DNA from: Natronorubrum halophilum
Lineage (GTDB): Archaea > Halobacteriota > Halobacteria > Halobacteriales > Natrialbaceae
DNA length: 64,000 nt
Direction of reading: 5' to 3'
NCBI RefSeq assembly: GCF_003670115.1
Contig: NZ_QQTY01000002.1
Span: forward strand, 310,001-374,000
Shown one piece after another: positions 1 to 64,000 of the stretch. Under the pieces are notes generated by a model that made no database searches, was not told the DNA's origin, and saw nothing but the letters and a program-made list of their open reading frames with translations. The position numbers were made by a program, and so were the translations under genes. Within the stretch, counting starts at the first letter, position 1, and every line of letters begins with the position of its first letter.

Positions 1-1334
1 TGAGTATCACCGCCGATTACCCGCTGGTTTCGCCGCCGATGCTGGGCGACCGCTTCGTCGGTCGGGAGCTGTTCGGGACAGAGCAGACAGGCCGCGGTGT
101 GCTCGTCATCGTTCTCGTCGACTGGCACGGAGACGGGGTGAACCGCCTCGCATTCGGCGAACGCCTTCGGACAGCGCGGTGCGAATCGACAGGAGGTCGC
201 CGGTTCGTTCGGCGTCGGGACGTTCCCCTCGATAGTCTGGAGTCGGTCGCCGTCCTGTTTGCCCGGAATTGACTGGAGCAGTCCGCGCGTGTACGGATGC
301 TTCGGATCCGCAAACAGCGCGTTCACGCCGGCCGTCTCGACGACTTCGCCGGCGTACATGACGTTTACTCGGTTACTGATATCCGCGATGACACCCATGT
401 CGTGCGTGATGAACATCATCGAGAGGTCTCGCTTCGCTTGCAGATCCGCGAGCAGGTCGAGAATCTGGGCCTGTATCGTCACGTCGAGGGCCGTCGTCGG
501 CTCGTCACAGATCAACAGCTCCGGATCGCAGGCCAGTGCCATCGCGATCACGGCGCGCTGGCGCATCCCCCCGGAGAACTGGTGGGGGTACTCGGTTACC
601 CGACGGCGCGCGTCCGGAATGCCGACGTCCTCGAGCAGCGTTATCGCCTCCTGTGTCGCTTCGTTGCCTTTCAGTCCCTGGTGTAACCGGAGCGCCTCCT
701 TGATCTGATTACCGACCGTGTAGACCGGGTTGAGGCTCGTCATCGGGTCCTGGAACACCATGGCAATCCGGTTCCCGCGTATGAGCCGCTGTGGCTCCCC
801 ACTGAGGCGGGTGATCTCGACGAACCCGCTCGCGATATCGTCCGGCGAGTCGGAGCTGCCCTCGGTGATGAATACGCAGTCGTTCTCGTCAACGATACCG
901 AGTTCCTCGCCGTATCCGGCGGCGACAATGTCTTCGAGCGGCACGTCATCGGCGTCCTCGTATCCGAACGCCGCCGGCCTGACATCGATCGCCGTGCGAT
1001 CGAACAGTTCGAACGGATCGTACTCGGCCCTGAGCGGCTCGAGGTCGACGGTGCGTCCGGAGAACTTCGCGGCGTATTCGCGGACGGTCTCGAGATGGTT
1101 GAACCGGATGCTACTACCGTCGAGAATCCGGCCGGGCGAGTCGATGAGACGCATGATCGATCGGGCGGTAACGCTCTTCCCGGATCCACTCTCGCCGACG
1201 ATGCCGACGGTCTCTCCGTGGTGGATGTCGAAAGAGATACCGTCGACGGCTCGGATCGTCTCCTTCTCCGTGAAGAAGGCGGTCTGGAGGTTTCGAACGT
1301 CGAGGATCGGCTCGGTGGATGGAGCACGCGACAT
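1..1334 (-). CDS. Dipeptide/oligopeptide ABC transporter ATP-binding protein (DppD/OppD-like), 3' end cut by window
   Basis: This is the ATPase that powers a binding-protein-dependent peptide (or nickel/peptide-like) importer on the inner face of the membrane. 444 complete codons are visible and the frame is still open at base 1, so the C-terminus lies outside. The Walker A motif GESGSGKS is at residues 47-54, a Q-loop (MVFQDPMTSLNP) near 190, the signature SGGMRQR near 253 and Walker B (ELLICDEPTTALD) near 270. A C-terminal HPYTRGLL segment is typical of the oligopeptide subfamily. About 70-90 acidic residues are inserted between Walker A and the Q-loop, making it much longer than the usual roughly 330 residues. 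The start ATG overlaps the permease stop by one base (TGATG), which implies translational coupling. The substrate cannot be read from the sequence. Confidence 0.93.
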   Translation of the reverse strand, partial: MSRAPSTEPILDVRNLQTAFFTEKETIRAVDGISFDIHHGETVGIVGESGSGKSVTARSIMRLIDSPGRILDGSSIRFNHLETVREYAAKFSGRTVDLEPLRAEYDPFELFDRTAIDVRPAAFGYEDADDVPLEDIVAAGYGEELGIVDENDCVFITEGSSDSPDDIASGFVEITRLSGEPQRLIRGNRIAMVFQDPMTSLNPVYTVGNQIKEALRLHQGLKGNEATQEAITLLEDVGIPDARRRVTEYPHQFSGGMRQRAVIAMALACDPELLICDEPTTALDVTIQAQILDLLADLQAKRDLSMMFITHDMGVIADISNRVNVMYAGEVVETAGVNALFADPKHPYTRGLLQSIPGKQDGDRLQTIEGNVPTPNEPATSCRFAPRCPKAFAECEAVHPVSVPVDENDDEHTAACLLCPEQLPTDEAVAQHRRRNQRVIGGDT

Positions 1335-3082
1335 CAGCCACCACCTCCGGATGCCGCAGCACCGGCATCGCCGGTCCCGTTGGTATCGCCGGTCCCGCCG
1401 GTATCGGCCTCGGGATCGATCGCATCCCGGATTCCGTCACCCAGTGCGTTGAACGCCGTGACCACGAAGACGATCATCAATCCGGGGATGGTCGCGACGT
1501 GCCACGACGACGTGGCGACGAACGATCGGCCGTCGCTGACGAGTCGCCCCCACTCGGGTGTCGGCGGGTCGATACCCAACCCGAGGAACGACAGCGCAGC
1601 CGTCGCGATGATTATCCCACCGAGCAGCAGCGAGCCGTAGATCATGATATATCCGGCAAGGTACGGTGCCATGTGTTTTCGCATCGTGTTCATCGGCGTC
1701 TGTCCGTAGCTCCTCGCAGCGTCGACCCACTCCTCCTCTGCGACCTGCAACGACGGGCCGCGGATCGTCCGCCACATCCCCGGCCAGTAGACGAACGCGA
1801 AGATCAACCCGAGGAGTATCCCGCCGTTGAGTGGCTCTGCGAGCGGGTGATTGCCTTGTTTGAAGATGACCGACAGCATCATCACGAGCAAGAACGCCGG
1901 AATCGCGATGATCGTATCGCTCGTTATCACCGTCAGGACGTCGACGAGCCCCTTGTAGTACGCGGTGACCAGCGACATCGTGACCGCGATCAGGCCACCT
2001 AGGCCGATGGCGAGCAGCCCGATCACCAGCGACGTCTGTGCGCCGTAAGCGATGTGCGTGAGCAGGTCCTGCCCGCTCGAGGTCGTCCCGAGCGGTGCCC
2101 AGCGGTCGTAGTTGTCGTAGCTCATCGGCCCGATGGTGTTCTGTCCGTTGGACTTGCTGTTGAGATTCGCCACCCCCGGCGTGACCGACGCGACCTCGCC
2201 GTCGTCGAGGTACTCGACCTCGTACTCGTAGGGCGAGTGGATGTTTTGCTCGGCCGGAACCGGACTGACGGCCGGTGCCCACAGGGCCGTGACGAGGAAC
2301 ATGAGCACGACGATCAGGCCGAACAACCCCCAGTAGTGGCCTCGGAAGCGATTGATGGTGTCGTCACGCGGCGTCCAGTCGGCCTGCCGATAGTGCTCTC
2401 GGAAGACGTTGTACCCCTTCCAGGCCCAGACGATCACGGCGAGTGCGTACCCGTAGACGAGCAACACGCGAATCCCCCACGCGACCGCGGGCGAGAGGCC
2501 GAGGAACGTTCCCTCCCAGCCGCCGTCGGGCGTCCTGTGACCCTGGTTCTCGATGACCTCGTGACTGGTGAGCGTCGGGATCGACGACAGCGTATTGAAC
2601 ACGCCATCGATCGCGCCGTTGACGATTCCGCCGACCGGCGTGAACGCCAACAGAACCGCGAGACCGGCGAGAACGGCGGTGATGACGACCCGCTCGAGGA
2701 AGCGGATGATTCGATCACTCACGCCGACATCGAACCGGTCGGCGGCGGACCAGGAAACGGCTCTGGTGAGGAGAACGGACACCCCGAATAGGATGAGCAG
2801 TGAGATCGCGTCACTCACGATGTAGCTGACCAGTGAAACGGTCGCCGCGCCGACCGATCCGCCGATCCAGTTTGGAATCATCCCCACCGTGCTGATCGCG
2901 AACTTGATCGCACCCACGAGATTACCAACCCAGCCCGCGTACCGGCCGAACTCGAGGGCGATCAACACGGCCGCACCGATCAGCCAGATCCGTGCCGGAT
3001 GGGGATTCGCGGCGATGCGTTCGCGGAGTAAGGGCTCTTCGTCTGTCGAATCGGTCGTCTCGAGGGACTCTTTCAAACTCAT
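1334..3082 (-). CDS. ABC transporter permease (DppC/OppC family) with long N-terminal membrane extension
   Basis: This is the second membrane subunit of the same importer, 582 residues against about 300 for ordinary DppC. The C-terminal third (about residues 345-555) is the binding-protein-dependent permease core, with the EAA-type loop (EEEWVDAARSYGQ) that docks on the ATPase. The first ~290 residues hold roughly six extra hydrophobic segments and an acidic soluble linker. The tail after residue 560 is Gly/Thr/Asp-rich and looks disordered. It overlaps the DppB-like gene by 4 bases (ATGA) and the ATPase gene by 1, so the three are one operon. The function of the N-terminal extension is unknown to me. 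Confidence 0.92.
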   Translation of the reverse strand: MSLKESLETTDSTDEEPLLRERIAANPHPARIWLIGAAVLIALEFGRYAGWVGNLVGAIKFAISTVGMIPNWIGGSVGAATVSLVSYIVSDAISLLILFGVSVLLTRAVSWSAADRFDVGVSDRIIRFLERVVITAVLAGLAVLLAFTPVGGIVNGAIDGVFNTLSSIPTLTSHEVIENQGHRTPDGGWEGTFLGLSPAVAWGIRVLLVYGYALAVIVWAWKGYNVFREHYRQADWTPRDDTINRFRGHYWGLFGLIVVLMFLVTALWAPAVSPVPAEQNIHSPYEYEVEYLDDGEVASVTPGVANLNSKSNGQNTIGPMSYDNYDRWAPLGTTSSGQDLLTHIAYGAQTSLVIGLLAIGLGGLIAVTMSLVTAYYKGLVDVLTVITSDTIIAIPAFLLVMMLSVIFKQGNHPLAEPLNGGILLGLIFAFVYWPGMWRTIRGPSLQVAEEEWVDAARSYGQTPMNTMRKHMAPYLAGYIMIYGSLLLGGIIIATAALSFLGLGIDPPTPEWGRLVSDGRSFVATSSWHVATIPGLMIVFVVTAFNALGDGIRDAIDPEADTGGTGDTNGTGDAGAAASGGGG

Positions 3083-4107
3083 TGTTCGTACCCCACTCGC
3101 GGGTCGATTATCGTGTACAGGAGGTCCTGCAGGATGTTCAGCAAGATGATGATCACCGTGAAGATGAACAGCAACGCTCCCGCGAGCGGCAGGTCTCCCT
3201 GTATCGTCGCCAGGAAGAAGATCCGACCGAGACCGTTGATGTTGAAGATCGATTCGACGATGACGGACCCGCCGATCAGCAAGAACGCCTCGTTCGTGAT
3301 GACGGGGACAAGCGGAATCAGCGCGTTTCTGAAGACGTGTTTCCAGACGATGACGCGGTTCGTCAGCCCCTTCGCTTTGGCCGTCTCGATGTAGTTCGAG
3401 TTGATCGTCTCGAGGACGGCCGTCCGTCCGATACGGAGTTCGGCCGCCATCGAGGCCGATCCGAGGACCAGCGCAGGCGGGAGGATGAGTTTGATGTCGC
3501 TCGCCAGCATCGACCAGTCGATACCGGCACCCGAGAAGAACGACAGATCGGGCGTTCCCGTGATGCTTCTAATCTCCGGCCCGAACGTGTACCAGTCGAA
3601 TCCGAGCCAGCCGCCGCCTTTCGTCTGGCGGAGGATGGCGAGGAGGATGATACTCAACCAGAAGTTCGGCATGGCCTGCCAGAGGATTCCGCTCACGGAG
3701 GCGACGTAGTCGCCCCCGCTGTTGGGACGCAAGCCGGCGTAGAATCCGAGCGGAATGCCGATAAACAGGGGGAGCAATATCGCCCAGAACCCGAGCCACA
3801 GCGTCGGCGGACCCGCAAACGAGAGGATCTCGATTACGTCCATGTCCCCGTAGATGACCCAGGACTGCCCCAGATCGAATGTCAGGAAGTTCGTCACGTA
3901 ATCGAGATACTGCTCCCAGAGCGGGTCGTTGAGTCCGAGCCGTTCGCGCATTCGCGCTGCATCGGCTCCCGACGCCTCGGGACCGAGCCTCGCGGCGACG
4001 GGATCGACCGGACCCATTCGCAACAGGACGAAGATGAACGTCATGACGAAGAAGAGGACCGGTACCGAAAGCAGGAGTCGCTTGAAGAAGTATTTCCAGC
4101 GACTCAT
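3079..4107 (-). CDS. ABC transporter permease (DppB/OppB family)
   Basis: This is the first membrane subunit of the peptide-type importer, 342 residues, the normal family length. It begins with a short basic stretch and a membrane segment (residues about 9-30), as in DppB. The permease core with several transmembrane helices follows, and an EAA-type loop (NYIETAKAKGLTN) sits near residue 240. The C-terminus DPRVGYEQ is typical of the family. The ATG at 4107 lies about 28 nt after an AT-rich TATA-like box, so the permease-ATPase cistrons may have their own leaderless promoter separate from the binding-protein gene 141 bp upstream. Confidence 0.94.
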   Translation of the reverse strand: MSRWKYFFKRLLLSVPVLFFVMTFIFVLLRMGPVDPVAARLGPEASGADAARMRERLGLNDPLWEQYLDYVTNFLTFDLGQSWVIYGDMDVIEILSFAGPPTLWLGFWAILLPLFIGIPLGFYAGLRPNSGGDYVASVSGILWQAMPNFWLSIILLAILRQTKGGGWLGFDWYTFGPEIRSITGTPDLSFFSGAGIDWSMLASDIKLILPPALVLGSASMAAELRIGRTAVLETINSNYIETAKAKGLTNRVIVWKHVFRNALIPLVPVITNEAFLLIGGSVIVESIFNINGLGRIFFLATIQGDLPLAGALLFIFTVIIILLNILQDLLYTIIDPRVGYEQ

Positions 4108-4130
4108 GGCATATATCTTTCGGTTCGGTA

Positions 4131-4140
4131 GCTATTTTGC
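4131..4140 (-). promoter_or_regulatory. TATA-like box for the permease/ATPase cistrons
   Basis: On the minus strand it reads GCAAAATAGC, centred about 28 nt before the ATG at 4107. That spacing fits a leaderless haloarchaeal transcript. The rest of the 4108-4248 spacer is AT-rich and holds no gene. Confidence 0.45.
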
Positions 4141-4248
4141 AAACAACGGTTCATACATACACACTCGCCTGACTTTTACACATGTATCTAAATATTTCGA
4201 TTTTCGCTGTTCCGAGAACGGGGATCGATCATGACGGCTAGAGGGCCG

Positions 4249-6069
4249 TTAGGACTCGTCCTCCAGGTTCACCTGCCAGTCGAGGTAGTAGCCGTTCGTT
4301 TCGCTGGGCATTCGGGAGGTGTCCGTGTTCTTCGGCTCGAAGCCAAAGTGACCGTACGCGACGTCCGGCCAGCTCCAGATCCAGCCCAGCGAGAACATCT
4401 CGAGGTCGCCGTCCTCACCGCGGTCCTGAAGCGTCGAGAACTGTATATTTTCAGTGTTTGCGTCCACGCCAAGGCCGGCGAGCTTCTCTCGGAGCAATTC
4501 GCCCAGTTCCTGGAACGCCGGGCTGGTCTCGTAGGTGGACACCGTCATCTCGAACGGCTCGTCCTCGGTGAAGCCGGCCTCCTCGAGCACGTCGCCGGCG
4601 CTGCCACGGTCGGTCTCGTTGGGACTGTACGGCCACTCGTCGACCCAGTCCTCGTAGCCGTCCTGCCCGGTCGGCCACATCGCCGGCGGCGTGAAGCTGA
4701 ACGCCTCGGTGCCACGGTTCTGGAGGACGTCGTTGATGAACTCCTCGTGATCCATGACGTACGCGACGGCCTTCCGGACGGGCCGTGGGACGTTGCTTAC
4801 GTTGAACGCGAAGTAGAACGTTCCGAGTTCGGGAACTGCGAGGTAGCTCGTGGTTTCGCCGTTCTCGAACTCTCCGTAGGTACCGAACTCCCGGCCGCTA
4901 TCGTCGGTTTCGGCGTCGATGAGAGAGGGGTCGTAGTAGGAGGTCGGAATCTCGAAGAAGTCGGCGTTTTGCTCCATCGCATAGGTGAACTTCGATTCCG
5001 GATCCTCGTTGATCTCCCAGTGGACGGATTCGACGCTCGCGACGGTATCGTGGTAGTTGTCGTTGCGGACGATCCGCATCCCCTCGCCGGGGTTCAACTC
5101 GTCGTACTCGAAGGGACCGGTCCCGTTGGCCATCTCCGTACGGAACTCGTCGTGGCTGACCTCGCCGTCGTAGCCGTCGATGTCGCCGACGATTCCCTCC
5201 GGAACGACGGCGAAGCCGCTGTAGGTGAGGACGTCCAGTACGGCCGGGTTCGGCTCGTTGAGAGTGATCTCGAACGTGAGATCGTCGACGATCTCGATTC
5301 CCAGCGAGTCGGGGACGACGCCGCCGTCGCCGTCCGTTTCGTGCTCGATGCCGAGACCGCCCGTCGATGCGGTTATGAAGTTCACTCGTTCGCTGTACTC
5401 GGACTCGGCGAGTCGGCGGAACGAGTACTTGACGTCGTCCGCCGTCAGGTCCTGTCCGTCGTGGAACTGGACGCCGTCTTTGAGCGTAAACGTCCACGTC
5501 AGACCGTCCTCGGACGTCTCGAAGGACTCGATCAACTGGTTTTCGACCTCCGCGACGCCGGCCGGATAGGTGGTCAGCGTCTCGTAGAGCTGGGCGATGA
5601 CTTCGCTGGACGCGGTGTCCGTCGACATGATCGGGTCCAGTTCGTCGAACGTAGCGCTGATCAGGTTCAGTTCGGTGTCCCCTTCCACTTCCGTTCGATT
5701 GTGCTGTAAGTGGTGACGGCCGAGAGCACCCAGCTTCGGAATATCGACGTAGTCGTACCAGAAGAACTCGCCCTTGCTGTGGTGCGTGGGCATGAGGACC
5801 ATGTCGTCCCGGACGGCCTCTTCGATCTCGATATACGCTTCGGTACGGGTATCTTCCGCGTCGGGACCCGGGTTGTCGATGATTCGTTCCCAGGCTGCCT
5901 GTGCCTTTTCTGCGTGTTCACTCACTTCGAAGTCAGTTTCCTCATCGTCTTCATCGTCGCTGAGGAGGGCTGAACAACCCGCGAGTCCCACCGATGCGCT
6001 ACCACCGAGAAGAGCAAGCATTCGTCGTCTTGATGGATCTACGTTCTGTCCATTCGGGCTATCGGACAT
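4249..6069 (-). CDS. Peptide-type ABC transporter substrate-binding lipoprotein (SBP_bac_5 family)
   Basis: This is the extracellular solute receptor of the importer encoded just downstream, 606 residues. The N-terminus has a Tat-type signal (SRRRMLALLGG, residues about 13-23) followed by a lipobox ending LAGC, so the protein is expected to be exported folded and lipid-anchored. An acidic DDEDDEE linker follows. The body has typical family-5 features: a VENQLIESFETSEDGLTWTF segment, DGVQFHDGQDLTADDVKYS and repeated lobe elements. The order binding protein - permease - permease - ATPase is the classic one. Dipeptide, oligopeptide, nickel and other ligands are all possible for this family. Confidence 0.94.
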   Translation of the reverse strand: MSDSPNGQNVDPSRRRMLALLGGSASVGLAGCSALLSDDEDDEETDFEVSEHAEKAQAAWERIIDNPGPDAEDTRTEAYIEIEEAVRDDMVLMPTHHSKGEFFWYDYVDIPKLGALGRHHLQHNRTEVEGDTELNLISATFDELDPIMSTDTASSEVIAQLYETLTTYPAGVAEVENQLIESFETSEDGLTWTFTLKDGVQFHDGQDLTADDVKYSFRRLAESEYSERVNFITASTGGLGIEHETDGDGGVVPDSLGIEIVDDLTFEITLNEPNPAVLDVLTYSGFAVVPEGIVGDIDGYDGEVSHDEFRTEMANGTGPFEYDELNPGEGMRIVRNDNYHDTVASVESVHWEINEDPESKFTYAMEQNADFFEIPTSYYDPSLIDAETDDSGREFGTYGEFENGETTSYLAVPELGTFYFAFNVSNVPRPVRKAVAYVMDHEEFINDVLQNRGTEAFSFTPPAMWPTGQDGYEDWVDEWPYSPNETDRGSAGDVLEEAGFTEDEPFEMTVSTYETSPAFQELGELLREKLAGLGVDANTENIQFSTLQDRGEDGDLEMFSLGWIWSWPDVAYGHFGFEPKNTDTSRMPSETNGYYLDWQVNLEDES

Positions 6070-6090
6070 AGCAATGCGTTAATCAGACAC

Positions 6091-6110
6091 ATATTATAAA
6101 CTTATCGGCA
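6091..6110 (-). promoter_or_regulatory. Promoter of the binding-protein gene (BRE/TATA)
   Basis: The minus strand reads CCGATAAGTTTATAATAT across this stretch. The TATA element is centred about 27 nt before the ATG at 6069, which implies a leaderless mRNA. Confidence 0.65.
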
Positions 6111-6190
6111 ACGATCGGGGATTCGCTTAATATATTGTTCCCCACTCTCCGAAAAATTTAGATCCTAAGACAGCCTGGCACATTGATGGA

Positions 6191-6210
6191 CACATAAGCC
6201 CCATTATGTG
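6191..6210. promoter_or_regulatory. Perfect inverted repeat, candidate operator
   Basis: CACATAA and TTATGTG form exact 7-bp arms around a 6-base spacer. A TATA-like tract lies at 6235-6246. If that tract is used leftwards, the palindrome covers the expected start of transcription, as a repressor site would. It lies 122 nt upstream of the importer's binding-protein gene. The role is inferred only from position and symmetry. Confidence 0.4.
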
Positions 6211-6442
6211 TAATCTCGAACATCAGGGGACGGATTTTTATATAATGGTTAGTAATGTGCATTCTCCGGGGACGAGTATCACATCAATTACCGAGATCGA
6301 ACGCTCACTACCGTCTCGCGTTGCGAAGGGAAGGAAGTCGAGGAGTAAGGAACGGGACGGATGGTTTCTGTCCCCGCGTCAACGGCTGGACGCCTGTTGC
6401 TTTCGACTCCGTGGACTGGAAGCGCAGCCCGTCAGGATCCGG

Positions 6443-7012
6443 TCAGTCGTCGCCGTTTTCGTCGATAATCACGACCTCGCCGTCGACGACGTCGACGTTG
6501 ATAAGCGTCTTGACGTCGTAGCCGGCGTCCGCCGCTTTGTTCTCGCCGCCGACTTTCTTGATGACCGCGACCGTGTCGACGACCTCCGCCCCGATTTCGT
6601 CGAGCGCCTCGAGGACGGACGCGAGCGTGCCGCCCGTCGAGAGGACGTCGTCGAGCACGAGTACGCGCTCGCCCTCGCGAACGTCGTTGATGTACATCTC
6701 GTTCTCCGAGTAGCCGGTTTTCTGGGAGATGGCGACTTCGTCGTCGAGGCCGTACTGGCGCTTTCGGATGACCGTCAGCGGAATGTCGGTCATCAGCGAG
6801 ACGGCGGTCGAGATGTGAATACCCATCGCCGCGGGAGTCACGATCCGGTCGACTTCCTCGAGCTTTGCCTTTCGAATGATCCGAATGACGATCTCTCGGA
6901 GGAGGCCGGGGTCGAGTTTTGGAACTCCGTCGCTGATCGGGTGGACGAAGTAGTGATAGCCGTTTTTCTCGATGATCGGGGCCTCGAGAAGCGACCGCTT
7001 CAACTGATCCAT
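6443..7012 (-). CDS. Hypoxanthine/guanine (purine) phosphoribosyltransferase
   Basis: This is a purine-salvage enzyme that transfers ribose phosphate from PRPP to hypoxanthine or guanine (adenine cannot be excluded). The ATG at 7012 gives 189 residues. An upstream in-frame start at 7054 would add 14 residues that look unrelated to the family, so I prefer the inner one. The PRPP-binding loop [14 protein letters not shown] is at residues 117-130. Upstream, [16 protein letters not shown] and the flexible-loop region [13 protein letters not shown] match the archaeal HGPRT/APT group. The C-terminus is acidic. It is probably a single cytoplasmic cistron. Confidence 0.85.
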
Positions 7013-7076
7013 GTCGTGGGTCTGGTGGTCTCGGAGTAAAAGTTGACGATCCACTTGCGCGGTGCGTGTCTCGTTG

Positions 7077-7670
7077 TCACCGTCGACCGTCGCTACCGTA
7101 ACTGAGTTCGGGCGGCTGACTGCCGTGACCGAGTCGCATGTTCCGCTCGTGGTAGATGTGGACCGCCGCCGTCAGGGTGAACGTGACGGCGATCGCCCCC
7201 GCCCAGGTCAGGTTCGACAGTAACGTCAGCGGATAGATATCGAGCCACAGCGCGGCTACCAGGGCCGAACTGATCGCCCCGAGCGAGAGGTACAGTTCCC
7301 GCCAGGCGAACTCGTGACCGGGGACGATCTCGAGGTAGATACTGATATCTCGCGCCCGGTTCGTCCCCTCGATGACGCCCTCGTCGGAGTCGAACTCGAG
7401 GATCCCGGATTGGTCCATCTTCGGGAGATGAGTCTGCTGGAGCGTCGTATAGACGCGTTTTCGCTGTTCGGGCGTCACCTCCTCGAGGGTCGTATCGTAC
7501 TCCCAGGCGGCGACCTGCTGGGCGAGGGCACCGAGTTCGACGGGCCGACTGTCCTGTTTGAGATACTGGAGGACGTAGCGCCGTCGCTGGTTACGAAGTA
7601 CTTCGAAGATTTCGCCTTTCGAGAGGGAACCACTACTGCCGGTCTCGTTGGAGTGTTGTTGGGCCACCAC
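7077..7670 (-). CDS. DUF7344-type winged-helix membrane protein
   Basis: This is a 197-residue haloarchaeal protein of unknown function. Residues about 17-110 resemble the DUF7344 winged-helix domain, including [18 protein letters not shown], a helix with [12 protein letters not shown] and a terminal [11 protein letters not shown]. Two membrane helices follow (about 125-147 and 152-172), then a short charged tail. The start is GTG at 7670, directly followed by a second GTG. A TATA-like AGTATATT at 7700-7707 lies about 33 nt upstream. It may be a membrane-tethered regulator, but this is inference from domain order only. Confidence 0.75.
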
Positions 7671-7841
7671 GAATCACCTCGGCGCACCGGTCGAGATCGA
7701 ATATACTGTCCCACTACCGTCAAGAGCTATCGCAGCGTCCGATGCTGGTCGGATATTCGCCCCCGAAACCGGTCGCATACCTGTTAATTTGTGCGACGAA
7801 CGCCACCTATATAACTCCCCTGACGATCTCACCGATCGAGT

Positions 7842-9065
7842 CTAGGGGCCGACTGCGTCACCCAGGATCGCCGCGATCGAATCGGCGATCTCTCTTCCCA
7901 ACCCCGTTTTCGTTCCTTCGTATCGAGCGGCGTCGTCCCCGTGGACCAGCAGCGCCGTCGTCCGCGCTGTCCCCATCACGCTCGCGTCGTTGGCCACGAC
8001 GAACGCCAGTCCGGCGCGCTCGAGCGTCTTCCGCGCCCGGTCGATCATCGCCGTCTCGTCGCCCGAGGTTTCGGTCTTGAACCCGACGATCGGCAGGTCC
8101 GGGTGCTCGTCGCGGATCTCGTCGATGAGCTTCGGCGTCGGCTCGAGGTCGAGCGTGAGGTCCTGGCCCGAGCGGATCTTCTCGGCGCTCGTCTCGACGG
8201 TGTAGTCCCCGATCGCGGCCGCCGAAACCAGTGCGTCCGCGTCCGCACACGCCTCCCGGGTCGCCTCGAGCATCTCGCTCGCGCTCTCGACGCTTCGGAC
8301 CGCGGCGTACGGTACGTTGCCCTCGTCGTCGCTCTCGGGCAGCGCCGCGTCTCGCGTAACCGACTGTGGGCCGACGAACCCGTGTACGAGCGTCACGTCG
8401 GCTCCGCGGACGTAACAGGCGCTCGCGACGGCCCGGCCCATCTTCCCGGACGATCGGTTCGTGAGCACGCGCACGGGATCGATCGACTCCCCCGTGGCTC
8501 CGCTGGTGACGACGACGCGTTCGTCCTCGAGCGGCCGCTCGCCCGCTGCGCGGGCCACGTCGCAGACGATGGCCTCCTCGCTGGCGATCTTGGCCTTCCC
8601 CTCCTCGATGCGCGGGTCGACGAAGTCGACGCCCCAGTCGGCGACGGTGTCGATGGCCTCGAGGACGCCGGGGTGGTCGTACATCGGTTCGTGCATCGCG
8701 GGTGCGACGACGACCGGCGTTCCGGACCCGAGCGCCGTCGTCGCCGTCGTCGTGACCGGCGTGTCGTCGACCGCGCCGGCGATCTTGCCGACGGTGTTGG
8801 CCGTCGCGGGGGCGATCAGAAGGACGTCGGCCCAGCCGTCGTACCCGCACAACTCGACGTGTTCGACGCTCCCCGTGATCTCGGTGACGACGTCGTTCTC
8901 GGTGGCGAACTCGATGGCCCACGGGTGGATGATCCCTCGTGCGCTGCCGGTCATCACGCCTCTCACCTCGGCGCCCTGGCGTCGCAACTCGTGGGCCAAT
9001 TCGACCGTCTTGACGGCGGCGATCGATCCCGTCACCCCGAGCGCGACGTTGACTCCCTCGAGCAT
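7842..9065 (-). CDS. coaBC: Bifunctional phosphopantothenoylcysteine decarboxylase / phosphopantothenate-cysteine ligase
   Basis: This enzyme carries out two consecutive steps of coenzyme A synthesis, joining cysteine to 4'-phosphopantothenate and decarboxylating the product. The 407-residue length is normal for CoaBC. The N-terminal FMN-binding CoaC half shows GVTGSIAAVKTVEL, the PASANT-type loop (APATANTVGKIAG) and APAMHEPMYDHP, where the usual substrate-clamp Asn reads His. The CoaB half starts near residue 185 with VVTSGATGESIDPVRVLTNRSSG and includes FVVANDASVMG. The gene stands alone; 186 bp without features separate it from the siderophore gene upstream. Confidence 0.93.
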   Translation of the reverse strand: MLEGVNVALGVTGSIAAVKTVELAHELRRQGAEVRGVMTGSARGIIHPWAIEFATENDVVTEITGSVEHVELCGYDGWADVLLIAPATANTVGKIAGAVDDTPVTTTATTALGSGTPVVVAPAMHEPMYDHPGVLEAIDTVADWGVDFVDPRIEEGKAKIASEEAIVCDVARAAGERPLEDERVVVTSGATGESIDPVRVLTNRSSGKMGRAVASACYVRGADVTLVHGFVGPQSVTRDAALPESDDEGNVPYAAVRSVESASEMLEATREACADADALVSAAAIGDYTVETSAEKIRSGQDLTLDLEPTPKLIDEIRDEHPDLPIVGFKTETSGDETAMIDRARKTLERAGLAFVVANDASVMGTARTTALLVHGDDAARYEGTKTGLGREIADSIAAILGDAVGP

Positions 9066-9251
9066 TCGTCTGCTAGTCTCTCTCGGGGTATGTTAAGCGT
9101 AGCGAGGCTCATCGATCGACGACGGGCCGCGACTCCCTCGACTGAGGTTCCCGTCGGTCCCCGTCCGTTCACGGCTCGAAGCGCCGCCCGCACGCGGTTC
9201 GAGTGGTCCGAAGTGAGACCGTCGAACGCCGCTGAAGACGGGTGTGGTCTC

Positions 9252-11402
9252 CTACTCGAGGTCGGAGCGGGTGATCCGTTTCCGTCCGGTCGTAGAGAGC
9301 GGATTCGACACCGCGCTCGTCACGTACTCGTGGCGCTTGCCCTGGAGGCGCATCGCGGTCAGCGCCTTGTGAGGCGTGGGATCCTCGAACAGCGCGCGTT
9401 CGTCGCGCCGGATCCGATCTTCCGGCACGTCCCCCTCGTCCCGGATCGCCTCGAAGGCGCGCTCACACCGCTCGCGGATCCGTTTCCAGCAGGCTCGCTC
9501 GTCGACGCCCGGGTCGTGGCCGATCGTCGCGACGAGTTCCGCGAGGTGGTTCTGGAAGAGCGCGTAGTACAGCTTTCGGTAGAGGTCACCCTCGCCGTCG
9601 GCGTCCAGATCCGACTCCGGATACGGCTCGAGGGAGAGCCCGCGCTCCTCGAGCCGTCCGCCGTGAACGCGAATCCCGCCGAGGTCCCGGACCAGCGTCG
9701 CCGTCGGGCGCGCGTCGGCGTCGAAGACGAGCAGGCTGTTCTGGAGGTGGCTCTCGAGGGCGACGCCGTACTTGCAAAGCAGCCGGAGTTGGTCCGGGAC
9801 GACGGCGGCGGCGTACCGGTCGATGAACTCGAGTGCCGCGTCCTCGAGGCTCGCGATCCCCATTGTCGTTGCGTACCGCTCGATCAGTTCGCGGACGAGC
9901 GGTCGTCCCGTTGCCGGCGAATCGGCGACGAGGCTCGAGGCGACCACCGGATACACACCGGTCGAATCGCCCGAGACGAGCGGATGTGCGAGCGGATTCG
10001 TCCGCAGCAATCCCGAGAGGTGTCGGGCGTCGTCGAACCCCTCGCCGCTCGGGTGGGGACCGCCCGGCGGGTAGTAACACGTCGCCGTCGGTTCGGCCAG
10101 CAGGCCCAACGTCTCGAGGGACTCTCGCTTTTCGATCGCGTTCACGACGTCGGTCACCTGCGGCCCGTTCGTTACGGCGTGGGGCGACAGCGTCCGAACG
10201 ACGTTCGTCGTCTGGACGGGGATCGCGAGTTTGAGGTGGGGGCGCGGCCCATCGGGAGTTCGCTCGGTACCGTGGGGGACCACGGTCCGGAGGTTGAGCT
10301 GTGGCGTCGCCGGATGCGCGTAGTCGGGAATCGGCACGACGCGGCCGTCCGCCCGCTGGTCGGCGTAGCGATCCGGAATCGTGCGGTGATACTGCAGCGG
10401 GTGAACCGGGATCACGGCGTACTCCTCGGGCTCGCGTCCCGACGGTGTCGCTCGCTCGAGCGCACCCTCGAGCCCGTCGAACGTCGCGCACAACCGATTG
10501 GTCAGCTGATCGCCCCCCATCGTCTTCGCCTGCGTCTCGAGGGCGTACCCCCGGTCGACTGCGACGAACCGGAGATCGATCCGGCCGGTGAACTCGGGTG
10601 CGTACGCGAGTCCCTCGCCGGGACTCATCCCGCGCCGGATCTTGGCGCTCGGGTGGAAGGGGTGGCCGTCGGTGACGATTCGCTCGAACGCGGCGGCACC
10701 GTCGGCGGCCCGGATGCCGGTCGCGACGGCCTCGAGCGGGTCGCCCGTGCTCTCCGCTCCGTCCGCTTCGTCCGCCAGGTCGGTCGAAAAGACTGTCTTG
10801 GCGAGTCGCCCCAGCGCGAGATTGGCAACGCTTTCGGCCACCTCCGTCCGGATTCGGTCGGCTTGCTCGGCGTCGTTGAACGCGCCCTCGCGCTCGAGCA
10901 GGGGGACGAGATCGACGGGATGGTCGAGCAGCGTCGTCGCACGCTCGGGTGACCAGCGGCGAACCGGGCCGACCAAACGAAACCGGTCGTAGCCGTGTCT
11001 CGCCGCGATCGGAACGACGAGCGCGGTTTCGGACGCAGGAAACGGGACGAGCGCGAACCGTCGACACGCCTCGGGAAGCGCCGCGACGACCGACCGGAGC
11101 TGCGCTCCATCCAGCGCCGACAGCGGTTCGGGAGCGTTCGGAACGGCTGCCGGTTCGACCGTCGATTCGCGCGCTACGAACTGGCTCTCCGGAAGGCCCT
11201 CCGGCTCACCGCGAAGGATACCGCGGACGAAGCGATGACAGATCTCGCGGCGGGCGTCATCGAGCGCCTCGAGATAGGGCGTTTCGGCCGGTACCGCGAG
11301 GTCGTGCGCCCGCACGTATCGAGTTCCGACGCCGAAGGCAGCCCGTTCCGCGGCCGTCGTGAGGAACGCTCGGTCGCGCCCCCCTCGGTTCGTCCCGTCC
11401 AT
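9252..11402 (-). CDS. IucA/IucC family (NIS) siderophore synthetase
   Basis: NRPS-independent siderophore synthetases use ATP to condense a carboxylate (often citrate) with an amine or alcohol. This protein has 716 residues. Family landmarks are HPSAKIRRGM near residue 245, the IPVHPLQYH motif, the LKLAIPVQTTNVVRTL strand-loop with ATP-contacting Arg residues, and GVALESHLQNSLL and RDLGGIRV in the C-terminal palm. The C-terminal ~130 residues resemble the FhuF/IucC tail. No lysine/diaminobutyrate decarboxylase, N-hydroxylase, acetyltransferase or second IucA/C gene is nearby, unlike in usual clusters. The product is therefore unknown. The promoter may be a TGAATTAAC tract about 40 nt upstream. 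Confidence 0.88.
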   Translation of the reverse strand: MDGTNRGGRDRAFLTTAAERAAFGVGTRYVRAHDLAVPAETPYLEALDDARREICHRFVRGILRGEPEGLPESQFVARESTVEPAAVPNAPEPLSALDGAQLRSVVAALPEACRRFALVPFPASETALVVPIAARHGYDRFRLVGPVRRWSPERATTLLDHPVDLVPLLEREGAFNDAEQADRIRTEVAESVANLALGRLAKTVFSTDLADEADGAESTGDPLEAVATGIRAADGAAAFERIVTDGHPFHPSAKIRRGMSPGEGLAYAPEFTGRIDLRFVAVDRGYALETQAKTMGGDQLTNRLCATFDGLEGALERATPSGREPEEYAVIPVHPLQYHRTIPDRYADQRADGRVVPIPDYAHPATPQLNLRTVVPHGTERTPDGPRPHLKLAIPVQTTNVVRTLSPHAVTNGPQVTDVVNAIEKRESLETLGLLAEPTATCYYPPGGPHPSGEGFDDARHLSGLLRTNPLAHPLVSGDSTGVYPVVASSLVADSPATGRPLVRELIERYATTMGIASLEDAALEFIDRYAAAVVPDQLRLLCKYGVALESHLQNSLLVFDADARPTATLVRDLGGIRVHGGRLEERGLSLEPYPESDLDADGEGDLYRKLYYALFQNHLAELVATIGHDPGVDERACWKRIRERCERAFEAIRDEGDVPEDRIRRDERALFEDPTPHKALTAMRLQGKRHEYVTSAVSNPLSTTGRKRITRSDLE

Positions 11403-11502
11403 AAGTGCGAAATCGCCGGTTCGGAGTTCGGCTCGATTCGGGTTAATTCACGGGGGGACAGTACAGCAGGTGTGAATGCGACCGTGGCGCGTTCGGGACT
11501 GC

Positions 11503-12240
11503 TCAGTCCCGGTCGACGCTCGGGTGCATCGTCGGCATCTCGTCGAGTGGTTCGTCGAACGCCTCGAGCATGCGCGTTCTGGCTTGCTCGTCGCGCTCCC
11601 GTCGCTCCCCGTCGCTGATCTCCTCACAGCCCGGCGGCACCTCGCGACCCCGGCCGGTGAAGTAGCCCTCGGGGACGACCCAGTCGTGGTAGAAGTTCAC
11701 GTCCGAGTCGTGAATGACCGCGAGACCGACTTTCGCCCCGTGGCCGGCCGCGACGATGGATTGGTGGGGCTCGTTGGCGATTCGCCCCGCCGCGTAGACG
11801 CCCTCGACGGCCGTTCGTCCGGCCTCGTCGACCGCGATGTAGTGTTTGCTGCCGCGCTGTATCCGGCCGACGTCCAGCGGGACGAGATACTCGCTGTCCG
11901 ACCAGGAGGCCGCGATCACTCGTCGGGCCTCGAGCGGCTCGCCCCCGTCGGTCTCGAGGACGAATCCCTCCTCGAGCTCCGTCTCATCGAGCGGTTCGAC
12001 GCCGGTCACGTACCCGAGTTCGAACGCGGCACCCGCGTTCCGGGCCTGCTCGCGCGCCAGTTGCAGGTACCGGCGGGCGTCGACCCCGTCGGGAAAGCCG
12101 GGGTAGTTCTCGAGGCTGGCGTTACGCGCGAGGATGGACTCCCCGCCGTCGATGACGAGGGTATCCAGTCCGGCGCGTGCGGTGAAAATCGAGGCGGCGA
12201 GGCCGGAGACGCCGCCGCCGACGATACAGACATCTCGCAT
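11503..12240 (-). CDS. NAD(P)/FAD-dependent oxidoreductase, thioredoxin-reductase-like fold
   Basis: This is a 245-residue flavoprotein that starts directly on its dinucleotide fold, with VCIVGGGVSGLAASI at residues 4-18. Start ATG 12240 is chosen because sequence upstream does not look like this family. A second conserved block, VEGVYAAGRIANEPHQSIVAAGHGAKVG, is the usual FAD-closing motif. No CxxC redox pair is present and the protein is shorter than thioredoxin reductase (about 310-340), so it is not a thioredoxin reductase. The acidic C-terminal 60 residues, with a GRGREVPPGC segment, are typical of a haloarchaeal family. The substrate is unknown. Confidence 0.8.
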   Translation of the reverse strand: MRDVCIVGGGVSGLAASIFTARAGLDTLVIDGGESILARNASLENYPGFPDGVDARRYLQLAREQARNAGAAFELGYVTGVEPLDETELEEGFVLETDGGEPLEARRVIAASWSDSEYLVPLDVGRIQRGSKHYIAVDEAGRTAVEGVYAAGRIANEPHQSIVAAGHGAKVGLAVIHDSDVNFYHDWVVPEGYFTGRGREVPPGCEEISDGERRERDEQARTRMLEAFDEPLDEMPTMHPSVDRD

Positions 12241-12363
12241 GGCCGGTCGTTGGCCGCCGTGACTATAGAAGATGCCGACTCCGACAACCCACTCGAGAGT
12301 CGATCCGTTCGATCGAACGCTCCCAATAGTAATCCTTACTTTCGGAACCGCCGTAGAGTCGCC

Positions 12364-12885
12364 GTGGACAGAATTCTCCTCAGTACGCTCGCCTATCGCT
12401 CGCCCGAGGAGGTCTTTCCGTACGTCCGATCGTTCTCCGACTATCCGCGCTACACCGACCACCTGAAGGAAGTGCGCGTACACGGCGACGGCGGCGTCGG
12501 CTCCGTCTACGACCTTCGCCTCGCCTGGTGGAAACTCAGCTACACCGTTCGCTCGAAGGTCACCGCCATTTCGGCACCCGACTCCCTCGAGTGGCAGCTG
12601 GTCAACAACCTCGACGCTCGAGGCGAATGGCGCGTCGAACCGGAGCCCGAGTCGGCACCCGACGGCGTGGAGACGGCGAGTCGAATCTACTTCGAGGCCG
12701 TCTACGACCCGCACTCGGCCGACGAGAGCGCGCTCTCGTTGCCGCGGTTCGTCTCGCTGGATTGGGTCGTCCGCAAGGTCGAGCCCAAACTTCTGAGCGA
12801 GGCCGAGTCCGTCGTCCAACGGCTGGTTGCGGATATCGAGGGACGACGACGGGACGTCGAGTTGACGGTGCACGAGATGCCCTGA
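12364..12885 (+). CDS. SRPBCC (START/polyketide-cyclase-like) family protein
   Basis: This is a 173-residue protein of the helix-grip lipid/hydrophobe-binding fold. It opens with a strand and a helix carrying RSPEEVFPYVRSFSDYPRYTDHL, the classic SRPBCC signature. It continues through a beta-rich centre (WWKLSYTVRSKVTAIS) and ends with a long amphipathic helix rich in Glu/Arg. The start is GTG at 12364; the continuous frame further upstream is antisense to the flavoprotein gene. It is divergent from that gene, with a 123-bp spacer. The ligand is unknown; lipid or quinone binding is the usual guess for this fold. Confidence 0.8.
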   Translation: MDRILLSTLAYRSPEEVFPYVRSFSDYPRYTDHLKEVRVHGDGGVGSVYDLRLAWWKLSYTVRSKVTAISAPDSLEWQLVNNLDARGEWRVEPEPESAPDGVETASRIYFEAVYDPHSADESALSLPRFVSLDWVVRKVEPKLLSEAESVVQRLVADIEGRRRDVELTVHEMP

Positions 12886-12925
12886 CGTCGGGAGCCCCCG
12901 AGACGCGGACGGTCCCCGTCCCGTT

Positions 12926-13996
12926 TTAGAGCGTGTATTCGTGCTCGCCGTCTTCGCTCTCGAGGAACGCACAGAGGAGATCGATCGTCGCCGAGATATC
13001 GTCGACGTGGGCGGTTTCGGTGGGGGTGTGCAGGTAGCGCGTCGGAATCGAGATCGCGCCGACGGGTTTCGCGCCGGCGGAGAACTGGAACCCGCCCGTG
13101 TCCGTCCCACCGGCGGGGAGAATCTCGAGTTGGTGGTTGATCCCCTCGGCTTCGGCGACTCCCTGCAGTCGTTTGTGGACCTTCGGGTTCGTGATGACGC
13201 TCGAGTCTTTGAGTTTGATCGCGGCCCCGTCGCCGAGTTCGGTGACGTGTTCGCCGGCGTCGAAGCCGGGGACGTCGTTGGCGACGGTGACGTCGAGCGC
13301 GACCGCGAGGTCGGGATCGATGTCGACGCCGAGCGCTCGAGCGCCCCGGAGGCCGACCTCCTCTTGAACCGTCGCACAGAAGTGGATCGTCACGTCGGGG
13401 GTTTCGAGACGGCGGGCCGCCTCGAGCATCGCGAACAGACAGACGCGGTCGTCGAGAGCCTTCCCGGTGATCGTCTCGCCGACGCGCTCGGTGGTCTGGT
13501 CCATCGTCACGAGGTCGCCGGGCGAAACGCGCTCCTCGAGATCCTCGTAGGGAAGGCCGACGTCGACGACGACGTCCTCGATTCTGGGGCTCTTTTCGCG
13601 CTCCTCGTCGCTCAGGGTGTGGGGCGGCGGCGAGCCGATAACGCCCGGTAGGTCGCCGTCGTCCGTGTGGATCGTCACGCGCTGTGCCTTGAGGATGCGA
13701 GGATCCCAGCCGCCGAGGGGGTCGAGCTCGACGAAGCCGAAGCCGCCGTCTTCGTCGCCCTCGATGTGGCGGACCATAAAGCCGATCTCGTCCATGTGCG
13801 CGGCGACGGCGGTGGCGTACTCCGACTCGCCCTCGAGGGTCCCAACGATGTTCCCCATCGCGTCGGTACGGATGGAGTCGACGCTGTCCTCGAACTCGCG
13901 GATCACGAGTTCCCGGATCCGGTCCTCGTAGCCGGGGACGCCACTCGTCTCGGTCAGTTCCGTGAGCAGTTCGGAGTCGAAAGGAAGGGATTCCAT
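12926..13996 (-). CDS. M42 family metallopeptidase (endoglucanase/aminopeptidase-like)
   Basis: A 356-residue cytoplasmic peptidase with a di-metal centre, forming tetrahedral assemblies in known archaeal members (TET). Visible metal and catalytic positions are AAHMDEIGFMV (first His and Asp), KALDDRVCLF (bridging Asp), QEEVGLRGA (catalytic Glu pair), ALDVTVAND (Asp) and TRYLHTPTE (final His). The ATG at 13996 is chosen because MESLPFDSELLTELTETSGV matches the start of the family. The frame upstream is Arg-rich and unlike it. It is likely involved in peptide turnover after the proteasome. Confidence 0.9.
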   Translation of the reverse strand: MESLPFDSELLTELTETSGVPGYEDRIRELVIREFEDSVDSIRTDAMGNIVGTLEGESEYATAVAAHMDEIGFMVRHIEGDEDGGFGFVELDPLGGWDPRILKAQRVTIHTDDGDLPGVIGSPPPHTLSDEEREKSPRIEDVVVDVGLPYEDLEERVSPGDLVTMDQTTERVGETITGKALDDRVCLFAMLEAARRLETPDVTIHFCATVQEEVGLRGARALGVDIDPDLAVALDVTVANDVPGFDAGEHVTELGDGAAIKLKDSSVITNPKVHKRLQGVAEAEGINHQLEILPAGGTDTGGFQFSAGAKPVGAISIPTRYLHTPTETAHVDDISATIDLLCAFLESEDGEHEYTL

Positions 13997-14161
13997 ACCC
14001 CTACCTGCCGTGGAATCCGTGATAAACGTGCGGGCTCGTCGGATCGACGGCCGTTCTCGAGCGATCGATGGTGCTCGAGCGTCCCCACTATCGTCGACTG
14101 ATGAACGGAATCGGACCACCGCTATCGATTCGTTCACCGGAACGGAACGGAATCGACACTA

Positions 14162-14245
14162 CTGTAGTACCAACTGAACTGCTCACACCCGATCGCACGA
14201 TAACTGTGCGATCGGGTGTGCACCGGCTTTCAGCGGCTACTATAG
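14162..14245 (+). repeat. Palindromic intergenic repeat, copy A
   Basis: A two-tier inverted repeat. The inner arms CACACCCGATCGCAC (14184-14198) and GTGCGATCGGGTGTG (14206-14220) are perfect 15-bp complements around a 7-base loop. The outer arms (14162-14176 and 14231-14245) match at 11 of 15 positions. GTGTG is followed after exactly 14 bases by GGCTACTATAG. Two more copies lie at 26989-27075 and 34928-35004 with the same spacing. Confidence 0.8.
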
Positions 14246-14279
14246 TTACTGTGACACCCGACGCGAGAGTAACCGCCGA

Positions 14280-14287
14280 GTATTAAC
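14280..14287 (+). promoter_or_regulatory. TATA-like box for the thiolase/DUF35 operon
   Basis: GTATTAAC is centred about 27 nt before the ATG at 14311, the spacing expected for a leaderless transcript. Confidence 0.5.
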
Positions 14288-14310
14288 GGGACGGTCCGCT
14301 ATATGTGTTC

Positions 14311-15480
14311 ATGAGTGACGTACGTGTCGCAGGCGTCGGTCTGACTCCGTTCGGGAACACGCCCGAACGAACGAGTCGAGATCTCTTCGCGGAAGCGAGT
14401 ATTACGGCCTTCGAGGACAGCGGCGTCTCTCGGACGGACGTCGATGCCCTCCTGTACGGCAACTTTATGGGCGAACTGGCGGAACACCAGGGCCACCAGG
14501 GCCCGCTGATGGCCGAGGCCGCGGGGGTTCAAGCACCCGCGACCCGCTACGAATCGGCCTGTGCCTCGAGCGGGGCGGCCGTCCGGGACGCGGTGATGCG
14601 AATCCGCAACGGCGAGGACGACGTGATCCTCGTCGGCGGTGCCGAGCGGATGACCAACCTCGGTACGGCGGGCGCGACGGAAGCGCTCGCGATCGCCGCC
14701 GACGACCTCTGGGAGGTCCGCGCCGGCATGACCTTCCCCGGAGCCTACGCGCTGATGGCTCAGGCCTACTTCGCCGAGTACGGCGGCGAACACGAAGATC
14801 TGGCCCACATCGCCGTCAAGAACCACGAGAACGCGATGACAAACGACAAGGCCCAGTACCAGAGCGCCATCGAAGTCAGCGACGTCCTCGAGGCCCCGCA
14901 GGTCTCGACCCCGCTCGGTCTCTACGACTCCTGTCCGATCTCCGACGGTGCCGCCGCGATCGTCCTCACGAGCGAGGCCTACGCCGACGAACACGATCTC
15001 GAGGCTCCCGTCGCCATCACGGGAACCGGGCAGGGCGGCGACCGCATGGCGCTGCACGACCGCGAGTACCTCGCGCGCTCGCCCGCCGCCCGCGAGGCAG
15101 GCGCGGAGGCCTACGCCGACGCCGGCATCGACGCCGCCGACGTCGACCTCGCGGAGGTCCACGACTGTTTCACCATCGCGGAAGTGCTCGCGATCGAATC
15201 GCTCGATCTCTTTCCGGTCGGAGAGGGCATCTCGGCGGCCCGCGACGGTCGGACGACCGCCGACGGCGAGACGCCGATCAACCTCTCCGGCGGGCTGAAG
15301 GCCAAGGGCCACCCGGTCGGCGCGACCGGCGCATCCCAGATCGCCGAGGTCGCCACGCTCCTGGCCGGCGACCATCCGAACAGTTCGTTCGTCGAGGATG
15401 CGACGGCTGGCCTCGCTCACAACGCGGGTGGGACGGTCGCCAGCGCAACCGTTCACGTCCTGGAGGTGGTCGACCGATGA
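14311..15480 (+). CDS. Thiolase family protein (acetyl-CoA acetyltransferase / SCP-x-like)
   Basis: A 389-residue thiolase that cleaves or forms beta-ketoacyl-CoA. The nucleophile Cys lies in YESACASSGAA near residue 88. The GHPVGATGA motif is near residue 330. The C-terminal loop reads HNAGGTVAS in place of the second catalytic Cys loop of bacterial thiolases. That pattern belongs to the archaeal/SCP-x group, which works with a DUF35 partner. The ATG at 14311 is preferred over a GTG two codons upstream. Its stop overlaps the next start (ATGA), so the DUF35 protein is translationally coupled and probably forms a complex with it. Confidence 0.92.
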   Translation: MSDVRVAGVGLTPFGNTPERTSRDLFAEASITAFEDSGVSRTDVDALLYGNFMGELAEHQGHQGPLMAEAAGVQAPATRYESACASSGAAVRDAVMRIRNGEDDVILVGGAERMTNLGTAGATEALAIAADDLWEVRAGMTFPGAYALMAQAYFAEYGGEHEDLAHIAVKNHENAMTNDKAQYQSAIEVSDVLEAPQVSTPLGLYDSCPISDGAAAIVLTSEAYADEHDLEAPVAITGTGQGGDRMALHDREYLARSPAAREAGAEAYADAGIDAADVDLAEVHDCFTIAEVLAIESLDLFPVGEGISAARDGRTTADGETPINLSGGLKAKGHPVGATGASQIAEVATLLAGDHPNSSFVEDATAGLAHNAGGTVASATVHVLEVVDR

Positions 15481-15869
15481 GCGACGCCGCCGAGATACAG
15501 GACGCCGGGTTCGACGACTGGATCGACGCCGCAACAGCGGGCGAGGCGTACGCCCTCGAGTGCCCCAACGGTCACGGCTCCCTGCCACCGCGCCGAGTCT
15601 GTCCAGACTGCGGATCGACCGAACTCGAGGAGGTCCCGCTGCCGGATACGGGCGAAATCGAGACGTTCACCGTCACCCACGTGCCGACGCCGGCGTTCGC
15701 GGACGACGCCCCCTACGCGACGGCCATCGCCGACTTCGGTCCCGTCCGGATCACCGGCCAGGTCGTCGGGATCGATCTCGAGCGGGTCGAAACCGGACTC
15801 GAGGTCGAACTCGAGATCACGGTCTCGGAGACGACGGGCGATCGCGTGATCGGATTCAGTCCGGTTTGA
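15477..15869 (+). CDS. DUF35 / Zn-ribbon OB-fold protein, thiolase partner
   Basis: A 130-residue protein with an N-terminal helix, a rubredoxin-like zinc ribbon and an OB fold. The ribbon reads ECPNGHGSLPPRRVCPDCG; the first knuckle has one Cys and a His rather than two Cys, while the second is a normal CPDC. In archaeal thiolase/HMG-CoA synthase complexes DUF35 proteins bridge or bind CoA intermediates. Start and 4-base overlap with the thiolase gene support a stoichiometric complex. There is no sign of an HMG-CoA synthase gene here, so the role may be in degradation rather than the mevalonate pathway. Confidence 0.9.
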   Translation: MSDAAEIQDAGFDDWIDAATAGEAYALECPNGHGSLPPRRVCPDCGSTELEEVPLPDTGEIETFTVTHVPTPAFADDAPYATAIADFGPVRITGQVVGIDLERVETGLEVELEITVSETTGDRVIGFSPV

Positions 15870-16048
15870 GGCGCGGATCAGTTTTCCGCGGTGTCGAAGG
15901 CGCTCCGTAGCGGACCGTTCGTTCGCTGCGGGCGCGAACTGAGTGGACAGTTCATGTCTGATTTTTCGGGTAAAATCTGATCAATAATTCCCAATGACAT
16001 TCTCGTGAGACGAAAGAACAATATACGGGAACGGAATGTGCTCGGACA

Positions 16049-17158
16049 ATGGCCAAACGCATCTACAGCATCGATACAGTGCGGATCATCGCGATGGTCT
16101 TTATCATCACTATTCATACAGATCTGTTCCAGGGAGTCGGCACGTACGGAAACATATTCAATTTTTTAATCGACTCGACCGCGCGGTTCGCGGTCCCGTT
16201 CTTTTTTATGACTTCGGGATACTTTTTTGCGGTCAAAATCGCCCGCCGTGATCCGACCGACTACTTCGTCGAACGGGTACGCTCTATCTCGTCGCTTTAC
16301 GCAGTCGGCCTCCTGCTCACCGCCCCGGTCTTCCTCGCCAAAACCGTCGTTCAGGGGAGTTCCGGAGATCAAACGATCACGAGTAGCGCCGTACAGGGTG
16401 CACTCGAGTTCACGTCTCCGCTCGAGTTGTTCTACTACGGGACGTCGGTCTCCGAGATCCTGTGGTTCCTGCCGGCGCTACTGATCTCGCTCACGTTCGT
16501 CTACGGGTTCGCTATCGCGGGAAAATCGGAGTACCTGCTACCGGTCTCGTTCGGCTTTCACGCGGTCGGCCTCCTGGGAGCGAGCTATACGATGTTCGTC
16601 GACGTTTCGTTCATGGTTAGAGATCCGCTGTTCTTCGGGTTCTTCTACACGAGCCTCGGGTTTTTCGTCTACTCGTTCGAGTGGCAGCCAACTCCCGAGC
16701 GAAGCGCGTACTACCTCGGAGCGACCGTGCTCTTCGGCGTGCTCAACCTCGTAGAACGATACGCGCTCGGATACGTGATCCAGGGTGAGACGTTTGCCCA
16801 GGGCGTGTACACGGCGAGTTACACGATCGCGACCGTGCTGGTCGCCGGTTCGTTGTTCGCGTTCCTCCTCTCGCGACCGAATCTCGGCGCGTCGACCTCG
16901 TTGCCGTCGTGGGGGACGTACGCCGTCGGCATCTACATCACGCACCCGGCCGTCCTCTTCGTTCTGGAGTGGGCGCACGAGGTGTTGCGTGAGAGCGGAT
17001 ACGCCATCAACACGATCGCGTGGCATCTCACGCTGACGCCGGCCACCTTCTTCGGATCCCTGTTCGTCTATCTCGCGATTCGCAGGCTCCGAACCCTCGA
17101 GATCGGGAGGGATACCCTTCCGATCGTCCGTCGGTCCGGGGAATCCGATTCGAAGTAA
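16049..17158 (+). CDS. Membrane acyltransferase (Acyltransferase_3/OafA-type)
   Basis: A 369-residue protein with about ten membrane segments. The first helix carries IDTVRIIAMVFIITIHT with the conserved His used for acyl transfer. The motif RFAVPFFFMTSGYFF is the second hallmark of the family. Further helices follow to a Lys/Arg-rich C-terminus. Members O-acylate sugars, lipids or exopolysaccharides. Upstream 15955-16040 is clearly AT-richer than its surroundings, and no partner glycosyltransferase is adjacent. The acceptor is unknown. Confidence 0.85.
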   Translation: MAKRIYSIDTVRIIAMVFIITIHTDLFQGVGTYGNIFNFLIDSTARFAVPFFFMTSGYFFAVKIARRDPTDYFVERVRSISSLYAVGLLLTAPVFLAKTVVQGSSGDQTITSSAVQGALEFTSPLELFYYGTSVSEILWFLPALLISLTFVYGFAIAGKSEYLLPVSFGFHAVGLLGASYTMFVDVSFMVRDPLFFGFFYTSLGFFVYSFEWQPTPERSAYYLGATVLFGVLNLVERYALGYVIQGETFAQGVYTASYTIATVLVAGSLFAFLLSRPNLGASTSLPSWGTYAVGIYITHPAVLFVLEWAHEVLRESGYAINTIAWHLTLTPATFFGSLFVYLAIRRLRTLEIGRDTLPIVRRSGESDSK

Positions 17159-17247
17159 CTGGGACCGCGGTACTCTCGCTTCGAGCGGCGGCCAGCCGGA
17201 TCTCGACGGCGAGTCGCCAGTCCGATCTCGGCGACCGAAATATCGGG

Positions 17248-18180
17248 CTACCGTTCCGCGCGCGGCAGCTCCGCACTGAGGTACTCGACGAACTTCTCGG
17301 GGTGTTCGGCGTGGGGTAGTTGCGTCGCGTAGTCGATGACCACGAGATCGAGGTCGGCGGCATCGGCGAGGGACCGCCCCTCGCGTAGCGGGACGAGGTC
17401 GGCGTCACGGCCCCAGACGAGCGTGGTCGGCGTCTCGAGGGCGGCCAGCTCCGTCTGGAGGTCGAAGTCGGGGTCGAGCGTGCCGGCACTGAACGAGGCG
17501 GGCGCGTAGCGAGCGCCGGGCTGGTGAGCGCTCCGCCAGGCGTACTCGACCTCCTCCTCGTCGATTCTGGACGAGTCGTAGTAGCCGTCGCGGTCGTAGA
17601 AGTATCGCAGCGATGGCTTGGTCGCGAGCAGGTTGAACAGCGTCGTTCCGACGACGGGCGTCCGAATCAGGGTCCGCACCCAGGGACGTTCGTCCGCGGT
17701 TTCGGCCGTCGGACAGATGAGGACGAGTTGTTCGAAATCGGATTCGGCGGCGGCCTCGACGGCGAAGGAGCCGGTCAGCGAGGAGGCGACGACGATCGGT
17801 TCGTCGGTGACGTCGGCCGCGAAATCGCGGAGAAATTCGGCGTAGAGCGTTGCGGAGTAGACGAGGGGCGGCCGCTCGGAGCGGCCGAATCCGGGGAGGT
17901 CGACCGCGATCACGTGATAGTTCTCGGCCAGCTGCTCGACGAGCGGCTCGAACTCGTAGCTGCTCGCCCCCGCGTGAACGCCGTGGCACAACAGCATGTC
18001 CGGATCGTCGGGGTCGCCGGCGACGGTGTAGGTCGTCTCGATCCCGCGCCAGCGATACGTCCGTTCGATCCCTACGAGCAGGTTCTCGAGCCCGTCGGCT
18101 CGCTTCGCGAGGAGCCGATTTCCGAGAACGGCTGCACCGACGGTTCCGACCGCTGCACCGAGGACAGTGCGGAGTCTCAT
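17248..18180 (-). CDS. Alpha/beta hydrolase
   Basis: A 310-residue hydrolase preceded by a hydrophobic N-terminal segment (VLGAAVGTVGAAVLGN, residues 5-20) that may anchor it in the membrane. The oxyanion strand reads LLCHGVHAGASSYEF, the nucleophile elbow VASSLTGSFA (Ser in a small-X-Ser-X pattern, with Ala/Thr replacing the usual Gly residues) and the acid strand VWGRDADLV. The catalytic His lies in QLPHAEHPEKF. ATG 18180 is chosen because the longer open frame upstream runs antisense over other DNA. Esterase, dehalogenase or C-C hydrolase roles are all possible. Confidence 0.82.
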   Translation of the reverse strand: MRLRTVLGAAVGTVGAAVLGNRLLAKRADGLENLLVGIERTYRWRGIETTYTVAGDPDDPDMLLCHGVHAGASSYEFEPLVEQLAENYHVIAVDLPGFGRSERPPLVYSATLYAEFLRDFAADVTDEPIVVASSLTGSFAVEAAAESDFEQLVLICPTAETADERPWVRTLIRTPVVGTTLFNLLATKPSLRYFYDRDGYYDSSRIDEEEVEYAWRSAHQPGARYAPASFSAGTLDPDFDLQTELAALETPTTLVWGRDADLVPLREGRSLADAADLDLVVIDYATQLPHAEHPEKFVEYLSAELPRAER

Positions 18181-18262
18181 GTGCGGCCGTATGCCGTCGA
18201 TGGCCTTAGGCCTGCGGTTGGGGTTCAAAACCTGTTCTGAAAGGGGCCGTCGACCGCGCCGT

Positions 18263-19339
18263 TCAGTCGCGAGCGTCGAGTTCGTCGAGACAGTCTTCGA
18301 CGGGGGCGAGCAGCTCGCCGGCGATCGAGTACGGATCGGTCTCGCCCGCACGAACCGATTCGGCGAGGTCGTCGATGCCGCCGCGGTCGGCGAGTTCGTC
18401 CTCGAGCATGGCGTGGACGTCCTCGCGCAGGAGGGTGCGAATCTCCTCGGCGTAACGCTGGCGTACCTGGTCGGCGTGTTCGCCGGAGTCGACGAGGTAC
18501 GTTCGATGAGCGGCGAACTCGTCGATGAGATCTCCGACGCCGGTGCCCCGTGTCGCGACGGTCTCGACGATTGGTGTCGTCCAGCCCGCCACCTCACCCT
18601 CGGCGTCGTCGACCTCGCCGTCCCAGTCGTCGTGGGCGTCGATGACCTCCTGGCTGTGGTGACCGCCGTCGCCGCCACCGATTCCACCGCCGCCGTCGCC
18701 AAGTTGGATCATGTCCTGAAGCTCCCGGACGGTCCGGTCGGCTCCGTCGCGGTCGGCCTTGTTGACGACGAAGACATCGGCGATCTCGAGGATGCCGGCT
18801 TTCAGGGTCTGAATGTCGTCGCCCGATCCCGGCGGGACGAGGACGGCGACGGTGTCGGCGGTGCGAACGATATCGATCTCGTTCTGGCCGGCACCGACGG
18901 TTTCGATGATGATCTTGTCCTTCCCGAAGGCGTCCATCGCCTTGACCGCGTCCGCCGTGGCCGTCGAGAGGCCGCCGAGCGTGCCGCGGGCGCTCATCGA
19001 GCGCACGAAGACGTCCATGTCGCCGACCGTCGAGGCCATCCGAATCCGATCCCCGAGGACGGCCCCGCCGGTAAACGGCGAGGAGGGATCGATCGCGATG
19101 ATACCGACCGTCTCGCCCCGATCGCGGTAGGTTTCGGCGAGTTTGTCGACCAGCGTCGATTTGCCCGCGCCGGGGCTGCCCGTGATCCCGATGACGTCGG
19201 CCTCGCCCGTGTGTGCATAGAGCGCCGAGACGAGGTTCCGGTAGCCCGGAGATCGGTTCTCGATTTTCGAGATCACTCGAGCCAGCGCGCGGTGTTCGCC
19301 CGCCAGCAGAGCCTCGAGTAACTCCTCGTCGGTTCTCAT
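18263..19339 (-). CDS. meaB: Methylmalonyl-CoA mutase-associated GTPase MeaB
   Basis: A 358-residue G3E-family P-loop GTPase that gates delivery and protects the B12 cofactor of methylmalonyl-CoA mutase. The P-loop is GSPGAGKSTL (about residues 54-63), a switch region reads AIDPSSPFTGGAVLGDRIRM, Walker B is IIETVGAGQNE, and the guanine-specificity element is VVNKADRDGADR. A Gly/His-rich insert (GDGGGGIGGGDGGHHSQ) near residue 218 is unusual and looks like a disordered loop. The start overlaps the mcmB-like gene stop by 4 bases, so the two are one operon. The catalytic large subunit of the mutase is not in the window. Confidence 0.92.
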   Translation of the reverse strand: MRTDEELLEALLAGEHRALARVISKIENRSPGYRNLVSALYAHTGEADVIGITGSPGAGKSTLVDKLAETYRDRGETVGIIAIDPSSPFTGGAVLGDRIRMASTVGDMDVFVRSMSARGTLGGLSTATADAVKAMDAFGKDKIIIETVGAGQNEIDIVRTADTVAVLVPPGSGDDIQTLKAGILEIADVFVVNKADRDGADRTVRELQDMIQLGDGGGGIGGGDGGHHSQEVIDAHDDWDGEVDDAEGEVAGWTTPIVETVATRGTGVGDLIDEFAAHRTYLVDSGEHADQVRQRYAEEIRTLLREDVHAMLEDELADRGGIDDLAESVRAGETDPYSIAGELLAPVEDCLDELDARD

Positions 19340-19752
19340 CGCTGTGGCGCGTTCTCGCGGACGAACTCGATCGTCTCCTCGATCGACGTTCCGGGGCCGA
19401 AGACGGCCGAGACGCCCTGCGCTTTGAGTTCGTCGCGGTCCTCGTCGGGAATGACGCCGCCGGCGAGGACGAGCGTGTCCTCTTTTGCCCCGTACTCCTC
19501 GAGGCCGTCCATGATCTTCGGGACGAGCGTGTCGTGAGCGCCCGAGAGGATCGAGATGCCGAGGACGTCGACGTCCTCCTGGACGGCCGCCTGAACGATC
19601 TCTTCCGGTGCCTTGTGCAGGCCGGAGTAGATAACCTCGAACCCGGCGTCGCGGAACGCCCGTGCGATGACGTGCGCCCCGCGGTCGTGGCCGTCGAGGC
19701 CGACTTTGGCGACGAGACACCGGATCGACTCCTGCTCCTGTTCGCTGCTCAT
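19336..19752 (-). CDS. Methylmalonyl-CoA mutase B12-binding (small) subunit
   Basis: A 138-residue cobalamin-binding domain encoded as a separate polypeptide, as is common in archaea. The cobalt-ligand motif DxHxxG is seen as GLDGHDRGAHV. SILSGAH and VLAGGVIPDED match the other conserved B12-domain loops. It pairs with a separate large subunit to isomerise methylmalonyl-CoA and succinyl-CoA, the end of propionyl-CoA oxidation. This links it to the beta-oxidation genes at 33-41 kb. It is translationally coupled to meaB downstream. Confidence 0.92.
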   Translation of the reverse strand: MSSEQEQESIRCLVAKVGLDGHDRGAHVIARAFRDAGFEVIYSGLHKAPEEIVQAAVQEDVDVLGISILSGAHDTLVPKIMDGLEEYGAKEDTLVLAGGVIPDEDRDELKAQGVSAVFGPGTSIEETIEFVRENAPQR

Positions 19753-20019
19753 ACGCTCACTTCCCCCGCCGCCTGTTTGACTTTAACGGAAAATTGTCCG
19801 GTTCGACGGGACGCGCGTGTGTGCCGTCTCCGTCGGTCGGGTTCGTGACTGTTTGCTTCTGACACCCATCCGGCGGGCCGGTTTCCAGTTCGAGACGTCG
19901 ACGACCGGTAGCGTCTGCTCGTCACGGTAAACGGAACCGGTTTGAACCAAAGGCTAAAGAGCGAAACGACCGAACATTCCCCTAATGACTATCGTTCGGA
20001 TACTGCGGAGGGATCTCTC

Positions 20020-20691
20020 GTGGGCGTCGAAATAAAAGAAACGAGGGTGACCGACGCCGAGTTCGAGGAGATGAAAGGATTCGTTTTCGAGTACCTGTCG
20101 GCGAGCGTCGAAAAGGAGGAGGAGGGTGGTCGCATGCGCTGGTACCCCTGGCACTCCGCCGAGTACCGGCACAACCACATCCTCAACGTCGTCGCCCTCG
20201 CCGAAGAGATCGCGCGAGAGGAGGGTGCGGACGTCGACGCCACCCGCGTCGCCGCGCTCTTTCACGACGTGGCCAAACTCGAGACCGATCAGGAACTCCA
20301 CGCCGAGGCCGGCGCTCGCGTCGCCCGCGAGTATCTGGAGTCTCGCGCGGAGTACCCCGACTCGTTCATCGAGCAGGTGTGTCGCGCGATCGAACACCAC
20401 TCCTATCAGGGTGAACTGACCGACCTCGGACTCGAGTCCCAGTGTCTCATCGAGGCCGACCTGCTCGATAAGGTGGGCGCGAACGGAACCGCCCTCATGC
20501 TGTTACGGATGGGGTACGAAGCCCGGACGCACATGGACTCCGACGAGATGGTCGAGCGCGTCCTCGAGCGCGGCTACGATGCCGCCTCGCGCGTCCGGAG
20601 CGACACCGCAGAGAGCATTGCCCACCAGCGGTTGAAACGCGTGCGATGGTTCCGCGAGTGGCTCGAAGACGAGATCGCGGCGATGGGATAA
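20020..20691 (+). CDS. HD domain phosphohydrolase
   Basis: A metal-dependent phosphohydrolase of about 223 residues. The HD pattern is RHNHILNVVALAEEI (first His), AALFHDVAKLE (His-Asp) and a downstream AIEHHSYQG plus IEADLLDKVGANG (Asp). The start is uncertain: GTG at 20020 gives a protein beginning at VGVEIKETR. The frame is open to 19942 and an internal ATG lies near 20071. An N-terminal WYPWHSAEYR segment is characteristic of a haloarchaeal HD subfamily. A nucleotide or nucleotide-signal substrate is likely for the fold but cannot be specified. Confidence 0.8.
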   Translation: MGVEIKETRVTDAEFEEMKGFVFEYLSASVEKEEEGGRMRWYPWHSAEYRHNHILNVVALAEEIAREEGADVDATRVAALFHDVAKLETDQELHAEAGARVAREYLESRAEYPDSFIEQVCRAIEHHSYQGELTDLGLESQCLIEADLLDKVGANGTALMLLRMGYEARTHMDSDEMVERVLERGYDAASRVRSDTAESIAHQRLKRVRWFREWLEDEIAAMG

Positions 20692-20942
20692 CGTTCCGTC
20701 GGTATTCGACGAACGTCCGGCACTGACCATCGGGAATACTGTCCGTTGCCATCTCACGCGACTGCCGTCAGCGGTCGCCTCGATGCGTCGGAACCACCCG
20801 CGGTCGCCCGTCGCTGTTTTGTCACCACCGGTTCACTCCGTCCGTCGAGCGCGAACTCCCCTCGCTCGAATCGGCGTCTGTCAGCGTGACTCCCACGCGA
20901 ATAGATGCCTATTTGTCATCAGACAATAGTTGGCAGTAAAAT

Positions 20943-22349
20943 ATGTATGCGATCGATAACCTGAGCGACTCCCTCGCGGTGACGAAGCGCTACCTCGACT
21001 CGCTCGGCTTCGGTGGCTGGCTGAAAGTTGCGGTCGTCGTCGTCCTCCTCGGCGGCATCGGTCTCACGTCACAACTGTTCAACCTCCCGTTTAGCGCGGT
21101 GGCGGATGCGACCGAAGAGTCGGATGCGCTGTGGGTCGTCCTCCTCGTTTCCGGGGTCGGAATCGGTATCTACGCCGCCTTCAGATATCTCGTGGCAATC
21201 CTTGAGTTCGTCTTCGTCGAGTCGCTGCGCACCGAAGCGATTCACTTCCGCCGGTACGCCCGCGCGAACCTCAAACGCGGCCTTTGGCTGGTGTTGTTTC
21301 GCGCTGCGCTGTGGGCCGGCCTGTTCATCGCGATCGCGATTCCCGTCGTGGCCGTCGTTTTCCTCGGGGATATCAGCGCCGTCGACGAGCTATCGTTGGG
21401 CCAGATAGCCGCTATCGGACTCTCCGCCTTCGCCGCCTTTGTCGGTTGGGGTACGATCTACACCCTCACGACGGCGTTCGTCGTTCCGATCATGCTGCAA
21501 CAAGAGTGCGGCCCGATCGGTGCGTGGCGACGGTTCGCGCCGGTGGTCGCCTCGAACTGGAGCGGAACGCTCGCGTACCTCCTGATCACCTGGCTGATCG
21601 GGTTTGCCTTCTGGATGCTGTTCGCGGTGATCGGGTTCGTTGTCAGTATCTTCGGCGCCATCCTGTTCTTCCTCGTGATCCTCCTGTTCACCGCGATCCA
21701 TCCGAACCTCGCCGCCGTTGCGGTCGGCCTGTTCATCCTCGCGTACCTGGGCTATCGGTACGTCGTCGCCGTGATCGAAACGCCGGTTCGGGGGTACGTT
21801 CGCTACTACGCGCTGTTGATCCTCGGGGACACGGACGAAACCCTCGATCTCATCCCGGAGCAGCGTGGGGCCGTTCGATCCGATCCGACGACCTCCACCG
21901 AGCCCGCGGGTGTGCACGGCCGACGCGAGACGACCGGCTGGGGCGGCGGTCGAGACGCTCGAGACGATCCCGCTGACGGCCCGTCCTCGAGCGATCCGTT
22001 CGAGACGGACGTCGACGACGCGCCGTCCTGGGAGGCACCAACCGTCTGGGGCGACTCGAGCGAGCAGGACGACGGTGACGGCTGGGGCCGCTCGACGGAA
22101 TCGGCACGCGATCCGAACGCCGACGACTCGAGCGACGACGACCGGAGTCCGTGGATCGATTCCGCCGAGGCGGACGACGGAACGGACGAGGCGAGTGACG
22201 AACCTGACGAAACGGAGGTGGCGAACGGGGACCGTGGAGAATCGGGCGATGGTTCAGCGATGGACGACGGTTCGACCGGAACGAACGGTGACTCGGCGGC
22301 AGGGAACGAGACGGATGACGCGGACGACGACGGCAAGGACCGGGAGTGA
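20943..22349 (+). CDS. Multi-spanning membrane protein with acidic C-terminal tail (DUF7544-like)
   Basis: A 468-residue protein of unknown function. The first ~300 residues carry about six membrane helices starting with VAVVVVLLGGIGL, and include the pattern RRFAPVVASNWSGTLAYLLITW. The last ~165 residues are very rich in Asp, Ser, Gly and Glu and are almost certainly disordered, probably on the cytoplasmic side. It resembles the haloarchaeal DUF7544 group, a tentative assignment from memory of N-terminal pattern. The ATG at 20943 follows a CTATTTGT tract by about 30 nt, a plausible TATA box. No operon partner is apparent. Confidence 0.7.
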   Translation: MYAIDNLSDSLAVTKRYLDSLGFGGWLKVAVVVVLLGGIGLTSQLFNLPFSAVADATEESDALWVVLLVSGVGIGIYAAFRYLVAILEFVFVESLRTEAIHFRRYARANLKRGLWLVLFRAALWAGLFIAIAIPVVAVVFLGDISAVDELSLGQIAAIGLSAFAAFVGWGTIYTLTTAFVVPIMLQQECGPIGAWRRFAPVVASNWSGTLAYLLITWLIGFAFWMLFAVIGFVVSIFGAILFFLVILLFTAIHPNLAAVAVGLFILAYLGYRYVVAVIETPVRGYVRYYALLILGDTDETLDLIPEQRGAVRSDPTTSTEPAGVHGRRETTGWGGGRDARDDPADGPSSSDPFETDVDDAPSWEAPTVWGDSSEQDDGDGWGRSTESARDPNADDSSDDDRSPWIDSAEADDGTDEASDEPDETEVANGDRGESGDGSAMDDGSTGTNGDSAAGNETDDADDDGKDRE

Positions 22350-22401
22350 CCGTTCCCGGTGTGGCCCGATCCGGAGTCGGCGCGGCACGTGACCGTTCCC
22401 C

Positions 22402-23094
22402 TCAAACGACGCGAAGCGTCCCGATGGCGAGAAAGAGGACGCCGAAGCCGGCGAGCACGGCGGCACTCAGCGCGGCGACGAGGGGTGCGAAGGCGTCGAC
22501 GCGCCGACCGGCCGCGACCATCGCCGCGGGATAGGCGGCGATCCAGATCGCGATGCCCGCGAAGAAGCCGACGAGCAGCGCCGGCGACCCGGTCTGGACG
22601 ACGAGCGCCCCCTCGAGCGCCGTGCCGATCCCGGGAACGTGTGCGAGCACGTCGAGGGACCCGGCCTCGAGCAAGCCGACGCCGACGGTGAGCCAGAACC
22701 CGATCTGGTAGGGGTTCGTCAGCGAGAGCGCGAAGGTTTTGCGAAAGCCTCTGGAGGCACCCCGGTCGCCGCTGGCGTCGGTGAAGGAGGCGGCGTTTCT
22801 GGCCTCGTCGACCGCGCCGATGGCGAAGTACAGCATGAGGAGACCGCCGACGAGATAGAGCGCGGGTCGGACGGTCGGATAGCGATCGATCACGGCGACG
22901 ACGCCGGCCAGCGCGAGCACGAAAAAGCACACATCGGCGAGCATCGCGCCCAATCCGGCCCGAAAGCCGGCGTTCCAGCCGCGGACAACGCTCTCCTCGG
23001 CGATGATGGCGTTCATCGGTCCCGGCGGCGCGGCGAGCGCGAGTCCGAAGACGACGCCCGCGAGTGTAGTTGTGATGACGCTCACAGTTCTCAC
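22402..23094 (-). CDS. LysE family amino-acid exporter
   Basis: A 230-residue membrane protein with six predicted helices. The first helix holds AAPPGPMNAI, the signature of the LysE/RhtB exporters. The loop ALSLTNPYQIGFWLTVG contains the NP motif found mid-protein in the family. Proteins of this type export amino acids or related solutes. The start is GTG at 23094 or three codons further in at 23085. It is divergent from the O-methyltransferase gene, with about 110 bp between. Confidence 0.85.
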   Translation of the reverse strand: MRTVSVITTTLAGVVFGLALAAPPGPMNAIIAEESVVRGWNAGFRAGLGAMLADVCFFVLALAGVVAVIDRYPTVRPALYLVGGLLMLYFAIGAVDEARNAASFTDASGDRGASRGFRKTFALSLTNPYQIGFWLTVGVGLLEAGSLDVLAHVPGIGTALEGALVVQTGSPALLVGFFAGIAIWIAAYPAAMVAAGRRVDAFAPLVAALSAAVLAGFGVLFLAIGTLRVV

Positions 23095-23207
23095 AGTCGG
23101 CGACGTTGCGTGAAAAGCCCGCTGAATTCGCGGTCGTCCGGACGTCGACCGTCTGAAGCGCGCACTCGAGACGACGGCTTTGATACCCCGGCCGACGAAG
23201 GGGAGCT

Positions 23208-23876
23208 ATGGTCGACGTGCTTTCGGACGACATCGATCGCTTCGTTCGTGCGGTCTGCCCGGACCCGGACGAGACGCTGCGCGAGATGGACGACTACGCC
23301 GAACGGGAGGGGTTTCCCCACGTCGGACCCGAGGTCGGCGCGTTCCTCCGGTTCGTCGCCCGGACGAGCGACGCCGAGCGGATCTTCGAGTTCGGCTCCG
23401 GCTACGGCTACTCGGCCTACTGGATGGCCCAGGCGCTGCCCGTAGACGGCGAAATCGTCCTCACGGAGGTCGACGCGGACGAACTCGAGATGGCGCGCGA
23501 GTACCTGAGCGAGGGCGGCTACGACGATCTCGCGCGGTACGAAGTGGGCGACGCGATGGAGACGATCGAGGGCGTAGACGGCCCCTTCGACGTCGTCCTG
23601 ATCGATCACCAGAAACACCGATACGCGGACGCGTTCGACGCCGTCCGCTCGAAGGTGCCGGTCGGTGGCGTGATCGTCGCGGACAACGCGATTACGGCGA
23701 GCGTCGTCGAGTTCGAGAAACTGCTCGAGATCGTCGACGGCGGCGCGGTCGCGGAGGTGAACGAGCACACGCAGGGAATCGTCGATTACCTCGAGCGCGT
23801 GACGAGCGATCCGGAGTTCGAGACGTTCGTCCTGCCGCTGGGCGAGGGGATCGCCGTCAGTTATCGAATCGGGTAG
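23208..23876 (+). CDS. Class I SAM-dependent O-methyltransferase
   Basis: A 222-residue enzyme of the catechol/caffeoyl-CoA O-methyltransferase type. SAM-binding motif I is RIFEFGSGYGYSAYW (about residues 58-72), the acidic strand VLTEVDADELEMA follows. The metal/catalytic region reads FDVVLIDHQKHRY, with GGVIVADNAI nearby. Cytoplasmic. The acceptor cannot be deduced. Length and motif order are normal. Confidence 0.88.
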   Translation: MVDVLSDDIDRFVRAVCPDPDETLREMDDYAEREGFPHVGPEVGAFLRFVARTSDAERIFEFGSGYGYSAYWMAQALPVDGEIVLTEVDADELEMAREYLSEGGYDDLARYEVGDAMETIEGVDGPFDVVLIDHQKHRYADAFDAVRSKVPVGGVIVADNAITASVVEFEKLLEIVDGGAVAEVNEHTQGIVDYLERVTSDPEFETFVLPLGEGIAVSYRIG

Positions 23877-24001
23877 GGAGGGGATGGGAGCCCCTCGTTG
23901 CCAGCGTAGCAGTGCGGTCTATTTTCGCCCGGCTTCGTTCGAGTTCGGGTGCCCGATCCGCGGGCGTCCGTCGCGGCCCTGACGGGGAGTTCTCCCGACC
24001 G

Positions 24002-24460
24002 TTATCGCGTCGAGTACTCGGACGCCTCGCCCTCGAGAACCCCGTCTTCGGGCGTATCGGCGCTGGACGCAGCCCCGTACTCTCGAAAGCCGAGGAACGC
24101 CGTCGCCCCGCAGGCGGTCAGCAGCGTCCCCCACGTGATCGCGATCAGCGAGAGCACGTGGATCTCGGCCGTGCCGGGGACGGTGTTGCCGACCGCCTCA
24201 AGGCCGATCACGTGGAGTCCCGAAATCACGAGGAAGGCAACCCAGAAGGCGAGCGAGAGGTGTGCGAGCGTTCGTCGGCTGATCCGAGCCGCGTAGTGGG
24301 CGAGGCAGAAGACGCCGGTGATGGCGACCGCCGTCGCCACGAGCGTGGGGCCGAGCGCGTCGGCGTTGCCGGCGGCAATGCCGGCAGTAGCGAAGCAGGC
24401 GAACGAGACGGCGAGTAGCAACCGGTCCGAACGAAGTGTAGTCGGAATCACGTCGTGCAC
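24002..24460 (-). CDS. Small membrane protein, four helices, unknown function
   Basis: A 152-residue protein if GTG 24460 is used, which places the first residues at VHDVIPTTLRS before the first helix. The frame extends further upstream but that part is basic and runs through promoter-like DNA. Four hydrophobic segments (LLLAVSFACFATAGIAAG; LVATAVAITGVFCLAHYA; LAFWVAFLVISGLHVIG; VLSLIAITWGTLLTACGATAF) and an acidic tail are visible. A TATA-like CTATATATTCA lies at 24487-24497, about 32 nt upstream of the chosen start. I do not recognise the family. Confidence 0.6.
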   Translation of the reverse strand: MHDVIPTTLRSDRLLLAVSFACFATAGIAAGNADALGPTLVATAVAITGVFCLAHYAARISRRTLAHLSLAFWVAFLVISGLHVIGLEAVGNTVPGTAEIHVLSLIAITWGTLLTACGATAFLGFREYGAASSADTPEDGVLEGEASEYSTR

Positions 24461-24638
24461 CGCTTTGCTGGGACGAATGGGCGGTTGAATATATAGCTGT
24501 TGGCTCGACACTCGAGGGTGGATAAGAGCGTTATGGGGGCTCGCAAGCGGTGAAACGGTGCGGGTGCGATTCGACGGCGACGTGTCAGTGTCCGTCACCC
24601 TCCTCGAGCGTTCCGAATAGTGTCGTCTTCAGGACAAT
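24461..24638. other. Intergenic DNA between membrane-protein start and insertion element
   Basis: Apart from the minus-strand TATA-like tract at 24487-24497, nothing recognisable is seen. The next 147 bases (24639-24785) are the left end of the IS element. Confidence 0.5.
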
Positions 24639-24650
24639 TCAAGGTGGAGC

Positions 24651-24693
24651 CTCCGGCCTCAAGGAGCGGCCGAAGGGAGCGAGTAGGCCGGAG
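24651..24693 (+). repeat. Left-end hairpin of the IS element
   Basis: CTCCGGCCT (24651-24659) pairs exactly with AGGCCGGAG (24685-24693). The loop carries CAAGGAGCGGCCGAAG, related to the right-end hairpin. In IS200/IS605 elements such a hairpin is the TnpA recognition site. Confidence 0.7.
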
Positions 24694-24746
24694 AGGAAAC
24701 CGACATGGTGCGACACAACCGGCACACTGCGACCACCCGACTCCTG

Positions 24747-24756
24747 AATATATAAG
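24747..24756 (+). promoter_or_regulatory. TATA box of tnpB
   Basis: AATATATAAG is centred about 34 nt before the GTG start at 24786, giving at most a very short leader. Confidence 0.6.
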
Positions 24757-24785
24757 TACCGTCGCCCCCTCTCTGAAGTATAGGC

Positions 24786-26030
24786 GTGCGTCGAACCGCC
24801 GTCGTGAAACTCGCCGTTTCCGACGAGCAACGCGACGCACTCCACCGAACCGCCGAGCAATACCTGTACTGTGCGAACCGAACCGCCGACTATTGTTGGT
24901 CCGAAGCCTCATACACCGAGTGCAAGACCAACAAACGGCAGGTCCGAGACACTCTCTACTCCGACTTTCGAGAGGAGACAGAGTTACAGGCACAACTCGT
25001 CCAAGCCGCGATACGTCGCGCCGTCGAAGCCGTAAAAGGCGTTGTCGAACGCTGGAAGAAGGGACAGCGCGTCTCCTGCCCGACGTTCACCGCTGAGACG
25101 ATGAACTACGACACGCGGAGTGCGACCTTCTACCGAAACAAGGTGTCTCTGTCAACTGTTGAGGGCCGAGTTGAACCCTCGTTCGTTCTCCCGGTGGACA
25201 GTCCGACGCCCTACGAACGATACGTACTCTCCGAGGATTACGAGTTCCGCGAGAGTACACTTCGGTACGATGCGGCGACTGATGAGTTCTACCTCAACAT
25301 CTCAACTCGGCGGGTGGGCGGCGACGACGCAGAGGTTTCGGCAGATACCGGGCACCCCGACCAAACGGTCCTCGGTATCGACCTCGGCGTCAACAGTCTC
25401 GCCGTCTCCTCCACCGGGCGCTTCTGGCAGGGCGACGACTACGACCATTGGTGCCGCGAGTTCGAGAACCGACGCGGACAGATGCAACAACGCGGTACGC
25501 AAGCCGCGCACAACGCTCTGCTTCGACTCGGGAAACGAGAAGAAGCATGGCGAAAACAGTACATACATACTGTCGCCAACGAACTCGTCTCGGAAGCCGT
25601 CGAACACGACTGCGACGTTATCGTGTTTGAGGACCTGACAGACATTCGAGAGCAGCTTCCGCAGGCGAAGTGGCACCATGTCTGGGCGTTCCGACGCCTC
25701 TTCGAGTACGTTGAGTACAAGGCTCCAGAACGCGGCGTCTCCGTGGGACAAGTCGAGCCGAACCACACGTCCCAACGCTGTTCTCGGACAGACTGTGGGT
25801 TCACGCACGAAGCGAACCGTGACGGTGAGCATTTCCATTGCCAGAAGTGCGGCTACGAGGTCAACGCGGACTACAATGCGGCGAAGAATATCGGGCTACG
25901 GTACGCCCGGAAGCGGAAACACAGACTCCGTTCCTCGCCCAAGTCGGGGAGCGGAGACGCACCAGTAGACGTGCGTGTGAATGGTGGGACATTGAACGGC
26001 GAGAGACACCAGTCTATTGCTGGTGACTGA
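24786..26030 (+). CDS. tnpB: RNA-guided endonuclease TnpB (IS1341-type)
   Basis: A 414-residue, apparently intact TnpB. The split RuvC-like nuclease keeps its three acidic residues: Asp in LGIDLGVNS (about residue 199), Glu in IVFEDLTDI (about 282) and Asp in NADYNAAKN (about 362). The zinc finger is CSRTDCGF then CQKCGYE. The start is GTG. Known TnpB proteins use an RNA made from the right end of the element to cut DNA matching the flank, which favours retention of the element. GC content is lower than in neighbouring genes, consistent with mobility. With no tnpA here, movement would need a TnpA supplied from elsewhere. Confidence 0.93.
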   Translation: MRRTAVVKLAVSDEQRDALHRTAEQYLYCANRTADYCWSEASYTECKTNKRQVRDTLYSDFREETELQAQLVQAAIRRAVEAVKGVVERWKKGQRVSCPTFTAETMNYDTRSATFYRNKVSLSTVEGRVEPSFVLPVDSPTPYERYVLSEDYEFRESTLRYDAATDEFYLNISTRRVGGDDAEVSADTGHPDQTVLGIDLGVNSLAVSSTGRFWQGDDYDHWCREFENRRGQMQQRGTQAAHNALLRLGKREEAWRKQYIHTVANELVSEAVEHDCDVIVFEDLTDIREQLPQAKWHHVWAFRRLFEYVEYKAPERGVSVGQVEPNHTSQRCSRTDCGFTHEANRDGEHFHCQKCGYEVNADYNAAKNIGLRYARKRKHRLRSSPKSGSGDAPVDVRVNGGTLNGERHQSIAGD

Positions 26031-26101
26031 TTGGCGGGAGTCCATATCAAAGCCCTACCCTCAAGGACCGAAGCGCGTATGCGCTGAGGGAGTAGGGTAG
26101 G
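26031..26101 (+). ncRNA. Predicted right-end omega (guide) RNA scaffold
   Basis: Directly after tnpB lies a structured right end. CCCTAC (26053-26058) pairs with GTAGGG (26092-26097), CCTC with GAGG, and an inner stem AGCGC/GCGCT (26072-26085) closes a GTAT tetraloop. In characterised TnpB systems the guide RNA spans the end of tnpB and the right-end hairpin and ends in the flanking DNA. Here the guide would come from about 26102 onward, that is the 3' end of the SDR gene read in antisense. This is inferred from position and structure only. Confidence 0.55.
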
Positions 26102-26106
26102 GTAGT

Positions 26107-26886
26107 TTACTCGTCTTTACAGCCCCAACCGAACGCCGTCCAGCCACCGTCGGCGGTCAGCACTTCCCCCGTGACGAAGTTGTCGCCCGAGGCGAGGAAC
26201 GCGACACAGTTCGCGACTTCCTCCGGCGTCCCGAACCGATCGAGCGGCGTCCTGTCCCTGATATCCTGTTGATCGAATCCGGTATCGTCCTGTGCCTGTT
26301 CGACCATCTCAGTCATGATATACCCCGGAGCGAGCGCGTTCACGTGGATGTCGTGCTCCGCCCACTCGACGGCGAGACACCGAGTGAGATTGTTAACTCC
26401 TCCCTTTGTCGTATTGTAGGGCGTTCGATCCTGTTGTCCCATGCTCCCCATCATGCTCGAAATGTTGACGATCTCTCCACCGTCTCCCTGTTCGATCATC
26501 TGGGTTCCAGCCGCCTGCGCACAGAAGAAGACGCCGGTCAAGTTCACGTCGACGACCTGTTGCCAGTCCTCGGGTGCCATCTCCTCTGCAGGGCCCCGGA
26601 TGTTAATCCCCGCGTTGTTCACCAGCACGTCGAGACGCCCGAACTGGTCGACGGTTTCATCGATCAACCGCTGGACGGACGATCTGTCGCTCACGTCGAC
26701 TTCGACCGCGTGCGCTGAGCCACCGTTCTCCTCGAACTCTTCGACGACTTCTTCGCAGTCGTCGAGCGACCGCGAACAAATGACGACGTTGTCGCCGTTT
26801 TCCGCGAATCGGTTTGCGATACTCTTTCCCAATCCTCTCGTCGAACCCGTTACGATCACCGTTCGCGTATCCGGTTCAGCAGCCAT
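26107..26886 (-). CDS. SDR family oxidoreductase (3-ketoacyl-ACP/CoA reductase- or glucose dehydrogenase-like)
   Basis: A 259-residue classical short-chain dehydrogenase. The nucleotide fold reads VIVTGSTRGLGKSIA, the stabilising motif LVNNAGIN, and the catalytic set Ser (VNISSMMG), Tyr-x-x-x-Lys (YNTTKGG). The Asn in helix 4 (DVNLTG) is present. CSRSLDD at the end of strand 2 suggests NADP preference. ATG 26886 is chosen over 26913 because MAAEPDTRT leads straight into the fold. Its last codons abut the right tip of the IS element, but the reading frame ends with a typical C-terminus (LTADGGWTAFGWG), so it seems undamaged. Confidence 0.92.
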   Translation of the reverse strand: MAAEPDTRTVIVTGSTRGLGKSIANRFAENGDNVVICSRSLDDCEEVVEEFEENGGSAHAVEVDVSDRSSVQRLIDETVDQFGRLDVLVNNAGINIRGPAEEMAPEDWQQVVDVNLTGVFFCAQAAGTQMIEQGDGGEIVNISSMMGSMGQQDRTPYNTTKGGVNNLTRCLAVEWAEHDIHVNALAPGYIMTEMVEQAQDDTGFDQQDIRDRTPLDRFGTPEEVANCVAFLASGDNFVTGEVLTADGGWTAFGWGCKDE

Positions 26887-26914
26887 GATATGATTGATTC
26901 CCACCCCAAACACG

Positions 26915-26925
26915 GTTAATTATTT
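26915..26925 (-). promoter_or_regulatory. TATA-like box of the SDR gene
   Basis: On the minus strand AAATAATTAAC lies about 33 nt upstream of the ATG at 26886. Confidence 0.45.
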
Positions 26926-26988
26926 TGGTTGTGAGACAGCGGTCCTAATCCGATGTTCGCGGCGAGGATCCGAGATCAGACGTACGAA

Positions 26989-27075
26989 TCAGTAACAGCT
27001 GAACCGATTACCACACGGATCGAAACGCCGTCGCGCGATGGGGTGTGTAGTGACTGTCGGAGGCTACTATAGCTA
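26989..27075 (+). repeat. Palindromic intergenic repeat, copy C (degenerate)
   Basis: Shares the frame of copies A and B: CACAC (27012-27016), GTGTG (27043-27047), then exactly 14 bases to GGCTACTATAG (27062-27072). The inner hairpin span is 36 bases against 37 in the others. Stem pairing is imperfect and the left outer arm (AGTAACAGCTG) is only loosely complementary. Confidence 0.65.
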
Positions 27076-27422
27076 ACTCCCGATGGCAGCCGCGAGTATC
27101 GCTGCAATGCGACTACAACCAGCCGATTCCGACCAGTTGGCCGCGTTACTCGAGTTCGAACCGGTAAAAACTAATATCACCATTTCATATTAGCAATAGA
27201 TATAAGTAATACTGGTAGCACAATTAGTACAGAAGCTCCGCTCCAAGAACGAAGGTGCGTGTTGACGTGCTCCGGGAGGAATCAGCCGAAACGTGGCTTC
27301 AAACCGTGCAGCTCCGAAGTCATGATTGCATGGCTTCTCTCGGGAGATAATCGTCCCGTACGGCCGTCGACACAATCCGTTAGCCCACCGTCGTCAACCA
27401 ACCCCACTATCTGGTGAACCCA

Positions 27423-27596
27423 ATGAGCGATACCGACGACCCGAACACGGACGAAACGACGACGCGGCCCGCCTGTCCCAACTGTGGACAGCCGGTCGTC
27501 GTCACGACGGTCTCCGGACCGTTTGCCGGCTTCGCAACCCCCTGTGGCTGTCGCGTTCCACCCAAGGGACTCACCGACTCGAGACCCGGGCACTGA
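27423..27596 (+). CDS. Small zinc-ribbon protein
   Basis: A 57-residue acidic mini-protein. CPNCG at residues 18-22 and CGC at about 42-44 form one CxxC plus CxC zinc knuckle pair. The N-terminus DTDDPNTDETTTR is a disordered acidic lead. The ATG at 27423 is preferred to a GTG three codons upstream. Small zinc-binding proteins of this kind are abundant in haloarchaea and mostly uncharacterised. It may bind nucleic acid or protein; no direct evidence is visible. Confidence 0.65.
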   Translation: MSDTDDPNTDETTTRPACPNCGQPVVVTTVSGPFAGFATPCGCRVPPKGLTDSRPGH

Positions 27597-27685
27597 TCCC
27601 GTGGACGACGGTACGTACGCAGACTGTGCGAACCGATCAGCGTTCCAGAGCCGTCCGTGAGCGGGGCGCTCTCGGAGCCGTCTCG

Positions 27686-30600
27686 TTACTCGGCGTCCTC
27701 GAGCGCCGGGAGCGTCAGCCGGAAGGTCGAACCGTCGCCGGCTTCGGTGTCGACCCAGATATCGCCGCCGTGGCGTTCGATGATCCGGTGGCAAAGCGCC
27801 AGACCGATCCCGGTTCCGGGGTGTTCCTCGTGACTGTGTAACCGCTGGAACACCTCGAACACGTGTTCGGCGTCGTCCGGATCCATTCCGATTCCCTCGT
27901 CGCGGACCGAGACGAGCCACTCCGCGCCGTCGCGCTCGGCCGAGATGTGCACCCGCGGCGGCTCGTCGCCGCTGTATTCGATGGCATTGCTCAGCAGGTT
28001 CTGGAAGACCTGTCGCAACTGGTCCGGGTCACCGCAAACTCGCGGAAGCGATTCCACCGTGATGTCCGCCTCCTTCTCGGCGATACGCAGCCGCAAGTCC
28101 TCGCGAACGTCGTCGCAAACGGTATCGAGGCCGACCGGCTCGAGGTCGCTTCCCTGCGTTTCGACCCGCGAGTAGGCGAGCAATCCCTCGATCATCGCCG
28201 ACATTCGGTCGGCCCCGTCGACGGCGAACGCGAGGAACTCGAGGCCGTCCTCGTCGAAGGCGTCGCTGTAGCGCCGTTCGATCAGCTGGAGATAGCTCGA
28301 GACCATCCGCAGGGGCTCCTGGAGGTCGTGGGAGGCGGCGTAGGCGAACTGCTCTAAGCGTTCGTTGGACTCCTCGAGTTTTCGCTGGTACTCCGCGGCC
28401 GCGGTGACGTCCCGGAGGACGACCATCCCGGTGGTTCGTTCCCCGGGGGTTCGGATCGGAAGGGTGTAGACCAGCAGTTCTCGCTCGTGAGTGTTCAGTT
28501 CGAAGGTGCGTTCCTCGCCGTCGAGTGCGGCCCGGAAGTGGGGTTCGATCTTCTCGAGTAGTTCGTCCGAATAGCGGTCGTGGATCGTCTCCCCGATCAC
28601 GTTCTCTCGCTCCATTCCGAGTTCGTCCATGAGTTGGCCGCCCGCGGCCGTGTATCGAAGTTCGTCGTCGAACAGGGCGACGATACCGCCGGGGAAGTTC
28701 TCCGCGAGGGTGCGATAGCGCTGTTCGCTCGCCTCGAGGCGTCGCTGGCGTTCCTTGCGGTCGGTAACGTCCCGGACGACGCCAACGCGCGCGTACGACT
28801 CGGTATCGCCCCACTCACCGTCGAGAGCGAGGCTTTCGATGCTGGACGTGGCCACGCTCGAGCGCGCGCTGTGGACCGTTGGCAGTTTCGTGACGGTCGC
28901 CTCGATCGGAACTCGGGTACCCGCTTTCGTCTCGAGCGTCGCGTCGATCGTCGGGACGTCGCTCTCGTCGGCGGCGACCTTTCGGGCGAGACCCATCACC
29001 GCGTCGTCGACGACGAGCGAGGCGTGGGCTCCGAGCAGTTCGTCGCGATCGTAGCCGGTTAGCTCCGCGTACGCCTCGTTGACGGTGGTGAATCGATCGT
29101 TCTCGTCGAGCGCGTAGATCCCGTCCTCGACCGTTTCGATGATCCGCTCGTAGCGCTCGAGTTGCTGCTCTCGGCGCTTCCGGTCGGTGATGTCCCGGAA
29201 GTAGACGGAGAGTCCGGTCTCGGACGGGTACGCCTGTATCTCCATCCACATCTCGAGTGTTCCCGAATAGCGCTCCCAGGAGAGGGTCTCCTGGGTTCTC
29301 ATCGCTTTGTGATACTGCGTGATGAGGTCCGATCGCGTTCCACCGGGGAACCGCTCCCAGACGTTCTCGCCGAGGAGTTCCTCGCGGTCGTAGCCCAGGA
29401 GGTCTTCGGCGCGCTCGTTGACGTGTGTGAACTGCCACGACTCGTCGAGCGCGTAGAACGCGTCCGAAACGCGCCCGAGAATGTCGCTTAACTCCGTCTC
29501 GAGTTCGCTCTTGCGGCGCTCGAGTCCGCGCTCGTGACGAAGCCGGTCGAACGTCACTTCGAGGCTCGAAGCGACTACTTTGGCGAGCGAGAGGTCGCCG
29601 TCGTCGAACGTGTTACGCGCCTCCGAGCCGATGAGAACGACGCCGTAGTCGCCGATCGGGAGACAGATCTCGCTTCGGACCGGCGTCTCCGGATTGTACA
29701 CGTCCGGATCGCCGGTCACGTCGCTGTAGATTTCCGGTTGTCCGGTGTCGAAGACCCGCCAGGCGATCCCCTCGCCTTCTCCGAACGTCGGAAGGTCGTC
29801 GAACAGCGCGTCCGCCGGTTCGGACCACGCGATCGGTCGTAGCTCCCGCGACGCCGAGTCGTAGCGGTAGATCCCGTTGATCTCGAGATCGAGGATGTCG
29901 AACAGGTGGTGACAGGCCCGTTCGGCCACCTCCCGGTCGCTCGTCCCCTCGAGCCACTCGCGGACGGCCTCGTTCAGCTGTCGTAACTGGTAGGCCCGAC
30001 GGTGTTGCTCGCTGACGTCGTAGTAGAGCTCGATTCGACCGCCGGCGTACGGGCCGGAGTCGATCGGTTTGCTCCGATACTCGAGCCAGCGTTCGTCGCG
30101 GTTCGGTCCCTCCGTCACGTGACACTCGACGCGGTCGACGTAGCTCTCGTCGTCGTAGGTTTCGAGGACGGCCGCCGAAAACGCCGCCGGATCGGCTACT
30201 CGATCGCCAATCGTGTCCTCGAGCACCGCTCGTTTGTCCCGGTCAAGGACGGCCGCTGGATCAATGCCGAAGTACTCCTCGGCGGCGCCGTTGACTAACG
30301 CGACGTCGAACGACTCGTCGAGGACGAAGACGCCGACATCGGCCGCCTCGAGAACGGTGCGCATCGCGTCGAACGAGTTCGACGAGTACCGTGCTTCGGC
30401 CGCTGTTGACGACTGCGACGGGGCCGCTCGAGAATCGTATTCGTCGATCTCGGAGACGACGCCGACGGCACCGTGACACCCGTCGTCCGTTCGGAACGTA
30501 TCCAACCGGAACTCGCTGGGGACGGTCGTTCCATCGATGGTTCGAAGCCCGACCTCGAGGGCCGTCGCATCGGTCCCCTCTCGGCGGCGCTGGTCGCGGA

Positions 30601-30850
30601 GTATCGCCTCGATTCGGTCGGCGTCCGTCGCCGACACCAGCCGCGAGACGTGGGTGTCGAGGAGTTCCTCGCGGACGTATCCGGTTCTCTCGAGGAGCGT
30701 GTCGTCGACTGCGACGAGTCGCTCGGAGTCGTCGAGTTGAAAGAGACCGCCTTCGACCGCGTCGAGGAGCGTCCGATAACACCGTCGGGCCGTCCGATCA
30801 GTACCGGCGGCTTCGAACCCCGTACTCGGCGATTCCGCCCGTTCACTCAT
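27686..30850 (-). CDS. Multi-PAS/GAF sensor histidine kinase
   Basis: A 1054-residue soluble kinase without membrane helices, so it senses a cytoplasmic signal. Domains in order: PAS (about 25-140), PAS (about 165-285), a bacterio-opsin-activator-type GAF (about 290-460), three further PAS domains (about 470-590, 595-735, 745-865), HisKA and HATPase. The phospho-acceptor His is in [18 protein letters not shown]. The ATP-binding N box is [11 protein letters not shown], with G boxes DEGIGMD and [13 protein letters not shown] 30850 is chosen because upstream codons do not look haloacidic. No response regulator is adjacent, which is common for haloarchaeal PAS kinases. Redox or light-related ligands are possible but unproven. 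Confidence 0.92.
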
Positions 30851-31049
30851 GGCGAGAATCAGGCTACTGGGACGGATAAGTCCAGCGCCAGATGACAACT
30901 GCGGTACCGATTTTGGCGAGTCCGGCACCGGTCACGTCAGACGAAATGCGCCGAGGACCAATCGCTCGAGGAAGCACTATACGACCGTACACTGGGTCCG
31001 AACGCGGGCCGGTGTCCACTCGATCGATGCCGCAGGTGTCACCCCTGTA

Positions 31050-31859
31050 TCAGCGGTCGGGTTCGGAATCGCGACCGCTTCCCGGTTTCGGATCGAGATG
31101 CGGCTGCGGCACGAGCGCCTCGATCGGTCGTGCGTCGAGCCACTCGAGGAGCGCCACCAGTTGCTCGGCCGCCGCTTCGAACAGCCGCTCGCCGATCTCG
31201 GGCGTCGCGTCGGTCTGGTCACCGAAGACGCCGTTCGAACTGTTCTCGAGGCAGTCGTAGAACGTGGTCGCGCCGTGGACGCGCTCCGCCTCGTAATCGA
31301 AGACCGCCCCGCCGTCGCGGGCCGTCTCGAGGTGGTCCCGGCGGACGAGGTTCTCGGCGATGTGCATGATCATGGCGGTCTCTTTCGGGCCGCCGTGGGG
31401 GCCGGGCGTTTCGAAGACCTCTTCGATCAGTTCGGGAATCGACTCGTCCCACATCCACTCGATTGCGTAGGCGGTCGCGTCGTCGTGGAGGCGGCGACCG
31501 ACCTCCCTGAGGTGGGCGACGTTGCCGCCGTGGGCGTTGACGTAGACGATCCGGTCGATGCCGTGGTACGTGAGGTTTCGCGAGAGACTTTCCACGTAGT
31601 CCCGAAACACCGGTGGCTCGACCCACATCGTGCCGTGGAACTGGCGGTGGTGGGAGCTGACGCCGATCGGGATCGTCGGTGTACAGAGCGCGTCCGTCCG
31701 ATCGGTCGCCTCGCGGGCGAGCGCCTCGGCGATCATGTGGTCCGTCCCCTCCGGGAGGTGCGGGCCGTGCTGTTCGGTCGACCCGATCGGAACGACCACG
31801 AGCGATTCGTTGGCGACGTAGTCGCCGAGTTCGGGCCACGTTCGGTGAGCGAGGAACAT
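31050..31859 (-). CDS. Creatininase family metal-dependent amidohydrolase
   Basis: A 269-residue protein of the creatininase/MftE/ArfB family. Metal-ligand motifs are [17 protein letters not shown] (Glu, His), [11 protein letters not shown] and [14 protein letters not shown] (His, Glu). Family members hydrolyse cyclic amides, formamides in archaeal riboflavin/F420 synthesis (ArfB), or mature mycofactocin. Without a MftA-D cluster or riboflavin genes nearby, ArfB-like or unknown amidohydrolase activity is the safer statement. Start ATG 31859; divergent from nikR with a 132-bp spacer. Confidence 0.87.
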
Positions 31860-31961
31860 ACGCAGTGGTCACCGTCGAACCGGAAAACAGTAGGTACCGA
31901 CGGAACGCGATGGCGGGCGCTGAAAACGCCATCCTCCCGCGGCTCGAAATCGATGATAAGG

Positions 31962-31969
31962 TTTAATAG
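31962..31969 (+). promoter_or_regulatory. TATA-like box of nikR
   Basis: TTTAATAG is centred about 26 nt before the ATG at 31992. The AT-rich segment between it and the start (TTATGGGCGGCGAGTTATTA) could hold an autoregulatory site, but no clear NikR palindrome is seen. Confidence 0.5.
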
Positions 31970-31991
31970 ATTATGGGCGGCGAGTTATTAT

Positions 31992-32420
31992 ATGGCAGTC
32001 GTAAGCGTCTCGATGCCGGACGAACTCCTCGAGCGACTCGACCAGTTCGCGGACGAACACGGCTACACCGGTCGTAGCGAAGTCGTCCGGGAGGCTTCCC
32101 GCAACCTCCTCGGCGAGTTTCAGGACACCCGTCTCGAGGACCGGGAACTCATGGGAATCGTCACAGTGTTGTTCGATTATGAAACGACCAGCGTCGAAGA
32201 GCGAATGATGCACCTGCGCCACGAACACGAGGACCTCGTAGCCTCGAACTTCCACAGCCACGTCGGCGACCACTATTGTATGGAGCTGTTCGTGTTGGAA
32301 GGCGAACTCGAGGACATCTCGACGTTCGTCGGGAAGATCCGGGCGACCAAGGACGCGCTGACGGTCGACTATTCGGTGATTCCGGTCGACGAATTCGATC
32401 CGATCGCCCAGGGCAGATAA
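31992..32420 (+). CDS. nikR: Nickel-responsive transcriptional regulator NikR
   Basis: A 142-residue regulator with an N-terminal ribbon-helix-helix domain ([22 protein letters not shown], then [11 protein letters not shown]) and a C-terminal ACT-like nickel-binding domain. The square-planar nickel ligands of known NikR proteins are preserved in spacing: His88-x-His90-x5-Cys96 in [10 protein letters not shown]. His residues at 74-79 could supply the fourth ligand from the partner subunit. NikR represses nickel uptake when nickel is plentiful. The gene is followed after 77 bp by a cysteine-rich mini-protein. The only importer of a type compatible with nickel in this window is at 1-6 kb. Confidence 0.92.
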
Positions 32421-32497
32421 CGCTCGAGCGGACGCCGACACTGGCCGGTAGCACAGCAGTTATGCGATTTCGGTTCCAACCACGTCATCGAGTACCA

Positions 32498-32578
32498 ATG
32501 ATCGCATGCTGTGAACCCGACTGTACGTGCGAACCTGCCTGTACGTGTGGCGACGACTGCAGTTGCGATGACTGCTGA
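32498..32578 (+). CDS. Tiny metallothionein-like Cys-rich peptide
   Basis: A 26-residue peptide, MIACCEPDCTC followed by EPACTC, GDDCSC and DDC, with nine cysteines. Three CxC units are spaced six residues apart, with acidic residues between. This pattern (no His, no aromatic residues, paired CxC) is metallothionein-like rather than zinc-finger-like. An in-frame ATG at 32462 would lengthen it to 38 residues with a basic lead. No clear promoter of its own is seen, so it may be read through from nikR 77 bp upstream. A role in binding nickel, zinc, copper or cadmium is inferred from composition and neighbourhood. It is short enough that chance cannot be fully excluded. Confidence 0.6.
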   Translation: MIACCEPDCTCEPACTCGDDCSCDDC

Positions 32579-32641
32579 GCTGTCACCAGAAACGAACATC
32601 CCGGCGCGCAGTCGGCTGATTGTGCGCCGTGGAACGCGTAG

Positions 32642-32649
32642 TTTTACTG
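32642..32649 (+). promoter_or_regulatory. TATA-like box of the cupin gene
   Basis: TTTTACTG is centred about 26 nt before the ATG at 32672. Confidence 0.4.
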
Positions 32650-32671
32650 TTATCCCGTCGAAAGAGTGCGT

Positions 32672-33049
32672 ATGTCCTATCGGAAAGTAAACTACGAGGA
32701 AGTCGAACAGGTCTCGAGCGCGATGCATTTCCTGAGCGATCCACTCGAGACCGAGCGAGTAGGGGTGACGGTCGCTCGCTGTGATCCGGGCTGGAACAGC
32801 CAGCCCCACGATCACACGGACAACGGCCACGAGGAGGTCTACGTCCTGATCGAGGGAGAAGCGACGGTAATCGTCGACGACGATCCGGTCGCGATGGAGA
32901 CCGGGGATGCGCTCTGGATCCCGCCGGAGTCGACGCGTCAGATCCGCAACGGCGACGAAGAGAGCGCGTTCGTCCTCGTCAGCGCACCGAGCATCGACGA
33001 TGACGAGGACGGCGACGGGGAGTGGCTGCTCTCGGGATTCGCCGGGTGA
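32672..33049 (+). CDS. Cupin domain protein
   Basis: A 125-residue single-domain cupin. Motif 1 is seen as PHDHTDNGHEEVYVLIEGEA (two His, Glu and a further His for metal binding) and motif 2 as METGDALWIPPESTRQIRN, in which the usual second-motif His is not obvious. The C-terminus is acidic. ATG 32672 is preferred to a GTG two codons earlier. Cupins of this size include small-molecule isomerases, dioxygenases and metal-binding proteins. The function is unassigned. Confidence 0.85.
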   Translation: MSYRKVNYEEVEQVSSAMHFLSDPLETERVGVTVARCDPGWNSQPHDHTDNGHEEVYVLIEGEATVIVDDDPVAMETGDALWIPPESTRQIRNGDEESAFVLVSAPSIDDDEDGDGEWLLSGFAG

Positions 33050-33223
33050 GCGATGAGCGAACTCGACCGAGGGCCCCAGTCCGCCGAGAACGCGAACCGA
33101 CGCCCGCCGAGAATCGGCGGGACGATTTAGTGGCCCCCGGTCGTCGGTGCTGGTAGGTGAGTTTCCATCTACTCGAAACACCACGCGGCGCTCTCGTTCG
33201 TTATTTCCGCGGTTCTCGTCTCC

Positions 33224-33631
33224 GTGCTCTCGCCGATCACCGTCTTCGGGTACACCGTTCCACCGCTCGTCGCCGTCGCCTACGGAACCGCCGCCGGCGT
33301 ACTCATCGACGTCGATCACCTGCTCATCGCGCGCTTCAAAACCGGCAGTTGGGACGCCGTTCGATTCTGCCTCTCCAATCCGGCCGCAGCCGTCGCCGAC
33401 CAGCGGCGCATCTTCGAGCCGGGCGACGTCGGCGTCCTCTCGAGGCTGTTGAGCCATCTCCTCATTATCGGTGTCGTGGTTCCGGTGCTCGCGCTCTCGA
33501 GCGTCCCTCTGGCGATGTTGACCGGAGTCGTGCTCTACGTCCACCTCCTCAGCGACGTCGTCTGGGACATCTGGCAACTGGATCGGGATACGGACCTTTC
33601 CACGGACGAACTCGTTCGAGAATTCCGCTAA
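33224..33631 (+). CDS. Membrane protein (DUF457/YdjM-like), N-terminus disrupted or start unclear
   Basis: 135 residues are encoded from GTG 33224, with about three membrane helices and the motif GVLIDVDHLLIARF, typical of membrane-bound metal-dependent hydrolase-like proteins. The same frame continues upstream to 33161 with clearly protein-like sequence (IYSKHHAALSFVISAVLVS, a further helix), but there is no start codon before the stop at 33158. A GTG at 33157 lies one base out of frame, so deleting one T near 33162-33164 would give a normal start. Either a real frameshift, a sequencing error or an internal start is possible. The function is unknown. Confidence 0.55.
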   Translation: MLSPITVFGYTVPPLVAVAYGTAAGVLIDVDHLLIARFKTGSWDAVRFCLSNPAAAVADQRRIFEPGDVGVLSRLLSHLLIIGVVVPVLALSSVPLAMLTGVVLYVHLLSDVVWDIWQLDRDTDLSTDELVREFR

Positions 33632-33739
33632 CCGGTCTCCACCAGCGCGACGAACGTTGAGCGGAACGACACGCGCCCGCCCGCTCGATCACCCGACGGC
33701 AGCGACGCGACGTTCGCGGCTTGCACAGTTTCCCCGCGG

Positions 33740-33747
33740 CTATATCC
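33740..33747 (+). promoter_or_regulatory. TATA box of the acyl-CoA dehydrogenase gene
   Basis: CTATATCC is centred about 27 nt before the ATG at 33771, a leaderless arrangement. Confidence 0.6.
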
Positions 33748-33770
33748 ACATCGATGTTGTGTGACAGGAT

Positions 33771-34922
33771 ATGGACCTACTCGAGGACAGTATCGTTCCG
33801 GAACACGCACACGAGATCAAGGCCGAGGCCCGCGAGTTCGCTCGCGAACACATCGAACCGAACGCCCAGGAGCACTTTCAGGAGGGAACCTACCCGGAGG
33901 AGATTCTCGAGGCCGGGCGGGAGGCGAACCTCGTCGCCCAGGACATCCCCGAAGAGTGGGGCGGCCGGGGGCTCGACCTTCCGCAGTTGCTCGCGCTGAC
34001 GGAGGAGTTCTATCGTGCGGACGCGGGCATCGCGCTGACGCTCCAGTTGGCGAGTTTCGGCTGCGAGATGACCTACGAGTACGGTTCCGACGAGCAGTGC
34101 GAGGAGTACGTTCGCCCGGTTGCGGAGGGCGAAATGCGGTCGGGCCTCGCCGTCTCGGAGCCGGAGACGGGCAGCGACCTCGCTGGGATGCAAACGACGG
34201 CCGAAACGGACGGCGACGAGTACGTCATCAACGGCGAGAAGTACTGGATCGGTAACGGCGTCGAGGCCGACTGGATCACCCTCTACGCGCGCACGGGCGA
34301 CGACGAAGACAACCGCTACGGCAACCACTCAATGTTCATCGTTCCGACCGACGCCGACGGCTACGAGGCCGAACACATCCCCGAGAAGATGGCCATGCGC
34401 GCCTCGAAGCAGGCTCACATCGAGTTCGACGACTGCCGGATCCCCGAAGAGAACCTGATCGGCCACGAGGGGGCCGGCTTCATGATGCTCGCGGAGTTTT
34501 TCAACCACGGTCGTATCGTCGTCTCCGGCCACGGACTCGGCCTCGCGGCGGCCGCCATCGAGGAAAGCTGGGAGTTCACCCACGGCCGCGAGGAGTTCGG
34601 CCGAACGATCAACGAGTTCCAGGCGGTTCAACACGGACTCGCGGATATGCTCATCGGGTTCGAGCGCGCTCGAGCACTCACGTGGCGCGCCTGCGAGAAG
34701 GTCGAGAACAACGAGAACGCGGGCTACTGGGCGGCGTTGTCGAAGACGAACGCGACGGAGACGGCCGTCGACGTCTCCGAACAGGGAATGCAGTTCCACG
34801 GCGGCCGTTCGGTACTGGACGAGCGGCGGATCGCTCGCGTCTTCCGCGACGCCAGGATTCCAGTCATCTACGAGGGAGCGAACGAGATCCAGCGCAATCT
34901 GATCTACGGACAGGCCCCGTGA
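33771..34922 (+). CDS. Acyl-CoA dehydrogenase
   Basis: A 383-residue FAD enzyme catalysing the first, alpha-beta desaturation step of acyl-CoA oxidation. Family signatures are GLAVSEPETGSDLAGM (first signature) and QFHGGRSVLDERRIARVFRDARIPVIYEGANEIQ with the catalytic Glu in the YEGANEIQR stretch. FAD/ETF-contact segments such as YWIGNG are present. Its 33771 start sits on a clear leaderless promoter. It is a paralogue of the enzyme at 40237, with only moderate similarity, implying a different chain length or a branched substrate. Confidence 0.94.
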   Translation: MDLLEDSIVPEHAHEIKAEAREFAREHIEPNAQEHFQEGTYPEEILEAGREANLVAQDIPEEWGGRGLDLPQLLALTEEFYRADAGIALTLQLASFGCEMTYEYGSDEQCEEYVRPVAEGEMRSGLAVSEPETGSDLAGMQTTAETDGDEYVINGEKYWIGNGVEADWITLYARTGDDEDNRYGNHSMFIVPTDADGYEAEHIPEKMAMRASKQAHIEFDDCRIPEENLIGHEGAGFMMLAEFFNHGRIVVSGHGLGLAAAAIEESWEFTHGREEFGRTINEFQAVQHGLADMLIGFERARALTWRACEKVENNENAGYWAALSKTNATETAVDVSEQGMQFHGGRSVLDERRIARVFRDARIPVIYEGANEIQRNLIYGQAP

Positions 34923-34927
34923 GCGAG

Positions 34928-35004
34928 AGTAGCGACTGCCCCTAATCACACGTGATCGCACGGCTGCTGTTCGATCAGGTGTGCAGTGACTTGCAGTGGC
35001 TACT
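34928..35004 (+). repeat. Palindromic intergenic repeat, copy B
   Basis: Outer arms GTAGCGACTG (34929-34938) and CAGTGGCTAC (34994-35003) pair at 9 of 10 positions. Inner arms CACACGTGATCGCAC (34947-34961) and GTTCGATCAGGTGTG (34969-34983) pair at 13 of 15. Relative to copy A, a C-G pair in the stem has become T-A. The 37-base inner span and the 14 bases from GTGTG to GGCTAC are the same as in copy A. It starts 6 bases after the acyl-CoA dehydrogenase stop. Confidence 0.8.
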
Positions 35005-35182
35005 GTAACCGGCGGCCGAAACTATCAATTCCTCTGCTAATGGAAACAGTACACGTGCTATCCGAGTGATCAGCCAGGTCGGGGTTCATGTCGAAAGAAC
35101 AATTCGTTTCGATAGCAACTGCCCTAGCAGTACCGACGATTCGCCGTGATAACTCGGGATGCTGTAACGGAGCAACCCTGAC

Positions 35183-37141
35183 ATGAGCCGATCACGCGTC
35201 CTCTGTGTGAGCAGCGATCGGTCGACGCGAGCGTCCGTAACGCGCTCGCTGGCTGACGCCCGGGTCACCGTCGTCATCGCCCAGTGTTCCGCCGAGGCTG
35301 TCGATCGACTCGAGCGGCAGTCGATCGACGCGGTCGTCGTCGACGCACGTACCGTCGCGTCCGTCCCGGAACTCGTCGATACCGTCGAGGCCGAGTCGCC
35401 GGGGGCGCCGACGTTCGTTCACTGGGGCGACGAAGCGAGCGACGATTCCGTCGCCGTGCTCAGCGAAGTCGTCGCCCGCACGGACGAGACGAACTCGGCG
35501 GATCGGTTGGCGGCGACGATAACGAGACGCATCGAAGCCGACTCGAGCGGTACACGAGACGATGGCGAGGTAACCGACTCTGACGTCCCACCCGCCGAGG
35601 TGCACGATGTCGTCGACCTCTCGTCGGGTCCTGGAGCGATCGTCAACGCTGTCAGACGTCGGCTGGTCGATGCGACCTCGCCTATCGTCGTCGAGCGGGT
35701 CCTTCGCGAGGAGTTTACGGCGAGTACGCGGTTCGTGTTTGCGTGGGTCGGGGAGTACGACCGGGGCGAACGGGAGATCATCCCGTGGGTGACCGATCCG
35801 GAGCGCATGGCGTGGCCGATGCGACGAACCTTTGGGATCGGCACCGGGGAGCACCCCCTGCTCGAGCGCGTGCTGCAGACCCGAGAGCTGCGAACGCACC
35901 AGTATGTCATCGACGACCCCGATGCGGTCCCGTTCGGCGATCACGCGTCAGATCGGGGCGTTCGTGCCGTCACCGTCGCCCCGCTCGCATCGAGCGACGA
36001 TCGCTACGGCGTCTTCGTCGTCTACACGCGCAAACCGGTCTCGGACGCCGAACGAACGGCGATCCGAGCGGTCGCCGAGACGGCCTCGCACGTCCTCGAA
36101 ACGATCGCCATCCGGGGCACACTCGAGCAACGCGGACGAGCACTCGAGCGCTACGAACGGCTCGTCGAGACGGCGGGCGACGGAATGTACGTCCTCGACG
36201 AACAGGGCCACTTCATGACGGTTAACGACGCGCTCACCGAAATGACCGGCTACAGCCGCGAAGGACTACTGGGCGAACACGTTTCCATCGTCATCGGTCA
36301 GGACGATATCGAGGCCGGCCGGGAGACGATTCGCTCGCTGTTGCGAAGCGGCGCGAGTACGGACACGCTCGAGTTGTCCCTCGAGACGAAAGCCGGCGAT
36401 CGAATCCCCTGTGAGGCCCAGATCGCAGCCCTCGTTGACGACGGGTCGTTTCTGGCCTCGGTTGCGGTCGTTCGCGACATCACCGAGCGAAAACGAAGCG
36501 AGCGGAAACTCCGCGAACAGAACGAACGGCTGGACGCCTTCGCACAGATCGTCAGCCACGACCTTCGAAACCCGCTGGGTGTCGCGCAGGGCTATCTCGA
36601 ACTGCTCGAGGAGACCGGGTCGATCGAGTACGCCGACAGCGTCCACGCCGGCCTCGATCGCATGGAGACGATCATCGAGGACGTACTGGCCATCGCCCGA
36701 GACGGGGAGTGGGCGGCGGATCCCGAACCCGTGGCCCTCGAGTCGGTCGCCGGCGACGCGTGGGAGCACGTCTCGACGGACGGCGCGACGCTTTCGGTCG
36801 CGGAAACGACGACCATCGAAGCCGATCGATCGAGGCTCCTGCGCTTGCTCGAGAACCTCTTCCGGAACGCAGTCGAACACGGTGGTCCGGACGCCACGCT
36901 TCGAGTCGGCCTGCTCGAATCGGGCGGGTTTTACGTCGAGGACGACGGAACGGGGCTTCCCGAGGAGATGCGCGATCAGTTGTTCGATCCCTCGGTATCA
37001 CTCTCCGCGGAGGGGTTCGGAATCGGTCTCTGGGTCGTCAAAGAAGTCGCTACCGGACACGGATGGACAGTTGCTGCGAGCGAGGGTGAGAGAGGGGGTG
37101 CCCGATTCGAGTTCGGGTTCGATTCGGACGATCGAGCTTAG
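35183..37141 (+). CDS. Sensor histidine kinase (receiver-like, GAF, PAS, HisKA, HATPase)
   Basis: A 652-residue soluble kinase. Residues about 1-75 resemble a degenerate receiver domain (RVLCVSSDRSTRASV ... DAVVVDART). A GAF-like domain spans about 160-315, a PAS domain about 325-440 (TAGDGMYVLDEQGHFMTVND), then HisKA with the acceptor His in QIVSHDLRNPLGVAQG, and HATPase with LLENLFRNAVEHGG and GFGIGLWVVK. There are no membrane helices. The gene converges with the HalX response regulator and overlaps it by 4 bases. They are natural partner candidates although read in opposite directions. Confidence 0.9.
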   Translation: MSRSRVLCVSSDRSTRASVTRSLADARVTVVIAQCSAEAVDRLERQSIDAVVVDARTVASVPELVDTVEAESPGAPTFVHWGDEASDDSVAVLSEVVARTDETNSADRLAATITRRIEADSSGTRDDGEVTDSDVPPAEVHDVVDLSSGPGAIVNAVRRRLVDATSPIVVERVLREEFTASTRFVFAWVGEYDRGEREIIPWVTDPERMAWPMRRTFGIGTGEHPLLERVLQTRELRTHQYVIDDPDAVPFGDHASDRGVRAVTVAPLASSDDRYGVFVVYTRKPVSDAERTAIRAVAETASHVLETIAIRGTLEQRGRALERYERLVETAGDGMYVLDEQGHFMTVNDALTEMTGYSREGLLGEHVSIVIGQDDIEAGRETIRSLLRSGASTDTLELSLETKAGDRIPCEAQIAALVDDGSFLASVAVVRDITERKRSERKLREQNERLDAFAQIVSHDLRNPLGVAQGYLELLEETGSIEYADSVHAGLDRMETIIEDVLAIARDGEWAADPEPVALESVAGDAWEHVSTDGATLSVAETTTIEADRSRLLRLLENLFRNAVEHGGPDATLRVGLLESGGFYVEDDGTGLPEEMRDQLFDPSVSLSAEGFGIGLWVVKEVATGHGWTVAASEGERGGARFEFGFDSDDRA

Positions 37142-37710
37142 TTCTCGGGTTGCAGGTCCTGGAACGCGCCAACGAAGTCGTCGTGAGAACGCATCTCGGA
37201 GACCGTCTCGTCGACGCGCTCTTCGAGTTCCACGGCGCGTTCACAGAGGTCCTGATACTCGTCGTTGTCCGCGAGTTCGCGGTCCGCCTTTTCGGATTCG
37301 AGCAGTGCTTTCTTCGAGACGAGCGCGTAGTACTCCTGAATATCCGACTCGTAATCGGATCGGCTGGCGACGTTCTCGACGATCTCGACCAGTTCGTCCT
37401 TCGAAACCGGCTTGACGAGGTAATCGTCGAAGCCCATCTCGATGATGTCGAAATCGGGATCGACCGCCGTTACCATCACGACTCGCGAGTCGTATCCGGC
37501 GTCCCTGATCTTCGCGAGGACCTCGTCACCGGAGAGTCCCGGCATCCGACGATCTAGTAGGACGACTTCGACGGAACTGGCCATTTTTTCGAGGGCCTCT
37601 TCGCCGTCGTAGGCCGTCTCCACGGCCCAATCGGTATCGAGCCATGCGGCAAACAGGTCTGCGAGACGAGCCTCGTCATCCACGACGAGAATTTCAGTCT
37701 CGTCACTCAT
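37138..37710 (-). CDS. Response regulator with HalX domain
   Basis: A 190-residue protein. The receiver domain has the acidic pair VVDDEARL, the phospho-acceptor Asp in VVLLDRRMPGLSG, Thr in VTAVDPD and the Lys in DYLVKPVSKDEL. The C-terminal ~65 residues are the HalX helical domain (EYYALVSKKALLESEK ... LCERAVELEERVDETVSEM), found almost only in haloarchaea. There is no DNA-binding domain, so it acts by protein contact. It overlaps the kinase gene tail-to-tail by 4 bases. Confidence 0.92.
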   Translation of the reverse strand: MSDETEILVVDDEARLADLFAAWLDTDWAVETAYDGEEALEKMASSVEVVLLDRRMPGLSGDEVLAKIRDAGYDSRVVMVTAVDPDFDIIEMGFDDYLVKPVSKDELVEIVENVASRSDYESDIQEYYALVSKKALLESEKADRELADNDEYQDLCERAVELEERVDETVSEMRSHDDFVGAFQDLQPEN

Positions 37711-38145
37711 TGGTTGCCCCCTCTGTTCTGTTCATCGATTGGAGCCACGGGATACCAATGGTACCTCTGGGTGATAAATCTCGCGACCAGATATCAGTAT
37801 CCATAACAGTATTCTTCTGAATTTTTCGGAATACGGTAGGATATATATGATACATGACCGCGATACGCGGTTCGAATTGGATATCTGCCATTATTGTCCT
37901 CTCATTCGCGGAATAACTAACACTTACGTTTAGTAATTCGTTCTATATATAACGCCCCCTGCGAGCGTGAACGGGGGCGGTGAGCGATCTCCTGCCTTCG
38001 AAGCGGGATCTGGTACTCGACAGGCGTCTTCGCGCGGTCCGTTTTCTACGTAGGGCGAGCGCACTGGCGGCGTTCGAAGTACGTTATCTCTTCGAACTTC
38101 GCTCCCTTCGGAACGACTCGCGCTGCGGGCCGTTCGACGCTCGCC
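37711..38145. other. AT-rich intergenic region, 435 bp
   Basis: Upstream of the response-regulator start and downstream of the fatty-acid fusion gene. It contains a perfect small hairpin ACCGCGATACGCGGT near 37858, AT-rich stretches with TATA-like tracts (around 37835-37855 and 37943-37951) and the hairpin at 37953-37979. A minus-strand GATTTATCA tract near 37770-37779 could serve the response regulator. No credible gene; an Arg-rich open frame from 37980 is not haloarchaeal in composition. Confidence 0.5.
37953..37979 (-). terminator. GC-rich hairpin next to an AT tract, possible terminator of the fusion gene
   Basis: CGCCCCC (37953-37959) and GGGGGCG (37973-37979) are exact 7-bp arms with a 13-base loop. 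Read on the minus strand, after the fusion gene, the hairpin is followed by TTATATATAG. It could equally be a site next to a plus-strand TATA box (CTATATATAA, 37943-37952). Confidence 0.35.
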
Positions 38146-40122
38146 TTACTCCCCCTGGAAGTTCGGCTCGCCGTCTCCCATGAAGGCCGTTATCCCCTCC
38201 ATGAGGTCGTCGGTCGCCATCAGGTGACCGAACGCGGAGGCCTCGTACTCGAGGCCGGCCTCGGTATCGTCGCGGCCGGCGAGCATCGCGCGCTTGGTGA
38301 ACTTCTGGGCGATCGGCGGGCCGCCCGCGAGGTCGGCTGCCAGCTCGAGCGCGCTCGCTTCGAGATCGCTGTTGTCGACGAGTTCGTTGACGAAGCCGTA
38401 CGATTCCATCACGTCGGCCTCGTAGCGCTCGGCGGTGAAGATGATCTCTTTCGCGCGCCCTTCACCGACGATGTGTTTGAGTCGCTGGGTGCCGCCCCAG
38501 CCGGGAAGCAGCCCCAGGTTGAGTTCGGGCTGTCCGAACTCGGAGCGCTCGCTGGCAACTCGCAAGTCGGCACAGGTCGCGAGTTCCATCCCGCCGCCCA
38601 GACAGAAGCCGTCGACGCCCGCGACGACGGGCATGTCGCAGGCCTCGAGCTTTCCGAACGTGGACTGGCCCTGCCTCGAGAGCTCCTGCGCCTGAATCGG
38701 GTCGGCACCGCCTGCGGCCATGCTCTGGACGTCGGCGCCCGCGGAGAACGCCTTCTCGCCCTCGCCGGTGATGAGGATCGAGCGAACCTCGTCGTCGTCC
38801 TCGAGCAGGTCGATCGCCGCCGACAGCTCCTCGAGCAGTTCGCCGCTGATGGTGTTCATTCGGTGGGGTCGGTCGAGGACGATGTGGCCGACCATGTCGC
38901 CGGGGTACTCGACGCGGATCGCGTCGAACTCGGCTCCAGCCTCGTCGGCTTCCGTCGCGTCGTAGAATCCGCCCTCCGAAACGCGTTCCTCGAGGTATTC
39001 AGCGGGTTCGTAGCGCTCGTGACCCGTCTCTTCGTAGGCCGCCTCGAGCGCCTCGAGTGCGTTTTCGATGCCGAAGTCGTCGACCATCTTGACGGGGCCG
39101 TCGGGGAAGCCGGCGCCGAGTTTGGTCGCCTCGTCGATCGATTTCGGCGGTGCGACGTCGTTGCCGATCAGCTTCGCGACTTCGTTGGCCATCGAAGCGG
39201 TCAGGCGCGCTTTGACGAGTTCGGACTGCTCGTCGGTCGGGATTTCGGCACCCGGACCGTCCTCGTAGTCGTAGAAGCCCTTCCCGGTCTTTTTCCCGAG
39301 TTCCTCGTTTTCGACCTTTCGCTGGAGCAGCGGACACGGCTCGTAGGCCTCGCCCAGCACCTCGTGCATGTACTCGAGGACGTGGTAGCTGATGTCGTTG
39401 CCGACCTGGTCGCCGAGTTCGAAACTGCCCATCGGGAGCCCCATGTCGTACTTCGTCGTCGAGTCGACCTCGGCGATGGTCGCCTCGTCGTTCTCGACGA
39501 GCCAGCAGGCTTCGTTCATCAGGGGGACGAGCACGCGGTTCACGATGAAGCCGGGCGAGTCCTTGCGGACGCGCACGGGCGACTTGCCGATGTCCTCGGC
39601 CAGTTCCTCGATCACGTCGAGCGTCTCCGCGTCGGTCTCGGCGCCCGAGATCACTTCGACGAGTTGCATCCGAACCGGCGGGTTGAAAAAGTGCATTCCG
39701 CAGAACTGCCCCGGCCGGTCGGTGAACTCCGCGAGGTCCGTGATCGAGAGACTCGAGGTGTTCGTCGCGAAAATCGCGCGGTCGGGGGCGACCGCCTCGA
39801 GTTCGGTGTAGACGTCCTCTTTGATCTCCATCTGCTCCGGGACGGCCTCGATGACGACGTCGGCATCGCCGCAGGCCTCCTCCATGTCGACGAGCGGGGT
39901 GATGCGCTCGAGGGCGGCCTCGGCTTCGTCCTCCGTAAGCTGGTCGTTTTCGGCGAGTTTGTCGAGCGACCACTCGATCTGCTCGTAGCCGTTCTGGACG
40001 AACTCGTCATTGATGTCGCGCATGTGTACGTCGTAGCCAGCCATCGCGACGACCTCCGCGATGCCGTGACCCATATTCCCTGCGCCGAGAACTGCGACGG
40101 TGTTGATATCTTCCAGCTCCAT
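38146..40122 (-). CDS. 3-hydroxyacyl-CoA dehydrogenase / enoyl-CoA hydratase fusion protein
   Basis: A 658-residue bifunctional beta-oxidation enzyme in which the dehydrogenase comes first, the reverse of bacterial FadB. The N-terminus has the NAD fold VAVLGAGNMGHGIAEVV. The 3HCDH signature FFNPPVRMQLVEVI and the C-terminal 3HCDH domains reach to about residue 385. The hydratase domain (about 405-655) shows RPHRMNTI, SAGADVQSM and ATCADLRVASERSEFGQPELNLGLLPGWGGTQRL, which includes the catalytic Glu region. ATG 40122 is chosen at the family start. It is divergent from an acyl-CoA dehydrogenase gene with a 114-bp spacer, so both may be co-regulated. Confidence 0.94.
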   Translation of the reverse strand: MELEDINTVAVLGAGNMGHGIAEVVAMAGYDVHMRDINDEFVQNGYEQIEWSLDKLAENDQLTEDEAEAALERITPLVDMEEACGDADVVIEAVPEQMEIKEDVYTELEAVAPDRAIFATNTSSLSITDLAEFTDRPGQFCGMHFFNPPVRMQLVEVISGAETDAETLDVIEELAEDIGKSPVRVRKDSPGFIVNRVLVPLMNEACWLVENDEATIAEVDSTTKYDMGLPMGSFELGDQVGNDISYHVLEYMHEVLGEAYEPCPLLQRKVENEELGKKTGKGFYDYEDGPGAEIPTDEQSELVKARLTASMANEVAKLIGNDVAPPKSIDEATKLGAGFPDGPVKMVDDFGIENALEALEAAYEETGHERYEPAEYLEERVSEGGFYDATEADEAGAEFDAIRVEYPGDMVGHIVLDRPHRMNTISGELLEELSAAIDLLEDDDEVRSILITGEGEKAFSAGADVQSMAAGGADPIQAQELSRQGQSTFGKLEACDMPVVAGVDGFCLGGGMELATCADLRVASERSEFGQPELNLGLLPGWGGTQRLKHIVGEGRAKEIIFTAERYEADVMESYGFVNELVDNSDLEASALELAADLAGGPPIAQKFTKRAMLAGRDDTEAGLEYEASAFGHLMATDDLMEGITAFMGDGEPNFQGE

Positions 40123-40207
40123 GAATACACTTGCAATCGGCACGTGTTTCAACGTTTCCCTCTTTTCGGAGAAAACTCTATTTCCGTTTACTGTCGGTTA
40201 CAAAGCT

Positions 40208-40215
40208 CTTTATCG
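40208..40215 (+). promoter_or_regulatory. TATA-like box of the second acyl-CoA dehydrogenase gene
   Basis: CTTTATCG is centred about 25 nt before the ATG at 40237, within the 114-bp divergent spacer. Confidence 0.5.
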
Positions 40216-40236
40216 CTGGGATGGAAACACGTTGTC

Positions 40237-41388
40237 ATGGAATTCGGTCTCTCCGAGGAGCAAGCGCAGATCCGCGAAGAAGTCAAGCGGTTCGCCGAGA
40301 ACGAAATCGTGCCCGTCGCGGAAGAGTACGATCAGGAAGAGACGTTCCCCCACGAAGTCGTCGACGAGGCCGTCGAGATGGGGCTCGTCGGATCCTCGAT
40401 TCCGATCGAGTACGGCGGTGCCGGCTACTCGACGCTCGAGACAGTGCTCATCGCCGAGGAACTGTTCTCCTACGATCCGGGTATCGCGCTCTCTATTCTC
40501 GCCTGTTCGTTCGGAACCGAGGCCATCATGGAGTTCGGAACCGAAGACCAGAAGGAGCGCTTCTTAGAGCCCGTCGCGATGGGCGAGAAGATTTCGGGTG
40601 CCGCCATCTCGGAGCCCGACACCGGTTCCGACGTCTCGTCGGTCTCGACGCGCGCCGAGAAGGACGGCGACGAGTGGGTCGTCAACGGCAACAAGATGTG
40701 GATCACCAACGGGACGGTCGGCGACTTCTTCGTCGTCCTCTGTAAGACCAACCCCGACGCCGAGGGCCGCTACAACGGCTTCAGCCAGATCGTCGTCGAG
40801 TCCGACCGCGACGGCTTCAGCTCGGACAAGATCACCGGTAAACTCGGCATTCGAGCGTCGGACACCGCCGAACTCGTCTTCGACGACGTTCGCGTCCCCG
40901 AGGAGAACCTCATCGGGACCCGCGACGCCGCGTTCATGCAGCAGATGCAGTTCTTCGACGCCACCCGAACCGGCGTCGCCGCACAGGGTGTCGGGATCGC
41001 CAAGGGGGCGCTTCGGGCCGCCCTCGAGTACGCTCAGGACCGCGAGCAGTTCGGCAAGCCGATCAGCGAGTTCCAGGCCATCCAGCACAAACTCGCCGAC
41101 ATAGCCACCGAGACCGAGGCCGCCCGCAACCTGACCTACAAGGCCGCCTGGAACGTCGACCAGGGCAACGACATCACGAAACTCGCCTCGATGGCCAAGG
41201 AGTACGCCTCCCGGGTCGCCGTCGACGCCGCCAACGAAGCCGTCCAGATCCACGGCGGTGCCGGCTACGTCAACGACTTCCCCGTCGAGCGCTTCTACCG
41301 CGACTCGAAGATCACCCAGATCTACGAGGGCACGACGGAGATTCAGAAGAACGTCATCGCTCGAGAGTTGCTGGGCAAAGGATTCTAA
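40237..41388 (+). CDS. Acyl-CoA dehydrogenase (short/medium-chain type)
   Basis: A 383-residue acyl-CoA dehydrogenase closer to the short-chain/butyryl-CoA type. The signatures GAAISEPDTGSDVSSV and WITNG are clear, and the catalytic region is QIYEGTTEIQKNVIARELLGKGF at the C-terminus with Glu in YEGTTEIQ. The true start is ATG 40237; the frame upstream is open for more than 2 kb only because it lies antisense to the fusion gene. With the divergent dehydrogenase/hydratase fusion it supplies three of the four beta-oxidation steps. The thiolase at 14.3 kb could supply the fourth. Confidence 0.95.
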   Translation: MEFGLSEEQAQIREEVKRFAENEIVPVAEEYDQEETFPHEVVDEAVEMGLVGSSIPIEYGGAGYSTLETVLIAEELFSYDPGIALSILACSFGTEAIMEFGTEDQKERFLEPVAMGEKISGAAISEPDTGSDVSSVSTRAEKDGDEWVVNGNKMWITNGTVGDFFVVLCKTNPDAEGRYNGFSQIVVESDRDGFSSDKITGKLGIRASDTAELVFDDVRVPEENLIGTRDAAFMQQMQFFDATRTGVAAQGVGIAKGALRAALEYAQDREQFGKPISEFQAIQHKLADIATETEAARNLTYKAAWNVDQGNDITKLASMAKEYASRVAVDAANEAVQIHGGAGYVNDFPVERFYRDSKITQIYEGTTEIQKNVIARELLGKGF

Positions 41389-41629
41389 GCGCGACCGTCG
41401 TCCTGCGGGCCGGCGTAACCGGTCCTCGAGAACGCCCCACAAAACGCTCCTCCATCCGTTCGTCGCTCCGCCAGCTCTTCGCTCGTCCGGTCGGAGTGCG
41501 CTCTCGGCCGTTGTTCCCGACCCGTTCGTCCGTTGTCCTCACCCGATCACGATCACCTGCGACAGCGCGACGAGCGTCCTCCTCGACAAAGGCGACTGAT
41601 CGACGCGAACGAACGATTTCGGTTTCCCC

Positions 41630-42127
41630 TCACGAGTCGCTGTCGGAGTCGCCATCATCGCTGTCTGAATCGGTGTCCGTGTCCCCGCCATCGCTATCGG
41701 AGTCGGTATCACCGTCGTCGCTATCGGAGTCGGAATCCGTGTCCGTGCCATCACTATCGGAGTCCGTGTCGGTATCTCCGTTACTGCCATCACCGACCGT
41801 ACGCACCCTCGAGCGAGCGCGGGCGCTCGACCGGCCGGTATTCGCCGCCGGCGTCGCGGGCTCGTCGTGATAACTGGGCACCGCGCTCGCGTCGTCCTCG
41901 AGTTCGTCGTTCGGTTCCGATTCGTCCGAGAGGACGTACAACACGACGGGCGGGAAGAGATACGACACGATCGCGAGGATGGCAAAGAGCGGGTCGACGA
42001 ACACGAGAATGCCGAAGATTGTCAGGGCTGCCGCTGCGGCCGTGTGAACCGCGGTGTTCGTGTAGTTCCGGTAAAACGACCACAATCCCCGGAACCACGG
42101 CGTCACTGTGTGGTGGACCAGCACCAT
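41630..42127 (-). CDS. Two-helix membrane protein with Ser/Thr-Asp repeat tail
   Basis: A 165-residue protein if ATG 42127 is used (in-frame starts up to 42190 are possible). Two membrane helices (about residues 27-46 and 48-68) form a hairpin after a VHHTVTPWFRGLWSFYRNY segment. The last ~50 residues are an uninterrupted run of (S/T)-D and D-G units with acidic charge only. The tail would be extended and disordered, resembling the SD-repeat stalks of bacterial surface proteins but much shorter. The function is unknown. The N-terminal part resembles small haloarchaeal membrane proteins. Confidence 0.65.
   Translation of the reverse strand: MVLVHHTVTPWFRGLWSFYRNYTNTAVHTAAAAALTIFGILVFVDPLFAILAIVSYLFPPVVLYVLSDESEPNDELEDDASAVPSYHDEPATPAANTGRSSARARSRVRTVGDGSNGDTDTDSDSDGTDTDSDSDSDDGDTDSDSDGGDTDTDSDSDDGDSDSDS
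41633..41785 (-). repeat. Tandem low-complexity repeat encoding Ser/Thr-Asp
   Basis: Short units of the type GACTCCGATAGC recur in tandem with variation. They are in frame and encode the SD/TD tail. Such DNA is prone to slippage, so copy number may vary between strains. Confidence 0.75.
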
Positions 42128-42189
42128 CACTTGCACGTACGGTCCCCATCGAGAAACCCCTTTGGCGCGTGAGCCCCTCTCTAGGAACA

Positions 42190-42939
42190 ATGAGAGAATT
42201 CGTCTTCGCCATGGAGTACGAACCGGGAACCAATCCGGTCGCCGACGTCCTCGCGGAGTACCCCGACGCCTCGATCCGCTCGCTGTCGTGTCACGTCACC
42301 GCGGACAGCCTGTGGCGGGTCGACCACGCCGAGGGCTCGTCGGAGGCCCTCGAGGCGCTCGAGGACGCCTACAAGAACGCGGACTTCTTCGCGGACTGTC
42401 TCGTGAAAGACGACTGTGGCGCCGATTGCGAGGTCCAGGTTCTCGATCGGTCGAACGACACGCTAGTCGTCTACACCTACTGGGACCGAACGGACGTCTG
42501 CACGTCGGTTCCCCACGTCGCGCTCGAGTACCTCGGGGAGGGGCTCCTGTTCGAGACGTACCGCGAGGGCCGGCGCTATCGCTGGCGGATCGTCCTCGGG
42601 AGCGACGCGCCGATTCACGATTTCTTCGACGCGCTGGGCGGGGAGGTCGGCGAGTGTACGGGCATGGAGATGCTGCGGCTGACGGAACTTGATCCCGAAC
42701 GCAATGGTATCGACCCCGGCAGCGATGAGCCCCTTCCGAGCGAACAGCGGGAGGCGCTGCGGGCGGCCGTCGAACACGGCTACTACGAGACGCCGCGCCA
42801 GATCGAACTCTCCGAACTCGCCGAGGCGCTGGGCGTCCCGCGGTCGACCCTTTCCTACCGGCTTCGACGCGCCGAGGCGAGCCTCGCGACGGCGTTCGCG
42901 GACGAGGAATCCGTCGAGCAGTTGGCAGCCGAGCGCTGA
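42190..42939 (+). CDS. HTH_10 (bacterio-opsin activator-type) regulator, likely metal-responsive
   Basis: A 249-residue haloarchaeal regulator. The C-terminal ~55 residues form the HTH_10 domain, ELAEALGVPRSTLSYRLRRAE. The N-terminal ~170 residues contain an unusual number of Cys and His: SLSCHVTADSLWRVDH, FFADCLVKDDCGADCEV, DVCTSVPH and GECTGM. This suggests a metal-binding sensor. The gene lies 88 bp upstream of a heavy-metal P-type ATPase in the same direction, which supports metal-dependent control of that pump. The specific metal is unknown; Zn/Cd or Cu are the candidates. Confidence 0.85.
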   Translation: MREFVFAMEYEPGTNPVADVLAEYPDASIRSLSCHVTADSLWRVDHAEGSSEALEALEDAYKNADFFADCLVKDDCGADCEVQVLDRSNDTLVVYTYWDRTDVCTSVPHVALEYLGEGLLFETYREGRRYRWRIVLGSDAPIHDFFDALGGEVGECTGMEMLRLTELDPERNGIDPGSDEPLPSEQREALRAAVEHGYYETPRQIELSELAEALGVPRSTLSYRLRRAEASLATAFADEESVEQLAAER

Positions 42940-43027
42940 TCGACGAGGGTCGAATCGGACCGCGACAGTGAGCGAGTTGGCGCACGCCAAATAACCCGTA
43001 TAGGATTCCGGCTATTATGTGAGGATA

Positions 43028-45622
<2,595 letters not shown>

Positions 45623-45793
45623 CCGCTCGAGGTCGAACTGCGGCGATTTTGGATCGGTTCACGGGCTATCGAGGCAGACGGCGGCGGAACGCTCGGACCG
45701 GGATGCTATCGAGAAGCGGTCGGCGACCGTTCGACTCCCGCCGAGAGGCGGAATCGCTGCGCGAGCCGAATACGATCACGACGCGGGGGTCGC

Positions 45794-46168
45794 CTACGAG
45801 AGGTGAGCGGTGACATCCGTCGATGAGATCATCCCGACGTAGTCGTCTTCGACGACCGGGAGGTGCTTGATGCCGTACGTCGTCATCATCGCGGCGACCT
45901 CCTCCATGTACAGGTCCGGTGCCGCAGTTTCGACGTCGGTCGTCATCACGTCGGAGACCAGCAACTCCGTGACGTCCTTCCCGTCGGCGACGGCGTCGAG
46001 AACGTCCGTACTGCTGATGATCGACCGCGATGCGGTCGGAACGACTAACGCGTTGATATCGTGTTTCCGCATCTGCTGTGTGGCTTCCATTACCGTCGCG
46101 TCCTTCGAAATCGTTTCCAGCGGCGTTGACATGACGTCTTCGACGGTCTGTCTGTCCTCGGAACTCAT
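45794..46168 (-). CDS. CBS-domain pair protein
   Basis: A 124-residue protein made of two CBS motifs: VEDVMSTPLETISKDATVMEA and VSDVMTTDVETAAPDLYMEE, each ending in a strand-helix (SIISSTDVLDAVA; GMISSTDVTAHL). Such stand-alone CBS pairs bind adenosine nucleotides or SAM and regulate other proteins. ATG 46168 is chosen as the family start; upstream codons are basic. The two halves are of normal length. The target is unknown. Confidence 0.88.
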   Translation of the reverse strand: MSSEDRQTVEDVMSTPLETISKDATVMEATQQMRKHDINALVVPTASRSIISSTDVLDAVADGKDVTELLVSDVMTTDVETAAPDLYMEEVAAMMTTYGIKHLPVVEDDYVGMISSTDVTAHLS

Positions 46169-46231
46169 ACCGGAAAAACGGAGGCGGAGGTTATGGTAGT
46201 TTCCCAACTCGCCGCTCGTTCCGGAGCGCGA

Positions 46232-46759
46232 TTACGTTTTGAAAATCCGACGGATCGCGGCGATCCCCGGTCGACCGTCGGTCCACCACAGCGCGAGTCC
46301 GGCGGCGAGAACGACCGCCTCGAGCCACAGCGTCGTGATCTCGAGTCCCCCGACGTTACCGAGCGGTTTGACGCCCGTGTACGCGGGCATGTCCGTAATC
46401 GGCCAGAGGAGAAATCGGAGTTCGTCGAACTCGCCCGAGAGCACGTGCCACGGGACGTCCGTCGCGATGTGGGAGAGGGAGCCGATGGCGAAGGCGATAC
46501 CGAGGGAGCGACGGTCGTATCGGGTTGCGACGCACCAGACGAGGAGCACCAGGGGGATGGTAACCAGCAGCGAGTGGGCGATGGTACGACCGACCGACGC
46601 GATTCCGGCCGCGTAGAGCGGCTTATCGATGAAATCAGCGAGCCCCGCCGCGAAAACGGCGACGAGCGCGGGACCGTCGGCCGGTCGCCGACCCCGTCGC
46701 CACCGCGTGTACCCCGCATAACAGAGGTAGCCGACGGCGAGGTGGACGATCGGTTGCAT
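46232..46759 (-). CDS. Membrane protein of the DUF457/YdjM (metal-dependent hydrolase-like) family
   Basis: A 175-residue protein with about four membrane helices. The conserved polar residues are MQPIVHLAVGYL, GLADFIDKPLY, RTIAHSLLVTIPL and SLSHIATDVPWHVLSGEF, a His/Asp pattern typical of this putative membrane hydrolase family. ATG 46759 is chosen because the upstream extension is basic and lacks the family pattern. The biochemical role is unknown. Confidence 0.78.
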   Translation of the reverse strand: MQPIVHLAVGYLCYAGYTRWRRGRRPADGPALVAVFAAGLADFIDKPLYAAGIASVGRTIAHSLLVTIPLVLLVWCVATRYDRRSLGIAFAIGSLSHIATDVPWHVLSGEFDELRFLLWPITDMPAYTGVKPLGNVGGLEITTLWLEAVVLAAGLALWWTDGRPGIAAIRRIFKT

Positions 46760-46852
46760 CCGTGCTGGTGATCGCTGCCGTAGCGTGTTAACTTCCGTGA
46801 TTATCACGCGCGGTCGGCTCGTGATAGCGAAGCGTACGGTTTGGAGCGAGAG

Positions 46853-46860
46853 CTATATCC
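46853..46860 (+). promoter_or_regulatory. TATA box of the flavoprotein gene
   Basis: CTATATCC is centred about 26 nt before ATG 46883. This supports that start and a leaderless transcript. Confidence 0.6.
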
Positions 46861-46882
46861 GGTCGGCCCATACATTAAATTG

Positions 46883-48781
46883 ATGACAAAAACACCGCCT
46901 ATCGACCGCGATGTACCGATGACTGGCGACGCCGGCGTCGACGGGCGAATCCGTATCCAGGGCGAAGACGAGGGAGGCGGCGACTACGAGGTCGAGTACG
47001 ACACCGTCAGGACGCCGGTCCTCGTCGTCGGTGCGGGTGCCGCCGGGGCGCGCGTCGCCATCGAACTCGCCGAATCGGGCCTCGAGCCGCTCGTCATCGG
47101 AAAACGAGATCACGGCGACGCCCACACGACGTGGGCTGCCGGGGGGATCAACGCCGCACTCGGCTCGCTCGACGAGGACGACTGGACGAGACACGCGGCG
47201 GACACGCTGGCCGAGGGACACCTCCTGAACGATCCCGAGGCCGTCGAACTGACCGCGAAGCACATGCCCGATCGAATCCGCGAACTCGCCGACTGGGGGA
47301 CGCCCTTCGATCGAACCGAGGACGGCACGATCAACCAGCGATACTTCGGGGCCCAGTCCTCCCGCCGAACCTGTTTCGTCGGCGATCGAACCGGAGAGGC
47401 CATGCTCGAGACGCTGATCGGTCGCGCGCGGGAACTCGATATTCCCTACCGCGACAACGTGATGGTCACCCGGTTGCTCTCGGACGGGGATCGAGTCGAC
47501 GGCGCTGTCGGCTTCGACATGGAGACCGGCCGCGGACTGCTGTTCCGGACGAACCACGTCGTCCTCGCGGCGGGCGGGTTCTCGGCGCTGTACCACCGCC
47601 ACTCCTCGCGTGCCGACGAGAACAACGGCGACGGCCAGGCGCTGGCCCTCGAGGCGGGCGCTCGATTGGTCGACCTCGAGTTCGTCCAGTTCCACCCGAC
47701 GGGAATGGTCGGCGACCGGTACGGCGAAGAGTGGGACGGCCGACTCGTGACCGAGGCGGTTCGCGGCGAGGGTGGCCGGCTGTTCAACGCGGACGTCTCC
47801 GCGGGCGAAGGCTCGGAAGAGCGTGGCGTCTCCCTCGGTGATCGGTTCATGGAACGGTACTCGCCCGATCAGATGGAACTCGACGCGAGAGACGTGGTCG
47901 CGCGTGCGATCGCTCAGGAGGTTCGCGAGGGTCGCGGGACCGAACGCGGCGGCGTCTACCTCGATATCTCCCATCGCGATCCCGAGTACATCCGCGAACG
48001 GTTGCCGACGATGGTCGAGCGCTTCGGCGATCTCGGCGTCGACATCACGGCGGAGCCGATGGAAGTCGCGCCGACCGCACACTACACGATGGGCGGGGTC
48101 GATATCGATTTCCGAACCGGTGAGACCGGCGTCGACGGGCTGTACGCCGTCGGCGAAACGGTGGCCGGCGTCCACGGCGCGAACCGTCTCGGCGGGAACT
48201 CCTTGGCCGAGACCGTCGCTATCGGGACGCTCGTCGGTGCTCACGTCGCTAACGCGGTTACCAGCCAGGATCGCGTCCCCACCGTCACCGGTACGCAGCA
48301 AGCGCTCGCCGAACGGGAACTCCGGGCCCTCGACGATCTCGCCGCGGCGGACGGCACCGTTCGCCCCGCGGAGCTCCTCGCGGAACTCGGCGACCTGCTG
48401 TGGACCACCGCCGGCATCCTTCGCGACGAGGAATCGCTCCGCGAGGGACTGGCCGGTGTCGCCGAGATCCGATCGCGAACCGCCGATCTTCGGGTCGACG
48501 GGGACCGAACGTCCCGGTCGTTCGAGTACGCCGTCGACCTCTCGTTTAGCCTCACCGTCGCCGAGACGATGCTCCGGACCGCACTCGAGCGGACCGAATC
48601 TCGCGGCGCTCACTACCGGAGCGACTACCCGGAAACGGACTCGGACTGGCAGGTCACTCTCGTACTTTCGGCCGACGAACGCGGGGTCACGATCCGACGC
48701 CGTGGCATTGCCGACCCGTCGTCAGCAGTTCGAGAGGCCCTCGAGGCGGGTCACGAACTCGACTATCACCACCTCGAGTGA
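46883..48781 (+). CDS. FAD-dependent fumarate reductase/succinate dehydrogenase-family flavoprotein (L-aspartate oxidase-like)
   Basis: A 632-residue stand-alone flavoprotein. The FAD fold reads VLVVGAGAAGARVAIEL, followed by DAHTTWAAGGINAALG, where the HTxxAxGG position resembles the flavin-linking or -binding loop. FVQFHPTGM, AVRGEGGRLFN, APTAHYTMGGVDID and GANRLGGNSLAE are family blocks with the substrate-binding His and Arg. There are no iron-sulphur or membrane-anchor genes beside it, in contrast to sdhA at the right edge. It could be an L-aspartate oxidase, a soluble fumarate reductase or a related dehydrogenase. Start 46883 is supported by its promoter; the first ~40 residues are a variable acidic lead. 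Confidence 0.85.
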   Translation: MTKTPPIDRDVPMTGDAGVDGRIRIQGEDEGGGDYEVEYDTVRTPVLVVGAGAAGARVAIELAESGLEPLVIGKRDHGDAHTTWAAGGINAALGSLDEDDWTRHAADTLAEGHLLNDPEAVELTAKHMPDRIRELADWGTPFDRTEDGTINQRYFGAQSSRRTCFVGDRTGEAMLETLIGRARELDIPYRDNVMVTRLLSDGDRVDGAVGFDMETGRGLLFRTNHVVLAAGGFSALYHRHSSRADENNGDGQALALEAGARLVDLEFVQFHPTGMVGDRYGEEWDGRLVTEAVRGEGGRLFNADVSAGEGSEERGVSLGDRFMERYSPDQMELDARDVVARAIAQEVREGRGTERGGVYLDISHRDPEYIRERLPTMVERFGDLGVDITAEPMEVAPTAHYTMGGVDIDFRTGETGVDGLYAVGETVAGVHGANRLGGNSLAETVAIGTLVGAHVANAVTSQDRVPTVTGTQQALAERELRALDDLAAADGTVRPAELLAELGDLLWTTAGILRDEESLREGLAGVAEIRSRTADLRVDGDRTSRSFEYAVDLSFSLTVAETMLRTALERTESRGAHYRSDYPETDSDWQVTLVLSADERGVTIRRRGIADPSSAVREALEAGHELDYHHLE

Positions 48782-48867
48782 TGCGCGCAATCCACCGTTC
48801 GGTGTGTGAACGCTGATCACTACCGAGATGCCTTTTACCCCTGCCACCATCGGTTCGTCTCGAGAGG

Positions 48868-49461
48868 ATGCTCGAAGAGGCCGAATCAGTGCTCCGGCAG
48901 GACCCCGTGATGGCGGCCCTCGTCGAGAGACACGACCCATACGACGAGCCGAACTGGAACGAGTTCGAACGACTCTGTATCTCCATCATCAACCAGCAGT
49001 TGTCGACGGCGAGCGCGGCCGCAGTCCGAGAGCGCGTCTTCGAACTGTTCCGCGGCGAGGTCACCCCGGAAGCCGTCCTCGAGGCCGAAGACGAGGCGCT
49101 CCGCTCGGCCGGGCTCTCGCGGAGCAAGGTCGAGTACGTTCGAAACGCGGCGCGTGCGTTTCAAGAACGCGACTATACGAGGGAGGGCCTGGCCGACCAC
49201 TCCGCCGACGAGGTCATCGATCTGCTCACCGAGATCAAGGGTATCGGGGAGTGGACGGCGCGGATGTACCTCCTGTTCGTCCTCGAGCGACCGGACGTCC
49301 TTCCCCTCGGCGACCTCGCCGTTCGCCGCGGCATCGAACAGCTGTACGGGAACGGCAGCGAGGAGCTGACGCGGGCGGAGATGCGCGAGATCGCCGAGGC
49401 GTGGCGGCCGTATCGAAGCGTTGCGACGCGGTACATCTGGGCCGAGTACGAATCGGCGTAA
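48868..49461 (+). CDS. DNA-3-methyladenine glycosylase (AlkA-type, HhH-GPD)
   Basis: A 197-residue base-excision repair enzyme that removes alkylated purines. The helix-hairpin-helix is LTEIKGIGEWTARMYLLF and the catalytic Asp lies in LPLGDLAVRRGIEQLYG. The N-terminal helical region FERLCISIINQQLSTASA matches the AlkA/Mag family. It is shorter than E. coli AlkA because it lacks the N-terminal TBP-like domain, similar to yeast Mag-type and archaeal versions. Start ATG 48868. Single cistron. Confidence 0.92.
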   Translation: MLEEAESVLRQDPVMAALVERHDPYDEPNWNEFERLCISIINQQLSTASAAAVRERVFELFRGEVTPEAVLEAEDEALRSAGLSRSKVEYVRNAARAFQERDYTREGLADHSADEVIDLLTEIKGIGEWTARMYLLFVLERPDVLPLGDLAVRRGIEQLYGNGSEELTRAEMREIAEAWRPYRSVATRYIWAEYESA

Positions 49462-49569
49462 CGAACGCGGGAAAGACGACTCCTCGTCAGCGAGCGGCCG
49501 GACGAACAAACGCGCGTTTCTCGGCGGTGAACGGACTGAAACGGTGGCGATCGAATCGGGGCGCATCGT

Positions 49570-49598
49570 GGCGACAGTGGTAATCAGTTACTGTCACC
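49570..49598. repeat. Imperfect inverted repeat
   Basis: GGCGACAGT (49570-49578) and ACTGTCACC (49590-49598) pair with one G-T, around an 11-base loop. It lies about 110 nt after the glycosylase stop and about 150 nt before the next gene. It may be a transcript end structure; no U-tract follows. The rest of the 290-bp spacer shows nothing else. Confidence 0.35.
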
Positions 49599-49751
49599 GC
49601 TTCGAACACTGGGAGCGTGAACGCTCGAGCGATCAAACGGTGATTACGCCCCCGAGTATGCGGGCCGAAAGCGGGCGCTCGAGAAACGAGATACTGACTT
49701 GCGAGACGGCCACGCCGACTCAAGTACCGTCCGATCGCTGTCGGAAACGAG

Positions 49752-51086
49752 ATGGCAAACGAGACACCCGACGACGACGGATCCGACCAGCGACGAATGA
49801 CCTCCGACCCGGAACGGATTCGAGAGTGGGCGGAAGCCCGCGACGCCGTTCCCGTCTCGATTCGCGGCGGCGAAGGGCACGGTCACTCCTTCGCCCGGCA
49901 GGACCAACTCGAGTCGGACCACGAGGAGTACACCTGGGACGAGTTCACGGAGACGTTCGAGAACGAGAATCTGGTTTTCATTTACCACGACGAGGAACCC
50001 ACCGGAGCGGGACTGGGTCACTTCGAGATCGTCGAACGGGAGGCGGCGTTCGATCGCGCGTCGCTCGGCCGCAATGAACTCGAAGACCAGCTCCGAGAGG
50101 GCGAGACGGTGACGACCGAGATCGTCGAGACGCAGGTCGTCCAGACCGAAGTCATCGAACGCGATACGATCGAAAGCGAGGTCGTCGACACCGAACTCGT
50201 CGAGCGACAGGTCGTCGATTCGGAACTGCTGAACCGGGAACTCATCGACACCGAGTTCGTCAGCGGCAACGTCATCGAAGTGATCACCGACGAAACGCGT
50301 CTCGACACGATCGACGAGGTCGAACGCTACACCGTCGAGAGCCGGGTGGTCGACGTCGACGTCGAACAACACGACGAGGTCGAACGCGACGAGGTGCAGA
50401 CGAACATCGAACTCGAGAGCGTCCAGCGCTCGATCCTCGAGAGCGACGTCGTAACCGCGGACGTCACGCCCGAGGAGGTCGTCGATCGGGAAGTCATTCA
50501 GAGCAAGCGCGGCGAGGGCGACACCGTCCGGAGCGAGCTTCTCGAGCGCCGCACCGTCGAGGAACAGATCGACGAACGAGCGCGGATGCGCTTTGCGCTC
50601 GAGGACACCGAACTGCTCGAGTCGGACGTCGTCGGGAGCGACGTCATCGAGGGCGAGATTATCGACGTCGAGGAGTACGACGCGATGGACGCGACGGCAG
50701 AGACCGGTACTACCGGCGCTGATACCGGTTCGGGTGCCGGAGTCGCGGCGACGGGTGAGGCCGAGACCGGCTCCGGCACCGAGGGCGAAGCCGGAACCGA
50801 GACGCCGGCCGTCGACACCGGTCCGGTCGAACTCTCGGACGACGATCAGGGAAAGCCGGTCGTCGACGAGACGGGCGAGCAGATCGGTATCGTCGCGGAA
50901 GTCGAGGGGCAGACCGCCTACATCGATCCCGAACCGGGGCTGACGGATCGGCTCAAAGCGCGACTGAACTGGGGCGGCCACGGCGACGACGACTATCCCG
51001 TCGAGGCCTCGGAGATCAACGAGATCACCGACGACGAACTGATCATCCAACACGGCGGCGACGAGAATACTCACACCGACGAGTAG
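49752..51086 (+). CDS. Pentapeptide-like repeat protein with C-terminal PRC-barrel-like domain
   Basis: A 444-residue acidic protein. Residues about 19-80 form a small alpha/beta N-domain (DPERIREWAEARD ... YTWDEFTETFENENLVFIYHD). From residue 122 come ten perfect-phase five-residue units of the form x-E-hydrophobic-hydrophobic-acidic (TEIVE, TQVVQ, TEVIE and so on to 171). Less regular units of the same type continue to about 300. This suggests a right-handed beta-solenoid. A Thr/Gly/Glu linker (about 312-355) leads to a PRC-barrel-like domain (GKPVVDETGEQIGIVAEVEGQTAYIDP). The solenoid faces would be very acidic. I do not recognise an assigned function; it is probably a cytoplasmic scaffold or ligand-binding protein. 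Confidence 0.75.
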   Translation: MANETPDDDGSDQRRMTSDPERIREWAEARDAVPVSIRGGEGHGHSFARQDQLESDHEEYTWDEFTETFENENLVFIYHDEEPTGAGLGHFEIVEREAAFDRASLGRNELEDQLREGETVTTEIVETQVVQTEVIERDTIESEVVDTELVERQVVDSELLNRELIDTEFVSGNVIEVITDETRLDTIDEVERYTVESRVVDVDVEQHDEVERDEVQTNIELESVQRSILESDVVTADVTPEEVVDREVIQSKRGEGDTVRSELLERRTVEEQIDERARMRFALEDTELLESDVVGSDVIEGEIIDVEEYDAMDATAETGTTGADTGSGAGVAATGEAETGSGTEGEAGTETPAVDTGPVELSDDDQGKPVVDETGEQIGIVAEVEGQTAYIDPEPGLTDRLKARLNWGGHGDDDYPVEASEINEITDDELIIQHGGDENTHTDE

Positions 51087-51167
51087 TGACGGCTGTTCAC
51101 GGGACGAGTACGACGTCGGGCGACCGTCCGAAAGCGCAAAACCGGCCGGTGTCGACGGCTCGAGTCG

Positions 51168-53951
<2,784 letters not shown>

Positions 53952-55295
53952 TTACTCTTCTTCTTCGGGCGTATCGCGGGCGTCCTGATCGGTTCGTCGA
54001 CCGACGTCGACGCGGTAGTTCTCGAGGATGTCCCGACCGAGCAAGACGGGGTAATCCATGTGGTTACGATCTTCGACGCTCGCGGTGACGGTGTGTTGAT
54101 TGCCGCCGACGCCGACGACGACGTCCACCACGGGGCGACTCTTTGCGGTCTTGCTGCTCCCGGACCTGATTCGCGTGATGGATTTGATCGGCCCGGCACC
54201 GATGTCGGCTGCGAGTCCGGTATCGATGCTCGTCCGCGTCGCACCGGTGTCGGACTTCGCGAGGACCGATTTCGACCCGCTGGTGCCGGAGAGGACGACC
54301 TCCTCGGTGTACCCGATCACGGCCGGTTCCGTCTCCGACTGGCCCGTCTGGACCGGCTGGGCTATCGGCTGTGAGTCGTCGAGTACTTTCGAAAGCTCCC
54401 GTACGCGGCCGTCGTCGACCTCGCCGCCGGCGCTCTCGATCGCGAGTTTGGCGATGTAGGGTGCCGGACTGATCTGGGTCGCCTCGTACAGCCCTTTGAA
54501 GCCTGCCGTCGGATTGACCTCGAGAACGAACCAGCCCTCGTCTCCCTCGACGAGGTCGACGCCGGCGTAGTCGAGCGTGGTGGCGTCGGCCGCCCGGCGA
54601 GCCATATCTCGAGCTTCCTCAGGGAGGTCGTCGGTCGCATCCTCCACGGAGCCGCCGAGGGCGACGTTGGTCCGCCAGTCGTTGTCGGGCGCGTAGCGAT
54701 ACATCGCGCTGATGATCTCGCCGTCGACGACGTAGACGCGGGCGTCGAAGTGACGGTCGTCGTCGCGGTCGATGAGTTCCTGCAGGAAGGCGTACCGGTT
54801 GCCGACCTTCGCGTTGATCGGGTCGTCGGCACCGACTTTCCACGTGCCGCCGCCGTGGGTACCGATCGCCGTCTTGTAGACGGCTTCCTCGCCGTACCGA
54901 CTGCGTGCGGCGTTGAGTTGATCGCTGCTGAGTGCGAGCGTGACGTCGGGGGTCCGAACGTCGTTCGTCGCGAGCGTCGCCGCCGTCGACAGCTTGTGGA
55001 TCGCCGTCAGCACCGCCGACGGTTCGTTGAGCATCGGCATCAGCTGTGCGAACGTGTTCGCGAGTCCGAGTTCCTCGGCCGGCTGTTCGGTGTTCGACAG
55101 CAGCATCCGATTCGCGATGATGTCAACTTCCGGCTCGAGGACGACGCTGCCGTCGGTGACGCTGATCGACGTGTTTTCGGACCGGAGCCACTCGGTGTCG
55201 TGACCGAGGGCTTCGACGGCATTTAAGATCGCCTTCGTTTCTTTGCTCGTGTGGAGGCTCAATACCCCGACGGTGACAGGATCGGCAACAGCCAT
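53952..55295 (-). CDS. RimK-type ATP-grasp ligase fused to a RimB-type (ATP-dependent zinc protease family) domain
   Basis: A 447-residue fusion. Residues about 1-95 are the RimK pre-ATP-grasp fold (VTVGVLSLHTSKETKAIL). Residues about 100-295 are the ATP-grasp, with AVYKTAIGTHGGGTWKVG (ATP loop), FDARVYVVDGEIISAMYR and VLEVNPTAGFKGL (metal-ligand Glu/Asn). The last ~130 residues match the small aspartic-protease-like family often called ATP-dependent zinc protease, with KSDTGATRTSID and DYPVLLGRDILENYRVDV. In bacteria these domains are often separate neighbours: RimK adds amino acids (Glu) to a carboxylate and RimB is thought to process or limit the product. An AstE-type deacylase, another frequent partner, is 4.7 kb away. 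The substrate here is unknown. Confidence 0.88.
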   Translation of the reverse strand: MAVADPVTVGVLSLHTSKETKAILNAVEALGHDTEWLRSENTSISVTDGSVVLEPEVDIIANRMLLSNTEQPAEELGLANTFAQLMPMLNEPSAVLTAIHKLSTAATLATNDVRTPDVTLALSSDQLNAARSRYGEEAVYKTAIGTHGGGTWKVGADDPINAKVGNRYAFLQELIDRDDDRHFDARVYVVDGEIISAMYRYAPDNDWRTNVALGGSVEDATDDLPEEARDMARRAADATTLDYAGVDLVEGDEGWFVLEVNPTAGFKGLYEATQISPAPYIAKLAIESAGGEVDDGRVRELSKVLDDSQPIAQPVQTGQSETEPAVIGYTEEVVLSGTSGSKSVLAKSDTGATRTSIDTGLAADIGAGPIKSITRIRSGSSKTAKSRPVVDVVVGVGGNQHTVTASVEDRNHMDYPVLLGRDILENYRVDVGRRTDQDARDTPEEEE

Positions 55296-55376
55296 ATCCG
55301 GATAGATGGCGACATGGGGGAAAAGTATGCTGTCATCGTATTCAATGGATTACTGACAGGATTCGGGATCGATGAG

Positions 55377-56846
55377 TTACGTGATCGCCGACCGAACCGC
55401 TCGCGGATCGACCAGCCCGCTCGCGACGGCGAGGACCGCCCAGGTGAGCGTCCCGAGCGCGATCGCCCCCAGAAGCATCGCCAGACTCGAGACCATCGGC
55501 GTCACGAGCAACACGGCGATCGCCATGATCCCGGTGATGCCACAGATCAGGCCGATCGTCCGGGCGAGCCGTCGAAGCCGAAGGGAGAGCTCCAGATGGA
55601 CGATGTAGAGGTTCACGGCGACGTACACCGAGTGCGTCGCGACCGTCGCGAGCGCCGCGCCGACGACGCCCATCGACGGGATCAGGAGGATGTTCAATCC
55701 GAAATTGGCCGCAGCGGTCCCGCCTTTCGCAACCGCGCGGTGGCGGGCGCGGCCGAGGTAGTCCAAACTGTCGCTGGTCAGATTCGTGATCGCCTGGAGG
55801 ACGATGAAGGCGGCGAGGACCTGAAGAACCGGAATCGCGCCCGCGTAGTCGGCGCCGAACACCATCCTGATAAACGGGTCCGCAACGATCGCGAGACCGA
55901 CGGCCGCCGGAATGTACAGCAACATCGTGTGCGTCAGCGACGTTTCGTAGATCCGGCGAGCCTGATCGAGCTGTCCCGAGGCCTTCTGTTCGCCGAAGTT
56001 CGGCGAGATGGTAAAGCCGAGCGATTCCGCGGGTGCGAGCACGAAGTCCGTGATCTGCTTTCCCAGCGTGTAGAACGCGACCGCGGTCGGGGTCAGGAAC
56101 ACGCCGACGAGAACGGTGTCGATCTGCTTGTCCACGACGTTCGCACTGCGCGTCGCCGTCAGCGGAACGCTGTACTCGAGGAGTCGACGCGAGAGGCCGT
56201 CCTCGTAGGTGTCGGCGGGGTCGTATCGTGCGTAGAACTTGTAGTACAGCAGCGTCAACCCGATCGCCGCCGACAGCGCGTAGCCGACGATGTAGCCGAA
56301 AAAGGCACCGAGTGCACCCAGCCCCAGAAGGATGAATCCGACGGCGAAGACGAGCCGACTGAATCCGCTTATCGCCTGCACCATCGCGCTGTAGCCCAAG
56401 CGATTGAACCCCTGAAACGTGATCTGTGCGAAGCCGCTGAACGAGAAGACGGTGATGTAGATCACGCCCGCCGCGAGAAACGGCGCGGCCGCCGGCTCCC
56501 CCAGCGCAACGGCGATCCGTTCGTGAAACAGGAGGAGGAGGTACACGACTAGCGTGATGATCACGATCTTGAACGTGACCGTCGACTTGATCAGGTGGGG
56601 GATCTGTCCGGGATCCTTCTCGTTGTACTCCGAAATATATCTGGCCGCGGACTTGCCGATCCCGAGATCGGCGACCAACTGGACCATCGCTAAAATCCCG
56701 ATCACCCAGTACAGCGTTCCGTAGCCGTCGGGATCGAGGAGATAGCGCGCCAGTAGGAACATTAACAGCGCGCTCGAGAGCATGTAGATTGCTCGAGCGA
56801 CGAGCGTTACTTTGAGTCCGCTGACGATGTGTTCCTGTCTGTTCAT
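55377..56846 (-). CDS. Oligosaccharide/polysaccharide flippase (MATE/MOP superfamily)
   Basis: A 489-residue membrane protein with about 12-14 helices of the Wzx/AglR-like flippase type. It opens with a charged VTLVARAIYMLSSALLMFLLARYLLDPDGYGTLYW-type segment (residues about 14-47). DLGIGKSAARYISEY is the typical first-loop motif. NFGEQKASGQ and LDYLGRARHRAVAKGG occur in later loops. It is expected to move lipid-linked glycans, but no glycosyltransferase is near. It lies 81 bp upstream of the RimK-RimB gene on the same strand, so the two could be co-transcribed. Confidence 0.88.
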   Translation of the reverse strand: MNRQEHIVSGLKVTLVARAIYMLSSALLMFLLARYLLDPDGYGTLYWVIGILAMVQLVADLGIGKSAARYISEYNEKDPGQIPHLIKSTVTFKIVIITLVVYLLLLFHERIAVALGEPAAAPFLAAGVIYITVFSFSGFAQITFQGFNRLGYSAMVQAISGFSRLVFAVGFILLGLGALGAFFGYIVGYALSAAIGLTLLYYKFYARYDPADTYEDGLSRRLLEYSVPLTATRSANVVDKQIDTVLVGVFLTPTAVAFYTLGKQITDFVLAPAESLGFTISPNFGEQKASGQLDQARRIYETSLTHTMLLYIPAAVGLAIVADPFIRMVFGADYAGAIPVLQVLAAFIVLQAITNLTSDSLDYLGRARHRAVAKGGTAAANFGLNILLIPSMGVVGAALATVATHSVYVAVNLYIVHLELSLRLRRLARTIGLICGITGIMAIAVLLVTPMVSSLAMLLGAIALGTLTWAVLAVASGLVDPRAVRSAIT

Positions 56847-57383
56847 TCGAATGTATCTGACACTACGTGGTGGCTTCGACCGCCCGATCGGAAGTTGAGG
56901 GACCGTCGCAGTCGTTCGGTGGAGGGATCTCCCAATTGTAATGCGGAGACAAACGCCGTTCGACTACCGGACCCGGCGTCGATAGTGGGTGACGGCCGAC
57001 AGGCTGGTCGAGTGGAACACGCCCGTCGCATTCGCGCTTCTGGGAGCGTAATGACCCGTATCCGTGTCGGTAAGGGCTACGTACTTCGGGTATCGTCGCG
57101 GGTAGTAGCGCGATCGCTCGCGGATACGGCGTCTCGACCGACGCCGAACTGACCGCTGTCACCGGAATCGTTCTCCGGGAAACGGATACCGAAGCGTCAA
57201 ACGAACGGTCGGTTCGATCGATACGGTGAACGAAGTGTTAGTTGATGATCCGTGTTACACTATTCGGAACGGGAGCTGAAATTGAACCGCTCGATTTCGG
57301 TAAGTGCGGGTACAACGTCTCAAAAGTTCCACACCTGGACGGACTGTTTGTGCAATCTACCGTGGACCGTTCCATTATCGGTT
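56847..57383. other. Intergenic region, 537 bp, no gene supported
   Basis: Lies between the flippase start and the trkA stop, both on the minus strand. Short open frames exist on both strands but are Arg/Ser-rich and unlike the haloarchaeal proteome. No clear TATA-like box for the flippase was found within 40 nt. GC content falls toward the trkA end. Confidence 0.5.
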
Positions 57384-58715
57384 TCAAATTAGTTCAGCGA
57401 TCTCAGAAGCGACGTCGGTGTCGACGAAGGCGATTACCCGATCGCCGGTTTGAATGATCTTATTTCCGCGTGGGAGTTGCAGTTGGCCGCCACGGATAAT
57501 AGCGCCGATTACGAAGCCCGCCGGCAACTGGTTGGCGGCATCCCTGAGGGAATTTCCGGTGAGAACGCTCTCTTTATCGACGACCACTTCAAGAACTTCC
57601 GCACTATCGTGCTCGAAAACGCTGACGTTCTCAGGGCCCGGCCCGTACACTGCCTGAAGAATTTTGCCGGCGATGATATCCTGCGGGTGAACGACCACGT
57701 CAATGCCGGTGCTTTCGAATATTTCGACGATTTCGGGGTCGTCAACGATGGCGGCGGTGCTAGTGACGTCACGTTCACGTGCCAACTGTGCGAGTAGGTA
57801 GTTCGTATCGTCGTCAACCGCGCCAACGACTAAATCAGCGTTTGTTAGCAAGTCGGGGTTGAAACCCTCGATATTCGCGATATCCGTTTCAGCGATTGAC
57901 GCACCTTGAAGTCGGGTTGAGAGGGCGTCCACCTGCTCGGGATCGCGTTCCGCGATTTGCGGTGCCCAGCCCCGGGCTTCAAATTGCTGGGCAATCTGAT
58001 ACCCCAACTCGTCCCCTCCGACGATTACGATGTCGTCGTCGGAATCCAGAGCTGGTTGTGGGGCAACAGCATCCGCGAACCGACTGATGTCAGATAAACC
58101 TCCGATAACGACTACACAGTCACCGGATTGAATGACTGTGTCGCCCTGGGGAATGAGTATGTCGTCATCCCGGAGGATGGCTGCGAACGTTGTTGATGCG
58201 TAGCGATCCGCCTCCGCGATGGTCTGACCGGCCACTGGTGCATTCTCCCTGATTTCGAACTCGGCGGCTTCCACCTGACCGCCGGCAAAGGTATCGACAG
58301 CTCGCGCTCCTGGGAGTACGATGGTCTGGGTGACGGCTTCGGCAGCGAGCACGTCAATGCACAGCATCGTATCGACGCCGAGACCACCATCAAGTGATTG
58401 CCAGGTCCGGCACAACCCAATATCCTTCACTCGAGCGATGGTGTGGGGATCACCGGACCGCTTGGCCGCATTGCAGGCCATGATATTGGCCGCGTCGCTA
58501 TCGGTGCTCGCAACAACGATGTCCGCGCGGTCGATGTCTGCTTCCCGAAGCACGGGTACTGAACGCCCATCACCAACGATCCCTGAGACATCGATCTCCG
58601 ACGTCAGAGCGTCGATTCGGCCCGAATCACGGTCGACGATAGTAACATCGTGAGTCTCCGTGAGGTCAGAGGCGATATTTGTACCGACGTCCCCGGCTCC
58701 GATGATGAGAATCAT
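57384..58715 (-). CDS. trkA: TrkA-type potassium-uptake regulator with two RCK modules
   Basis: A 443-residue cytosolic NAD(H)-binding regulator that gates TrkH/KtrB-type K+ channels, central to salt-in osmoadaptation. It has two RCK-N folds (ILIIGAGDVGTNIASDL at the start and DIVIVGGDELGYQIAQQF near residue 229). Each is followed by a TrkA-C domain (VEAAEFEIRENAPVAGQ; LEVVVDKESVLTGNSL). Length and order match bacterial/archaeal double TrkA. There is no TrkH gene on either side. Base composition is lower in GC than its neighbours (for example about 47% over 57841-57900 by hand count). Codon choice also differs, hinting at transfer. Confidence 0.93.
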   Translation of the reverse strand: MILIIGAGDVGTNIASDLTETHDVTIVDRDSGRIDALTSEIDVSGIVGDGRSVPVLREADIDRADIVVASTDSDAANIMACNAAKRSGDPHTIARVKDIGLCRTWQSLDGGLGVDTMLCIDVLAAEAVTQTIVLPGARAVDTFAGGQVEAAEFEIRENAPVAGQTIAEADRYASTTFAAILRDDDILIPQGDTVIQSGDCVVVIGGLSDISRFADAVAPQPALDSDDDIVIVGGDELGYQIAQQFEARGWAPQIAERDPEQVDALSTRLQGASIAETDIANIEGFNPDLLTNADLVVGAVDDDTNYLLAQLARERDVTSTAAIVDDPEIVEIFESTGIDVVVHPQDIIAGKILQAVYGPGPENVSVFEHDSAEVLEVVVDKESVLTGNSLRDAANQLPAGFVIGAIIRGGQLQLPRGNKIIQTGDRVIAFVDTDVASEIAELI

Positions 58716-58959
58716 TTGTTATTCTATAGAGACAGACACCGCGGCAAGTTGTAAATCTTGTACCGTCCTTTCTTCTTTCACTGATCAGACGCGATGATTA
58801 TTGCTGACGACGGCTGCGTGATGTTCTCCTGTGCATTCTGCGTGATCGCCTCTATACTCTCATTCAGATCGAAAAATTTCGGACGGCATATACGCAACCT
58901 GTACGTGCCAACCGCTTTACGAGTACCACTACGTAAGAGAGCCGTACCACTACCTCCTG
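58716..58959. other. AT-richer spacer with a possible short minus-strand frame
   Basis: A minus-strand frame at 58778-58897 (TTG start) would encode 39 residues including FFDLNESIEAITQNAQENI. It reads like true protein but lacks a good start or promoter. It could be a fragment of a gene lost next to trkA. A TATA-like CAAGATTTACAA on the minus strand near 58747-58758 may serve trkA. Confidence 0.35.
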
Positions 58960-59709
58960 CTAGAGATACGACGAGTCCCAACGCGTCGCCTTCCGACGAT
59001 TGCCACAGACGTTGCACTCGATGCGTCCCATGGTGTCCATGGTGTTGTCCAGCGAGTCGCAGTTGCCACAAAACCACGCGTACAGTTCCTCCCGGTCCTC
59101 GGTCTCGTAGGCGCCGTAGAACGGTGACTTCGCGCCACGGGCGGCCTCGCCGAAGCTCACGTAGACGGTCTGCCCGTCGACCTCGAGTTCGTCGACGGCT
59201 CCCCAGCCTTCGTCGCCGATCTCGCCTTCGACGTAGACGTTCTCCGTGAACGTCTCGTCGCCGATCTCGACCTCGCGCTGGCCGGCCCGTTCGAAGCCGT
59301 GGCCCCGATAGAACGCATTGCCGCCTTCGTTGTCCTCGAGGACCAGACACTGGATGTTGTCGGCACCTTCCTCGAGTAGCTTTTCGCGGGTTCGAACGAG
59401 CAGCCGGACGCCCGTTCCGCCGCCGCGGTGGTCGGGGTCGATGTGCAGCCACAGGATCCGACCGGTGTCGTACCGCTGGCCGATCAGATCGTTCTGGGAG
59501 AAGCCGACGACCTCGCCGTCCCGTTCGATGACGAGGACGAGCGAGTGGTCGGCCGCGAGTTCGTCGGTAAACGAGTCTCCGTACCACTGTTCGATCGCGT
59601 CGTCGATAGTTTCCGCCTCGAGAAAGTCCGTATACGTTGAGTTAAGGGACCGCTGGGCGATCGAACGGATCGCGTCGATATCGTCATCAGTCGCTTCACG
59701 AATCTCCAT
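58960..59709 (-). CDS. GNAT acetyltransferase fused to a C-terminal zinc ribbon
   Basis: A 249-residue protein. The N-terminal GNAT domain has the acetyl-CoA-binding motif DPDHRGGGTGVRLLVRTREKL near residue 92 and the C-terminal strand GNAFYRGHGFERAGQ. Residues about 150-195 form a linker with acidic beta segments (DETFTENVYVEGEIGDEGW). The last ~40 residues carry CGNCDSL and CNVCGNRRKATRW, a four-Cys zinc ribbon. The acceptor substrate is unknown; the ribbon could bind nucleic acid or a protein partner. Start ATG 59709. Convergent genes do not overlap. Confidence 0.85.
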   Translation of the reverse strand: MEIREATDDDIDAIRSIAQRSLNSTYTDFLEAETIDDAIEQWYGDSFTDELAADHSLVLVIERDGEVVGFSQNDLIGQRYDTGRILWLHIDPDHRGGGTGVRLLVRTREKLLEEGADNIQCLVLEDNEGGNAFYRGHGFERAGQREVEIGDETFTENVYVEGEIGDEGWGAVDELEVDGQTVYVSFGEAARGAKSPFYGAYETEDREELYAWFCGNCDSLDNTMDTMGRIECNVCGNRRKATRWDSSYL

Positions 59710-59954
59710 GGTTGCTAGTACTATGGCATCCTACAAAACGTATGCCCACGGGGAGAGTTTCTCCCCAACTCGATTCGATGAAACGAGCACTCGTTTCGCA
59801 AGATCAACACCCGCGGCCGTCCGTCGGTGACTGATACCGAAAACAGGCCGGCTGCGGTCGGTTCTTGTCATCACCGCGGGAGGGGATCGGCGCGAACGGA
59901 TCGCCGTCGCGTCGACAAGCGAAGATTCACATTGCTCCCGGCGGAGACACTGCT

Positions 59955-61055
59955 ATGAGCGACGATACGGATGAGCCACCGGACGGCGGTGCGTCCGAGC
60001 CTACGGCCGACACGTTCACGTACAACGGCGGCCGGGTTGATCCCGGCGAGTCGGCCAATATTCGGTACGGTATCAGCGAAACGTATCTCGGTGATCCCGT
60101 CAGAATCCCCGTTACGGTGATCAACGGCGAACATCCCGGGCCGACCGTCTTCCTCTCGGCTGCGGCTCACGGCGACGAACTCAACGGCATCGAGGTCGTC
60201 CGTGAGGTCGCCCACGACTGGGACCACTCGGGGCTCCACGGGACCCTGATCTGTCTCCCCGTGATGAACGTCCCCGGTTTTCTCGCACAGGAGCGGTATC
60301 TTCCGATCTACGACCGGGATCTGAACCGCTCGTTTCCCGGCCGCGAGGGCTCGACGAGCGCCCGGCGGATGGCACACCGCATCTTCACGAACTTCATCGA
60401 ACCCTGCGATCTCGGCGTGGACTTCCACACGTCCACGCGCGGCCGAACGAACATGATCCACGTTCGGGCCAACATGGAACACTCGAAGGTGTCACGGCTC
60501 TCGAAAGCGTTCAGCTCGAACGTCATCATCGCCGGTGAGGGCCCGTCGGGAACGCTTCGACGGGAGGCGACACAGGCCGGCGTTCCCACGATTACGGTCG
60601 AGATGGGCGAAGCCCACCGGTTCCAGCGTCGGCTGATCGATCGCGCCTTGACCGGCGTTGCGAGCGTGCTCGCCGAATTCGGCCTCCATCCGGAATCCTC
60701 CGTCCACTGGCCCGGCTGGCGGACCATTATCGACGACGACAACGAGAAGACGTGGATCCGCGCCGACGCGGGCGGTATCGTCGACATGAAACGCGGCCGA
60801 GGCGAACTCGTCAGGGAGGGCGAGGTGATCTGTACGATTACCAACCCGTTCAAGGAGGAAGACGACATCGTCACCGTCGAAGCGCCCTTCACCGGACTCA
60901 TCGTCGGCGTCCTCGAGAATCCGGTCGTCTACCCGGGGAACCCGCTGTGTCATCTCGTCGGGCTCTCGCCGGATACTCGAACGGCATTAGAGCGTGAACG
61001 GACGACCGAGAACTCCCGGTCGGAACTCCGGGCTGCCGGTTCGGAGATGGAATAA
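59955..61055 (+). CDS. Succinylglutamate desuccinylase/aspartoacylase-family (AstE-type) zinc deacylase
   Basis: A 366-residue zinc carboxypeptidase-fold enzyme. The metal site is HGDELNG (His72, Glu75) plus the later His in VDFHTSTRGR (His158). The family motif is RDLNRSFPGR (about residues 121-130), with VEMGEAHRFQ carrying a likely catalytic Glu. The C-terminal ~90 residues are a beta-sandwich (GGIVDMKRGRGELVREGEVICTI). Members remove N-acyl groups or split amides of amino acids. ATG 59955 is chosen over the upstream open frame, which is basic. RimK and RimB homologues often neighbour this family; the RimK-RimB fusion is 4.7 kb away on the other strand. Confidence 0.9.
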   Translation: MSDDTDEPPDGGASEPTADTFTYNGGRVDPGESANIRYGISETYLGDPVRIPVTVINGEHPGPTVFLSAAAHGDELNGIEVVREVAHDWDHSGLHGTLICLPVMNVPGFLAQERYLPIYDRDLNRSFPGREGSTSARRMAHRIFTNFIEPCDLGVDFHTSTRGRTNMIHVRANMEHSKVSRLSKAFSSNVIIAGEGPSGTLRREATQAGVPTITVEMGEAHRFQRRLIDRALTGVASVLAEFGLHPESSVHWPGWRTIIDDDNEKTWIRADAGGIVDMKRGRGELVREGEVICTITNPFKEEDDIVTVEAPFTGLIVGVLENPVVYPGNPLCHLVGLSPDTRTALERERTTENSRSELRAAGSEME

Positions 61056-61270
61056 CGCAACGCGTCGTGCCTGCCCACCGCTGCCGGTCGTGGGGACCGT
61101 CGGTCCGGATCGCTCCCCGTCGGTCGGCCGTCTCCCCTCGATCGTCTCGAGCGATAGTCTGACATGTTGGCGCTCGAGTTCGGACCCGTTCGGAGTTTGT
61201 CGACGAATCCATTTCGTTTCCGACTGAACGTGATCGGCAGAAACTGCCAGCAGGAGCGATAAAGTAACTT

Positions 61271-61278
61271 CTATACCC
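61271..61278 (+). promoter_or_regulatory. TATA-like box of the sdh operon
   Basis: CTATACCC is centred about 31 nt before ATG 61306. A three-codon frame (ATG AGC GCA TGA at 61298-61309) overlaps the sdhC start and may lie at the extreme 5' end of the mRNA. Confidence 0.45.
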
Positions 61279-61305
61279 CCACGGTCTAACCGTCCACATG
61301 AGCGC

Positions 61306-61734
61306 ATGAGTCAGTCTTACAATCGCGGTCTCATCGAGGACTTCGGTCGCTGGAAGGAGTTCTCGGCCGGCATGTGGGCGTGGATCTTCCACAAGTTCAC
61401 CGGGTGGATGCTAATCGGCTATCTGTTCACTCACATCGCCGTGCTGAGTACAGCCGTCGGCGCAGCGAGCGGCGACGCAACACTCATCCAGCAGGAAACG
61501 GACATCTATACGACGACGATTCAGGGGCTCGAGGGCCTCTTTATTGTACGGATACTCGAGGTCGGACTGCTCGCAGTGGCAGTGTTCCACATCCTGAACG
61601 GGCTTCGATTACTGATGGTCGATCTCGGCGTCGGATTGGATGCACAGGACAAGAGTTTCTACGCTTCGCTGGTGTTGACGGCGATCATCACCGTCGCGAG
61701 CGTCCCAACCTTCCTCGACGGGGTGACCCTCTGA
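61306..61734 (+). CDS. sdhC: Succinate dehydrogenase cytochrome b subunit
   Basis: A 142-residue membrane anchor of complex II with three helices. Haem/quinone-related His residues appear in [21 protein letters not shown] and [17 protein letters not shown]. It starts with a short charged helix. Its stop overlaps the sdhD start (TGATG), the first of several tight couplings in the operon. The order C-D-B-A matches haloarchaeal sdh operons. Confidence 0.93.
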
Positions 61735-62105
61735 TGGCGGAGCGATACTCCTCGTTCGCGCCCGGCGGGACCGCGTGGTTGCTCCAGCGGATCACGGCGG
61801 CGTTTCTGGTCGTCGTTCTGGCCTTTCATTTCTTCCAACTACACTTCGTCAACCACGCCGCGGACGTCACCTTCCTGGGTACGGAGGCTCGGATGGAGAA
61901 CGTCGGCTACTTCCTGACGATGGTCCTGTTCCTGATCACCGCGGCGTTCCACGGCGTCAACGGCGTCTACAACGCGCTCGTTAACCAGGGGCTGAAAGGA
62001 ACGCAGAAGAAGGTCGTACTCGCAGTGCTTGTTCTCGCGGGCACGGCACTCATCGTGCAGGGAATCTACGTTGCAATGGCGATGGCCGGGGTGGAGATCG
62101 TATGA
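61734..62105 (+). CDS. sdhD: Succinate dehydrogenase membrane anchor subunit
   Basis: A 123-residue protein with three membrane helices. His residues occur in VLAFHFFQLHFVNH and TAAFHGVNGVYNALV, where haem or quinone ligands are expected. ATG 61734 shares its A with the sdhC stop codon, and its own stop overlaps sdhB by 4 bases. With SdhC it holds the catalytic subunits on the membrane and passes electrons to menaquinone. Confidence 0.92.
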   Translation: MAERYSSFAPGGTAWLLQRITAAFLVVVLAFHFFQLHFVNHAADVTFLGTEARMENVGYFLTMVLFLITAAFHGVNGVYNALVNQGLKGTQKKVVLAVLVLAGTALIVQGIYVAMAMAGVEIV

Positions 62106-62974
62106 GCACTCAACAACCCGAACAACCCGAGAGTCAGGAGGCACCGAAAGACCCCGAAATGCGGGGGGCCGAGTCGCCGGTCGACGAGAAAGAGAAAGAA
62201 GGCGGCGATATCGATCAGACGACGGCCGACAAGTCCGAACTCGAGGGCGAGTCGGTCCTCATCAAGGTGTTTCGCTACGATCCCGAGGTCGCGGACAAAC
62301 AGGAGCCGCGCTTCGACGACTTCCACGTGCCCTTCGAGCGGGGGATGACCGTCCTCGATGCGGTCATGTACGCCCGGGATACGTATGACTCCTCGCTGAC
62401 CTTCCGACACTCCTGTCGGCAGGCCGTCTGTGGCTCCGACGCATTCTTCGTCAACGGCAAACAGCGACTGGGGTGTAAGACCCAGCTCGCGGATTTGGAG
62501 CACCCGGTTCGGATCGAACCGCTGCCCCACCAGGAGGTCGTCAAGGACCTGGTCGTCGACATGGACCACTTCTACGACCAGATGCACACCGTCGAACCGT
62601 ACCTCCAGCAGGACGACCTGCCGGAGGGCGAACTCGAGGAACAGCGCCAGTCCCGGGAGAACCGCGAGAAGGTCAAGATGTCCACGCGCTGTATCTGGTG
62701 TGGCGCGTGCATGTCCTCGTGTAACATCGCGGCCGGCGACAACGAGTACCTCGGTCCGGCGGCGATCAACAAGGCCTACCGGTTCGCGATGGACGACCGC
62801 GAGGACGAGGACGTCAAAGAGCACCGACTCCGCATTCTCGAGCAGGAACACGGTGTCTGGCGGTGTCAGACCCAGTTCTCCTGTACCGAGGTGTGTCCGA
62901 AGGACATTCCGCTCACCGAGCACATTCAGGAGCTCAAGCGGGAAGCGGTGAAGAAAAACCTGAAGTTCTGGTAA
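62102..62974 (+). CDS. sdhB: Succinate dehydrogenase iron-sulphur subunit
   Basis: A 290-residue electron-transfer subunit. The 2Fe-2S site is Cys105, Cys110, Asp113 and Cys125 in CRQAVCGSDAFFVNG plus GC; the Asp in place of the third Cys is also found in E. coli SdhB. The 4Fe-4S and 3Fe-4S ligands are in CIWCGACMSSCN and CQTQFSCTEVCPKDI. The first ~50 residues are an acidic, probably disordered extension common in haloarchaea. The start overlaps sdhD by 4 bases. Confidence 0.95.
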   Translation: MSTQQPEQPESQEAPKDPEMRGAESPVDEKEKEGGDIDQTTADKSELEGESVLIKVFRYDPEVADKQEPRFDDFHVPFERGMTVLDAVMYARDTYDSSLTFRHSCRQAVCGSDAFFVNGKQRLGCKTQLADLEHPVRIEPLPHQEVVKDLVVDMDHFYDQMHTVEPYLQQDDLPEGELEEQRQSRENREKVKMSTRCIWCGACMSSCNIAAGDNEYLGPAAINKAYRFAMDDREDEDVKEHRLRILEQEHGVWRCQTQFSCTEVCPKDIPLTEHIQELKREAVKKNLKFW

Positions 62975-62975
62975 T

Positions 62976-64000
62976 ATGTACGAACACGACGTTATCGTGG
63001 TCGGCGCCGGCGGCGCCGGTCTCCGTGCTGCGGTCGCAGCGGACGAGGCGGGTGCGGACGTCGCACTGGTCTCGAAACTCCACCCGGTTCGCAGCCACAC
63101 GGGTGCAGCGGAGGGTGGAATCAACGCCGCCCTCCGAGAGGGCGACGACTGGGAGCTTCACGCCTACGACACGATGAAGGGCTCGGACTATCTGGGCGAC
63201 GCCCCGGCGGTCGAGACCCTCGCACAGGACGCTCCCAAAGACACGATCACCCTCGAGCACTGGGGAATGCCCTTCTCGCGCGAGGAAGACGGCCGCGTCT
63301 CCCAGCGACCGTTCGGCGGGCTCTCGTTCCCCCGGACGACCTACGCCGGCGCGGAGACGGGTCACCACCTCCTGCACGTGATGTACGAGCAGGTCGTCAA
63401 ACGCGGCATTCAGGTGTACGACGAGTGGTACGTCATGGATCTCGCGACGACCGACGAAGACGACCCCAACGACCGCGAGTGTCACGGCGTCGTCGCCTAC
63501 GACGTTCAGTCGGGCGCTATTGAAGGGTTCAAAGCGAACGACGGCGTCGTCCTCGCGACCGGCGGCCCCGGACAGGCCTTCGACCACACCACCAACGCCG
63601 TCTCCTGTACCGGCGACGGCCACGCGATGGCCTATCGGGCGGGCGCGCCGCTCGAGGACATGGAGTTCATCCAGTTCCACCCGACGTCGCTCCCGTCGAC
63701 GGGAGTCCTCATTTCGGAGGGCGTCCGCGGTGAGGGTGGGATCCTCTACAACAACGACGGCGAGCGGTTCATGTTCGAACACGGGTACGCGAACAACTCC
63801 GGCGAACTCGCCTCCCGCGACGTCGTCGCCCGCGCCGAACTCACCGAGGTCAACGAGGGACGCGGCGTCGAGGACGAGTACGTCCACCTCGACATGCGCC
63901 ACCTCGGCGAAGAGCGCATTCTGGACCGCCTCGAGAACATCCTCCACCTCGCGGAGGACTTCGAGGGCGTCGACGGCCTCGTCGAACCGATGCCGGTCAA
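62976..64000 (+). CDS. sdhA: Succinate dehydrogenase flavoprotein subunit (3' end cut by window)
   Basis: The visible N-terminal ~341 residues of the catalytic subunit. The FAD fold is DVIVVGAGGAGLRAAVA, the covalent-FAD His lies in RSHTGAAEGGINAAL, and FIQFHPTSLP, GVRGEGGILYNNDG are substrate-site blocks. It starts at ATG 62976, one base after the sdhB stop. The C-terminal Arg/His active-site region and helical domain lie beyond the window. Reaction: succinate to fumarate in the TCA cycle with electron transfer to SdhB. Confidence 0.96.
   Translation, partial: MYEHDVIVVGAGGAGLRAAVAADEAGADVALVSKLHPVRSHTGAAEGGINAALREGDDWELHAYDTMKGSDYLGDAPAVETLAQDAPKDTITLEHWGMPFSREEDGRVSQRPFGGLSFPRTTYAGAETGHHLLHVMYEQVVKRGIQVYDEWYVMDLATTDEDDPNDRECHGVVAYDVQSGAIEGFKANDGVVLATGGPGQAFDHTTNAVSCTGDGHAMAYRAGAPLEDMEFIQFHPTSLPSTGVLISEGVRGEGGILYNNDGERFMFEHGYANNSGELASRDVVARAELTEVNEGRGVEDEYVHLDMRHLGEERILDRLENILHLAEDFEGVDGLVEPMPV

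Follow-up and report, generated by a model that had tools for sequence, protein, structure and literature searches.

The RimK-RimB type fusion protein and the AstE/AspA-type metallo-deacylase of Natronorubrum halophilum form a genuine module in the Halobacteria, where the pairing of the two is far from chance. About nine in ten haloarchaeal genomes carry this module, which is lost as a unit. The fusion ends in a conserved glutamate tail, a feature absent from an earlier interpretation of this DNA made from its letters alone (here the sequence-only reading), and this tail suggests that the ligase domain may use the fusion itself as its acceptor. All coordinates given below refer to the window, i.e., the whole stretch of 64,000 nucleotides that was analysed.

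The fusion (53952-55295, minus strand) is encoded by a single open frame of 447 codons (447 amino acids) and, according to Pfam and NCBIfam matches, consists of an N-terminal RimK-like ATP-grasp ligase and a C-terminal retropepsin-like domain. The RimK ATP-grasp core (PF08443, E 1.6e-21) covers residues 100-276 (54468-54998, minus strand), the retropepsin catalytic motif DTGA, located by alignment with RimB-like proteins and other fusions, occupies residues 349-352 (54240-54251, minus strand), and the match to the RimB-type retropepsin-like family PF05618 (E 1.2e-10) extends over residues 369-435 (53991-54191, minus strand). The protein ends in EEEE (53955-53966, minus strand), the proposed acceptor site, of which the terminal Glu is near-invariant among orthologues. 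A gene for a MOP/Wzx-type polysaccharide flippase (55377-56846, minus strand; PF01943, E 9.7e-28) lies 81 bp upstream of the fusion gene, and genes for a TrkA potassium-uptake regulator (57384-58715, minus strand; Pfam and NCBIfam matches) and for a GNAT acetyltransferase with a DUF5816 zinc ribbon (58960-59709, minus strand; PF00583; CxxC...CxxC) follow on the way to AstE. The AstE/AspA-type deacylase, the partner of the fusion (59955-61055, plus strand; PF24827, E 1.8e-47), is encoded about 4.7 kb away from it, as the first gene before sdhCDBA. Profile matches place every gene of the sequence-only reading where it had been located and agree with its description of RimK- and RimB-type parts in one polypeptide with AstE 4.7 kb off; trkA was missing from its gene list. 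Elsewhere, the protein encoded at 49752-51086 contains short V/E-rich repeats in a long series (...VVETQVVQTEVIERDTIESEVVD...) and, after them, an apparently PRC-barrel-like end.

Fusion and AstE proteins were each searched against the same 194 Halobacteria genomes, an orthologue being defined by E < 1e-100. Orthologues of the fusion, mostly matching over the full length, are encoded in 176 genomes, all of which possess AstE as well, while 15 genomes have neither gene, three have AstE only and none has the fusion only (Fisher p 9e-20, uncorrected for phylogeny). Joint losses are spread across about ten genera, and in five of these genera sister species have kept both genes. Remnants of the pair can be recognised: in one of the AstE-only genomes (G110) a shortened fusion gene adjoins AstE, and in a genome without AstE (G114) a fragment of the fusion with a stop is still present. 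Both genes could be placed in 126 genomes. Outside the window's own family (f1), 73 of 78 genomes have the two genes side by side and divergently oriented, separated by a median of 155 bp, and within f1 they are divergent and less than 8 kb apart in 44 of 48. The region between fusion and AstE genes contains ordinary-looking A/T-rich promoter-like elements and no striking common motif. Second copies of the fusion on plasmids may be paired with AstE too (Halorarius, Halolamina), and so is a chromosomal fusion paralogue in genome G063. Some haloarchaea carry several copies of the fusion, a few of them with stop codons, frameshifts or truncations (L321, L336 in G174, and L335 in G063). Plasmid paralogues L229, L230, L302, and L305 sit among genes for universal stress proteins, and the L229 locus also encodes a cyclic 2,3-diphosphoglycerate synthase.

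The genes for flippase, TrkA, and GNAT separate the fusion from AstE in family f1 only. In most f1 genomes the flippase gene immediately precedes the fusion, and its close orthologues (59-84% identity) are confined to this family, matches elsewhere reaching at most about 53%; in genome G052, fusion and AstE are lost and the flippase orthologue is retained. The GNAT-DUF5816 cluster stands beside the pair in few loci. As parts of the module we rejected the flippase, given its restriction to f1 and its persistence in G052, the GNAT-DUF5816 protein, given its presence in few loci, and TrkA, which intervenes in f1 only. Directly behind AstE and on the same strand, sdhCDBA is a steady neighbour across haloarchaea (59955-62974 in the window, AstE included), and this adjacency persists in several genomes in which AstE no longer lies near the fusion. 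AstE and sdhCDBA are the only widely conserved neighbours at the fusion locus. The co-occurrence and co-location that the sequence-only reading had asked to be checked are thus found, and its grouping holds for fusion and AstE and fails for flippase and GNAT-DUF5816, which lie outside the core.

The ligase domain belongs to the RimK superfamily (PF08443, 77.2 bits, gathering cut-off 21) and scores just under the curated cut-off of the NCBIfam RimK family TIGR00768 (141.0 versus 143.4 bits). The ATP/Mg residues K101, K141, D184, R200, D247, E259, and N261 are conserved and correspond to K100, K141, D187, R203, D248, E260, and N262 of E. coli RimK. Four more specific identities were considered and rejected: bS6-modifying RimK (PRK10446 equivalog, 60.2 versus 331 bits; separate clade, PF01250 absent), LysX (100.7 versus 275.6 bits; separate clade), MptN (117.8 versus 350 bits; separate in the tree), and CofF, which was not in the tree (47.1 versus 300 bits). 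Phylogenetic analysis places the RimK domains of haloarchaeal fusions in a clade of their own (100/99) on a long branch outside the bS6-RimK group, LysX, and MptN. They are joined weakly to LysX (91/79, long branches), which may be a long-branch effect. A tight grouping with CofF, LysX, or MptN, which had been named beforehand as an outcome that would speak against a distinct system, is not found, LysX and MptN being excluded by the tree and the scores lying far below the cut-offs for all three. In the AF2 model the RimK part is good, and the best Foldseek matches of this domain are LysX/ArgX and RimK, the closest solved fold being LysX/ArgX with LysW-gamma-AAA (E 2e-19). H215/R216 near the RimK active-site loop are replaced by A/L in the fusion, and the R8 contact of P. 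aeruginosa RimK is also altered; the poly-Glu contacts that are retained are mostly shared with LysX and are therefore uninformative on specificity. A third haloarchaeal RimK-family ligase (L003, at G000:C4:171481-172038, beside the gene for uL16 (L10e); also L131, L138, and L146) fits none of the NCBIfam equivalogs and branches as a deep clade by itself.

The retropepsin domain is of the RimB type (PF05618, 41.9 bits, cut-off 27), and its DTG and DRxxMxxxxLLGR motifs align with those of RimB-like proteins. About 21 residues of the RimB-like relatives are missing from it in the alignment, most of the domain is modelled with pLDDT <60 in both AF2 models, and the RimB equivalog NF052261 does not appear among the NCBIfam hits of the fusion. 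In the fusion paralogues L230, L231, L331, and L332 the DTG motif is lost; the ligase residues of L230 and L231 are intact despite this loss. The deacylase is a member of the AstE/AspA catalytic family (PF24827, 161.8 bits, cut-off 25), with intact metal and substrate motifs (HGDE, DLNR, DxHT, and E) that are invariant in the alignment. It was not assigned to the AstE equivalog (24.0 versus 305.7 bits) or to the DoeB equivalog (94.9 versus 402.7 bits).

The 13-34 residues that follow the LLGRDIL core of the fusion form an acidic stretch with little conservation, in which Asp occurs freely. Nevertheless, of 113 distinct tails 110 have Glu at the very end, none has Asp there, and 93 end in EE; the first set of tails had given terminal Glu in 53 of 55, and 60 further genomes brought the count to 110 of 113. 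In the three non-Glu tails a Glu run precedes a short extension, an arrangement that repeat slippage could produce. For control families of the same loci the fraction ending in E is 0.21 (AstE), 0.14 (HhH), 0.04 (flippase), and 0 (SdhC, SdhB, and GNAT), and 34 of 211 neighbouring ORFs end in E; these background tails stem from mechanically called ORFs, related genomes are not independent, and neither are all of the lines of evidence on the tail. The terminal EE is kept in the DTG-less paralogues L230, L231, L331, and L332, so that the constraint on the terminal Glu is better matched to the ligase than to the protease. The Glu end is absent from paralogues L328, L329, L330, L333, and L334 and thus is not required by every copy. 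Among the unfused RLAP, RimK, and AstE proteins of bacteria and methanogens no Glu ending was found, and self-modification would therefore be specific to haloarchaea. LysW is the acceptor of the RimK-family ligase LysX, and in N. halophilum, where its gene lies beside lysX, it ends in ...LEEDWGE; bS6 of E. coli ends in ...EAGDSEE. The acceptors of two RimK-family ligases thus end in Glu, as the fusion does.

Within the phylum Halobacteriota, PF05618 occurs in the fusion in Halobacteria and as an unfused protein mainly in a family that we take to be the Methanosarcinaceae, one named locus being from Methanolobus. Haloferax volcanii was among the genomes with matches to both PF05618 and PF24827. 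In three methanogen genera the unfused PF05618 gene is the first of a tight RLAP-RimK-AstE operon. When GTDB genomes were scanned with an AstE alignment, the best 80 loci came mostly from gammaproteobacteria, many of them marine or halophilic; in 50 of these 80, both RimK and RLAP are encoded near AstE, in agreement with the earlier claim that RimK, RimB-type proteins, and AstE are recurrent neighbours in bacteria, and in 36 the order is RLAP-RimK-AstE. RimKs of the methanogen operons nest among those of the bacterial operons in the tree, and E. coli RimK falls into the same group. Haloarchaeal fusion and AstE bring together the same three linked components that occur unfused elsewhere, and the pair is thus a fused, deeply diverged variant of a recurrent module. 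A second methanogen family of about 178 amino acids (L109-L120) matches PF05618 weakly and was set aside as a relative of the module, with neither RimK nor AstE adjoining. To our knowledge, archaea do not possess bS6, and the documented target of RimK-type glutamylation is bS6. PF01250 was absent from the genome of N. halophilum, one other haloarchaeal genome, and the four methanogen genomes examined, as expected from the earlier remark that a bacterial-type S6 target is lacking; fused and unfused archaeal versions therefore both need another acceptor.

It is plausible, if still short of probable, that the pair constitutes a module for amino-acid ligation and removal in which the ligase extends its own C-terminal tail with Glu, trimming falls to the retropepsin, and the removal of residues to AstE. 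The writer, a RimK-type ligase, and the trimmer, a RimB-type retropepsin, would reside in one polypeptide, and the divergently transcribed AstE/AspA-type metallo-deacylase would be the eraser. By analogy with bacterial RimK and the acidic ...EE tail that it extends on bS6, the ligase would add L-glutamate to the Glu-ending, acidic, and variable tail of the fusion, in cis or within an oligomer. Once long enough, the tail would be cut by the retropepsin, so that the cycle would limit itself and the enzyme be reset; cutting may release oligo-alpha-glutamate, and AstE would hydrolyse acyl-Glu bonds to yield free Glu. The output may be a modified state of the enzyme, free oligo-Glu, or both. Genes and domains, catalytic residues and their conservation, co-occurrence and co-location, the conserved terminal Glu, and the lack of bS6 are observed, and from there we infer Glu as substrate, the own tail as acceptor, and the action of AstE on the product; the tail could instead serve regulation or product binding. 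More tentatively still, we propose that the fusion is a self-modifying enzyme, being its own acceptor and having a built-in reset, with AstE clearing the product, and that the two make up a near-universal writer/eraser cycle of haloarchaea. The conserved tail reduces the acceptor question to one direct test, the search for extra glutamates on the C-terminus of the fusion itself. If they are present, the fusion would be an unusual enzyme serving as its own substrate, prompting a hunt for targets other than bS6 of the bacterial and methanogen operons.

The main rival to self-tailing is the same module with a ligase acting in trans on another protein or a small molecule, the Glu tail being a pseudosubstrate or regulator that binds to the ligase or retropepsin site. 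This is possible, if on the doubtful side: bacterial RimK modifies bS6 in trans (PMC10092738), the tail is missing from some fusion paralogues, and the methanogen operon proteins, having no Glu tail in genomes without bS6, require another acceptor; however, no candidate is linked to the locus, the tails of SdhB and SdhC not ending in Glu. Alternatively, the tail might be a LysW-like carrier in cis, receiving one amino acid on the gamma- or alpha-carboxyl of its terminal Glu. As in the lysine and arginine synthesis mediated by LysW, this amino acid would be processed in the bound state and then set free, here by AstE. The closest solved fold, the weak junction with LysX on long branches, and the Glu end of LysW would suit such a carrier, which we nevertheless consider unlikely, given that a poly-Glu-cutting retropepsin family has no role there, that the pair is not accompanied by biosynthetic enzymes, and that, in contrast to the EDWGE end of LysW, the tail is variable in both length and sequence.

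A soluble poly-alpha-glutamate, made and turned over as a glutamate store or K+ counter-ion with the tail being irrelevant, seems comparably improbable. RimB does stimulate the synthesis of poly-alpha-Glu by bacterial RimK (PMC11957791), and, among the best 80 loci, halophiles and marine bacteria often have the module, but the link to salinity that rests on these loci is anecdotal, and the conservation of the terminal Glu would be left unexplained. That the flippase handles an exported or lipid-linked product, as the sequence-only reading had hinted, is very improbable. The position of the flippase gene upstream of the fusion in most f1 genomes is in favour of this idea, whereas the lack of close orthologues outside f1 and the retention of the flippase in G052, without fusion and AstE, argue against it.

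Among known systems, LysX and LysW resemble the self-tailing fusion in that a RimK-family ligase acts on a protein whose C-terminal Glu is the acceptor, but they involve a separate carrier protein and a biosynthetic pathway and no retropepsin. RimK-RLAP-AstE three-gene neighbourhoods were reportedly covered, and probably first described, by Iyer and colleagues in 2009. The RLAP-RimK-AstE operon of Methanosarcinaceae and gammaproteobacteria contains the same three components in tight linkage; it differs in having three mostly co-directional genes, a RimK of the bS6-RimK clade, and no Glu tail. In the open-access papers we found nothing on the fusion of haloarchaea, on its association with AstE, or on the Glu tail. 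The Rlo system of P. aeruginosa also combines a retropepsin and an ATP-grasp protein at one locus, but its retropepsin is secreted and accompanied by a membrane transglutaminase-like protein, neither of which is encoded at the haloarchaeal locus (PMC12239564). RimK-RimB hybrids are known in bacteria as RimBK, and that of Desulfotalea psychrophila, for which glutamylation of bS6 was not seen, is likewise a single chain that combines a ligase with a retropepsin (Little et al. 2025, PMC11957791). In RimBK, however, RimB is N-terminal, whereas the haloarchaeal order is RimK followed by the RimB type, so that the fusion is not a RimBK; RimBK is reported to be largely confined to two bacterial orders, AstE and archaea being unmentioned (PMC11957791). 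In bacteria, RimK adds Glu at the C-terminus of bS6 and RimB removes it (PMC11957791, PMC10092738), and RimB cuts poly-Glu, not poly-Asp, about 5-6 Glu being needed (PMC11957791). Like RimK of E. coli, whose acceptor, the bS6 tail ...DSEE, ends in Glu, and like the Pseudomonas RimABK system, in which it is paired with a RimB-type DTG retropepsin, the haloarchaeal module employs a RimK-family ATP-grasp ligase. In contrast to the two bacterial proteins acting on bS6, it consists of one protein with an AstE partner in organisms without bS6, and in the fusion the RimK domain falls into a deep clade apart and the retropepsin is shorter by about 21 residues.
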